DNA of 35,499 nt. Origin: Candidatus Brocadiaceae bacterium (lineage in GTDB: Bacteria > Planctomycetota > Brocadiia > SM23-32). The notes under the pieces are model-generated. The model searched no databases. It had not been told where the DNA came from and saw only the letters and a program-made list of their open reading frames with translations. Both the position numbers and the translations under genes were made by a program. The stretch is taken from assembly GCA_003551305.1 (NCBI GenBank), contig PUMJ01000286.1:1-35499 (forward strand). The letters are read 5' to 3'. Of this stretch, positions 1-35,499 are shown one piece after another (position 1 is the first letter of the stretch; each line of letters opens with the position of its first letter).

Positions 1-350
1 CCCGGCTCGGCAGTCCGCAGCGCGCCGGGGCCGTGGGCGAGCAGATCCTCCAGCAATTCGTCCAGCAGCGCGGGGGAGCCGGGCACATGGACCTCCACCA
101 CGTCCTCGCAGGTATAGGAACATGGCGCGCGCATAACGTAAAGGAGGGCCGGCACGCACAAGCCCGCCCCCAGCAATGCGAACTCGCCCCGCGTGGCACG
201 GAAGGTTCGCACCCAGTGAGTTCCGGGGCCGGCCGGTCTGAACCGGCCTCGGGCACAGGCAAGGGCGTGGGGCCCGCTGATGCGCACGACGGCGCGCGGC
301 GAGTAGCCCATCGGTGTCGAGACGGCCAGGATTGTGTCAGCAGACGGCAT
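1..350 (-). CDS. MnmE/TrmE-like tRNA modification GTPase, N-terminal part (runs off the window)
   Basis: This partial gene begins at ATG 350-348 and leaves the window at base 1, so only about 116 residues are visible. It starts MPSADTILAVSTPMGY, then has VVRISGP, SYTCEDVVEVH and a helix LLDELLEDLLAHG ending near AEPG. This is the order of the folate-binding TrmE N-terminal domain (DTIxAxATP, RISGP, SYTGEDxVE, GEFT next). MnmE with MnmG modifies the wobble uridine of certain tRNAs. Several normally conserved positions differ: the glycine-rich GRGG turn reads GYSP, SYTGED reads SYTCED, and the HGHGG-like segment reads HVPGS. It could therefore be a divergent paralogue rather than true MnmE. The start lies 5 bp past the upstream dehydrogenase stop, whose TGA merges into a TGAGG ribosome-binding site, so the two look co-transcribed. 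Confidence 0.72.
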   Translation of the reverse strand, partial: MPSADTILAVSTPMGYSPRAVVRISGPHALACARGRFRPAGPGTHWVRTFRATRGEFALLGAGLCVPALLYVMRAPCSYTCEDVVEVHVPGSPALLDELLEDLLAHGPGALRTAEP

Positions 351-355
351 CGGCC

Positions 356-1657
356 TCAGTCCGCTTTCAACTCCTCGCAGCTCAGCAGGAAGCGCTCCGC
401 CTCCGTATTCCACAATCCGCCGCCAGCCTGCACCAGGCGGTCCAGCTCACTGAAGACGCTCTTGAGCGGCTCCTGCACCTGGTCGGCGCGGGAAGCGAAC
501 TCCGTGATGGCCGTCAGGGGCATGTTGACGTGGGTGTAGATAAGCTTCTTGCCGCCGGGTACGTCGGGCAGGTCGAGGATAGTGCGGGCCACCGAGTCCA
601 GCCCCCCGACGTGGGTGACCATGCCGGCGGGGTTGAGCCGGCCCTCGCTCATCAATTCCAGGGAGATGCGCATGTCCTCGGTGTTGCCGCCGCTGGTTCC
701 GACCAGGTGGTGCTCCTCGTAGTGCACGTCATAGAAGTTGATGGGGGCGGTAAAGTCCTTGTCCTGCGGGCCGGCGAAGAAATTGAGGCAGCCGTTCCTC
801 CCCAGCATCCGGTCCGCCTGCTCCACCACGGCCGCGTGGGGGTAGAAGACGAACACGTCGTCCATCATCTCCCCTTCCGTGAACTCCCGCACGTACTCGA
901 TCAGGCCACGGAGGTCCTTGCCGAGCTCGGCGGGGTTCACGAAAGCGAGTTCGGTTCCCCCTGCTTTCGCTTCCTCGGGGGGGAAAAGCTCGTGGGCGCG
1001 GGCCAGCCGGCGGGGGTCGACGTCTGTGACCAGCAGGCGTCCGGGCCGGCGCGGTCCGTGCAGGGCAAAGTCAATGGCCCCGAGCCCCATCGGCCCGGCG
1101 GCGGCCAGCAGGGCGCAGTTGCCGCCCTCGCGGATGCCCATCTCGTGATCATAGGTACCGGGCCGCCAGTGGTATTGCGCACGGAATGCGCCGACTATGC
1201 AGGACATCGGCTCGGCCAGCGACGCCTTGAAGAAAGCATCGCCGCTGTAAGGCAACAGGCAGTCCATCAACATCACCTCGCGCGGGATGAGCACGTGTGT
1301 GGCGTTGCCGCCGATGTAACGGTAGGAGTAGCCCGGCGCGTCCGTGGAGCCCCTGTACATGAGCGCCGGCTGGATGGCGAACATCTCCCCCGGCTCGTAA
1401 CGATCCGCCCACCGGGGACCGACGTGCACCAGCCGACCGGCGAACTCGTGCCCGATGATGGTGGGATTCTCAGCCACGTCGTCCGGCACCCGCTTGTGCT
1501 CGGGGCCCTGCTCGGCGGCCTTGTGCGACGACATGCAGATGCTGTTGGTGATGACCTCGGCCACTATCTCGTCGTCGGCCGGCTCGGGTAGACCGAAACT
1601 CTCCAGGCGCAGGTCGCGTTTCCCGTATATCCTCAGAGCCCTCGTGCGCACGGACAT
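356..1657 (-). CDS. Zinc-dependent medium-chain dehydrogenase, L-sorbose-1-phosphate reductase (YggP/SorE) type
   Basis: 433 residues. The sequence follows E. coli YggP almost motif for motif as I recall it: IYGKRDLRLESFGLPE at the N-terminus, EHKRVPDDV, IIGHEFAG (zinc-binding GHE), GYSYRYIGGNATH, SLAEPMSCIVGA, the Rossmann turn AAAGPMGLGAIDFAL followed by VTDVDPRRL, LNFFAGP, GTSGGNTEDM, and GGLDSV...DLPDVPGGKKLIY near the end. Family members oxidise or reduce ketose phosphates or polyols with NAD(P). A C-terminal tail ending in GGGLWNTEAERFLL is also typical of the sorbose-1-phosphate-reductase group. The exact sugar substrate cannot be read from sequence. It is transcribed leftward with the MnmE-like gene 5 bp downstream. 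The ATG is preceded by AAGGGGAG. Confidence 0.9.
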   Translation of the reverse strand: MSVRTRALRIYGKRDLRLESFGLPEPADDEIVAEVITNSICMSSHKAAEQGPEHKRVPDDVAENPTIIGHEFAGRLVHVGPRWADRYEPGEMFAIQPALMYRGSTDAPGYSYRYIGGNATHVLIPREVMLMDCLLPYSGDAFFKASLAEPMSCIVGAFRAQYHWRPGTYDHEMGIREGGNCALLAAAGPMGLGAIDFALHGPRRPGRLLVTDVDPRRLARAHELFPPEEAKAGGTELAFVNPAELGKDLRGLIEYVREFTEGEMMDDVFVFYPHAAVVEQADRMLGRNGCLNFFAGPQDKDFTAPINFYDVHYEEHHLVGTSGGNTEDMRISLELMSEGRLNPAGMVTHVGGLDSVARTILDLPDVPGGKKLIYTHVNMPLTAITEFASRADQVQEPLKSVFSELDRLVQAGGGLWNTEAERFLLSCEELKAD

Positions 1658-1743
1658 CTCAACTCCCCTTGAAAGCAGAACAGGGCGGGACGGTGGCCCG
1701 GCCCCCGCAACCCCCCGCGGCAGCCGATTGGGCCGTACTCTCG

Positions 1744-1772
1744 ATTATACCGCCGGCAGGCAGCATCCGAAA
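1744..1772 (-). promoter_or_regulatory. Candidate promoter of the dehydrogenase/mnmE-like operon
   Basis: On the minus strand a perfect TATAAT lies at 1749-1744, with a weak TTTCGG 17 bp upstream. It would give a leader of about 80 nt. The -10 is convincing and the -35 is poor. Confidence 0.4.
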
Positions 1773-1843
1773 CCGGACGTGGAACCAACCGGAGGCGCAC
1801 CAGGAAAGAAAGCGCAAGCCCCACCGGCGCGCCGACAGGACGC

Positions 1844-2206
1844 TCAGGCGACCGTCTCGACCTCCTCCAGCGGTGAGCAGAAGACGATCTCCGTATGCCC
1901 GACCCGGATGACGTCGCCGTCGTAGAGCAGGGAGTTGCGCACGGGTTGGCCGTTCAGGAAGGTGCCGTTGTGGCTGTCTCGATCAACCAGCCAGAAGTAG
2001 GTTCCGTCGTGCTCGACGCGGCAATGCTCGCGCGAGACTCGCCTGTCGGCAATCTTGATGTCGTTGCTGCTGCCGCGTCCGATGGTGAGGGAGCCGCCGC
2101 TGGGGATTTCACAGGTGCGGGAATCGCGCCGTCCGTCTTTGACCTGGAGTCTGGCATCCATCGAATGCTCTACCCGCGCGCTGGCGCCACGTGCGTTCGC
2201 CCTCAC
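1844..2206 (-). CDS. Small FHA-domain protein
   Basis: Up to 120 residues. From about residue 38 there is a single forkhead-associated (phosphothreonine-binding) domain: SLTIGRGSSNDI (arginine of the GRxxxxD/N loop), RRVSREHCRVE, the strand LVDRDSHNGTFLNGQPV (NGTxxNG) and GDVIRVGHTEIVF. GTG at 2206 overlaps the preceding kinase-fragment stop (GTGA), indicating translational coupling; an internal ATG at 2161 would give a 105-residue protein starting MDARLQVKDG, which also fits an FHA-only protein. It is the last gene of the kinase/FHA cluster and would bind phosphorylated threonine on a partner, perhaps a target of the neighbouring kinase. The partner is inference. Confidence 0.82.
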   Translation of the reverse strand: MRANARGASARVEHSMDARLQVKDGRRDSRTCEIPSGGSLTIGRGSSNDIKIADRRVSREHCRVEHDGTYFWLVDRDSHNGTFLNGQPVRNSLLYDGDVIRVGHTEIVFCSPLEEVETVA

Positions 2207-3144
2207 CGTCCCGAGGCCGCCACAGCCTCTTCAAGAGCTTCGGCCATCTCCCCCGGGCTGCTATAGCGTTCATAGTCGGACATCGAACGTGCGATAACCG
2301 CACAGACGCCCTCCGGCACCTCGGGGTTGAGTTCCCGGGGCTCCTGGAAGAGGCGGTCAAACGCGCTGCTCGCCTTGTCGGCGGGCAGATGGCTTCCGAA
2401 GGGGGCCTGTGCACAGAGCATGTAGTAGAGCGTGGCGCCGGCCCCGAAGATGTCGGCTTTCTGGTCGGCGACCACGGGGTAGGCGATCAACTCCGGCGCG
2501 GCGAACTGGGGATCGACCTGGATGCTGCCGTCCATGACACGGGTCACCTGGGCGTCGCGCCGGCCGGTCAGCGGCTTGACCAGGTCGAAGTCCGTCAGCT
2601 TGACCTTCAGCCCTTTGCACACGATGACATTGTCCGGCCGCACGGCCCGGAAGACGATATCCTGCTCGTAGGCGTACTGCAGAGCTTCCAGCACCTGGCG
2701 GATGATCTTGATAGCCATCGGCACGGAGAGCGGCCCGCCTCGCGCTTCGACCACGTCCTCCAGGTTCTTGCCCTCCACGTATTCCATGGCCACGAAGTAC
2801 CAGCCCTCGGTGCGGCCGCCCTTGAAGACGCGCACGAAGTTGGGGTGGCGCAGAGTGGCGCTGTGCTTGGCGCCCCTGATGAAGCGATTCTGATCCTCGA
2901 CACTCAGGTCCTCCAGCGGCTTGAGCACTTTGACGGCGACCGGGGTGCCGGCCTCGGCGTCTTCCGCCCGGAAGACCACGGAGTGCTCGCCGTTGAAGAT
3001 GATCTTGCCCAGCCGGTAGCCGGCGAACTCGTTGCCGCTCAGGGCGGCCACCTTCTCGTATGCCTCCTGCTCAGCCTCACTGGTGCCGAGTTCGGCCAGT
3101 TCGGGCTGGACGCCGCCGGCCCCGACGGGAAAGATGACGCGCAA
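2203..3144 (-). CDS. Degenerate Ser/Thr kinase domain (pseudokinase), C-terminal half of an FHA-kinase fusion split by an in-frame stop
   Basis: The open frame is 313 residues from a TTG at 3144, but the same frame continues upstream through 20 codons that complete an FHA domain (HDGDTITVG) to a TAG at 3207-3205, and then into the FHA start at 3429. The kinase domain covers about residues 43-313. The VAVK lysine (K72), catalytic-loop asparagine (N172) and first DFG aspartate (D185) remain. However, the glycine loop is degenerate (FNGEHSVVF), HRD reads FRA with alanine at 167 replacing the catalytic aspartate, and DFG reads DFD. Phosphotransfer is therefore unlikely, and a regulatory pseudokinase fits better. 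The TTG may just be a permissive internal codon. Its stop overlaps the GTG of the small FHA gene. Confidence 0.72.
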   Translation of the reverse strand: MRVIFPVGAGGVQPELAELGTSEAEQEAYEKVAALSGNEFAGYRLGKIIFNGEHSVVFRAEDAEAGTPVAVKVLKPLEDLSVEDQNRFIRGAKHSATLRHPNFVRVFKGGRTEGWYFVAMEYVEGKNLEDVVEARGGPLSVPMAIKIIRQVLEALQYAYEQDIVFRAVRPDNVIVCKGLKVKLTDFDLVKPLTGRRDAQVTRVMDGSIQVDPQFAAPELIAYPVVADQKADIFGAGATLYYMLCAQAPFGSHLPADKASSAFDRLFQEPRELNPEVPEGVCAVIARSMSDYERYSSPGEMAEALEEAVAASGR

Positions 3145-3204
3145 CTGGTTGCTACCGACGGTGATGGTATCGCCGTCGTGGAGTTCGACCTTCTCCGAGA
3201 TCAG

Positions 3205-3429
3205 CTAGCCGTTGACCCGGGTGCCATTCTTGCTGCCCAGGTCCTCGACGAAGAGGCGGCCTTCTTCGAATGTGAATTCACAGTGGCGGCGGGACAACTG
3301 GTGGTCGCTGATGCGGACTTTGCAGAAAGCCCCCCTGCCGAGCCAAACGGCCTCCTCTTGCTGGACCGGCGGGATCTCGTACTCGAAGTTCGCCTGCCTG
3401 CCGACTTCTATTCGAAGACGGGGATTCAT
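3205..3429 (-). CDS. FHA-domain N-terminal half of the same fusion, ended by an in-frame TAG
   Basis: 74 residues from ATG 3429, which is preceded by a good ribosome-binding site (AGGAAGGA, 7-8 nt away). Visible FHA elements are WLGRGAFCKVRI, HQLSRRHCEF and VEDLGSKNGTRVNG. The TAG falls directly after the NG of the NGTxxNG turn, in the middle of the fold. The last strands of the domain, including GDTITVG and LRVIF, are encoded in the same frame just beyond the stop. A one-base change from CAG (Gln), AAG (Lys) or GAG (Glu) would restore one FHA-kinase protein of about 408 residues. As it stands this half should not fold alone. A sequencing error, a recent nonsense mutation or readthrough are all possible. 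Confidence 0.68.
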   Translation of the reverse strand: MNPRLRIEVGRQANFEYEIPPVQQEEAVWLGRGAFCKVRISDHQLSRRHCEFTFEEGRLFVEDLGSKNGTRVNG

Positions 3430-3481
3430 GGCATATCCTTCCTCGGAGACGCGCCCCGGACTTCAGTCCGTTTGTTCTCTG

Positions 3482-4357
3482 TCAATCCTGGTCCCACGAA
3501 GTCGCGATGTTGCATGCGCTCTGCAGGTCCCGCATTACTTCACTCATAGACTTATAGCGCAAATCCCGGTCCTTTGCAATACATTTTCTGACGACCTCTT
3601 CGAGCGACTCCGGCAGATCCGGATCCACACGCCGAAGGGCCAGTGGCTTGATGTTCAGGTGGTCCTGCATCCGACGGGTACGGTTGCCCGAGCGAGGAAA
3701 CGGCCGGCGAAACGTGAGCACCTCGAAGGTCGAGACCCCAAAGGCGTAGATGTCGGTCCGTTCGTCCACCTGCTGGTTACGGATCTGTTCCGGCGCCATG
3801 TAACTTGCCGTCCCGGCGCGCGTTATAATGGCTCGATGCTTCAAGTTGGCGGGGATCGTCAGGCCGAAGTCGATTATCTTCAGCACGTTGTCCGCCGCGC
3901 ACAACACGTTCTTGGGGCAGAAATCCCTGTGTATCAGCCCCTGCTCATGGATGTAACGCAGACCGGTGCCCATCTGCAGCAGAAAATCGAACCGGTTCTG
4001 CTCGACCCGAGGCGACCGCAGCAGCACCAGCGACTCCAGGGTAGGGCCGTCCACATACTCCATGGCGATGTAGTATTCACCCTTCGGACCGTGCCCGTAG
4101 TCGAAGGTGTTGACCACGTTCGGGTGGTCCAGTCGCACAGCAAGGTCGCCCTCACCCGCCTCAAAGAGCCGCTGAAAGCGTTCCTGGGTCTCGACAGATG
4201 CGGGGGTCAGTATCTTCAAGGCGCAGACGTCCCCCGTCTCGGGGTGCCTGGCTTTCCAGACGCGGCTCATGCCGCCGCGGGCTACCTCCTCGATGAGTTC
4301 GTAGCCGCCGTAGCGGTTCTTACCGCGAAAGAATATGAAATCAAGAAACCTGGCCAT
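3482..4357 (-). CDS. Serine/threonine protein kinase, catalytically plausible
   Basis: 291 residues from ATG 4357 (MARFLDFIFF); the frame stays open to 4477, but that stretch overlaps the end of the upstream gene and has no better start. It is a Hanks-type kinase domain with glycine loop ARGGMSRVW, ATP-binding lysine K48 (CALKIL), HRD intact at 143-145, N150, DFG intact at 163-165, MAPEQ in the activation segment and DIYAFGVSTFEVLT in helix F. One oddity is the catalytic loop HRDFCPKN, where the lysine two residues after the aspartate is cysteine. No membrane segment or sensor domain follows, so it is cytosolic. It lies between two degenerate kinases carrying FHA domains, which suggests it is the enzyme of a small phospho-signalling module. 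Confidence 0.88.
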   Translation of the reverse strand: MARFLDFIFFRGKNRYGGYELIEEVARGGMSRVWKARHPETGDVCALKILTPASVETQERFQRLFEAGEGDLAVRLDHPNVVNTFDYGHGPKGEYYIAMEYVDGPTLESLVLLRSPRVEQNRFDFLLQMGTGLRYIHEQGLIHRDFCPKNVLCAADNVLKIIDFGLTIPANLKHRAIITRAGTASYMAPEQIRNQQVDERTDIYAFGVSTFEVLTFRRPFPRSGNRTRRMQDHLNIKPLALRRVDPDLPESLEEVVRKCIAKDRDLRYKSMSEVMRDLQSACNIATSWDQD

Positions 4358-4421
4358 CTTCGCCTGGTCGAGTTGAACGCTCAAGTCCGATGCCGCCTTG
4401 CCCGCTCCGGCGGCCTCCAGT

Positions 4422-5717
4422 TCATCGCTCTCGGGCGGGCAGCGACATGAAAATCCTGGTCGCCCCGAGGCGCACACAATCGCCAGGGCCTACCTCCTGC
4501 GTGTCCACCCTCTGGCCGTTGACGAAAGTGCCGTTCGTGCTGCCCAGATCCTCAACGCGCACCGTCTGGCCCTCCCGGGCGATGACGGCGTGCTTACGGG
4601 ACAGGGCCGGGTCCATCAACGCCACGTCCGCGTAGTCCGGGTCGCGCCCTATCGTGAGCCTCTCCCCTTCGTGGACCAGGAAGAAACGCCCTCCCCTGCG
4701 GCCCCGCCACACAAAAAACGGGGTGAAAGGCGCCGCCCGCGGGTCGCCCCGGAACTCCAGCATCTCCAGCTCGCCCTCTGCCATCTCCGCGCCCTCCTCC
4801 TGCTCCTGTTGCACCTGCTCGGCCGTCACCTCGGCGGTCTCGGCCGCAGGCAGCGTCGGCCCCTGGCCCGCCACGGCTCCCGGCCGGCGCAGCAGCATCG
4901 CGCTGGCCAGCTCCACCACCACTTCCCCGGGACTGTCGAAACCGCCGGGGCTCAGCAATCGCCGCACGACCTCCTGGATTTGCGGCGAAACGTCGAAATC
5001 GCCGGACTCCAGCTCTGCCAGCGGGCCGGACAAGACTGCCCCGCGGTAGTCCTCAAGCGGCTGTACGCCCCGCTCCGGAACCTCCAGGCCCAGCATCTGG
5101 AGGGTCAGACCGGCCAGCGCCGCAAAGTCCTCCTCCAGTTCCACGCCGGCCGATGCCCCGCTGCTGCTGCGCAGCAGCTCCTCGGCGGTTATCCACTCGT
5201 CTTCCTCCTCTTGAGCCGGCTCAGGGGCGAAGGAGTCGAGGCTCGCCGGATTTTCCAGGAAGCTCTTCCAGGCGAAATCGCTCAGCTTCACCTTCTCCTC
5301 GGACACCATGAACACGTTGGCGGCCCTCAGGTCGCCGTGCGGGTAGCCGACGTCGCGCCCCTTGTCCAGAGCCTGGGCCGCCTGGCGTACGAAGAGGACG
5401 ACCTGCTTCTCCTGCAGGGCGCCCCCCTCCTGCAGCCTCTGCTCCAGCGTCGGGCACTGCATCAACTCCATGGCGATGTAGAACCGGTCGCCCTCCCGCC
5501 CCGCATCACGCAGCTTAACCACGGACGGATGCTCAATCCTGCTGAGACCGGCCAGCGCATCTTCCAGCCGTTCCCTCTGGCCGGCGTCCTGCGGGACCGC
5601 TTCCTCGTTCAGCACACGCAGGGCACACTCCTCGCTCCCGTCCCTGGCCTGGTAGAGCACACTGTAGGAGCCGGCCCCAAGTTCCTCGCGGATGACAAAC
5701 CGCCCGAGTTCCTCCAT
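4422..5717 (-). CDS. Pseudokinase with C-terminal FHA domain
   Basis: 431 residues from ATG 5717, chosen over ATG 5735 because a strong GGAGGAG lies 5 nt upstream. Residues 1-290 have a kinase-like fold (ELGAGSYSVLYQA, HPSVVKL, FYIAMELM). The VAIK lysine is arginine (R34), the catalytic loop is HGD (127-129) and DFG is DFA (147-149). An acidic, glutamate-rich linker (EEEDEW, later QEQEEGAEMAEGELE) precedes an FHA domain at about 340-425 with LTIGRDPDYADV, ALSRKHAVI, LGSTNGTFVNG and GDCVRLG. Loss of the ATP lysine and of DFG argues against catalysis. The FHA domain could recruit a partner phosphorylated by the active kinase encoded next; that role is inferred. It is the first gene of the cluster. 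Confidence 0.85.
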   Translation of the reverse strand: MEELGRFVIREELGAGSYSVLYQARDGSEECALRVLNEEAVPQDAGQRERLEDALAGLSRIEHPSVVKLRDAGREGDRFYIAMELMQCPTLEQRLQEGGALQEKQVVLFVRQAAQALDKGRDVGYPHGDLRAANVFMVSEEKVKLSDFAWKSFLENPASLDSFAPEPAQEEEDEWITAEELLRSSSGASAGVELEEDFAALAGLTLQMLGLEVPERGVQPLEDYRGAVLSGPLAELESGDFDVSPQIQEVVRRLLSPGGFDSPGEVVVELASAMLLRRPGAVAGQGPTLPAAETAEVTAEQVQQEQEEGAEMAEGELEMLEFRGDPRAAPFTPFFVWRGRRGGRFFLVHEGERLTIGRDPDYADVALMDPALSRKHAVIAREGQTVRVEDLGSTNGTFVNGQRVDTQEVGPGDCVRLGATRIFMSLPARER

Positions 5718-5777
5718 GTGTCTCCTCCCCCCCATAATAGAATGCTGGGCAGTCGGGATGCGGCGAAACGCGCCTCC

Positions 5778-5805
5778 ATATTATCCATTTCTGCCGGCGC
5801 GTCAA
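5778..5805 (-). promoter_or_regulatory. Candidate promoter of the kinase/FHA cluster
   Basis: Minus strand TTGACG (5805-5800), 16-bp spacer, TAATAT (5783-5778). It lies about 60 bp upstream of the pseudokinase ATG and its ribosome-binding site. Nothing else is obvious in the 155-bp gap to the ispH-like stop. Confidence 0.5.
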
Positions 5806-5872
5806 CCCCTTTCCGCCCGCGAGCCCGGAGCAAGGAGCGCGCTGACGGCTGCGGCATCCGCCGGCTCATCCG

Positions 5873-7648
5873 CTACGCACCGGCGCTCGTCCACAGAAAC
5901 GCCAGGGCCGCCGCCAGGTAGAATTGTCCGTCCACCAGCACCTCGCACAGCTCTTCCCGGACTGCCTCCGAGGTGTGAAGCAGCCTGAAAGCCAGCACCG
6001 AGTAAACGGCCACAATCGACAACAAGTAGGCCAGCGGCGTAAACCAGCCGGTCAGCCCGCCCAGCAGCAATACGGCGACCTGGGCAGCCACGACTGCGAA
6101 AAGCAGGCGCGAGGCGCCGCCCGGCCCGAGCACAGTCACCAGGGTCTCACGTCCCATGAGCTGGTCGGCCTCCACGTCCCTCAAATCCAGGGCCAGCGTC
6201 CGCTGGAATGCTACAAAAAAGCAGACCCCAAAAGCCAGCGCCGCCGGCCACAGGAGCGCCGCAGGCTGCCGGGCGGCCAGGGCGGGAACCGCCGCCGCGA
6301 GCGCCGCCCACGCAAGGCCCACAAACACCTCCTTGCTGGCGGGCACCTGCTCCAGGCTGCGCAGGCCCAGACGTCCCATCAGCGGCCGCGGCAATTTGAG
6401 CCTGTAGACCAGACCGCCCGCCGAGCCGAGCAGCACCACGGCGAAAGCCCACGGCCCGAGCAGCAGAGCGAGAAACAGCGACAGCATCCCCGACGCCCCG
6501 GCCAGCAGCAGCAGGGTCCCCTCGTTGGCCATGAAGAAGTCCGAACGGGCCGGCTCGCTCAGGTAGAGGGAGTGGCGCCGCGTATACTGGTTCAATATCT
6601 GCTGGGCCAGCACGTAGAGGAAACTGATGGCCATGCACACCGCCAGCAAGGGGACTTCGGGGCCGATGAACAGGCGGGAGCTCATGTAAGTGAGGGCCGC
6701 CAGGGCGCCGGCGGCGTAGACGTTGGTGTAGACGGCGGCCCGGCTGACGCCCCTGGCCAGCGCCCGCAGCGGCCGTGTGCGCCGCCTGTGCTCGTCCTGC
6801 AGCCTCAGCATCACCCGGCGCAGCATCCAGTTCGGCGTCGAGGCCCCGGCCGTGAGCCCGACCTTTCGGTACTGCAGAATCCCGTCTACGTTCAACTCGT
6901 GCTCGGTCTCGACGTAATAGGTCGGCACGCCGACAGACTCGCTTATCTCGGCCAGGCGCCGGGTATTGGCGCTGTTGTAGCCGCCCACCACGACGACGGC
7001 GTCGACTCCCGCGGCCAGTTCGCGCACCTCCTGCTGGCGCCTGTCAGTCGAGCGGCAAATCGTCCCGAACGACAGGCAATCTCCGTAACGGCGTCGCACT
7101 GCCTCGACCGTGGCCTGGTAGACCTCCTCGTTCTGGGTCGTCTGGGCGACGACGACGACCTTGTCGGCCTCCGGCAGGGAGGCCACATCCTCCGGCCCGG
7201 CCACCACGCATCCCCGCCCGTCGGCATAGCCCAGCACCCCATCCACCTCGGCATGGCCCGCGTCCCCTACCACCACGCAGAGGTAGCCCTTCGCGGCATG
7301 CTCGGCCACTATCTCCTGCACGCGCCGCACATGGGGACAGGTGGCGTCGAGCAGTTCGCCCACTTGCCGGCGCAGCTTCTCCTGCTCGGCGTAGCAGAGG
7401 CCGTGGGCCCGCACGACAGCCGTGCCACCGCCGCGTTCGGCGTCTTCTTCGTCTTTCATCTGCAGGACGCCCCGCTTGTCCAAAACCTCCAGCACCTGGC
7501 GATTGTGGATGAGCGGTCCCGGTGTGCGGATGGGGAGGGCCGTGCGGGGGTCCTCGGCCGCCTCCAGCACCATGCGCACGGCGCGACGTACGCCCATGCA
7601 GAAGCCCGCAGTATGTGCCAGGACTATTTCGAAGTCTCGGTGCGCCAT
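5873..7648 (-). CDS. ispH: IspH (4-hydroxy-3-methylbut-2-enyl diphosphate reductase) fused to a UbiA-like prenyltransferase domain
   Basis: 591 residues in two parts. Residues 1-285 are IspH, which makes IPP and DMAPP in the last MEP-pathway step. The three 4Fe-4S cysteines are present (C17 in GFCMGVRRAV, C104 in DATCPHV, C198 in GTICRST), as are HNRQV, RAHG, HAEVDG (catalytic glutamate E133), AQTTQ, GGYNSANTRRL and the terminal LTAGASTPNW. Residues about 300-591 are a polytopic membrane domain (seven or more hydrophobic segments) with the UbiA second aspartate motif DLRDVEADQLMGRETL. The first UbiA motif NDxxDxxxD is not evident; the matching place reads NQYTRRHSLYLSEPARSDF. The fusion ties precursor formation to a membrane prenyl-transfer-like domain, but its acceptor is unknown and the second domain may be non-canonical. 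Confidence 0.9.
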   Translation of the reverse strand: MAHRDFEIVLAHTAGFCMGVRRAVRMVLEAAEDPRTALPIRTPGPLIHNRQVLEVLDKRGVLQMKDEEDAERGGGTAVVRAHGLCYAEQEKLRRQVGELLDATCPHVRRVQEIVAEHAAKGYLCVVVGDAGHAEVDGVLGYADGRGCVVAGPEDVASLPEADKVVVVAQTTQNEEVYQATVEAVRRRYGDCLSFGTICRSTDRRQQEVRELAAGVDAVVVVGGYNSANTRRLAEISESVGVPTYYVETEHELNVDGILQYRKVGLTAGASTPNWMLRRVMLRLQDEHRRRTRPLRALARGVSRAAVYTNVYAAGALAALTYMSSRLFIGPEVPLLAVCMAISFLYVLAQQILNQYTRRHSLYLSEPARSDFFMANEGTLLLLAGASGMLSLFLALLLGPWAFAVVLLGSAGGLVYRLKLPRPLMGRLGLRSLEQVPASKEVFVGLAWAALAAAVPALAARQPAALLWPAALAFGVCFFVAFQRTLALDLRDVEADQLMGRETLVTVLGPGGASRLLFAVVAAQVAVLLLGGLTGWFTPLAYLLSIVAVYSVLAFRLLHTSEAVREELCEVLVDGQFYLAAALAFLWTSAGA

Positions 7649-7692
7649 CCGGGTCTGTCTACCTTTGAAGACGGGCGGGAATACTGGTAGTA

Positions 7693-7722
7693 ATTATAGT
7701 CAGGCGGCCCGCTTTCTGTCAA
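7693..7722 (-). promoter_or_regulatory. Perfect-consensus sigma70-type promoter of the ispH-ubiA fusion
   Basis: Minus strand TTGACA at 7722-7717, 18-bp spacer, TATAAT at 7698-7693: both hexamers match consensus exactly. The predicted start of transcription is near 7686, leaving a leader of about 38 nt before ATG 7648. Confidence 0.8.
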
Positions 7723-7784
7723 AATGAGCGGGGCTCTGTCGCGCTGCCCAAAGGTGCTGCGCTCCTCGACCCGGTGAACGCATC

Positions 7785-9911
7785 ATGCTGCCACGCACTG
7801 TCCTGAACGTGCGACGCGCGCCGGCCTTGCTGCTGGCGGCCTGCTTGCTGCTGGCCGGCGCCGCCGGAGGGGGTCAGCCGGGCACCGACACGATTGTGCC
7901 TCTGGATGAGGCCGTGCGGGCCGCCTCCGCGGAACTGGTGGCCCCTCCGGCCCCCCCCACCCCGCTTGTAGTGGGCCTGCCGCAGTCAGGCTCGCTGCTG
8001 GACGGCTATGTCGCTCACATGCTGACCTTCCACCTGAGCAAACGCAGCCTGGCCGCCGCCACTCAAAAGTACCCCGTCGTGGGGGCCGCCGGGGTGCCGG
8101 AGTGCCTGCTGGTGGCGCTTCGGGCAGAGGGCGCCGCCACCTTCCTGCAGACCCGAACCGACGAAACCGGCCCCGAGCGGCGCCTGTTGCTGGTCGCCTG
8201 GGACGTGAAAAGCGGTGAGCAACACGAGGCCGCAGAGTTCACGTTCCACCTGCCGTCGGACCTGCGCGCCCTGGTCGAGGGACAGCGGGCCTCCATGCGG
8301 GGCGCCGACAAGCGCTGGCTGAGGCTCTTCGACCGGTTGTTCCCTCCGGCTGCGCCGCCAGCGGACTCGCCCCGAGCCGCACGGCTGGCGGCGGCCGACT
8401 TCTTCTTCGCAAGCGGCGTCTGGCCCGACGCCGCACGCCGCTACCTGGCCGACCCTGAACCGGACGCGGCGTTCCTGCGGGGGGTGTTCGCCCTCCAGCT
8501 CGCAGGCCAGTGGGAAGAGGCCGAGGCCGCCGTGCAGGACGCCCTGAGCACGCACTTCGACAGCGGCCCCCTGTATGCGCTCTGGGGCTGGCTGGCGCAG
8601 AGGGAACGGCGCGCCCAGGATGCCGTCATGTTCCTGAACCAGGCGCGCCTGACGGACATGAGCCGGGAGGGGCTCTATGTGTTTGCAAGGGGCCTGGTGG
8701 CCCTGGAGCAGGGCGACATCGAGAACGCGCGGCAGAACCTGACGCGTGCGGCCGAGATGCTGCCCGACGAACTGCATGCACAGGTCGAAGCCGGCCGATT
8801 CCACTGGGACCGGGGCGAGATACAGGAGGCCATCAGGTACCTGCGCCGGGCAACGGCACAGGAGGGCTGTCCATCGGAAGTCTGGGCCGAACTGGCCCTG
8901 CTGCTCGAGGCCAGCAACGAGCCCGGGGACGCGCTTTCGGCCCTCGAGCGTGCGTTTAGCCTGGATCAGAGCAGCCCGGTCGTGACGCGTCAGCTCGCCG
9001 CCCTGCTGCGCAGAACGGGCCAGCACGAACGGGCCCTGGACGTGCTGCGCCGCGCTGCCGAAGCCAACCCCTGCAGCCCCGCACTGCTGGCAGCCTACGG
9101 GGACGGCGCCGTCGCCGTGTGGCGGATCGCCACCGCCGAGCAACAGTTCGAAAAGGCGGCACGGCTCAGCGCCGGTTCACCCCACGCCCGCGTCCGGCTC
9201 GCTGACATACTCGCCCTGCAGCGTCGCTACGGCCGTGCCCAGGCCGAGTTGACCGCCGTGCTGGCCGAGAGCCCCGAATACGCCCCCGCCCGCATAAGCC
9301 TGGGCCGCATACTGGCCGAACTGGGCAGGCCCGAGGAGGCGATCACGACCCTGCGCGAGGTCACCCGTCACCCCGAACACGAGGTGGCCGCGCGACTGGC
9401 CCTCGCCGAGGTCTATATCGGCCAGGGGCAGGCCGAGCAGGCCGTCAGGGAGACGCAGATAGCCGTCTCAGCGCGCGCCGACGCGCAGACCTACGCCGCC
9501 CTGTGCGACGCCTTTCTTGCCTCCAACCAGGTGGATAAAGCAGCCACGGCGGCCCAAAGCGCTCTCGCCAAGGGCGCTGCCGCCCCGGAGGCCCGCCTGG
9601 CCGAGGCCAGGGTCCATCTGGCCCGGGGACAACTCCAAGAAACCCTCGAGGCTACGGCCGCCGCGCTTGAGCGCAACCCCTACATGTTCGAAGCCCTGCG
9701 CCTGCGCGGCGCCGTCCGCCGCGAGATGGGCCAGATCAGGGACTGCGCCGCCCTCTGGCAGCGCGCCCTCGCCCTGAACGAGTGGGCCGCCGACCTCCAT
9801 TTCGAGCTTTCCCGCCTGCTGGGCGAGAGGCTCGGCGACCACGAGGCATCCCTGCGGCACTACGCCCGCTACCTCGAACTGGAGCGGAAGCGCACGCAGC
9901 AGACGCCCTGA
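7785..9911 (+). CDS. Exported tetratricopeptide-repeat protein
   Basis: 708 residues. The N-terminus has a positively charged stretch (NVRRAP), a hydrophobic core ALLLAACLLLAGAAGG and small residues, which is a signal peptide with probable cleavage near residue 28. Residues about 60-170 form a globular segment of unknown family (VVGLPQSGSLLDGYVAHML...). From about residue 205 to the end there are a dozen or so helical repeats of TPR type, for example ALYALWGWLAQRERRAQDAV, DELHAQVEAGRFHWDRGEIQEA, APARISLGRILAELGRPEEA and AADLHFELSRLLGERLGDHEAS. TPR proteins are scaffolds, so a periplasmic assembly or binding role is likely, but no partner is identifiable. It is divergent from ispH, with a 136-bp shared upstream region. 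Confidence 0.85.
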   Translation: MLPRTVLNVRRAPALLLAACLLLAGAAGGGQPGTDTIVPLDEAVRAASAELVAPPAPPTPLVVGLPQSGSLLDGYVAHMLTFHLSKRSLAAATQKYPVVGAAGVPECLLVALRAEGAATFLQTRTDETGPERRLLLVAWDVKSGEQHEAAEFTFHLPSDLRALVEGQRASMRGADKRWLRLFDRLFPPAAPPADSPRAARLAAADFFFASGVWPDAARRYLADPEPDAAFLRGVFALQLAGQWEEAEAAVQDALSTHFDSGPLYALWGWLAQRERRAQDAVMFLNQARLTDMSREGLYVFARGLVALEQGDIENARQNLTRAAEMLPDELHAQVEAGRFHWDRGEIQEAIRYLRRATAQEGCPSEVWAELALLLEASNEPGDALSALERAFSLDQSSPVVTRQLAALLRRTGQHERALDVLRRAAEANPCSPALLAAYGDGAVAVWRIATAEQQFEKAARLSAGSPHARVRLADILALQRRYGRAQAELTAVLAESPEYAPARISLGRILAELGRPEEAITTLREVTRHPEHEVAARLALAEVYIGQGQAEQAVRETQIAVSARADAQTYAALCDAFLASNQVDKAATAAQSALAKGAAAPEARLAEARVHLARGQLQETLEATAAALERNPYMFEALRLRGAVRREMGQIRDCAALWQRALALNEWAADLHFELSRLLGERLGDHEASLRHYARYLELERKRTQQTP

Positions 9912-9921
9912 GGTTGAGGTT

Positions 9922-9951
9922 TTGACACCCCGGCGCCCGCCCTGATATAAC
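9922..9951 (+). promoter_or_regulatory. Promoter of argJ
   Basis: TTGACA at 9922-9927, 18-bp spacer, TATAAC at 9946-9951 in the 73-bp gap after the TPR gene. Transcription would start near 9958, about 27 nt before ATG 9985. argJ therefore has its own promoter. Confidence 0.72.
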
Positions 9952-9984
9952 CTCAGTTCATCCTCTGCCCCGAAGGTGGGAACC

Positions 9985-11187
9985 ATGGAACCGATACCGG
10001 ACGGTGGACTCCATTGCGTCGCGGGCATACGTCTGGGAGCGGCCCGCTGCGGCATCAAGACGCAGAGCCAACAGCCCGACGTGGCCCTCGTCGTCAGTAA
10101 AGGGCCGGCCTCAGCAGCCGGGGTCTTCACGCGCAACGCCTTCGCCGCCGCCCCCGTGCTCTGGTGCCGCGCCCTGCTGCCCACCGACAACGCACGGGCC
10201 GTGGTCCTGAACGCCGGCAACGCCAACGCCTGCACCGGCCCCCGGGGAGAGCAGGACGTGCGCGACTGCGCCGGGCTCGTCGCCGAACTGCTGGCGTGTG
10301 AACGCGAACAGGTCCTGGCCGCCTCCACCGGTATCATCGGCCATCCCCTGCCGATGGAAAAACTGACCGGCGGCATCCGCGAGGCGGCCGGCGGCCTGGC
10401 GACCACGCCCGACGCGGCCCGCCGCACGGAACTCGCCATCCTGACCACAGATACCCGGCCGAAGGCCTGCGCGGTCCGTTCGATGATGGGCGGCGCGGCC
10501 TTCCACGTCGCCGGCATGGCCAAGGGCGCCGGCATGATAGCGCCCCACATGGCCACGATGCTCTGCGTGGTCGCCACGGACGCGGCCGTCCCGGCCGAGC
10601 TTCTGGCCGGGCAGGTCGCTGAGGCGGCCGACCTGACGTTCAACCGCGTGACGGTTGACGGCGACACCAGCACCAACGACTCCGTCATCGTGCTGGCCAC
10701 GGGGGCCTGCGGGGCGGAGGTTGGCGGCGACGAGGCGGGGCTGCCGGCGTTTCGGGCCGCCCTGCAGATGGTCCTGGCCGACCTTGCGCGTCGGGTCGTG
10801 CGCGACGGGGAGGGCGCCACGAAGCTGCTGACGGTGCACGCGCGCGGCGCGGCCGACAACGTTGCCGCCGAAAAGGCGGCCCGGGCCGTGGCCGAATCCC
10901 AGCTCGTCAAGTGCGCCGTCTACGGCGGCGACCCGAACTGGGGGCGCATCGTCTGTGCCGTCGGCTACAGCGGAGTGCCCGTTCGGCCCGGCGACGTCTC
11001 GGTGGACATAGGCCCGGTGCGCGTCTTCTGCGACGGCCAGCCCACCGGCCGGGACGCGGCCGCGCAGATGCGGGGCCCCGACGTGAAGGTGACCATCGGG
11101 CTGGGGACGGGCCCGGGCGAAGCGACGGTGCAGACATGCGACTTGACCGAAGAATACGTCCGGATCAACGCGGAGTATCACACCTGA
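9985..11187 (+). CDS. argJ: Bifunctional ornithine acetyltransferase / N-acetylglutamate synthase ArgJ
   Basis: 400 residues from ATG 9985, preceded by AAGGTGG; GTG at 9976 is in frame but lies within that ribosome-binding site. The enzyme moves acetyl from N-acetylornithine to glutamate in the cyclic arginine pathway. The hallmark autocleavage segment KGAGMIAPHMATML is intact; the threonine of ATML (T191) becomes the nucleophile of the beta chain after self-processing. Other family signatures are VVLNAGNANACTG, ASTGIIGHPLPMEKL, TTDTRPK, FNRVTVDGDTSTNDS, DGEGATKL, CAVYGGDPNWGRI, and the C-terminal EEYVRINAEYHT. The length is normal for ArgJ. No other arginine gene is in the window, so argJ is transcribed apart from the rest of its pathway here. 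Confidence 0.96.
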   Translation: MEPIPDGGLHCVAGIRLGAARCGIKTQSQQPDVALVVSKGPASAAGVFTRNAFAAAPVLWCRALLPTDNARAVVLNAGNANACTGPRGEQDVRDCAGLVAELLACEREQVLAASTGIIGHPLPMEKLTGGIREAAGGLATTPDAARRTELAILTTDTRPKACAVRSMMGGAAFHVAGMAKGAGMIAPHMATMLCVVATDAAVPAELLAGQVAEAADLTFNRVTVDGDTSTNDSVIVLATGACGAEVGGDEAGLPAFRAALQMVLADLARRVVRDGEGATKLLTVHARGAADNVAAEKAARAVAESQLVKCAVYGGDPNWGRIVCAVGYSGVPVRPGDVSVDIGPVRVFCDGQPTGRDAAAQMRGPDVKVTIGLGTGPGEATVQTCDLTEEYVRINAEYHT

Positions 11188-11668
11188 AGCAGTGTAGGAT
11201 ATCCCTACAGTCGTGACGTGCGCGGTCACACCCGGTAGCGCTTTCTGACGCCTTTCCGTCCTCGTAAACCACGAAAACACACATAGTGCAACTCCGGCCG
11301 CAATCGAAGGATAGGTGTGCTGGCGGCTTTCGAGAGTCCGGCGATGCACCTACCCGGCACAGGCCTTGCATTCGGGTCAGCGGGAGGCTGTAGCCGCGGT
11401 CCTTCGGAGGCGGTGCACTTATCCCCCTCCGCCGCCCCAGGTGTGTCGGCCAGCCTCCTTTTTTCTTTCCCTGCCTCTCAGTTATCGCGGGCAGAGAGCG
11501 GCGACGCTCCGACGGGGCGGCCGCAGCGTTCGTGAGAACTCGCCCGCCTCTGGCAGCCCCATCCGCAGGCATCCTCCCCCCCTGCCGCCGGCCGCCCGCC
11601 GGACCGTCGTAGTCGGTGCGGCCGGGCCGCTTTGCACTAATACCCCCGTATGCGGCGTACAGCGCGCC
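11188..11668. other. Intergenic region without a convincing gene
   Basis: 481 bp between the convergent argJ and the URO-D-family gene. Just after argJ there is a small inverted repeat TGTAGG-ATATC-CCTACA (11193-11209) without a T-tract. Open frames here have low-complexity proline/arginine-rich translations, no family resemblance and no ribosome-binding site, so I treat it as non-coding. A pyrimidine tract (CCTTTTTTCTTTCCC) occurs near 11457-11471. Confidence 0.5.
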
Positions 11669-12730
11669 TCACCCGTAAAAACCAAGCTCGAGCGCCGTTT
11701 CATACATGGCCACGACGTTCTCCGGCGGGCTCACCGCCTGGATATTGTGACAGGGGGCCAGGATGTAGCCGCCCCCCTGCCCCAGCAGGCGCATGTTGTC
11801 GGCCACCTCCTGCTTCACCTCCTCGACCGTGCCGAATGCCAGCGTGTACTGGTTGTCCATGGCCCCGTGGAAGACCACACTGTCGCCGAACCGCTCCTTC
11901 AGCATCGCGCGGTCCATGTTCTGGCAGCGCCACTGGACGGGGTTGAGCACGTCTATGCCAGTCTCGATCATGTCCGGCAGGATGTCCACGATGGACCCGT
12001 CGCTGTGATGGAAGACGTAGGCCCCCGCCTCGTGCACCAGGTCCATCATGCGCCTCATGCGGGGCAGCAGAAACTCGTGGATGTGCTCTTTCGAGATGAG
12101 CAGCCCTTCCTGAGAGCCCATGTCTTCCGCCACGTAGCTCATCTGGATGCGGCCCGGCGCCTGCTCGTAGATGCGGCGGGTGTTTTCATAGCAAAAATCG
12201 AACAGCCTGTCGAGGCAGTAGTGGACTATCTCCGGGTTGAGCGCCAGATCCATGAAGGCTTGCTCTTGGCCGCGCAGGCTCTTGTAGGTGAGGAAGGGTT
12301 CGGAGCCCCCGCCGCGGATGATGCGCTCCTCCTTGCCCTCTACCTGCGCCGGGATGACCGAGTAGTCGTACCAGTCCGCCGTGGGCCAGGTGTAGTTGTC
12401 CTCTATCTCTTCGACCGTATCGTACTCGGCCAGCGGATGGTAGACGCACTCGTTGTAGGCGCCGCCCTCGTATTCGACGCGCTGCGTGCGGCAACCGTAC
12501 AGGTTCTGCCCTTCGGGTATCGGCGGGCCGACGTACTTCGGGCCGACGCTGACAGGCGTGTCAAGGCGCAGCCGACGCCGCACCTCCCTGATGTCCGCGC
12601 AGCCCATGTGCTCGACCAGTTTCGCCGTGGCCTCGCCCGTGGCCCAGTAGTCGGTCGGCACGCGGTCGGGCACCTCGTGGTTCAGCACGGCCAGCCAGCG
12701 TTCGCGGGACGTCATGGTCTCTTCCGGCAT
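11669..12730 (-). CDS. Uroporphyrinogen decarboxylase-fold protein (URO-D/MtaA family), probably not heme biosynthesis
   Basis: 353 residues from ATG 12730 (MPEETMTSRERWLAVL); ATG 12715 is an alternative. The start is supported by a promoter whose transcript begins near 12755. Family features are TSRERWLAVLNHEVPDRVPTDYW at the N-terminus, YVAEDMGSQEGLLISKEHIHEFLLPRM, the barrel segment FHHSDGSIVDILPDMIETGIDVLNPVQ and the end GGGYILAPCHNIQAVSPPENVVAMYE. The HSDG and PCHN segments sit where methyltransferase members (MtaA, CmuA) carry zinc-thiolate ligands (HxC...C). True HemE motifs at the N-terminus are absent. Members of this group are common in sugar and methyl catabolic islands without assigned substrates. 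It is divergent from a sugar isomerase, with a palindromic element in its promoter. Confidence 0.85.
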   Translation of the reverse strand: MPEETMTSRERWLAVLNHEVPDRVPTDYWATGEATAKLVEHMGCADIREVRRRLRLDTPVSVGPKYVGPPIPEGQNLYGCRTQRVEYEGGAYNECVYHPLAEYDTVEEIEDNYTWPTADWYDYSVIPAQVEGKEERIIRGGGSEPFLTYKSLRGQEQAFMDLALNPEIVHYCLDRLFDFCYENTRRIYEQAPGRIQMSYVAEDMGSQEGLLISKEHIHEFLLPRMRRMMDLVHEAGAYVFHHSDGSIVDILPDMIETGIDVLNPVQWRCQNMDRAMLKERFGDSVVFHGAMDNQYTLAFGTVEEVKQEVADNMRLLGQGGGYILAPCHNIQAVSPPENVVAMYETALELGFYG

Positions 12731-12761
12731 CTGCTCGGCTCCCCGAATGAAGGTCACGCCC

Positions 12762-12790
12762 AGTGTAGGCCCGGACCACGGTCCGGTCAA
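12762..12790 (-). promoter_or_regulatory. Promoter of the URO-D-family gene with an operator-like palindrome in the spacer
   Basis: Minus strand TTGACC (12790-12785), 17-bp spacer, TACACT (12767-12762). A perfect 16-bp palindrome CCGGACCACGGTCCGG (12771-12786) occupies the spacer and touches the -35, which is a position suited to a repressor. Confidence 0.55.
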
Positions 12791-12941
12791 GACCATCGGG
12801 GGCACGCCGCATCTCACGCTCGCAGACCCCACGATCGACGGGCGCGGCACTTCAGGATGACACCCTGTATGGCCTTTATGGCTGCATCAGCAGTGACCGC
12901 CGATTGCGAGAATGCACAGAGTCACGGCACGGCGAAAGGTG

Positions 12942-12970
12942 TTGACGACCGGCGCACGCCCGACTACCAT
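12942..12970 (+). promoter_or_regulatory. Candidate promoter of the sugar phosphate isomerase gene
   Basis: TTGACG (12942-12947), 17-bp spacer, TACCAT (12965-12970). It gives a leader of about 90 nt that carries a long GC-rich palindrome. Confidence 0.5.
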
Positions 12971-12983
12971 CAAGCGACTGCCC

Positions 12984-13017
12984 GCCCCCGTGGGCCCGGA
13001 GCGCTCCGGGCGGGGGC
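12984..13017 (+). promoter_or_regulatory. Leader hairpin / LacI-type operator candidate
   Basis: A perfect 18-bp palindrome GCCCGGAGCGCTCCGGGC (12994-13011) is flanked by GCCCCC (12984-12989) and GGGGGC (13012-13017), so the transcript could form one long hairpin. The centre GGAGCGCTCC resembles LacI-family operators of the GGGAGCGCTCCC type. It lies downstream of the promoter and 51 bp before the ATG, where a bound repressor would act as a roadblock. Confidence 0.5.
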
Positions 13018-13067
13018 CGGGTAAACACCTCTCGGCAGAGGCCCGGCGGCCACAGCAGGAGTGGAAC

Positions 13068-13859
13068 ATGGCGTTGAGGATAGGACTCATCGGCATCATC
13101 GGCGACGAACTGAAAAAGGACCCCTGGGGCACGCTCGAACGAGTGGCCGCGATCGGCTATGACGGCATCGAAGGCGCGGCGGGTATCGCGCGGCGCGTCG
13201 GCATGTCTGTGCCCGAGATGAAAGGTAAGCTGGACGAACTCGGCCTCGCGGCCGTCGCCCAGGGCGGCGTGCGGCTGGAGTCCGACGACGAACAGATAGA
13301 CAGCATTATCTCCGACGCCCGCGATATCGGCTGCCGCTACGTCGTCCAGTACTGGGGCCCGGTCGAGAGCAAGGAGCAACTGCTCGGGGAGGCAGAGTTC
13401 TTCAACCGCGTCGGGCGCCGCTGCAGCGAGGCGGGGCTGACCTTCTGCTACCACAACCACAACCACGAATTCGCCACTTTCGACGGCGAGTATGCGATGG
13501 ACATCCTGCTGGCCAACACCGACCCCGAGCACGTGATGGCCGAACTGGACGTGGCGTGGGTCACCTACGGCGGGGCCGACCCGGCCGAGATGATCCGCAA
13601 GCACGCCGGCCGCTGCCCCATACTCCACATGAAGGACCTGGCCGAAGTGCCCGCCGGCGGGGCAACCGGCAACGAGGGCCGGGGCGCGACGAAGTTCACC
13701 GAGGTCGGCAGCGGCGTGGTGGACATCGAAGGGGCCGTGGAGGCTGCGCGCGAATGCGGGGTCGAGTGGCTGAGCATCGAGCAGGACCGGATGCGCGACC
13801 TGAGCCCCCTGGAGAGCATAAAGGTCAGCTACGAGAACCTGAAGCGCATCGTCGGATAG
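13068..13859 (+). CDS. Sugar phosphate isomerase/epimerase (xylose isomerase-like TIM barrel)
   Basis: 263 residues from ATG 13068, which has AGGAG 7 nt upstream; the frame opens 156 bp earlier, but that part has no ribosome-binding site. It is an AP-endonuclease-2/xylose-isomerase-like barrel: IGLIGIIGDEL, VAAIGYDGIEG, the metal-ligand segment YHNHNHEF, MAELDVAWV, ILHMKDL, KFTEVGSGVVDIEGAV and WLSIEQDRM. His, Glu and Asp in these segments bind the divalent metal used for isomerisation or epimerisation. Members act on inositol derivatives, ketohexoses or sugar phosphates; the substrate is not readable here. It ends in TAG, 20 bp from the convergent hemL end, and is paired divergently with a URO-D-fold protein. 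Confidence 0.9.
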   Translation: MALRIGLIGIIGDELKKDPWGTLERVAAIGYDGIEGAAGIARRVGMSVPEMKGKLDELGLAAVAQGGVRLESDDEQIDSIISDARDIGCRYVVQYWGPVESKEQLLGEAEFFNRVGRRCSEAGLTFCYHNHNHEFATFDGEYAMDILLANTDPEHVMAELDVAWVTYGGADPAEMIRKHAGRCPILHMKDLAEVPAGGATGNEGRGATKFTEVGSGVVDIEGAVEAARECGVEWLSIEQDRMRDLSPLESIKVSYENLKRIVG

Positions 13860-13879
13860 CGGATAACACGGCGTACACC

Positions 13880-15175
13880 CTATGGCCGACCCGCGGTTTC
13901 GACCAGGGCTCCTTCGGCCGCCTGGAGCGTATCCTCGACATCCCCTTCCGTGTGGGCTGCGGAGAGAAACGCCGACTCGAACGGCGACGGCGGCAGCAGG
14001 ACGCCGCGCTCCAGCATGCCGCGGAAGAATCGCGCGTAGCGCTCGCCGTCGGCGGCCCGTGCGCTCCGGTAATCCGTGACGGGGGCGTCGCTGAAGAAGA
14101 CCGTGAACATGCCGCCGCACCGGTTGACCCGCAGGGACAGGTCGGCGGCCCGCGCCATCTCCTGCAGACGGTCCGTCAGCCACCTCGTCAGCGCCTGGAG
14201 CCTCTCGTACGGCGGATCACTGCTCAGCTTCTGCAGGACGGCCAGGCCGGCGGCCGCGACGACGGGGTTGCCGGACAGCGTGCCCGCCTGGTAAACGTCC
14301 CCCAGGGGCGCCAGCCGGTCCATGATCTCCGCCCGTCCGCCGAAGGCGCCCACGGGCAGCCCTCCGCCGATGATCTTGCCGAAAGTCGTCAGGTCCGCCC
14401 GCACGCCGAACCGTCCCTGGGCCCCGCCGGGCCCGACGCGGAAGCCGGTTATCACCTCGTCCAGCAGCAGCACCGCTCCGCTCTCGTCGCAGAGGCGCCG
14501 CAGTTCGGCCAGGAAGCCCTCCCGGGGCGGCACAACGCCCATGTTGCCGGCGACCGGCTCCGCCACAACACACGCCACCCGGCCGGCGTGCTCATCCAGC
14601 AGTTCGGCCACCGAATCGGCGTCGTTGTAGCGGGCCACCAACGTCAGGTCGGCCAGCGCGTCGGGCACGCCGGCGCTGCGGGGTATGCCGAAGGTGGCCA
14701 GGCCCGAACCCGCCGACGCCAGGAAGCTGTCCGCGTGGCCGTGGTAGCCGCCGGCGAAGACGATGATCATGTCCCGCCCGGTGTGGGAACGCGCCAGGCG
14801 GACAGCGCTCATCAGGGCCTCCGTGCCGGAGTTGACCAGCCGCAGCCGTTCGATACCGGGCGCCGCATCCATGAGAACTTCGGCGAGCTCGGCTTCCACG
14901 CGGGTGCACATGCCGTAGCCCGTGCCGCGCCAGGCGGCCTCGCGCACGGCGGCGGTCACCTCCGGCGCCGCGTGGCCGAGGATGAGCGCCCCCCACGACA
15001 TCAGGTAATCCACGAAGCGACGACCCTCGATGTCGTAAAGGTGCGCGCCCTTGCCGCGCTCGGCGAACAGCGGCCTCCCCCCCACGGCGTCGAAGGCCCG
15101 CACGGGGCTGTTGACGCCCCCCGGCATCAGCCGGCGGGCGCGTGTGTGCGTCGTCTCCGTCAGCTTGCCAGCCAT
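13880..15175 (-). CDS. hemL: Glutamate-1-semialdehyde 2,1-aminomutase
   Basis: 431 residues from ATG 15175, preceded by GAGGCGG; the frame is open to 15859, but that extension lies antisense-free within hemB's other frame and encodes nothing HemL-like. The enzyme converts glutamate-1-semialdehyde to 5-aminolevulinate with PMP/PLP. Signatures are LMPGGVNSPVRAF at the N-terminus, MSWGALILGH, NSGTEALMSAVRLARSHTGRD, FAGGYHGHADSFL, AEPVAGNMGVVPP, LLDEVITGFRVG, the PLP lysine in TFGKIIGGGLPVGAFGG, YQAGTLSGNPV and a C-terminal MLERGVLLPPSPFE. It has normal length. Its start overlaps hemB by 16 bp, and it is the last gene of the tetrapyrrole operon, supplying the substrate for HemB. Confidence 0.96.
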   Translation of the reverse strand: MAGKLTETTHTRARRLMPGGVNSPVRAFDAVGGRPLFAERGKGAHLYDIEGRRFVDYLMSWGALILGHAAPEVTAAVREAAWRGTGYGMCTRVEAELAEVLMDAAPGIERLRLVNSGTEALMSAVRLARSHTGRDMIIVFAGGYHGHADSFLASAGSGLATFGIPRSAGVPDALADLTLVARYNDADSVAELLDEHAGRVACVVAEPVAGNMGVVPPREGFLAELRRLCDESGAVLLLDEVITGFRVGPGGAQGRFGVRADLTTFGKIIGGGLPVGAFGGRAEIMDRLAPLGDVYQAGTLSGNPVVAAAGLAVLQKLSSDPPYERLQALTRWLTDRLQEMARAADLSLRVNRCGGMFTVFFSDAPVTDYRSARAADGERYARFFRGMLERGVLLPPSPFESAFLSAAHTEGDVEDTLQAAEGALVETAGRP

Positions 15176-16128
15176 TGGACCGCCTCTTCGGCGTAGTAGG
15201 TGATTACCGCATCCGCACCGGCCCGCTTGATGCTCAGCAGCGCTTCCAGCGCCGCCTCTCGCTCGTCCAGCGCCCCGGCCTGCGCCGCGTGCTTCAGCAT
15301 AGCATATTCGCCGCTCACGTGGTAGGCCGCCAGCGGCAGGCGGCTGCGCCGTCGCAGCTCCGCCAGCACGTCGAGGTAGGGCAAAGCGGGCTTGACCATC
15401 AGCCAGTCCGCTCCCTCCTGCTCGTCCAGCAGGGCATCGGCGATCGCCTCTCGCCGGTTGGATGGGGGCAACTGGTAGCCGCGCCGGTCTCCCCGGCCCG
15501 GCGCCGAGCAGGCCGCCTCGCGAAACGGCCCGTAGAAGGCCGAGGCGAACTTGGCCGCGTAGGACATCACCCCCACCCCGGTGTAACCGGCGCCGTCGAG
15601 CGCCTGGCGGATCGCCCCCACCTGCATGTCCATCATCCCGGAGGGGGCCACCAGGTCCGCCCCCGCTTCGGCGTGGGCCAGTGCCATACGGCCCAGTGCT
15701 TCCAGAGTGCGGTCGTTGTCCACCTCTGCCCCTTCGGTCAGCACGCCGCAATGGCCGTGCGTTGTGTAGGCACAGAGGCAGAGGTCCGTTATCACGGTCA
15801 GCGCGGGCCGTTCGGCTTTCAGGCGTCGCACGGCCGACGCCACCAGGTCCCCTTCCCACGCTGCCGAGCCGGTCTCATCCCTGGAGTCGGCCTCGGGCAC
15901 GCCGAAGACGAGCACGGCCGCGCTCCGCCAGCGGCCCGCCTCGGCGGCCATCCGGTCCGCGCTCAGGCGTCGGACGCCCGGCATCGCCGCGATGTCCTGC
16001 TCCCGGTCCGCGCCCGGAATGGCGAACACCGGGAGTATGAAGTCGTCCGGCAGCAGGCGCGTCTCACGGGCCAGCCGTCTCAGGCCGTCCGAGCGCCTGC
16101 GACGGCGCATCCTGACCCTCTTGTCCAT
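15160..16128 (-). CDS. hemB: Porphobilinogen synthase (5-aminolevulinate dehydratase)
   Basis: 322 residues. It condenses two 5-aminolevulinates into porphobilinogen. The zinc-type cysteine motif DLCLCAYTTHGHCG is intact, so this is a zinc-dependent rather than Mg-only form. Both active-site lysine segments are present: MSYAAKFASAFYGPFR and MVKPALPYLD. Also visible are LVAPSGMMDMQVGAIR, YHVSGEYAMLK and a basic N-terminus MDKRVRMRRRRRSDGLRRL. The ATG overlaps the cobA-hemD gene by 65 bp and the stop overlaps hemL by 16 bp, a sign of a tightly packed operon. The long overlap is unusual; ATG 16110 is an alternative that shortens it only slightly. Confidence 0.95.
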   Translation of the reverse strand: MDKRVRMRRRRRSDGLRRLARETRLLPDDFILPVFAIPGADREQDIAAMPGVRRLSADRMAAEAGRWRSAAVLVFGVPEADSRDETGSAAWEGDLVASAVRRLKAERPALTVITDLCLCAYTTHGHCGVLTEGAEVDNDRTLEALGRMALAHAEAGADLVAPSGMMDMQVGAIRQALDGAGYTGVGVMSYAAKFASAFYGPFREAACSAPGRGDRRGYQLPPSNRREAIADALLDEQEGADWLMVKPALPYLDVLAELRRRSRLPLAAYHVSGEYAMLKHAAQAGALDEREAALEALLSIKRAGADAVITYYAEEAVQWLAS

Positions 16129-17506
16129 AAGGGGTCACCACCTTTCCATCAAAGCCTGCTTCCCTGATCGCCCGGAGCGTCGGTTCGCCAATGCACCAGA
16201 CCTCGGCCTGGAACGCCTGCGCCCCGTAAACCTGCAGGTAAGCCCGCACTCCCGAACCGCTCGTGAAGTAAATGACGTCATGCTGAGGCAGGGGGCGGCC
16301 CAGTTCCTCGTGCGGAGCCACGGTATGGAGCGCCAGGCGCTCAAGGCTCTCGGCGCGTCGCTCAAGACCCTCCTGCAGGCGTGGCCCGGCCTGCTGCCCC
16401 TGCACCACCACGAGGCGATCGCACCGGGCCGGCAGTTCGGCCAGCAGGCCGGCCGAACCGGCCTCTGCCGGCACGAGGTCGGGCGCGATCCCGCATCGGA
16501 GCGCGACCGCCGCCGTCCCTCGTCCTGCGGTAGCCACCCGGCATCCGGCGACGGCCCGTGCGTCCCGCCCGGCCGCTCGCAACGCCCGGAAGAAGCTCTC
16601 CGCCCCCGTGGGGCTCGTCAGCACAAGCCAGTCGGTCTCGGGCTCGCGGAGTTCTTCGATAGCGGCGACAACGGCGTGCGGCGACGTGCCGGTGGGCTGC
16701 ACCCGCAGGGCCGGCCAGTGCAGCAGCCGTCCCAGGCGCCGAAACCGCGTCGGGTCCAGGCCGGTGAACAAAACAATGGGGCCGTTGCGCAGCCCGCCAC
16801 GCGGCTCGGCGGCCTGCCCCACAACGAGCAGGGCGGGCGAGGATATGCCGTGCTGGCGCGCCAACCGGGGCATCTGCTGCAGCTCTCCCAGCACGCGCCG
16901 CTCCCACGGCATCTCCCCCCGCTCCACCAGCGCAGCCGGCGTCGTCGGCTCGTGGCCCTCTTCCATCAACCGTTCCACGAGCGAGCCCAGCACACTCACG
17001 CTCATAAACGCCACCAACGTATCGGCTCGCGGGAGGCTTCGGGTTTCGTCACCGCCCGCCAGGCGGCCCGTGAACGCGGCGAACGAACGCCCTTCGCCCC
17101 GCCACGTCAGCGGCAGGCCGGCCGTCGTCGGGACGGCCGTGGCAGCGGTCATCCCGGGGATGACCTCCCACGGGACGCCGGCTTCTTTTAGGAACTCGAC
17201 CTCCTCGGCCGACCGCCCGAACACGTGCGGGTCGCCGGTTTTCAGGCGGGCCACTGTGCGCCCGCTGCGGGCGTGCTCCGCCATGAAACGCAGTATCTTT
17301 TCATGGCTGGTGCGCGTCTCACCGGAGCGCAGCTTGCGGACCGTCCGCCCTGCGCCATCAAGACCCAGTTGGCACAGAAAGTCGCCGGGCAGCAGGTTGT
17401 CCCACACGATGACGTCGGCGGCCTGCAGGGCGCGCAGTGCGCGCAGACTGAGAAGGTCTGCCGCCCCCGGCCCCGCCCCCACCAAATACACCACGCCCCT
17501 CACCAC
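16064..17506 (-). CDS. cobA-hemD: Uroporphyrinogen-III C-methyltransferase / uroporphyrinogen-III synthase fusion (CobA-HemD)
   Basis: 480 residues from GTG 17506. Residues 1-240 are SAM-dependent SUMT: VYLVGAGPGAADLLSLRALRAL, ADVIVWDNLL, RLKTGDPHVFGRSAEEVEFL, GMTAATAVPTTAGLPLT and ALVERGEMPWERRV. Residues about 245-460 are a HemD-type synthase (VLFTGLDPTRFRRL..., WLVLTSPTGAESFFRAL, DVIYFTSGSGVRAYLQV, CIGEPTLRAIREAGF); HemD is poorly conserved, so its identity rests on position and the S/T-SxxG motifs. The protein would close hydroxymethylbilane to uroporphyrinogen III and methylate it to precorrin-2. The GTG overlaps the upstream fusion gene by 7 bp. CobA-HemD fusions are known in several phyla. 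Confidence 0.93.
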   Translation of the reverse strand: MVRGVVYLVGAGPGAADLLSLRALRALQAADVIVWDNLLPGDFLCQLGLDGAGRTVRKLRSGETRTSHEKILRFMAEHARSGRTVARLKTGDPHVFGRSAEEVEFLKEAGVPWEVIPGMTAATAVPTTAGLPLTWRGEGRSFAAFTGRLAGGDETRSLPRADTLVAFMSVSVLGSLVERLMEEGHEPTTPAALVERGEMPWERRVLGELQQMPRLARQHGISSPALLVVGQAAEPRGGLRNGPIVLFTGLDPTRFRRLGRLLHWPALRVQPTGTSPHAVVAAIEELREPETDWLVLTSPTGAESFFRALRAAGRDARAVAGCRVATAGRGTAAVALRCGIAPDLVPAEAGSAGLLAELPARCDRLVVVQGQQAGPRLQEGLERRAESLERLALHTVAPHEELGRPLPQHDVIYFTSGSGVRAYLQVYGAQAFQAEVWCIGEPTLRAIREAGFDGKVVTPYGQEGQDAPSQALGRPETAGP

Positions 17507-19641
17507 GGCATGGCCTCCCTGTCGCCCAGGTCGAGCGGCTCCAGCAGACGGCGCAACGTCCGGTTGTCCTCCCGCACCACCAGAGCCAGCGCGCCCTGAC
17601 CCGGCGTGGCCGGGAACTCCTCCAACGAGAAGACCTGGCTGATCCTGTCCTCCTCGCCCAAGCGCAACAGCCCGACGGCCGCCAGCACCAGCGCGTCGTA
17701 GTCGCCCCGCTCAAGCTGCCGCAGCCGGTCGGGCACGTTGCCGCGGATGTCGGCCGGCTCAAGGTCGGGCCGCAACCGCAGGATGCCCTCGCGGCGTCGG
17801 TCGCTGGAGGTGCCCACGCGCGCTGCGGGGGGTATTTCGTGCAGCGACGCACCGTCCCGGGTGAGGAGCGCCTCCCAGGGGGCCAGCGACGGTGTCAGCG
17901 CCGCGACCACCAGGCCCTTCCGCAACACGGCCGGCAGATCTTTGGCGCTGTGCAGCGCCACGTCAATGTCCCCGCGCAGGAGCGCCTCGTCCAGGTCCCG
18001 CGTGAAGAAATCGTCGTCTCTGACCTGCGGCAGCGGCGTCTGGCGGTCGCGGTCGCACGGGGTGTCCATAGTCACGTTGCGGACCTCGGCCCCGGGAACC
18101 AGCCGGGCCAGGTATCCGTTCACTTCCTCTATCTGTCGCAGCGAGAGCCGGCTTCCCCGCCCGCCCAGCCGGATGGGCGGCGGCACCGGCTGCGGATGGC
18201 GCCGGCTGAAAAGGCGTAAAGAGTGCGCCACGGCCAGGCGCTCCGCCTGCGCGCTGGCCGCCGCCTGCCGCCCGGTCAGGGGCGTCTGACCGATCTGTCG
18301 CAGGCCGTTGTAGCCGGCGGGCGAAACGCCGGACAGGTCCTCTCGATGAGCCTCCGCCAGGTCCACCACTACAGTCGAGCCGTTGCGCAGTTCCGAGCAC
18401 AGCCTCTCAAGGGGCGCAGCGGCCAGCTCTGCAGTCAGGATCACAGCATGGGCGCGCTCCGACTGGTCCGAGAACTGCTGCGGGCTCACAACGGGCAATC
18501 CAAGCTGATCGCACCAGGGAACGCCGGCCCCACCCGCCCGACGCGAGACGGGCACCACCCGGGCCCCCTCTTCCATCAACCGCCTGGCTATCTGTTCGCC
18601 CAGTCGGCCGCAGCCGACCACGGCCACGCGTCGTTGCTGCAGGCCTCCGAGGGTGCCGGTCAGGCGCCGGGCGACCAGGGCGACCCATGAGCCGGCCGGC
18701 ACCAGGCCCGACTCTTTCCTGATCGTCTTCTGGGCACGCACGGCCGCCTCGAACGTCTCCCGCACATCGTCCCCGGCCGGAGCGCTTTCCGGTATCGCCG
18801 AGCGAATCTGCCCGACAACCTCCGTCTCGCCCAGCAGCGGGGAGTCAAGACCCGAGGCCACCCGCAGCAGATGGTGAAGGGCAGCGGCGCCGGTGCGGAA
18901 GTAAACGGCGTCCCGGTGCGCTTCCAGCATCACACCGGTCCGGGTGTGGATCGCGGCGCGCAGGTCCCGGCCCATTCCGCGGGGGTGAGAGGAGACGAAG
19001 TATGCTTCCCATCGACGGCAGGTCGCCAGCGTCGCGAACCCCGCCGCCCCGTCCGGCTCATCGCCGGGGCCGAACCGCTCGAGGCTACGGAACACTTCGT
19101 ACGGGACGTCCTGCCGGGCCACACCCAGCACAGCGGTCTGCCGGGGAGGCTCTTTCCACCGGTCCAGGGCCGCCGCGATGGCGTCCCGGGTGCGGCGGGA
19201 TCTCCCGCAGTCCCGGCCGTCCGAATGCACGGCCACGGTCACGCCGTCCGCCCTGTGCACAGCGGGGAAGATCACGCGCGAGAAGCGCCCCGGCGAAACC
19301 ACGCACGCCAGCCCGCCGTGGCCATGCACGTCCTCGGCGATGCGCAGGTTCAAAGACGGGTCGTCGGTGGCGGCGATAACGAAGGTGTAGTCCGCCGCAT
19401 CTTCGGCCGGCCAGGCGTCCTGGCGCCAAGTCACCTGCCCGGACTCGATGGCCGACATCAGGCGGTCGTTGACCTCGGGGGCCAGCAGGGTCACCAGGGC
19501 TCCCGCCTCGGCCAGGGTCACCGCTTTGCGGGCGCCGACACGACCCCCGCCGACGACCAGGCACTTCAGCCCCTCGACATCAATAGCCAGCGGCAGGTAG
19601 CGCGCCGCACCGGCCTTCTTGCTCTCCTGTGTGTCTTGCAT
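17500..19641 (-). CDS. Three-domain fusion: precorrin-2 dehydrogenase (CysG_N) - glutamyl-tRNA reductase (HemA) - hydroxymethylbilane synthase (HemC, C-terminal domain missing)
   Basis: 713 residues. Residues 12-165 are CysG N-terminal/Met8p-like: LKCLVVGGGRVGARKA (NAD site), VIAATDDPSLN, GRFSRVIFPAV; this oxidises precorrin-2 and may insert iron. Residues 168-475 are glutamyl-tRNA reductase: catalytic C208 in ATCRRWEAYF (usually TCNR), HHLLRVASGLDSPLLGETEVVGQI, NADPH site VAVVGCGRLGEQIARRL. Residues 490-713 are HemC: LGGRGSRLSLRQIEEV, catalytic aspartate D568 in VALHSAKDLP, VGTSSDRRRE, IRGNVPDRL, ATPGQGALALVVREDN. It stops about 20 residues after that motif, so domain 3 with the GGCxxP cysteine that carries the dipyrromethane cofactor is absent. 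The end is not an obvious frameshift: the stop overlaps the cobA-hemD GTG. ATG 19641 has GGAAG upstream. Confidence 0.92.
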   Translation of the reverse strand: MQDTQESKKAGAARYLPLAIDVEGLKCLVVGGGRVGARKAVTLAEAGALVTLLAPEVNDRLMSAIESGQVTWRQDAWPAEDAADYTFVIAATDDPSLNLRIAEDVHGHGGLACVVSPGRFSRVIFPAVHRADGVTVAVHSDGRDCGRSRRTRDAIAAALDRWKEPPRQTAVLGVARQDVPYEVFRSLERFGPGDEPDGAAGFATLATCRRWEAYFVSSHPRGMGRDLRAAIHTRTGVMLEAHRDAVYFRTGAAALHHLLRVASGLDSPLLGETEVVGQIRSAIPESAPAGDDVRETFEAAVRAQKTIRKESGLVPAGSWVALVARRLTGTLGGLQQRRVAVVGCGRLGEQIARRLMEEGARVVPVSRRAGGAGVPWCDQLGLPVVSPQQFSDQSERAHAVILTAELAAAPLERLCSELRNGSTVVVDLAEAHREDLSGVSPAGYNGLRQIGQTPLTGRQAAASAQAERLAVAHSLRLFSRRHPQPVPPPIRLGGRGSRLSLRQIEEVNGYLARLVPGAEVRNVTMDTPCDRDRQTPLPQVRDDDFFTRDLDEALLRGDIDVALHSAKDLPAVLRKGLVVAALTPSLAPWEALLTRDGASLHEIPPAARVGTSSDRRREGILRLRPDLEPADIRGNVPDRLRQLERGDYDALVLAAVGLLRLGEEDRISQVFSLEEFPATPGQGALALVVREDNRTLRRLLEPLDLGDREAMPW

Positions 19642-19674
19642 CTGACTTCCGAGACGGCCGAAAGGTGAGAGAAC

Positions 19675-19697
19675 GGCCCGCGCCGGAGGGGCGGGCC
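19675..19697 (-). terminator. GC hairpin between cysH and the tetrapyrrole fusion gene
   Basis: Inverted repeat GGCCCGC / GCGGGCC (19675-19681 and 19691-19697) with a 9-nt loop, in the 70-bp gap. There is no run of Ts after it on the minus strand, so it may be an attenuator or a processing site rather than a full terminator. Confidence 0.35.
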
Positions 19698-19711
19698 CAT
19701 CTCCAACAAAG

Positions 19712-20431
19712 TCATTCCTTGTGCTCGGGTCTGAGCGGGCGGGTATGAATGCCGCACTCGCCGCCGCACTTGCTGGTTCCTATCCAGCGGCCGGCCCGCT
19801 CGTTGCCTCCCCTGACAACGCTGGAGCACGGGGCGCAACCGAGCGAACGGTAGCCCTGCTCGTAGAGGGGGTTAACCGGCACGCCGCGGACGGCCAGATA
19901 TTGCCAGATCTCCCGCTCCTTCCAGATGAGGATGGGGTTGAGCTTTGTCAGGCCGGCGTCGCGGTGCTCGACCTCACGGAAGTCAGTGCGCGTGTATCCT
20001 TCCGTGCAGCGAAGGCCGGTGATCCAGCCGGAGACGTCCATCTCCTCGATGGCGCGGCGCGTGGCCTCCACCTTCAGTATATCGCAGCAGCGGTCCGGGT
20101 CCAACTCGTAGAGGTTGTCGGGCAGCTTGAGATCATTGCTGAAGATGCGCAGTTCGGGGTGTTTTTCTATCGTCTGGCGCATGAACCTGTTGGTTTCCTC
20201 GGGCCAGAAGCGCGTTGAAACGACGAAACCACGGATCTCGGGGCTAACCCTCTTGGCCAGGTCCCAGACCACACAGGAATCCTTGCCCAGACTGTTGGCG
20301 ACCACCAGCCCCTCGCCGTGCAGGCGCCATGCCTGTTCGATCAACTCGAGCGACCGCTCGACTTTCTCGGCGAAGTTCAAGTTATCCACGAGCCACTCGA
20401 TGTCCTGCTGTTTGGCCGTCTCCACCGTCAT
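19712..20431 (-). CDS. cysH: Phosphoadenylyl/adenylyl-sulfate reductase (APS-type, 4Fe-4S)
   Basis: 239 residues. It reduces activated sulfate (APS or PAPS) to sulfite. The PP-loop-like nucleotide site is NSLGKDSCVV, and the family segments WITGLRCTEGYTR, KLNPILIWKEREIWQYL and NPLYEQGYRSLGCAPCS are present. The cysteine pairs C115-C116 and C199/C202 are the 4Fe-4S ligands of the APS-using branch, and the catalytic cysteine is C226 in the C-terminal ECGIH motif, so reduction of APS is more likely than PAPS. The usual DTG segment is replaced by VSTRFWPEE. AAAGGGA precedes the ATG. It is followed by the siroheme/tetrapyrrole genes and preceded by an Rrf2 regulator, with an operator-like inverted repeat upstream. 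No sulfite reductase gene is in view. Confidence 0.92.
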   Translation of the reverse strand: MTVETAKQQDIEWLVDNLNFAEKVERSLELIEQAWRLHGEGLVVANSLGKDSCVVWDLAKRVSPEIRGFVVSTRFWPEETNRFMRQTIEKHPELRIFSNDLKLPDNLYELDPDRCCDILKVEATRRAIEEMDVSGWITGLRCTEGYTRTDFREVEHRDAGLTKLNPILIWKEREIWQYLAVRGVPVNPLYEQGYRSLGCAPCSSVVRGGNERAGRWIGTSKCGGECGIHTRPLRPEHKE

Positions 20432-20472
20432 TGCAAGTCCCTTTCAGCGCGAACGCTTGCGAAGTGTTTATT

Positions 20473-20495
20473 ATCTCAACCGGATTAGTCGAGAT
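20473..20495 (-). promoter_or_regulatory. Rrf2-type operator candidate upstream of cysH
   Basis: Near-perfect inverted repeat: ATCTCAAC (20473-20480), 7-nt centre CGGATTA, GTCGAGAT (20488-20495), one G-T wobble. A possible -10 (GATAAT, minus strand 20474-20469) overlaps its distal edge. The core CGGATTAGT recurs in front of the rrf2 gene. Confidence 0.6.
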
Positions 20496-20526
20496 ATAGG
20501 GCAAAAAAAGGTGGGGCTCCTCCCTG

Positions 20527-20973
20527 CTAAATCCTGTACATCGGCACGAATTCGCTCCTCCGCCGGCTCTCCTCTTCCACCAGGTCCTGCAGCGTCTTGC
20601 CGTCAAGGACCTCAGAGAGAGCCTCGCGTGCCTCCCGCCACAGGGGCAGGAACACGCAACTGGGCCCCAGGGGACAGTCGGCCTCCGCACCCGGCACCGC
20701 GCACCCCACCGGGGCCAGCGGCCCTTCCAGGAAGCGGATAACCTCCCCGACGGTCAACTCGCCGGGCGAGCGCACCAGGAAATAGCCGCCGCCTTTGCCG
20801 CGCCGGGACTCCACGAAACCGCCCCGCTTCAACTCGTGAAGGATAACCTCCAGGAAGCGTGCGGGTATAGCCTGTGCCTCCGCCACGTCGGCTATCTTCT
20901 GCGGGCCGTCGCCCTTGTGGCGGGCCAGCTCGAACAACGCCCGCAGGGCGTACTGTGTCTTCTGCGACAGCAA
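20527..20973 (-). CDS. Rrf2-family transcriptional regulator with IscR-like cysteines
   Basis: 148 residues from TTG 20973 (LSQKTQYALRALFEL is the standard Rrf2 start). The winged helix covers about residues 1-80: YALRALFELARH, IPARFLEVILHELKRGGFVESRRGKGGGYFL, then LTVGEVIRFLEGP. Three cysteines, C91, C100 and C106, are spaced like the cluster ligands of IscR (92, 98, 104), so an iron-sulfur cofactor sensing redox, iron or sulfur supply is likely. Rrf2 members regulating cysteine synthesis (CymR) or Fe-S assembly (IscR) are the closest functional models. Lying directly upstream of cysH, with a shared sequence core in both promoters, it probably regulates sulfate assimilation and represses itself. 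The ligand is not known. Confidence 0.92.
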   Translation of the reverse strand: MLSQKTQYALRALFELARHKGDGPQKIADVAEAQAIPARFLEVILHELKRGGFVESRRGKGGGYFLVRSPGELTVGEVIRFLEGPLAPVGCAVPGAEADCPLGPSCVFLPLWREAREALSEVLDGKTLQDLVEEESRRRSEFVPMYRI

Positions 20974-20988
20974 AAGGCCACCCCTTTC

Positions 20989-21035
20989 CTCACTAATCCG
21001 ATAGGGATTTTATCATGCCCCGAAACCCCTGTCAA
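20989..21035 (-). promoter_or_regulatory. rrf2 promoter with overlapping operator-like site
   Basis: Minus strand TTGACA (21035-21030), 17-bp spacer, TAAAAT (21012-21007): near-consensus. The next bases (21008-20989) read ATCCCTATCGGATTAGTGAG and share CGGATTAGT with the cysH site, placing a bound regulator over the transcription start, which suits autorepression. Confidence 0.68.
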
Positions 21036-21123
21036 GAAAAAAGCCAGATTTCCCAGGTGCTGCACGCCGCGCCCCCACGCAGCACGCACTGCCCGCCGGC
21101 CGGCGCTGCTCCGTCTTCAGGCG

Positions 21124-21152
21124 TTGACCGCTGTCACCGGCCCTTGTAGGAT
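21124..21152 (+). promoter_or_regulatory. Candidate promoter of the glycyl-radical enzyme gene
   Basis: TTGACC (21124-21129), 17-bp spacer, TAGGAT (21147-21152). Transcription would start near 21159, about 27 nt before the ATG. The region is shared back to back with the rrf2 promoter. Confidence 0.5.
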
Positions 21153-21185
21153 ACAGGTCGGATAGCCATTACTCTGCCCGGATGG

Positions 21186-23483
21186 ATGCCAATGGACGGC
21201 CCCTTTCGCAGTGAACCCGTGCCAACAGTCGGCCTTCAGAGTCGCGCGGCGACCTCGGAGCGCGCTCTCGACCGCGAGCTCGCCTTCACCGAGACCTACA
21301 TCGCCAACCGCCAGGAGCACATCGCCATCCGCGAGGCACGCTGCCTCGAACAAGGACGCCTGCTGTATCCCATCCGCGAAGGCGACCTGTTCGCCGGGCG
21401 CCACATGAAGGCCGCGCTCGACCCCGACGGCCTGCTGGTCGGCTTCGGGCTCGAACACGACGATTCCGGGCGCATCTACTATTGCGATTTCGACCGCCTG
21501 CGACAGGCTGTCGGGGGGCTGGACGACCCCCGCTACCGCCGCCGCTGCGAGGAGATGCTCGCCTTCTGGGAGCGGGAGGACACCCAGACGCGTTACCTGG
21601 AGGCCCTGCCGGAGGACGTGCGGCGCGCCACGCGCAACAGCATCGCCAACAAGGGAATCCGCCTGGCCGGCGTCCTGCTGGACTACGACAGGCTGATGCG
21701 CCTCGGCTTGCCCGGCCTGCGCCGGGAAGTCAGAAGGCACCACACCGCCGCCGTGGCCGGGGACGGACGCGCCCCGCGGTTCTACGAAGGCATGCTCATG
21801 GCCCTGGACCTGCTGGAGCGCACGTGCCGCCTCTACGCAGAGGAGGCTCGCCGGATGGCCCGGGAGACCGACCGGCCCGACTGGCGGCCCGAAGCGGAAC
21901 AGATGGCGTCCGACCTGGAGCACCTCACCCGCCAGGCGCCGTGCACCATGCGCCAGGGGCTCCAGCTCGCCTGGCTCTACTCCGTCATGGCCGGCGTCAC
22001 GAACTTCGGCCGCATGGACGTCTACCTGGGTGACCTTTGCGTCAGCGACATCGAGGCCGGCCGCCTCACCGAGGAGCGCGCCGTTGAGTTGCTGGTCGCA
22101 TTCTGGCGCCTGGTGGCCGACGCGAGGTTCCACTTCAACGCCCGCATCATCGTCGGCGGACGCGCCCGGCGTAACGAGGCAAACGCAGACCGTTTCGCCC
22201 TGCTCGCCATGGAAGCCAGCCGCCGCAGTCACACCACCGAACCGCAGCTCAGCCTCCGCTTCTACGAAGGGCAGAACCCCGTCCTGATGGACAGGGCCCT
22301 GCAGGTCATCGGCGATGGCTGCGTCTACCCCATCCTTTACAACGACGAAGTGAACGTTCCGGCTGTCGAGAACGCCTTCGGCGTCAGCGCGGACGAAGCC
22401 GCCCACTACCTGCCCTACGGGTGCGGGGAGTACGCACTGGACCACCGCAGCTTCGGCTCCCCCAACACGGCCCTTTACTTGCTGAAGGCCGTCCAGGTGG
22501 CCATGCACAACGGCGTTGACCCCGACACCGGCGAACTGACGGGCCTGCGGACCGGGGAGTTCGCATCGTTCGAGACCTTCGAGGAGTTCTGGGCAGCCTA
22601 CGCGCGCCAGGTCGAGTATCACGTTCAGCAGGTGGCCAGGGCGCACGCCGTCGAGTACGAAATCGAGCGGAGCACCGCTTCGTTCCTCTACGCAAGCATG
22701 CTCTTCGACGACTGCCTGGAGCGAGGCCGGTCGCTGGTGGACGGCGGGGCACGCTACCGTGGCGCCGTCATCGAATCCATGGGGCTTGTGAACGCGGGCG
22801 ACTGCCTGGCGGCTATCAAGAAGCTCGTCTACGATGAGAAGCGCTTCACGCCCGAGCAACTGCTCCGGATGCTCGAAGCCGACTGGGAAGGCTACGAACG
22901 GGAGCGCTGGCTGTTCGTCAACGCTCCGAAGTACGGCAACGACGACCCGGAAGCCGACCGGCTGGTCTGCCGCGTCTCCGAACAGGCCTGCCGCAGTTGC
23001 ATGGAACAGGCCGCCGAGGTGGACATGGACTACGTCCTGCTGGTCTGCATCAACAACTGGGCGCACATGAAGTTCGGGGAACAGACCGGCGCCACTCCTG
23101 ACGGCCGCCGCGCGGGCACCCCTATCGCCAACGGCAACGGGCCGACGGCGGGCAACGACCACAACGGCGTGACCGCGTTCCTCAACAGCATCGCCAAGCC
23201 CGACCCCTCCATCCACGCCGGCTACGTGCATAACATGAAGTTCAGCAAGCGGCTCTTCCGCGAGAACCGGCCGAAGCTGGACGCGCTGCTGCGGGGCTAC
23301 TTCGCCAACGGTGGCACGCAGGCCATGATCACCGTGGTGGGCCGCGACGACCTGGAGGCCGCCATGCGCGAGCCGGAGAGCTACGCGAACCTGATGGTGC
23401 GCGTCGGTGGCTTCTGTGCGCGCTTCGTGGAGCTGGAGCCGGACCTCCAGCGCGACATCATCAACCGCACCTGCCACGAATGA
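21186..23483 (+). CDS. Glycyl-radical enzyme of the pyruvate formate-lyase superfamily, substrate unknown
   Basis: 765 residues, slightly short for the family (usually about 780-850). The radical site near the C-terminus reads VRVGGFCARFVELEPDLQRDIINRT; G742 aligns with the radical glycine of RVxGY. The active-site thiyl cysteine is C413 in PYGCGEYAL, with E415 as the likely general base (GCxE). Both catalytic elements are thus intact, while GCVE of choline lyase and diol dehydratases is GCGE here. Other PFL-like segments are HTTEPQLSLRF, NAGDCLAAIKKLVYDEKRFTP and GATPDGRRAGTPIANGNGPTAG. The enzyme must be activated by a radical-SAM activase, which is usually adjacent but is not seen in this window. 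No strong ribosome-binding site is visible; ATG 21192 is an alternative start. Confidence 0.9.
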   Translation: MPMDGPFRSEPVPTVGLQSRAATSERALDRELAFTETYIANRQEHIAIREARCLEQGRLLYPIREGDLFAGRHMKAALDPDGLLVGFGLEHDDSGRIYYCDFDRLRQAVGGLDDPRYRRRCEEMLAFWEREDTQTRYLEALPEDVRRATRNSIANKGIRLAGVLLDYDRLMRLGLPGLRREVRRHHTAAVAGDGRAPRFYEGMLMALDLLERTCRLYAEEARRMARETDRPDWRPEAEQMASDLEHLTRQAPCTMRQGLQLAWLYSVMAGVTNFGRMDVYLGDLCVSDIEAGRLTEERAVELLVAFWRLVADARFHFNARIIVGGRARRNEANADRFALLAMEASRRSHTTEPQLSLRFYEGQNPVLMDRALQVIGDGCVYPILYNDEVNVPAVENAFGVSADEAAHYLPYGCGEYALDHRSFGSPNTALYLLKAVQVAMHNGVDPDTGELTGLRTGEFASFETFEEFWAAYARQVEYHVQQVARAHAVEYEIERSTASFLYASMLFDDCLERGRSLVDGGARYRGAVIESMGLVNAGDCLAAIKKLVYDEKRFTPEQLLRMLEADWEGYERERWLFVNAPKYGNDDPEADRLVCRVSEQACRSCMEQAAEVDMDYVLLVCINNWAHMKFGEQTGATPDGRRAGTPIANGNGPTAGNDHNGVTAFLNSIAKPDPSIHAGYVHNMKFSKRLFRENRPKLDALLRGYFANGGTQAMITVVGRDDLEAAMREPESYANLMVRVGGFCARFVELEPDLQRDIINRTCHE

Positions 23484-24029
23484 CCACCACGGCCCGCGAG
23501 ATAGCCGATGCTGTGTGGATCCCGCCGGGGCGGAGTCTGACCCCCTCGGGCGCTCCGCCCCCCGGGTGCTGGTAGACGCACGGGACGTGCTGGAACGGCA
23601 CCCCGATGCCGGCGACACATGGGAGTTCCTGCGTATCCTGGGGGACCCGGCGGCACTGGATGTGGCCATCGCGTGCTGGTGGCCCGGCGAGACCCGGATC
23701 ACCGAGTGTGCCTCCCTGCTGGCACGATTGGCGGGCTCATTCGAGGATCTGCCGAAGCATCTCCGGCAGGAGGCTTTACTCGCAGAGCGAGACATTTTGA
23801 CACGAGGTCCTCACGGCGAGCCTCAGTAGCGGGACGACGGGTTCGACGGTCCGCCCGTCAGACTGAAGGCCCGTTGACTGGAATTCGATAGGGTCTTCAC
23901 CGACGAGTTTGAGCAGGTTTTCTTCGGTGCCGCACAGGAAGAAGAGAACGGTTCGGAGGTGATCGTGCCCTCCAGAATCGTCGTGTGCAAAGCATGCGGC
24001 GCCCGCGACCGCCTTCAAGGAGAAACAAG
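23484..24029. other. Spacer with possible gene remnants
   Basis: 546 bp between two plus-strand genes. Besides the weak open frame listed separately, the plus frame 23878-24066 reads plausibly (FDRVFTDEFEQVFFGAAQ, then CKACGARDRL, a half zinc-ribbon) but has no start codon, as if a 5' end were lost. The last part is noticeably less GC-rich than the flanking genes. I cannot assign a family to any of it. Confidence 0.4.
23566..23829 (+). CDS. Possible small hypothetical protein
   Basis: 87 residues if started at GTG 23566. The translation VLVDARDVLERHPDAGDTWEFLRILGD and later LARLAGSFEDLPKHLRQEALLAER has a normal amphipathic helical character and a protein-like residue mix, unlike the surrounding shadow frames. 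No ribosome-binding site, family motif or conserved partner is evident. It may be a remnant rather than an expressed gene. Confidence 0.25.
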   Translation: MLVDARDVLERHPDAGDTWEFLRILGDPAALDVAIACWWPGETRITECASLLARLAGSFEDLPKHLRQEALLAERDILTRGPHGEPQ

Positions 24030-25136
24030 ATGGACGGATGGACTTCCGGATTTGAAGGTATCATAGACAACCACGTCCACATGCGCGGCCTGGACACCGA
24101 ACGGCGCATGCTGGCCATCCTCGAGGCCACCGGCATCGAGAAGATGGGCCTGGTAGCCATCCAGAACGAGCCGGCGGGCTCCGGGCTGGCCGAGCCACTG
24201 CTGCTGAAGGCCTGCCATCCGGAACGGTTCTTCGTCTTCGCCGGCCTGAACCATGCCGAGAAACTCTCCGGCGGGCAGGTCCGCACCCCGAGCCTTGTCG
24301 ACCAGGTGGACCGGTTCGTCGAGATGGGCTGCGACGGCATCAAGATGATCGAGGGCAAACCGACCTCACGTCAGAAACTCGACATCCCGGTCACGGACCC
24401 CTACTACGCCGACTACTGGGCGCGGGTCGAGGAACTGCGCCTTCCGATCATCTGGCACGTGAACGATCCCGAGGAGTTCTGGGACCCGGACAGGATACCC
24501 GCCTGGGCAAAGGAGCGAAACTGGGGCTACGGACCCGAGGACGTCCGCAAAGAGGAGCTGTACGCCGAGGTGGACGATGTGCTGGAGAGACACCCCGGCC
24601 TGCAGGTGGCCTTCGCGCACTTCTACTTCCTGTCGGCCGACCTGCCGCGGGCGGCCCGCTTCCTGGACGAGCACCCCGGCGTCCGCTTCGACCTGGCTCC
24701 CGGCATCGAGATGCTCTACAACATCTCGCGCGACCCGGAGGCCGGACGGGAGTTCTTCACCCGCTACGCCGACCGCATCGTGTTCGGCACGGACCTGGCC
24801 AGCCGCCACACCGTCGAAGAGGGGCGCATCCGCGCGGGCATCATCTTCCGCTGGCTCGAGACCGAGGACGAGTTCCGCGTGCCCGAGGAGGCGGACTTCC
24901 TCCTCGGCCCGCCCGAAGACGGCCTCATCCGGGGCATGGCCCTGCCCCGGGACGTGCTGCGGAAGGTCTACCGGAGCAACTTCGTGCACCTGGCCGGCGC
25001 TGCCCCCCGGCCGCTCAACACAGACGTCGTCATCGAGGAGTGCCGCCGGATGGCCGCCATAGCCGAAGCCCTGTCCGGCAAGCCCGCCGCCGAGACCGAA
25101 GCGGCACGGGTGATCGAACGGCTGACCGGCACGTGA
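24030..25136 (+). CDS. Amidohydrolase-family (PF04909-type) metal-dependent hydrolase or decarboxylase
   Basis: 368 residues from ATG 24030, with AAGGAG 6-7 nt upstream. It is an amidohydrolase-2 TIM barrel. The first metal motif is IDNHVHM (H15, H17), strand 5 has PIIWHVND, strand 6 has VAFAHFYFLSA, and the strand-8 aspartate is in VFGTDLASRH. These are the expected His/His/His/Asp metal ligands. Members hydrolyse lactones, such as sugar lactones, or decarboxylate aromatic acids. The motifs GCDGIKMIEGKPT and IPAWAKERNWGYG do not identify the substrate. It is monocistronic as far as can be seen, following the glycyl-radical enzyme after a 546-bp spacer and converging on the zinc-ribbon gene. 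Confidence 0.85.
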   Translation: MDGWTSGFEGIIDNHVHMRGLDTERRMLAILEATGIEKMGLVAIQNEPAGSGLAEPLLLKACHPERFFVFAGLNHAEKLSGGQVRTPSLVDQVDRFVEMGCDGIKMIEGKPTSRQKLDIPVTDPYYADYWARVEELRLPIIWHVNDPEEFWDPDRIPAWAKERNWGYGPEDVRKEELYAEVDDVLERHPGLQVAFAHFYFLSADLPRAARFLDEHPGVRFDLAPGIEMLYNISRDPEAGREFFTRYADRIVFGTDLASRHTVEEGRIRAGIIFRWLETEDEFRVPEEADFLLGPPEDGLIRGMALPRDVLRKVYRSNFVHLAGAAPRPLNTDVVIEECRRMAAIAEALSGKPAAETEAARVIERLTGT

Positions 25137-25155
25137 TGTCCGGACACTCGCGCGC

Positions 25156-25171
25156 AGGCGCTAAAGCGCCT
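25156..25171. terminator. Short palindromic hairpin between convergent genes
   Basis: AGGCGCTAAAGCGCCT forms a perfect stem in the 24-bp gap and overlaps the zinc-ribbon stop codon. There is no T-tract, so its role as a bidirectional terminator is only suggested by position. Confidence 0.35.
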
Positions 25172-25379
25172 CGATGTCCTCCACGGTCAGGCGTCTGCGA
25201 ATCCACCGGAACTTCTTCCGGATGGCCGCATACATCCGCCTTGTCTCGTCCTCCTGCCCCGTGTAGCTGCACTTGATGCAGTAATACCTCTCCCCGTCGT
25301 GGTAGAGCACGACATCTATGTCGCGCGAGAGGCAAACCGGGCAGCGCAGGCTCACTCGGCTTTGCTCAGACATAAGCAT
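25161..25379 (-). CDS. Small zinc-ribbon protein
   Basis: 72 residues (70 if started at ATG 25373). Two CxxC knuckles, CPVC at about 13-16 and CIKC at about 34-37, are separated by a hairpin DIDVVLYHDGERYYC, the classic zinc-ribbon layout. The C-terminal half is basic and helical (AAIRKKFRWIRRRL). It could bind nucleic acid or simply be a structural zinc protein; I do not recognise a named family. Its start overlaps the end of the upstream 584-residue gene by 28 bp, and GGAGG lies 12 nt before ATG 25379, so translation is probably coupled. It ends in TAG. Confidence 0.7.
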   Translation of the reverse strand: MLMSEQSRVSLRCPVCLSRDIDVVLYHDGERYYCIKCSYTGQEDETRRMYAAIRKKFRWIRRRLTVEDIEAL

Positions 25380-27106
25380 GACGTGAAGCTCCCTCCGGCT
25401 CTCAGGGTTGTTTCCAGGGTCAGGGTGAAGTAGGGGCTGAACAGGAAACCCTCGACCGCCGTGCCCCTCGGGGCGGCGCCGTCAGCGGGGCAGAGTTCAA
25501 CCGTGCAGTCTATCTGCGGGATGACCGCCCGGACGGCCGTGGCGTTCGTCGTCGCCACGGTGCGGCTCTCGTAGGCGTAGCTCAGCGCCTCCGGCCTGTC
25601 GCCGTCCACGGCCAGCGTCACCCCGTGCAGGTCCTCCGGATACTCGATGGTGCCGTAGCAGCCCTTGAAGTACTCGCAGACCTGCAGTTCCGCCTCCGGG
25701 TCCGAGACCTCGGCCAGGTTCCGCTCGATGAGGATGCGGCCGCCCCCGGGGAAGTGATAGGTCGTCTGCACTGCGGCGGTCAGGCCGTCGCTGAACCTTA
25801 GCTTCGCGGGGGTCAGGGACACGTGGACCCCGTCCTCATCCTTCTCGATGCCGCTGCACTTCGTGGGGCAGGCGCACAGGTCCACAGTCTCCTCGCCGTG
25901 CGTCACGGCCAGCGTGGTGCGCGTGCCGTCGAAGGAGTGGTTGGCGGCCCCGCTGCGGTACTGCGACTGGATCAGGTAGGGATAGGAACCGTCGTAGAGC
26001 GATGGAGAGTCCGGCCCGGTGCTCCGCTCGCACTCGGCCACGTAGGGCCGCAGGTCGCCGATGGAGCCGCCCTGCTGCGTGTCGATCAGCACGCGCATGT
26101 CGGTGTCCAGGTACCAGACGTAGTGCTTGCCGGAACCGTAGAGCATCTCTCTCGCGTGGAAAAGTTCCGGCTCCCCGAGCGGCCGGTTCGCCCTGTACCA
26201 CGCGGCGAACTCGCTCATCGTCATGTCCTCGAGCTCGCCCTCGTCGCGAAGCTGGCCCAAATACTCCAGCAGTTCCCGGTAGAGCTTCTGGGAGACCTCG
26301 ACCGGGTCTTCGATGTTCATGTTATGGGTCAGCCAGTTCGGCCCGACGAAGACGTTGTAGTAGGAATAGCCCCCGTTGAGAGGCTCCTGGGCGCGGTAGA
26401 GGTCCACCAGGTTGAAGTCATAGGGGTGGACTTCCCCTTCGTTGCCGAGGCCGCGCTGAACGTTGGCCGGGTGGCTGGCCCAGAAGTCGTTGCGGCTCTC
26501 GTAGGAGAGCGCCGGGTCCCGGCTCAGGTGGCAGACGCCGACGATGCCGACGGCGTCATCCTCGTCACGCGCCGGGCGCAGCGTGTTCCCCTTCGCGGGG
26601 TACCAGGCCGACCAGGGCCCGCCCTCGTTGAACAGGTACCAGGAGTTGTTGCAGCCGTGGAAGTTCTTGACGCCCTCCTCGAAGCAGGCGCAGACGGCGA
26701 TCTGAAGCGACGGACACGCCTCCGTCAGCACTTCCATGGTCGAGGCGTCCATGTAGTAGGCGGCCGCCGAGACTGGATCCCCCCCGAAGCACTCCCGGAA
26801 CCGCTCCAGCGCCATCGCGACCATCCGTTCCTTCTTATCGCGGCTGTAGAGCCAGATGGAGTTCATCTCACAGTGGAACTCCCGGCGGAACGTCTCGCAG
26901 TTCAGCTCGCTGAGGAACAGGCCGATCTCGTCGCCGTATTCCTCGTGGTAGCGCTTGATGTCCTCCACCATGAAGTCCTTCTCCATGGCGGGCAGGCTGA
27001 CCAGGATGGTCACCTTCAGCCCGATCTCGTGGGCCATGTCCTGCTGGAGCTTGAAGAACTCGTAGTAGTCGCCCATCTTCGGGCGGTGCAGAAGGTTCAG
27101 GTACAC
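25352..27106 (-). CDS. Large protein of unrecognised family, possibly a carbohydrate-active (deacetylase/GH57-like) barrel with a C-terminal beta-rich region
   Basis: 584 residues from GTG 27106, supported by GGAGGAG 7 nt upstream. No signal peptide is seen. The N-terminal half (about 1-330) looks like an alpha/beta barrel: HEIGLKVTILVSLPAM, EEYGDEIGLFLSELNCETF, FHCEMNSIWLYSRDKKERMV, AAAYYMDASTMEVL and DLDTDM-like acidic segments. The HCE and E/D clusters recall polysaccharide deacetylase or GH57/38-type folds, but I cannot place a catalytic motif with confidence. From about 400 the sequence is beta-rich (HVSLTPAKLRF, YHFPGGGRILIERNLAEV, FSPYFTLTLETTL), like the sandwich domains that follow glycosidase barrels. 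The setting among sugar-related genes fits, but the function is open. Confidence 0.75.
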   Translation of the reverse strand: MYLNLLHRPKMGDYYEFFKLQQDMAHEIGLKVTILVSLPAMEKDFMVEDIKRYHEEYGDEIGLFLSELNCETFRREFHCEMNSIWLYSRDKKERMVAMALERFRECFGGDPVSAAAYYMDASTMEVLTEACPSLQIAVCACFEEGVKNFHGCNNSWYLFNEGGPWSAWYPAKGNTLRPARDEDDAVGIVGVCHLSRDPALSYESRNDFWASHPANVQRGLGNEGEVHPYDFNLVDLYRAQEPLNGGYSYYNVFVGPNWLTHNMNIEDPVEVSQKLYRELLEYLGQLRDEGELEDMTMSEFAAWYRANRPLGEPELFHAREMLYGSGKHYVWYLDTDMRVLIDTQQGGSIGDLRPYVAECERSTGPDSPSLYDGSYPYLIQSQYRSGAANHSFDGTRTTLAVTHGEETVDLCACPTKCSGIEKDEDGVHVSLTPAKLRFSDGLTAAVQTTYHFPGGGRILIERNLAEVSDPEAELQVCEYFKGCYGTIEYPEDLHGVTLAVDGDRPEALSYAYESRTVATTNATAVRAVIPQIDCTVELCPADGAAPRGTAVEGFLFSPYFTLTLETTLRAGGSFTSCLCLSKAE

Positions 27107-27159
27107 GGTGTCGCTCCTCCGTAATGGGGTTCATCGTCAATGCACGGCCGGCCGGCAGC

Positions 27160-27188
27160 AGGATAGCGAAAATCCCCCATCCCGGCAA
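27160..27188 (-). promoter_or_regulatory. Candidate promoter of the 584-residue protein gene
   Basis: Minus strand TTGCCG (27188-27183), 17-bp spacer, TATCCT (27165-27160), about 50 bp before the GTG. Each hexamer has four matches to consensus. Confidence 0.4.
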
Positions 27189-27393
27189 GCCCGCAGACGG
27201 ACCCGGCAGTTCCCCCGCCGCCGGCACGGGACTGCAAGCACGGCAGGCAGGGTGAGCACAGCGACACAACGACCCCGACGACGAGGACAATTGTGCGGAC
27301 CCGGGCGGCTGTGCCGGATGCGGCGGCTTTGACGCGGTATGGGACTTTCTTCATTCGTTGTGGTCGTGGTGTCATCGTGGTTGCAGTTGTCGT

Positions 27394-27414
27394 CATCTGC
27401 GTTTATCTGCGGTT
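27394..27414 (-). repeat. GCAGAT repeat, copy a (inverted)
   Basis: 21 bp which, read on the minus strand, match the first 21 bp of copy b at 20 positions. Orientation is opposite to copies b and c. Confidence 0.7.
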
Positions 27415-27618
27415 GCCGGTCGAGGACGATTGATATCGCATGCCGTTTTCTCCACTCCCTGCCGTTCTTCTGTATTCTTCGTGCACTTCGTGCCCTTCTT
27501 GGCAAGAGCCGTTGCCATTATGCTTTCTCGGTGCATTCTTTACGACAAAATGGATTCGTTTCGTAATGCGTGGGCAAATCGGTCACCACCCCCCAAACCG
27601 GACACCACCGCACAAGGA

Positions 27619-27650
27619 AACCGCAGATGAACGCAGATGGACACAGATAA
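27619..27650 (+). repeat. GCAGAT repeat, copy b
   Basis: 32 bp starting AACCGCAGATGAACGCAGAT and ending ACACAGATAA. Internally it has a 10-bp period (GCAGATGAAC, GCAGATGGAC, ACAGATAA). Confidence 0.75.
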
Positions 27651-27740
27651 CGGCAAAGGCCGCTTTGTATGCGGCACAGCCGCCCCCGGCTCTGGAAGCC
27701 TCCGCAAGGGGGCTGCTGTCCGCCGCCACGGACGTAGGGC

Positions 27741-27772
27741 AACCGAAGATGAACACAGATGAACGCAGATAA
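27741..27772 (+). repeat. GCAGAT repeat, copy c
   Basis: 32 bp, 28 of them identical to copy b and in the same orientation 122 bp downstream. Between the copies lie GC hairpin-forming segments (27677-27687 with 27708-27718, one mismatch). Confidence 0.75.
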
Positions 27773-27828
27773 GCCCAAATGACGTCTGTCCTGTCCACTG
27801 TCCACCGCCCACTGTCCACTATGTGCCC

Positions 27829-27868
27829 CGGCCGCCCGGCTGTGACCGGCCCATCGGGCGGGCGGCCG
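27829..27868. repeat. GC-rich 10-bp inverted repeat
   Basis: CGGCCGCCCG (27829-27838) and CGGGCGGCCG (27859-27868), perfect, 20-nt loop. It may fold in RNA, but there is no T-tract on either side. Confidence 0.45.
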
Positions 27869-28008
27869 CAGGGCGACCTGCCGTGTACCACTCACATGAA
27901 TAGCCGTTCCGCCCCGTCCGGTCAAGCCCTTCGGGCGGTTCCTCGGACAGCAGCGCCCAACCGCGCCCATACCGGACACAGATTCACGACGACGGTTGCC
28001 TCACCGGT

Positions 28009-28037
28009 TTGCGTCGGGCCGGGCGTTCGGGTACAAA
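28009..28037 (+). promoter_or_regulatory. Weak candidate promoter of the second URO-D gene
   Basis: TTGCGT (28009-28014), 17-bp spacer, TACAAA (28032-28037), about 27 bp before the ATG. Spacing is good and the hexamers are poor. Confidence 0.3.
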
Positions 28038-28064
28038 GGGATGCGACCAGTGAGGGAGATGACG

Positions 28065-29096
28065 ATGGATAGCCGTGAGATAGTGCGCAGGACGATAGCC
28101 TTCCAAAACCCGGAGCGCATCGCGATGTCGCTGCCGGCGCCCTACCCCAACGACTTCTGCGGGGCCGGGCCGGACCCTGACCCGAACCACCCCCCGACCG
28201 GCTGGGAGCAGGTGGACTCGGGACGGTGGGAACGCACCGACGAGTGGGGCAACACCTGGGCCCGCATCGAGGGCTTCAGCAAGGGCGAGGTGGCCCGCGG
28301 CGTCATCCAGGACTGGGACCAGTTAGACGAGATCGAACTGCCCGATTACGACCTGCCCGAGAGATACGAGCGTGCCGCAGAAACCTACAGCGCCAGCCCC
28401 GACAGGTTCAGGCTGGGCCACCTGGGCGGCTTCCCGTTCAACATTGCGCGCAAGATGCGCCGCCTGGACAACTTCCTGATGGACGTCATGATCGAACCGG
28501 ACAGGTGCGAGCGACTGCTGGGCATGGTCGAGGAGCAGTTGCACCACGGCATACGCCGCCTGGCCGAAGCCGGGGCGGACGCCATCATGTTCGCCGAGGA
28601 CTGGGGAACGCAGGACCGCCTGCTGGTGCCGCCGGACCTGTGGCGCCGCATGTTCAAGCCGGGTTTCGAGCGGCTCTGCGCCACCGCCCACGGTAACGGC
28701 GTCTTCGTGATCATACACTCGTGCGGCTACCTCTATGAAGTCATCAATGACATGATCGAGGCGGGCATAGACGTCTTCCAGTTCGATCAACCCCAGCTCT
28801 ACGGCATAGACACCCTGGCCGACGAGTTCGGCGGGCGGACCACCTTCTGGTGCCCCGTGGACATCCAGAAGACGCTCCAGACCCGCGACCAGGACCGCAT
28901 CGAGGCCGACGCTAAAGCCATGATAGAGAAGCTCGGCGCCGGGGGCGGTTTCATTGCCGGCTACTACGGGGGCAACGAGGCCATCGGCCTGGACCCGAGC
29001 GTGCAGGACATCGCCTGCCGGGCGTTCGTCAAGCACGGCGCCCCGGAGCTCTGGCAGGAGCTGAAGGACACACCGGCCCCCGCGGGCACGCCCTGA
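28065..29096 (+). CDS. Uroporphyrinogen decarboxylase-fold protein (URO-D/MtaA family), second copy
   Basis: 343 residues from ATG 28065, 6 nt after GAGGGAG; ATG 28059 and an upstream extension are less likely. Family features are MDSREIVRRTIAFQNPERIAMSLP at the N-terminus, GFPFNIARKMRRLDNFLMDVMIEPD, the GADAIMFAEDWGTQDRLLVPPDLWRRMFKP segment, VIIHSCGYLYEVINDMIEAGIDVFQFDQPQLYGID and a C-terminal GGGFIAGYYGGNEAIG. HSCG provides the His and Cys zinc-ligand positions seen in methyltransferase-type members; the second cysteine region is GYYGG instead. It differs clearly from the 11669-12730 paralogue and from HemE. A Gfo/Idh/MocA gene follows 51 bp downstream on the same strand, so the two probably form an operon in carbohydrate or methyl-compound metabolism. 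Confidence 0.87.
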   Translation: MDSREIVRRTIAFQNPERIAMSLPAPYPNDFCGAGPDPDPNHPPTGWEQVDSGRWERTDEWGNTWARIEGFSKGEVARGVIQDWDQLDEIELPDYDLPERYERAAETYSASPDRFRLGHLGGFPFNIARKMRRLDNFLMDVMIEPDRCERLLGMVEEQLHHGIRRLAEAGADAIMFAEDWGTQDRLLVPPDLWRRMFKPGFERLCATAHGNGVFVIIHSCGYLYEVINDMIEAGIDVFQFDQPQLYGIDTLADEFGGRTTFWCPVDIQKTLQTRDQDRIEADAKAMIEKLGAGGGFIAGYYGGNEAIGLDPSVQDIACRAFVKHGAPELWQELKDTPAPAGTP

Positions 29097-29147
29097 GGTC
29101 TGCCCCGGTCTCGCCCCGCGACATTCCCAGACCTGCGGAGAACGAGC

Positions 29148-30182
29148 ATGGACGAAGTACGACTCGGCATCATCGGATTCGGCGGCATGGGGCGCGGTCG
29201 TGCGCTTGAGGCCGTCAAGCTGGACGGCATGCGTGCCACGGCCGTCGTCGAGACCCGCGAAGAGGCCCGGCACAGGGCCACTACGGAGTTCGAGTTGGAG
29301 GCGTTCGAGACGCTCGATGAGTTCCTCGACGCCGGGGCCGCCGACGCCGTCTATGTCGCCACGCCCAACAAGTTCCACGCCGAACAGACGGTCCGCTGCC
29401 TGGAGGCGGGGCTGCACGTGCTCTGCGAGAAGCCGATGGCGATGAACGCGGCCGAGGGCGAGCGGATGATCGAGGCGGCCCGCCGGGCCGACCGGAAACT
29501 GACCATCAACCTCTCCTACCGGGCCACGGGGCCGGCCCGTGCGGCCAGGGCCGTAGCCGAAGAGGGGCTTCTGGGCGAGGTGTACTTCGCCCGGACCGGC
29601 TGGATGCGCAACCGGGGCATCCCGGGCAGCGGCTGGTTCGCCACACGGGAGCTGGCCGGCGGCGGCCCGCTCATAGACCTGGGGGTGCACCGCATTGACC
29701 TGGCCCTGTGGCTGATGGGCCACCCCGAGCCGGTCGCCGTCAGCGGCGCCACCTACGAGGCGCTGGGCAGGCGGCTGTGGGCCGAACGCGGCCGCGACTA
29801 CCAGGTGGAGGACCTCGCCGCGGGCTTCGTCCGCTTCGCCAACGGCGCCACGCTTTCGCTGCAGACCTCCTGGGCCACCAACAGCGAATGGCGCGAGGAC
29901 ATGTTCACCTACGTGTACGGGACGAAGGCCGGCATCGCGCATCGGTCCGTCGGCGGCACCTACGACTTCGAGGCGCGGATGTGGGGCGAGACGGCGGGCA
30001 CCTACTCCGAGACGAAGCTCGAGCCCGTGCGCGGACCGGGCCATCTGGAGGCTTTCGTCACCGCCATCAGGGACGACGGCCCGGTGCCGGTGCCGCCGGA
30101 AGACGCCCTGCAGGTGCAGCGCATCATAGACGCACTGTATGAAAGCGCCCGGACCGGCCGCGAGGTGCGTCTGAACGGCTGA
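29148..30182 (+). CDS. Gfo/Idh/MocA-family NAD(P)-dependent oxidoreductase
   Basis: 344 residues. The N-terminal Rossmann fold has VRLGIIGFGGMGRGRALE, then VVETREEARHRA, AVYVATPNKFHAEQTVRCLEAGLHVLCEKPMAMNAAEG with the catalytic-region EKP lysine, and NLSYRATGPARAA. The C-terminal domain has GGGPLIDLGVHRIDLALWLMG, where aspartate and histidine form the usual active-site pair, and GFVRFANGATLSLQTSWATNSEW. Members oxidise or reduce hydroxyls on sugars, inositols or sugar amines. It has GCGGAGAA before the ATG and lies 51 bp after the URO-D-fold gene, so the two are probably co-expressed. It converges on the GNAT gene. The substrate is unknown. Confidence 0.9.
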   Translation: MDEVRLGIIGFGGMGRGRALEAVKLDGMRATAVVETREEARHRATTEFELEAFETLDEFLDAGAADAVYVATPNKFHAEQTVRCLEAGLHVLCEKPMAMNAAEGERMIEAARRADRKLTINLSYRATGPARAARAVAEEGLLGEVYFARTGWMRNRGIPGSGWFATRELAGGGPLIDLGVHRIDLALWLMGHPEPVAVSGATYEALGRRLWAERGRDYQVEDLAAGFVRFANGATLSLQTSWATNSEWREDMFTYVYGTKAGIAHRSVGGTYDFEARMWGETAGTYSETKLEPVRGPGHLEAFVTAIRDDGPVPVPPEDALQVQRIIDALYESARTGREVRLNG

Positions 30183-30249
30183 GAGCAGGGGCCGGGACGA
30201 CGGCATACGGCGGGCACGACATCGGTCCGGCCCGCGGCCGGAACTCCGG

Positions 30250-30732
30250 TTACCGGCCGGCTCCGCCCCACCCGTGCTCTTCTTCGGGCATCCACTCGTA
30301 CATTCGGTATCGCGTGCCGTCCATGCCCAGCGCCTCGTAGGCGCGCCGGGCGGCGGCGTTCTCGGTCGCCACGTAGAGCCTGAGGCCGGCGACGTCGTCG
30401 CACTCGCGCACAAGCCCCTGCAGGTGACGGAACATGGCGCGGAAGACGCCCTGCCCGCGGTGTTCCGGCATCACGTAGAGGGACTGTATCCACCAGATGG
30501 TGGCGTTGCGCCAGTCCGACCATTCCGTGGTGGCCAGCAGCGAGGCGATAACCTTCCCATCCATCTCGGCCACCCAGTACGCGCCCCTGGCCGGGTCGTT
30601 CAGAACCGCGGCCACGCCGCGCGAGACAGTGTCCGGGTCGAGTTCGAGGTCCTCGGTCTCCCGGGCCAGGCGCAACTGGAACTCCACCAGACTCGCGGCG
30701 TCGTCGAGACGAGCCGGTCGTATGCGGGGCAT
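30250..30732 (-). CDS. GNAT-family N-acetyltransferase
   Basis: 160 residues. The GNAT fold is evident: IRPARLDDAASLVEFQLRLARETE at the N-terminus, YWVAEMDGKVIASLLATTEWSDWRN (central strands), the acetyl-CoA pyrophosphate-binding motif A IQSLYVMPEHRGQGVFRAMFRHL (R/QxxGxG/A as RGQGVF), and motif B LRLYVATENAAARRAYEALGM. The ATG has GAAGGAG 8 nt upstream and a promoter about 32 bp before it. The acceptor substrate cannot be deduced; this subgroup is common near sugar genes but acts on many amines. It is monocistronic, reading away from the hairpin-rich spacer. Confidence 0.9.
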   Translation of the reverse strand: MPRIRPARLDDAASLVEFQLRLARETEDLELDPDTVSRGVAAVLNDPARGAYWVAEMDGKVIASLLATTEWSDWRNATIWWIQSLYVMPEHRGQGVFRAMFRHLQGLVRECDDVAGLRLYVATENAAARRAYEALGMDGTRYRMYEWMPEEEHGWGGAGR

Positions 30733-30764
30733 GGGCGTACTCCTTCGAAAGGTGGCCTCCGGCT

Positions 30765-30794
30765 ATTGTGCCCGGCCAGGCATTGAGGTTTCAA
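30765..30794 (-). promoter_or_regulatory. Promoter of the GNAT gene
   Basis: Minus strand TTGAAA (30794-30789), 18-bp spacer, CACAAT (30770-30765), leader about 25-30 nt. Confidence 0.5.
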
Positions 30795-30934
30795 GCCGGG
30801 GCAGACCCTGGTGGCGAGGGGGGAATGGCACGGTGATTGCTTAATTCTTCGGTGGTTCGCACTGAGACACATTGACAGAGAGAAACGGGCAAGCGGCGTC
30901 GTGCTCCAGACCATGACCCAGCGACGCCCGCGTT

Positions 30935-31256
30935 GGCCTGGGGGCCCATAGCACAGGACCCTCCCTCGGACCGGCCCATTGCCGGTCCGCTGGACCGTGC
31001 GCCCATGGGTCCCCGGCCTCAGCCCGTTTGTGTGGCACGGACGCCTCAGGAGGGAACGCCCCCTGTGTGTCCCCCCTTGTGGCCCCGGCCGGCCGTTAGC
31101 CCCGCCCCGGGGGAGAACGGAGCAACCGGCCGGGGCCACCTCCTCCCCGCGCTTTCCTGTTGCCCGCATTTTCCGCTTGGCTTTGCTCTCGGGCCGGTGC
31201 CCGTCGGGCAAGCAGGGGGAGGACAGGCGCGGGGCCGCGCGGGACGTCACTTTTTG
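30935..31256 (+). ncRNA. Hairpin-rich non-coding segment, possible structured RNA (strand uncertain)
   Basis: No credible protein frame lies in the 606-bp gap 30733-31338. Nested complementarity is dense: GGCCTGGGGGCCCAT (30935-30949) pairs with ATGGGTCCCCGGCC (31005-31018) apart from one bulge and one wobble, enclosing GCAC/GTGC (30951-30954, 30997-31000) and a perfect hairpin GGACCGGC-CCATT-GCCGGTCC (30968-30988). A second, 14-bp perfect stem joins 31079-31092 to 31126-31139. On the plus strand the segment ends with GCGCGGGGCCGCGC (31227-31240) and TTTTT at 31251-31255, like a loose terminator. I recognise no RNase P, tmRNA, SRP or 6S signature and found no convincing promoter, so this is tentative. 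Confidence 0.3.
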
Positions 31257-31268
31257 ATGCCCCTGCTC

Positions 31269-31313
31269 AAAAAAAGGGAAGCGCTCCCGCGTCCCTCAGC
31301 GCGGCAGCGCCCC
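31269..31313 (-). terminator. Intrinsic terminator of the cold-shock gene
   Basis: On the minus strand a GC stem (31313-31276; GGGGCGCT and CCGCG pairing with CGCGG and AGCGCTTCCC) is followed by seven Ts (31275-31269), starting 26 bp after the csp stop. It is the clearest rho-independent terminator in the window. Confidence 0.75.
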
Positions 31314-31338
31314 GTTTTCCAGATTGATGGTCCGGGCC

Positions 31339-31548
31339 TCAGCCCTGGACTTTGACGACGTTCGTGGCTCGGAGGCCCTTCGGGCCTTCCTCCACCTCAA
31401 ACTCGACCATATCATCCTCCGCCAGCGTCTTGAAACCAACGCCCTGAATGGCGCTGTGATGCACAAACACGTCTTCGCCGCCGTCGTCCGGCTGGATGAA
31501 GCCGTAACCTTTTGCGTCACTGAACCACTTTACTTTGCCAGTAGCCAT
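31339..31548 (-). CDS. csp: CspA-family cold-shock protein
   Basis: 69 residues, a complete single cold-shock domain. It begins [21 protein letters not shown] with RNP1 (KGYGFI) and continues [12 protein letters not shown] with RNP2 (VFVHH), then [30 protein letters not shown]. These proteins bind single-stranded RNA and DNA and melt RNA structure, usually on cold shock or in growth control. AGGGGTG lies 6-7 nt before the ATG. A candidate promoter 350 bp upstream implies a very long 5' leader with stable hairpins, as in other cspA-type genes whose leaders act as temperature-sensitive switches. A strong terminator follows. Confidence 0.97.
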
Positions 31549-31898
31549 TTGCTACACCCCTGAAAACTTGACTGATTGTGGCCGCAGACCCTCAGGTAGA
31601 GTCCCGGCGATTTCCACGTGAAAGGTCCCGTGCGACCGGGGTCGTCCGGTGAGCAGAACCCTGCCGGCAGAGGAAGGAAACGAGACGCTGCGGATACGTG
31701 CGCGTTCCGGCCGGCCGGGTGAGGGAGCCCGGCCGGCATGCTCGAACTTGCAGGCATTCCAGTACGGGCATGGCCCCTCAATGCTCCAGGGGCCACGCTC
31801 TTCGTTCCTACCTACGGTGAACCTGAGGACTGCTACAACGACCCACAGCGACGCCCCGCTCACTTGCGGGACTCACAAGGGCCTTTCTTACGGCCACT
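31549..31898 (-). promoter_or_regulatory. Long structured 5' leader of the cold-shock gene
   Basis: No convincing gene in this stretch. Two strong hairpins are present: CCGGCCGGG / CCCGGCCGG (31711-31719, 31728-31736; 8-nt loop) and TGGCCCCT / AGGGGCCA (31771-31778, 31788-31795; 9-nt loop). If transcription starts from the promoter at 31899-31926 the leader is about 340 nt, longer than the roughly 160 nt of E. coli cspA. Confidence 0.45.
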
Positions 31899-31926
31899 AT
31901 TGTAGCGGCTGCCGCCAGGAATGCAA
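31899..31926 (-). promoter_or_regulatory. Candidate promoter of the cold-shock gene
   Basis: Minus strand TTGCAT (31926-31921), 16-bp spacer, TACAAT (31904-31899). The -10 has five of six matches and the -35 three. Confidence 0.4.
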
Positions 31927-32034
31927 GCACGATTTTTGACCGCTTTCCCTCTCCATGCCCCCAACCCCGGGGGTCTTCCGCTGCTGCGGCGCCTCCTTCA
32001 CCACAACCACCCCCCGGAACGCCCGGCCCGCCCG

Positions 32035-32063
32035 TTGACATAACCGCCCACTGCCCCTACATT
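32035..32063 (+). promoter_or_regulatory. Promoter of the second Gfo/Idh/MocA gene
   Basis: TTGACA (32035-32040), 17-bp spacer, TACATT (32058-32063), then a leader of about 38 nt with GAGGAGG before the ATG. Confidence 0.62.
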
Positions 32064-32107
32064 CGCCCTCCGGTTGAGTTTGTCCACCGGATGAGAGGAG
32101 GCTGCTG

Positions 32108-33307
32108 ATGCACCGGATCACCTTGCTGGGCACGGGTCTTATCGGCACGTTCTACACGATGACGCTGCACGGGCAGCGGCGCGCCGACCGCGTGGAGATC
32201 GTCTACTCTCGCACCGCCGAGAACGCACGCCGGTTCGCCGCCGAGTGGGATATCCCCCACTGGACGAACGACCTCCAGGAGGCGGTCAGCCACGAGGAGA
32301 CCGACACCGTCATCGTCGGGCTGCCCAACCATGTGCACCTGCCGGCCGTGAAGGCCGCGGCTGAGGCGGGCAAGGCGGTCCTGTGCACCAAACCGCTGGG
32401 CCGCACCGCCGAGGAGGCGCTGCGGGCCCTGCGCTGTGTCGAGGACGCCGGCGTTTTCGCCGGCTACCTGGAGGACCTGGTCTACACGCCGAAGACGCTG
32501 AAGTCCCTGCAGGCCGTGCGCAACGGCGCGCTGGGGCAGATACTCTGGGTGCGCTCCCGTGAGACACATCCCGGGCCGCACAGCGCGTGGTTCTGGGACG
32601 CGGAGCCGGCCGGCGGCGGCGCCATCATAGACATGGGCTGCCACTGCGTCGAGATCATCCGCAGTTTCGTCGGCAAGGACAACCGTCCCGTTGAGGTCAT
32701 GTGCTGGGCGGACACCCTGGTGCACCCCATTGACGCCGAGGACCACGGCATCGGGCTGGTGCGCTTCGAGAGCGGCGCCGTGGGCCAGTTCGAGGTGAGC
32801 TGGGCCTTCCGCGGCGGCATGGACCTGCGCGACGAGGTCTCCGGCACCGAGGGCACCATATGGCTGGACCACTTCCTGCGCACCGGATTCCAGATGTTCA
32901 CTTCCGGCGGCCGCAGCGACTACGTGGCCGAGAAGGCCGAACAGGAGACCGGGTGGCTGTTCCCCGTCGGAGATGAGGTCAAGGAGCTCGGCTACGTGGA
33001 CATGTTCACGGACATGTTCGACGCCATGGACGAGGGCCGGGAGCCCGCTGAGACCTTCTACGACGGCTACGTGGTCAACGCCGTGGTGGATGCCTGCTAC
33101 CGCTCGGCCGAATCGCGCCGGTGGGAGCCGGTCGAGCTGGACGTCTGGCGCGGCGCCGAGAAAGCCGAGCCTATCAGCGTCCCCACCACAGAAATGGACG
33201 GGCAGGTCGTCATCAAGAGGGAACGCATGCCGGACGGCCGCACCAACCTCATCCTGAAAGACCCGAAGACCGGCGCCTTCCAGCAGAAGACCGTGGACGA
33301 AAACTGA
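32108..33307 (+). CDS. Gfo/Idh/MocA-family oxidoreductase with a C-terminal extension
   Basis: 399 residues, longer than the usual 340-370. The Rossmann start is [21 protein letters not shown], followed by [49 protein letters not shown] and [14 protein letters not shown]. The common EKP is TKP here; the lysine is kept and the glutamate lost. The C-terminal domain has [25 protein letters not shown], where D and H are retained, and [38 protein letters not shown] tail of about 40 residues ([25 protein letters not shown]) follows the family fold. It probably acts on a sugar or cyclitol. A good ribosome-binding site and promoter precede it; the aldo/keto reductase follows after 121 bp. Confidence 0.9.
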
Positions 33308-33428
33308 CCCCGATGTGGGGAGAATCCCGACAGGGCGCCCCTTGACCGACGGACACGGACCTGTTGGGCTATAGAAGAAGGGGGGAACTGTCTCCAGACC
33401 TCATCCCTGCAAACTGAGGCGGCAAGCA

Positions 33429-34397
33429 ATGGAGTATGCACACCTTGGACGGACCGGACTGACCGTGAGTCGGCTCTGCCTGGGCACCATGAACTTCGGG
33501 CCGCGCACAAGCCCGCAGGATGCCCACGCCATCATGGACAAAGCCCTCGAAGTGGGCATCAATTTCTTCGATACCGCCAACACGTACGGTAACGGGCGGA
33601 AAGGCTGGACCGAAGAGATCATCGGCGACTGGATCGCGAAAGGCGGCGGCCGGCGCGAGCAGATCGTGCTCGCCACCAAGGTTTACAGCACCGTCGGCGA
33701 CCGGCCCAACGAGGGCCGGCTGTCCGCCTACCACATCCGCCAGGCATGCGAAGATAGCCTGCGCCGGCTCCAGACCGACCACATAGACCTCTACCAGATG
33801 CACCACGTGGACCGCGACACGCCGTGGGACGAGATATGGCAGGCGATGGAGCAACTTGTGCGCGAGGGCAAGGTGGTCTATGTCGGCAGCAGCAACTTCG
33901 CCGGGTGGCACATCGCGACGGCGAACCAGACGGCAGCCCGGCGCAACTTTCTCGGCCTGGTCAGCGAGCAGAGCAAGTACAACCTGACGTGCCGCGATGT
34001 CGAACTCGAGGTGCTGCCCGCCTGCCGGGAGTACGGCCTCGGGGTCATCCCCTGGAGCCCGCTGGCGGGCGGCATCCTTGGCGGCGTGCTGGGCGGTGTC
34101 GAGGAAGGCCGCCGCGCCGGCGAGGGCGTAAGGCGCTTTGTCGAGGCGCATCGCGAGCAGGTCGAGCAATGGGAGAAGCTGTGCCGGGACATGGGCGAAG
34201 AGCCCGCCGACGTGGCGCTGGGGTGGCTGCTGGCGAACCCGGCCGTGACCGCGCCCATCATCGGCCCGCGCACCATGGACCAGCTCAACAGCTGCCTGCG
34301 GGCGCTCGAGGTCGAACTCGACGAAGAGACCCTGGGCCGGCTGGACGAGATATGGCCCGGCCCCGGCGGCCCCGCACCGGAAGCCTACGCGTGGTGA
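33429..34397 (+). CDS. Aldo/keto reductase
   Basis: 322 residues. It is an NADP-dependent (alpha/beta)8 barrel of the general AKR family. The start MEYAHLGRTGLTVSRLCLGTMNFG is typical of the YajO/AKR11-type group. The catalytic tetrad is complete: D48 and Y53 in FFDTANTYG, K84 in LATKVY and H125 in LYQMHHVD. Cofactor-binding segments follow: VGSSNFAGW, EQSKYNL, VIPWSPLAGGILGG, and near the C-terminus IIGPRTMDQL. It would reduce aldehydes or ketoses of unknown identity. GAGGCGG precedes the ATG. A TATAGA at 33370-33375 could be a -10, without a well-placed -35. It is in tandem with the upstream oxidoreductase and ends before a strong hairpin. Confidence 0.93.
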   Translation: MEYAHLGRTGLTVSRLCLGTMNFGPRTSPQDAHAIMDKALEVGINFFDTANTYGNGRKGWTEEIIGDWIAKGGGRREQIVLATKVYSTVGDRPNEGRLSAYHIRQACEDSLRRLQTDHIDLYQMHHVDRDTPWDEIWQAMEQLVREGKVVYVGSSNFAGWHIATANQTAARRNFLGLVSEQSKYNLTCRDVELEVLPACREYGLGVIPWSPLAGGILGGVLGGVEEGRRAGEGVRRFVEAHREQVEQWEKLCRDMGEEPADVALGWLLANPAVTAPIIGPRTMDQLNSCLRALEVELDEETLGRLDEIWPGPGGPAPEAYAW

Positions 34398-34423
34398 GCC
34401 GACAGCCGAGGCCCACGGCACCA

Positions 34424-34459
34424 GGAAGCCAGGGCGGCAGCGCTGGCGCCCTGTCTTCC
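34424..34459. terminator. Strong hairpin between convergent genes
   Basis: GGAAG / CTTCC outer and CAGGGCG / CGCCCTG inner arms around a CAGCGCTG centre, in the 81-bp gap. There is no long T-tract; position suggests a bidirectional terminator. Confidence 0.55.
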
Positions 34460-34478
34460 CTATGCGATGGGGGTCACC

Positions 34479-35180
34479 TCAGGCGGGGCGGCGCGTGTAG
34501 AGATAGGCGTTACCACACTTGCCGGCCCGGCCCACGGCCCCCATCTCGCGCAGGCAATAGGCCATCCTCTGGGCCAGCCGGCGGCGGATGGACGCCGCCT
34601 CCGACAGGTCGGCGGTGGTGAACGGGTCGGGCAGGCCCTGCGGCAGCAGCGCCCGGAAGTCGGCCGGTTCCTCCAGCAGCACGTCGTCCTGCACGTCCAG
34701 CAGCCGCCGCTCGACGATGACCCACCCTTTGCGCCGCCAGGCGCGGCCTTCCTCGCGCCGGCGGACCTCCTCCTCTTCGGTCAGCACCACGTGCAGGGAG
34801 AAGCCGGCGCGGGCGGGCAGCATCGGGCAGCTCACAAGCTCGTCAAAGACGTCCAGCGCGGTGCCGTGTTTCGGCGAGCGGCGGCGCTCCTGCACACCTT
34901 CGCCGCCCTCGGCCAGCTTCACGAGCCACTTGTCCGCCGGCACAGGATGGACGAGCCGCACAGGGTGCTCGCTGGCGAGCGCCCGGAGCTTGTCGCGGAT
35001 GGCGTAGAAGCTCTTTGTCTGCACCTCGATGAGCATCTCGCCACGGACGATGTCCACCACGTAGCCGTCCACGGGCACCTCGACCTGGTCGCCCGGCCGC
35101 GCGCACCACGCTTTCAGGCCTGCGTGCAGCGGGTTCTCGTTGAGCGTGCCGATGTGCTCGGGCGGAGTGGCAGGGGTCAC
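34479..35180 (-). CDS. Hypothetical protein, possibly a PD-(D/E)XK nuclease-like fold
   Basis: 233 residues from GTG 35180. The N-terminal part has IGTLNENPLHAGLKAWCARPGD, then VDGYVVDIVRGEMLIEVQTKSFYAIRDKLRAL. The arrangement of D in YVVDI and E-V-Q in LIEVQT, with a lysine after, resembles the core of PD-(D/E)XK nucleases (D...ExQ/K), and I recall similar uncharacterised proteins in other phyla. The C-terminal 90 residues are helical (TADLSEAASIRRRLAQRMAYCLREMGAVGRAG followed by NAYLYTRRP), like a winged-helix DNA-binding module. A role in DNA cleavage or repair is inferred from these two parts only. It is followed by the convergent hairpin and has its own promoter. Confidence 0.75.
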   Translation of the reverse strand: MTPATPPEHIGTLNENPLHAGLKAWCARPGDQVEVPVDGYVVDIVRGEMLIEVQTKSFYAIRDKLRALASEHPVRLVHPVPADKWLVKLAEGGEGVQERRRSPKHGTALDVFDELVSCPMLPARAGFSLHVVLTEEEEVRRREEGRAWRRKGWVIVERRLLDVQDDVLLEEPADFRALLPQGLPDPFTTADLSEAASIRRRLAQRMAYCLREMGAVGRAGKCGNAYLYTRRPA

Positions 35181-35222
35181 GGCGAGGGCGGCTCCGTGTT
35201 CGAGGGGGTGTCCACGCCCGCC

Positions 35223-35252
35223 ATCCTACCGGCCGCCGGAAGCCTCTTTCAA
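35223..35252 (-). promoter_or_regulatory. Candidate promoter of the nuclease-like gene
   Basis: Minus strand TTGAAA (35252-35247), 18-bp spacer, TAGGAT (35228-35223), leader about 36 nt. Confidence 0.48.
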
Positions 35253-35304
35253 GCCGCTGCACGCAACGCACACCTTCCAGGCTTCGGTCCAAAAGGGCCC
35301 TGGA

Positions 35305-35499
35305 TCAGGATTGTGCCGCCTCGGCGTAGTCGAACAGGAACCCCCGCTGCCGCAGGCGGTCACGCAGTCTGTCAACGCTGACCTCCCGGGGGCTCATACC
35401 GTCCCGGACCGCCAGCGCGGCGGCCGTGCCCGCTATCTCGCCGCTGTGGGCCACCGAATGGATGACGCGCATCACCTCCCACCCCTCACCGTCCCAGGA
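35305..35499 (-). CDS. FAD-dependent oxidoreductase, C-terminal fragment (runs off the window)
   Basis: The last 64 residues of a gene that enters from the right edge; the stop is TGA at 35307-35305. The visible part contains VMRVIHSVAHSGEIAGTAAALAVRDG, the FAD-contacting helix typical of the C-terminus of PF12831-type FAD oxidoreductases (GQAAGTAAALA), then SPREVSVDRLRDRLRQRGFLF, the customary closing segment. These proteins are abundant in PVC-type carbohydrate islands, often with Gfo/Idh/MocA enzymes. The alanine-rich helix has HSGE in place of the more usual G(Q/E)AAG lead-in. The rest of the protein is outside the window, so its substrate and full domain structure cannot be judged. Confidence 0.8.
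   Translation of the reverse strand, partial: SWDGEGWEVMRVIHSVAHSGEIAGTAAALAVRDGMSPREVSVDRLRDRLRQRGFLFDYAEAAQS

What the first reader, a model, noticed from the sequence alone, without database searches (positions are those of the whole stretch)
1844..5717. One active-type kinase flanked by two FHA-linked pseudokinases
The cluster encodes pseudokinase-FHA (VAIK Lys to Arg, DFG to DFA), a kinase with HRD and DFG intact, FHA-pseudokinase (HRD to FRA, DFG to DFD) and a lone FHA protein. Different catalytic residues are lost in each pseudokinase. This looks like a signalling complex with one enzyme and several phospho-readers or scaffolds.
Basis: partly seen in the sequence, partly recalled or inferred. 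Interest (0 to 1): 0.6.

Follow-up and report, generated by a model that had tools for sequence, protein, structure and literature searches.

The report
Kinase with two FHA-linked pseudokinase partners
A group of uncultured bacteria related to the anammox planctomycetes keeps a four-gene set with one apparently working protein kinase, two kinase-like proteins that have lost key catalytic residues but carry intact phosphate-reading (FHA) domains, and one more FHA protein; the set is conserved in at least five genera, so it looks like a real signalling unit and not decaying genes.

Summary
On the minus strand lie K1 (pseudokinase-FHA), K2 (kinase), K3 (FHA-pseudokinase) and F4 (FHA alone). Second, K2 is active-type but not canonical: its catalytic loop reads HRDFCPKN, Cys replacing the usual Lys. 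This is a signature of a Planctomycetota-wide kinase family (50 of 392 genomes; control pattern 0).

All four genes, in order, occur in five genera of one family. K3 is FRA/DFD in 5 of 5; K1 lacks at least one catalytic-triad residue in 4 of 4, though not the same one. K3's activation segment is its most conserved part. A sister family has only K2-K3, with K3 HRN/DFG, so inactivation looks stepwise.

The best model is a cytosolic phospho-threonine module: one writer, three readers, two pseudokinase adaptors. Complex formation is inferred, not shown.

The parts
4422..5717 (-). K1: pseudokinase-FHA protein (431 aa). Kinase N-lobe with beta3 Lys to Arg, alphaC Glu to Ala, HG-D, DFA; no recognisable APE; long acidic linker; C-terminal FHA domain.
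   Evidence: Pfam; orthologues in G006, G001, G004 at 51-53% identity and the FHA end of one in G003; motifs
3482..4357 (-). K2: stand-alone protein kinase (291 aa) with all catalytic-triad residues; catalytic loop HRDFCPKN. An in-frame start further upstream (TTG near 4383, GTG 4477) is possible.
   Evidence: Pfam; 60-69% identical orthologues in 4 genera, 48% in the sister family; Cys-loop family
2203..3429 (-). K3: FHA-pseudokinase (409 codons with the stop), interrupted in this contig by TAG at codon 75. VAVK kept, alphaC Glu to Gly, HRD to FRA, DFG to DFD.
3205..3207 (-). In-frame TAG inside the FHA domain of K3 (Glu codon in all four orthologues)
1844..2161 (-). F4: single FHA-domain protein (105 aa), phospho-threonine-binding residues intact. 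A GTG at 2206 overlaps the K3 stop.
   Evidence: Pfam E 4e-20; 50-54% identical orthologues in 4 genera
5873..7648 (-). Flanking gene: LytB/IspH fused to UbiA-type prenyltransferase, directly upstream of K1 in the family genomes that carry the cluster and extend that far
   Evidence: Pfam; synteny
356..1657 (-). Flanking gene: zinc-type alcohol dehydrogenase-like protein downstream of F4, same place in G001, G004, G003
   Evidence: Pfam; synteny

Best explanation
The four genes encode a cytosolic phospho-threonine signalling module kept by selection. Shown: one kinase (K2) keeps all residues of the catalytic triad. Two kinase-like proteins (K1, K3) have lost catalytic residues but remain conserved, and three FHA domains keep their phospho-threonine-binding residues. 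Inferred: K2 is the writer and phosphorylates threonines on K1, K3, F4 or an outside client. The FHA domains then join the phosphorylated proteins. K3 keeps the ATP- and metal-site Lys, Asn and Asp and an almost invariant activation segment, so it acts as a nucleotide-capable allosteric partner or docking substrate of K2. K1, more degraded, is a second adaptor added later. The oldest part is the K2-K3 pair; K1 and F4 were joined to it in one family.
For: Four-gene order and both flanks are conserved across five genera at 50-70% identity. K3 FRA/DFD is invariant in 5 of 5. Its segment from DFD through the helix after APE is 48 of 59 invariant against 48% for the whole protein, each half P about 1e-4, while K2's catalytic loop is 13 of 13. 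dN is well below (near-saturated) dS in all three genes. The FHA residues GR, S-x-x-H and NG(T) are conserved in K1, K3 and F4 orthologues (lists). The sister family has only K2 and K3 adjacent, K3 being HRN with DFG intact. K3 falls with FHA-pseudokinases of other planctomycete families, which share loss of alphaC Glu and HRD Asp (90/89 support with motif columns removed). No membrane-spanning segment is evident by hydropathy.
Against: No interaction, activity or expression data. Proximity and synteny do not prove a complex. The window's own K3 carries a stop codon, so the module may be broken in this strain. Four of nine family genomes lack K2 and K3, so it is dispensable. The K1 structure model was too poor to use (mean pLDDT 51). 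The FHA-pseudokinases of other families sampled have no Cys-loop kinase next to them.
Confidence: 0.55

Rival explanations
1. K1, K3 and F4 are phospho-switch substrates of K2, in the way of OdhI/GarA: K2 phosphorylates a threonine outside the FHA domain, which folds back onto its own FHA and releases a client enzyme. The pseudokinase parts are client-binding folds, and no multi-protein complex forms.
For: K1 matches the OdhI and FhaB models beyond the FHA core, though below their cut-offs. K3's activation segment, including an invariant Thr, is its most conserved part.
Against: No Thr in K1's linker is conserved in all four orthologues. The adjacent K2-K3 pair in the sister family fits a direct partner equally well.
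Confidence: 0.2
2. The genes are neighbours with separate jobs: K2 acts on unrelated targets, and the FHA proteins read marks written by other kinases of the cell (23 Pkinase matches in this genome).
For: In other families K2-type kinases and FHA-pseudokinases are usually not adjacent. The genome has many kinases.
Against: Strict four-gene order in five genera and joint absence of K2 and K3 in four family genomes.
Confidence: 0.15
3. K1 and K3 are decaying paralogues or pseudogenes.
For: In-frame TAG in K3 here; variable catalytic residues in K1.
Against: Open in all other genera; 64-70% (K3) and about 51% (K1) identity with dN well below dS; no loss of conservation after the stop; invariant non-catalytic segments.
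Confidence: 0.04
4. K3 is a repurposed ATP-using enzyme (for example AMPylation or glutamylation, as known for SelO and SidJ folds) and not a pure scaffold.
For: Beta3 Lys, catalytic-loop Asn and DFD Asp are invariant with an invariant FRAVRPDN loop.
Against: AlphaC Glu and the glycine-rich loop are lost; no new active-site residues were identified.
Confidence: 0.06

Closest known systems
Mycobacterial PknB - MviN pseudokinase - FhaA
   Same: One active Ser/Thr kinase, a pseudokinase and an FHA protein; the phosphorylated pseudokinase recruits the FHA (review PMC12599244)
   Different: MviN is a membrane protein whose pseudokinase ATP site is blocked; here the pseudokinases are soluble and fused to FHA, K3 keeps the ATP-site Lys, and all are in one gene cluster
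Rad53/Chk2 (FHA-kinase order)
   Same: K3 has the same FHA-then-kinase layout; the Rad53 structure 5xzv aligns over both domains
   Different: Rad53/Chk2 are active kinases; K3 lacks the catalytic base
Type VI secretion PpkA kinase and Fha protein
   Same: Kinase plus FHA reader of phospho-threonine (PMC3953482)
   Different: No secretion genes among the neighbours identified by Pfam here; the FHA matches TagH only far below cut-off
Seven described bacterial pseudokinase families (ActPs1-3, DLHK, GLW, CP1, DYD)
   Same: Conserved bacterial pseudokinases with defined catalytic losses (PMC12599244)
   Different: The review does not mention Planctomycetota and names a forkhead-associated domain only for FhaA (word search of its text); K3 keeps beta3 Lys and DFG-Asp but loses HRD-Asp, unlike the described patterns that were read
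OdhI/GarA/FhaB small FHA proteins
   Same: FHA proteins read or receive kinase marks
   Different: Model scores far below cut-off

Membership tests
Pseudokinase (loss of beta3 Lys, HRD-Asp or DFG-Asp; definition from PMC12599244) | K3 lacks at least one of the three | tested here: met
   HRD-Asp to Ala in 5 of 5 orthologues, Asn in the sister family
Pseudokinase (loss of beta3 Lys, HRD-Asp or DFG-Asp; definition from PMC12599244) | K1 lacks at least one of the three | tested here: met
   Window: Lys to Arg. G006: HRD-Asp to Asn. G001: all three. G004: Lys to Gln and DFG-Asp to Ala
Pseudokinase (loss of beta3 Lys, HRD-Asp or DFG-Asp; definition from PMC12599244) | No phosphotransfer activity in vitro | not testable with these tools
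   needs an enzyme assay
Active Hanks-type kinase (K2) | Lys, alphaC Glu, HRD-Asp, Asn and DFG-Asp present | tested here: met
   invariant in orthologues
Active Hanks-type kinase (K2) | Catalytic-loop Lys two residues after HRD-Asp | tested here: not met
   Cys in 5 of 5; Asn in sister family; Lys in most other kinases sampled
FHA domain, phospho-threonine-binding | GR, S-x-x-H and NG residues | tested here: met
   conserved in K1, K3 and F4 orthologues
ActPs2 pseudokinases | beta3 Lys to Arg, HRD-Asp to Asn, DFG deleted | tested here: not met
   K3 keeps Lys and DFG-Asp; K1 has no DFG deletion (definition)
ActPs3/MviN | membrane fusion, lost ATP-site residues | tested here: not met
   no hydrophobic segment; K3 keeps VAVK
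PASTA kinase (NF033483) | score over cut-off with PASTA repeats | tested here: not met
   K2 222 bits against 450
PD-T4-6 phage-defence kinases (PADLOC) | membership beyond a generic kinase match | tested here: inconclusive
   many kinase models hit all three kinase-like proteins

The most novel reading that the evidence does not exclude
K3 and K1 are obligate pseudokinase activators of a Cys-loop kinase, a bacterial counterpart of kinase-pseudokinase-scaffold complexes such as LKB1-STRAD-MO25. The conserved catalytic-loop Cys of the K2 family, replacing the catalytic Lys, would be a regulatory (for example redox) switch.
Probability: 0.12. Interest if true: 0.75.

Novelty: new variant of a known kind. 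Interest (0 to 1): 0.5.

Why it matters
Bacterial pseudokinases are little studied, and few have a known partner. Here an FHA-pseudokinase sits next to its likely kinase, with an intermediate state (HRN, DFG intact) in a sister family and intact FHA-kinases elsewhere in the phylum, so stepwise loss of catalysis and gain of an adaptor role can be tested directly. The same work exposes a planctomycete-wide kinase family with Cys in place of a residue usually treated as near-invariant in Ser/Thr kinases.

Tried and rejected
Decay or annotation error: rejected by five-genus conservation. TAG recoding: rejected because TAG ends a neighbouring conserved gene and relatives have Glu codons. A recurring stop at this FHA position in other genomes (internal TAG/TGA flags): four cases read, no shared in-frame stop seen. 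Phage defence: PADLOC hits are generic kinase models. A K1 orthologue in the sister family: the kinase beside IspH-UbiA in G009 is an ordinary intact kinase without FHA. K1 structure model: too poor to interpret. K3 fold search returned ordinary bacterial Ser/Thr kinases such as PknB and PknE, no pseudokinase-specific match. Co-occurrence of Cys-loop kinase and FHA-pseudokinase across the phylum: both in G392 and G324 but on different contigs, no Cys-loop match in G282 or G153, so no claim is made.

Full report
Setting. The window is one whole contig (C275, 35,499 bases) of a fragmented draft genome of 3.9 Mb in 298 contigs. Many genomes of the same class carry the hydrazine synthase alpha family; the window's genome and its family do not. 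This, with a Planctomycetota-labelled hit among the relatives of K1, points to uncultured, non-anammox relatives of the anammox bacteria. The organism's name was not available, so this placement is an inference.

Observation. Four minus-strand genes fill 5717..1844 exactly as reported. K1 (5717-4422) is a kinase-like domain followed by FHA. K2 (about 4357-3482) is a lone kinase. K3 (3429-2203) is FHA followed by a kinase-like domain. F4 (2161-1844) is a lone FHA. Pfam supports all domains. K1 reads CALRVL, HGD, DFA; K2 reads ALK, HRD, DFG; K3 reads VAVK, FRA, DFD.

Two corrections. K3 has an in-frame TAG at 3207-3205, inside its FHA domain. Four relatives have GAG or GAA there and an open gene. 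The frame is otherwise open, and the part after the stop is no more diverged than between other relatives. TAG ends the neighbouring IspH-UbiA gene, so it is not recoded. No second copy of K3 was found in the genome. It is therefore a recent nonsense change or a consensus error; the data here cannot tell which. K2 has the residues of an active kinase, but its catalytic loop is HRDFCPKN, with Cys where Ser/Thr kinases have Lys.

Conservation. Genomes G001, G003, G004 and G006, each a different genus of the same family, carry all four genes in the same order, with IspH-UbiA upstream and the ADH-like gene downstream where the contig reaches (K1 is cut by the contig end in G003). Four other family genomes lack K2 and K3; they have the flanking genes, but on different contigs and, where read, without kinases beside IspH-UbiA.

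Pattern of loss. K3 is FRA and DFD in 5 of 5 orthologues, with beta3 Lys, catalytic-loop Asn and DFD-Asp kept. K1 differs: beta3 Lys is R, K, R, Q; HRD is HGD, HGN, HGN, HGD; DFG is DFA, DFA, GFA, AFA in window, G006, G001, G004. Every K1 fails the triad, but not at the same residue, which fits absence of selection for catalysis. AlphaC Glu is Gly in all K3 and Ala in all K1, and present in K2. In contrast the FHA residues for phospho-threonine are conserved in all three FHA proteins.

Selection. K3's activation segment (27 of 34 invariant) and the stretch after APE (21 of 25) are the most conserved parts of the protein (48% overall; P 1e-4 and 2e-4), whereas in K2 the peak is the catalytic loop (13 of 13). 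In K1 the conserved parts are a helix before the catalytic loop and the last kinase helix. dN is 0.18-0.45 against dS of roughly 0.6-1.7, which is close to saturation. These proteins are kept, and in K3 the surface that faces substrates in an active kinase is the part kept most.

History. In G009, of another family of the same order, K2 and K3 are adjacent without K1 or F4; K3 there reads HRN with DFG intact and alphaC Glu already Gly. FHA-kinases of this layout are common in the phylum; 20 were read, most with HRD. In a tree with the catalytic columns removed, K3, the G009 protein and HRN proteins of G392, G324, G282 and G153 fall on one side of a branch (support 90/89); two others with lost Asp (G010, G213) fall elsewhere. 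The members of that side also lack alphaC Glu. Branches are long and support is moderate, so a single origin is likely but not certain (AU test on all Asp-less rows, p 0.18).

K2 family. K2-like kinases elsewhere in the phylum also read HRDxCPxN. A DNA pattern for this motif matched 53 places in 50 of 392 genomes, the reversed control none. The 20 loci read around such matches all encode kinases, 19 of them with beta3 Lys, HRD and DFG in place and one whose N-lobe was not aligned. Tyrosine kinases also lack Lys at this position and place a basic residue further on; K2 has Lys there (established knowledge; whether it compensates here is untested).

Mechanism. The most likely reading is a cytosolic module with one writer and three phospho-threonine readers, two of them carrying pseudokinase domains as adaptors or allosteric partners. 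What is shown is the anatomy, its conservation and the direction of change. What is inferred is activity of K2, inactivity of K1 and K3, and binding between the products. The nearest studied parallel is PknB-MviN-FhaA in mycobacteria (PMC12599244); the layout of K3 matches Rad53/Chk2.

Limits. No complex prediction, no reads, no named taxonomy. The K3 model is usable (mean pLDDT 77) but its activation segment is of low confidence; the K1 model is not usable. Phylum searches sampled 392 genomes.

Noticed in passing
window:3908-3931 (K2) and L132-L181: Planctomycetota-wide family of mostly stand-alone kinases with the catalytic loop HRDxCPxN (Cys for the usual Lys): 53 matches in 50 of 392 genomes, reversed control 0.
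   Followed up: partly
window:17500-19641 (-): Apparent three-part fusion: siroheme-type NAD-binding domain, glutamyl-tRNA reductase and porphobilinogen deaminase in one 713-aa protein, close to ALAD at 15160-16128. Full-length relatives in G002, G007 and G012.
   Followed up: partly
window:5873-7648 (-): LytB/IspH fused to a UbiA-type prenyltransferase; also in G001, G004, G005, G007, G008 and G009.
   Followed up: partly
L092, L094, L095, L096 (same genome, other contigs): Further degenerate kinases in the same genome, e.g. HGH/LFD, HYN/KYG (twice), HGN/HPG, HGN/DFL.
   Followed up: no
L123 (G010:C17) 2891-4240 (-): FHA-pseudokinase with HRA/NLG in the same class that falls outside the K3 lineage in the tree: a likely independent loss.
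   Followed up: no

Follow-up and report, generated by a model that had tools for sequence, protein, structure and literature searches.

A hydroxymethylbilane synthase without its cofactor-binding domain, fused to CysG_N and HemA, belongs to a multi-phylum lineage and may hold its pyrrole chain non-covalently

The hydroxymethylbilane synthase (HemC) part of a three-enzyme fusion, encoded in a 35,499-nucleotide stretch of DNA from a Candidatus Brocadiaceae bacterium (the window), ends before domain 3 and is a member of a multi-phylum HemC lineage, chlamydial relatives included, that is characterized by the lack of this domain. Domain 3 is undetectable in the genome, no cysteine is conserved in the lineage and the active site is invariant, while the gene is the sole HemC found, lies among other tetrapyrrole genes, and groups with its relatives on one side of a single tree branch. 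These domain 3-less proteins are probably active synthases that hold the growing chain non-covalently, most likely primed on porphobilinogen (PBG). A non-covalently held primer or chain was one of three explanations offered in the original prediction, and it is the best supported of them.

Table 1. Positions of the fusion gene, its parts and the neighbouring genes in the window
Feature	Positions	Strand	Basis and remarks
CysG_N-HemA-HemC (domains 1-2) fusion gene	17500..19641	-	713 aa; open frame, Pfam and NCBIfam matches
Precorrin-2 dehydrogenase / siroheme synthase N-terminal domain, residues 16-157	19171..19596	-	TIGR01470, PF13241
Reduced glutamyl-tRNA reductase, residues 199-433: GlutR_N and Rossmann region	18343..19047	-	Pfam/NCBIfam matches
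Hydroxymethylbilane synthase domains 1-2, residues 490-704, without domain 3	17530..18174	-	PF01379, TIGR00212, AF2 model
Active-site lid RDDDFFT, replacing the canonical GGKGLF stretch; D544 = E. coli position 60	18001..18021	-	Alignment
Catalytic aspartate D568 = E. coli D84	17938..17940	-	Invariant, 81 distinct domain 3-less rows
CobA-HemD fusion (SUMT and uroporphyrinogen-III synthase)	16064..17506	-	PF00590, PF02602, TIGR01469
HemB (porphobilinogen synthase)	15160..16128	-	PF00490, E 2e-127
HemL open frame; aminotransferase domain residues 263-622	13880..15859	-	PF00202; name from operon context
PAPS-reductase-family gene, upstream of the fusion, same strand	19712..20431	-	PF01507
Rrf2-family regulator, upstream of the fusion, same strand	20527..20973	-	PF02082

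The three enzymes had been predicted to share one frame, and all three are matched within the single open frame: CysG_N (NAD_binding_7/CysG_N, residues 18-127, E 3e-30; TIGR01470 domain score 92.9 bits, cut-off 62.3), HemA (GlutR_N, residues 199-310, E 2e-21; 76.7 bits, Pfam cut-off 27) and HemC (Porphobil_deam, residues 490-696, E 2e-57). The TIGR00212 hemC equivalog model is exceeded as well (207.3 bits, cut-off 164), with a match that spans only positions 1-215 of its 293, and Porphobil_deamC (PF03900), the profile of domain 3, is absent from the Pfam families matching the fusion protein at E<=1. The HemA part is itself reduced, since GlutR_N is matched only from profile position 36 and GlutR_dimer (PF00745) is not among the 21 Pfam families listed for the fusion at E<=1; against the full TIGR01035 it scores 82.2 bits, below the cut-off of 209.55. 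It retains the catalytic-cysteine motif of glutamyl-tRNA reductase in the form TCRRWE, and Cys208 is invariant across five fusions.

Domain 3 is placed at residues 222-313 in a published account (PMC3945110). The alignment of the window HemC to solved HMBS chains reaches approximately E. coli residue 220 and the chain stops soon after, at the hinge before domain 3, in agreement with the prediction that it ends after domain 2. The GGC loop with the cofactor cysteine C242 is missing, as had been noticed, and the catalytic aspartate (D84) and the substrate-binding arginines (R11, R131, R132, R149, R155 and R176) are all retained. The stop of the fusion overlaps the start of CobA-HemD by 7 nt, and therefore no gene is hidden between them. 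An AF2 model of the HemC part without domain 3 (pLDDT 95.7) resembles E. coli HMBS 1pda with Z 27.3 and 1.2 A over 218 residues; it predicts periplasmic-binding-protein-like domains 1 and 2 with the catalytic Asp84 and the pyrrole-binding arginines. The model of the whole 713-aa fusion (pLDDT 70.2), built on five sequences, is too poor to show whether the domain 3 site is occupied by another domain. The window HemC thus shares the fold of domains 1-2 and the catalytic and most substrate-binding residues with the canonical enzyme (TIGR00212; E. coli HemC, PDB 1PDA), but differs from it in the absence of domain 3 and the C242 loop, the replacement of the lid glycines and the loss of R101.

The window HemC is not a degenerate copy. 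In a tree of 98 proteins, a single branch (support 99/97; 100% of 200 bootstrap trees) parts 54 domain 3-less from 44 domain 3-bearing HemC proteins, and four Chlamydiota sequences (L108, L112, L121, L125) share the domain 3-less side with the window HemC. Relatives were collected by a contig scan with a single motif; 47 of the best 80 matches kept were domain 3-less, a proportion that, given the one motif and the retention of the best 80 only, is no measure of prevalence. PF01379 was found in 47/47 of the genomes picked for domain 3-less HemC and PF03900 over its cut-off in 0/47; similarly, in the phylum of a Parachlamydia-titled genome (G128), PF01379 was present in 46 of 50 genomes and PF03900 over cut-off in none of the 50. 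A continuous domain 3 was not seen in any relative of the domain 3-less type. These proteins occur as stand-alone forms, which are common (open frame <260 aa in 15/47), or fused to CobA-HemD or to HemA, and they usually adjoin tetrapyrrole genes: among 53 loci, the partners fused or nearby were CobA (40), HemD (40), HemB (34) and HemL (30).

Residue counts were made over 81 distinct domain 3-less sequences, with L152, the same gene as L108, counted once. The invariant residues are R11, Q19, D46, F62, S81, K83, D84, R132, R149, R155, R176 and Q198. Some change in the substrate site has occurred, since R131, the ligand of the acetate on the C1 ring, is present in only 55/81. R101 is an arginine in 3/81, as against 42/43 of the domain 3-bearing rows, and its human equivalent, Arg116, forms a salt bridge with Glu250 (PMC10577081); this domain 3-docking arginine is lost in the lineage. 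Lid position 60 is D in 50/54 domain 3-less rows and G in 40/43 domain 3-bearing ones; with the chlamydial rows included, D is found in 64/81, the others being N, H, G or Q. Position 154 is E in 39/54 domain 3-less rows. There is no conserved cysteine column, the most frequent being position 75 (25/81), followed by position 172 (23/81), and a replacement cysteine conserved within domains 1-2 is therefore ruled out. Four members (L059, L070, L078, L106), each the sole PF01379 protein of its genome, contain no cysteine in the whole open frame.

A HemC model of similar length is already present in NCBIfam: NF002202 (PRK01066), with 241 positions and the plain name hydroxymethylbilane synthase, likewise stops before domain 3. 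The window HemC scores 155.0 bits against it, below the cut-off of 251, and is fused to CysG_N-HemA, unlike this short HemC. The Parachlamydia-titled L108 passes the cut-off (252.2) and the Simkania-titled L112 falls just under it (249.4); judged by these scores, NF002202 appears to be the Chlamydia-type HemC model. The gene order resembles that of the Clostridium josui-type hem operon (precorrin-2 dehydrogenase, hemA, hemC, cobA-hemD, hemB, hemL), whose HemC presumably carries domain 3. HemC is fused to CobA-HemD in Euryarchaeota, as described in passages that mention no loss of domain 3 (PMC11237513), and likewise in two genomes of our collection (G078, G091) and many relatives. No paper discussing HemC without domain 3 was found in the open-access literature searched, subscription papers being mostly outside this coverage.

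The dipyrromethane primer, which the enzyme assembles itself, has been called a highly unusual cofactor that occurs only in tetrapyrrole biosynthesis (PMC7242693). In human HMBS the domain 3 cysteine is intolerant to mutation (PMC10577081) and the exclusive site of cofactor attachment (PMC7907807). This would speak for an inactive or regulatory remnant, another option of the original prediction. Such a remnant is nevertheless highly improbable, because no other HemC was detected in the genome, the catalytic residues are invariant among the 81 distinct sequences, and the enzymes of the preceding and following steps adjoin the protein; the spread over multiple phyla argues in the same direction. 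The search for a second complete hemC gave none within an assembly of 298 contigs that is 90.5% complete. Such fragmentation could suggest that domain 3 was cut off by an assembly error or a frameshift, the chance of which is negligible: independent genomes show the same hinge end, including six of eight re-fetched chlamydial-phylum members that lie on contigs >1 Mb, and the CobA fusions leave no room for the domain. In 18/26 of these the methyltransferase begins 25-33 residues past the QG motif, whereas in E. coli HemC the distance from this motif is 47 residues to C242 and 118 to the C-terminus (in the remaining fusions the pattern missed or misplaced the start, and their tails were judged by eye). 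Loss of the domain by frameshift or misassembly is thus refuted.

That another protein or another part of the fusion provides domain 3, as had also been proposed, or just the cysteine, is very unlikely. CobA-HemD or HemA, to which domain 3-less HemC is often fused or adjacent, are potential carriers, as would be an unrecognised protein, and other genes do lie between HemC and CobA in two relatives (L044, L076). Yet PF03900 has no match at E<=10 in the window's own genome, nor any over cut-off in the two further sets of 47 and 50; the frames that separate HemC from CobA in L044, L062 and L076 do not match the domain 3 profile at E<=10, the docking arginine is lost, and partners vary among members, many of which stand alone. 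An active synthase with the primer attached covalently to another residue of domains 1-2 (acidic, serine or lysine), or to a non-conserved cysteine, is unlikely, although it could draw on the lineage-typical acidic positions D60 and E154 and on the cysteines at positions 75 and 172. The variation at position 60 across all 81 rows, the lack of a conserved cysteine column and the four cysteine-free enzymes speak against such an anchor, and we know of no precedent for an oxygen or nitrogen anchor of the dipyrromethane cofactor.

Non-covalent holding of the chain is favoured because both a cofactor-binding domain and a conserved cysteine are absent, and as the same loss extends through a large lineage, chlamydial relatives included, a covalently held primer is probably not used there. 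Domains 1 and 2 would form a complete cleft for PBG binding and deamination, in which arginine, lysine and serine side chains would hold the growing chain beneath the remodelled lid. Priming would most likely fall to the first PBG itself, whose free alpha position would attack the azafulvene that the second PBG forms at D84. After three such couplings the product would be a tetrapyrrole, whose leftover aminomethyl end would be deaminated to give hydroxymethylbilane, which may then pass to the neighbouring HemD.

An active site kept with neither domain 3 nor a conserved cysteine indicates that these enzymes either can dispense with the cofactor or have a second means of retaining the chain, and the naturally cysteine-free members make the cofactor question directly testable. 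It is quite possible that a large bacterial lineage makes the universal tetrapyrrole precursor without the covalent dipyrromethane cofactor, with PBG itself as the first unit of each chain. The lineage is also relevant to how the HemC domains were successively assembled: as the two forms split on a single branch, domain 3-less HemC could even be the older form, to which domain 3 was added later.

Downstream in the same gene cluster, the HemL frame begins before the true start, which is placed inside it because the aminotransferase domain sets in so late. Use of siroheme by a sulfite/nitrite reductase was rejected, as PF01077 was not found in the genome. AhbB, AhbC-like and AhbD-like genes are present instead, and siroheme, then heme via the Ahb route, are probably made downstream of hydroxymethylbilane.

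The original prediction of a single frame joining CysG_N, HemA and HemC is confirmed by translation and Pfam. Its HemC part indeed lacks domain 3 (D3), the carrier of the dipyrromethane cofactor cysteine, as the alignment to solved HMBS chains ends at about E. coli residue 220; in E. coli HMBS, domain 3 runs from residue 222 to 313 and C242 carries the cofactor (PMC3945110). The TIGR00212 hemC model scores 207 bits against the fusion (cut-off 164), with profile positions 1-215 of 293 covered. CobA-HemD comes next, its start overlapping the fusion's stop by 7 nt, and is followed by HemB and HemL; upstream, on the same strand, lie genes for a PAPS-reductase-family protein and an Rrf2 regulator. 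The HemA part is itself reduced, its GlutR_N match beginning at profile position 36 and the dimerisation domain being absent from the Pfam families listed for it; all five CysG_N-HemA-HemC fusions retain the catalytic Cys motif.

Features of the window and of the host genome (G000)
Feature	Position	Strand	Basis or remark
CysG_N-HemA-HemC fusion	17500-19641	-	713 residues
CysG_N	fusion residues 18-127	-	Pfam
GlutR_N	fusion residues 199-310	-	Pfam
Porphobil_deam	fusion residues 490-696	-	Pfam
HemA part	18343-19047		
Pyruvate-formate-lyase-like glycyl radical enzyme	21186-23483	opposite	
Amidohydrolase	23985-25136		adjoins the pyruvate-formate-lyase-like gene
AhbC-like, AhbD-like and AhbB genes, grouped	L143:4829-8173		G000, contig 13
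Second siroheme-decarboxylase match	C13:7310-7597		G000; TAG stop inside

A separately encoded D3 finds no support in the host genome, where the fusion's HemC part is the only PF01379 (Porphobil_deam) match and PF03900 (Porphobil_deamC) has none at E<=10 (assembly of 3.89 Mb in 298 contigs, 90.5% complete, 4.95% contamination). Among 98 relatives, the host counted in, PF01379 is present in 79 and PF03900 exceeds its cut-off in 71. Eight genomes have the former without the latter: the match in G049 is a 24-position fragment, and the other seven are long open frames, all departing from the HMBS alignment at a common hinge, with CysG_N-HemA-HemC architecture in G000, G002, G007, G012 and G084 and HemC-CobA-HemD in G078 and G091. 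PF01379 gives no match at E<=0.001 in four genomes of the window's family (G001, G003, G004, G005; G004 96% complete), and a fifth, G008 (7% contamination), carries a pair of D3-bearing HemC genes (L046 and L057, one fused to CobA-HemD), with cofactor loops GAGCHAEAG and GAGCHAVAG instead of GGCxxP. Within the phylum, PF03900 is partial in the D3-bearing HemC of G077, G083 and G092 (L052, L053, L050; 30 to 54 of 74 positions), which suggests divergent third domains, and likewise in G075, but the contig terminates there.

A wider scan of named genomes, using the alignment of those seven frames and one motif, was read at its best 80 loci with a D3 profile built from 27 canonical relatives: 32 have D3, 47 lack it, and L090 meets a contig end where D3 begins. 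Titles of D3-less loci include Omnitrophota, Chlamydiota, Kiritimatiellae/Lentisphaerae/Verrucomicrobia, Bacteroidales, Spirochaetes, Babeliaceae, Termititenax, WOR-1 and WS1. By eye, HemC is fused to CobA(-HemD) in 26 of the 47 and to HemD only in three, stands alone (open frame <260 aa) in 15, and is of other or unclear architecture in L062, L072 and L116. PF01379 is present in all 47 genomes, twice in each of G103 and G139; PF03900 is over cut-off in none (two sub-threshold matches, E 0.06 and 0.09). The same holds for 50 genomes from the phylum of G128, which holds the Parachlamydia sp.-titled L108: PF01379 in 46, PF03900 over cut-off in none, one sub-threshold match (E 0.09). Control genomes for both tests yielded PF03900 in 11/14. 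The D3 profile likewise finds D3 in none of 28 chlamydial-phylum loci (20 + 8, one of the 20 being the same gene as L108); contigs >1 Mb carry six of the eight.

In a tree of 98 domain-1-2 proteins, with a limited canonical sample and E. coli HemC among the D3-bearing rows, one branch parts 54 D3-less from 44 D3-bearing rows (support 99/97; 100% of 200 bootstrap trees); as the tree is unrooted, D3 loss and late D3 gain are indistinguishable.

The residues kept argue for a working enzyme. Across 81 distinct rows without D3 (the 54, with 27 chlamydial-phylum genes added), R11, Q19, D46, F62, S81, K83, D84, R132, R149, R155, R176 and Q198 (E. coli numbering) are invariant, S13 (80/81) and S129 (79/81) nearly so. 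R131, equivalent to human R149, which forms a salt bridge to the C1-ring acetate (PMC7907807), is conserved in 55/81. Position 60 is Asp in 50/54 D3-less versus Gly in 40/43 D3-bearing rows, Asp falling to 64/81 once chlamydial rows are added. R101 is Arg in 42/43 D3-bearing versus 3/81 D3-less rows; it corresponds by an offset of 15 to human Arg116, whose salt bridge to Glu250 (E231 of domain 3 in our numbering) is predicted to be disrupted by mutations that seemed damaging (PMC10577081). The contact to D3 is thus gone while the active site is retained. The commonest cysteine column reaches 25/81, and four genes (L059, L070, L078, L106), each the sole PF01379 of its genome, have no cysteine across the entire open frame, so that a thioether-linked dipyrromethane of their own is impossible; they adjoin CobA and HemB, with HemD in 3/4 and HemL in 3/4. 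None of the examined chlamydial-phylum genes is cysteine-free.

A domain-1-2 model of the window's HemC (pLDDT 95.7) matches E. coli HMBS (1PDA) with Z 27.3 and a deviation of 1.2 A across 218 residues; the whole-fusion model was poor and was left out of the reading. Most of the active-site lid is missing from the human and E. coli crystal structures that PMC3945110 had at hand; here, the ten-residue blocks into which it falls have mean pLDDT values of at least 92. In the human enzyme, the first and second substrate units end up where the cofactor's two rings had been (PMC7907807); domains 1-2 therefore already hold a dipyrrole. We infer that D3-less HemC is probably an active synthase and may be primed by PBG: PBG itself would fill the cofactor-ring place, and the chain, gripped by the invariant side chains, would be extended to a tetrapyrrole, the cleft carrying four rings instead of six. 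HemC-HemD coupling, through fusion or gene order, would aid capture of the unstable product.

Such a short HemC is not wholly new, as NCBIfam holds a model of 241 positions, NF002202, which L108 passes (252.2; cut-off 251) and the window fails (155); D3-less HemC is therefore already catalogued, with the usual name of the enzyme. We found no open-access paper discussing the missing domain, and, with the family model on record, judge this a variant of a known enzyme.

Proteins of the window served as tblastn queries against the gene neighbourhoods of 53 D3-less loci (the 47 and six relatives; 3.4-18 kb, many bounded by contig ends). With fused partners included, CobA is found in 40, HemD in 40, HemB in 34, HemL in 30, HemA in 25 and CysG_N in 15; L061, L112 (Simkania-titled), L121 and L125 have no detected partner, and the L121 tail resembles HemD by eye. 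Unrelated-looking genes separate HemC from CobA in L044 and L076, and the D3 profile matches none of these at E<=10. In the host genome the HemC-dependent pathway probably leads to siroheme and then heme, since Ahb genes are present and NIR_SIR was not found there: AhbB (siroheme decarboxylase) scores 149.8 bits (cut-off 125), and the adjoining radical-SAM proteins have AhbC (524; cut-off 650) and AhbD (427; cut-off 500) as best families.
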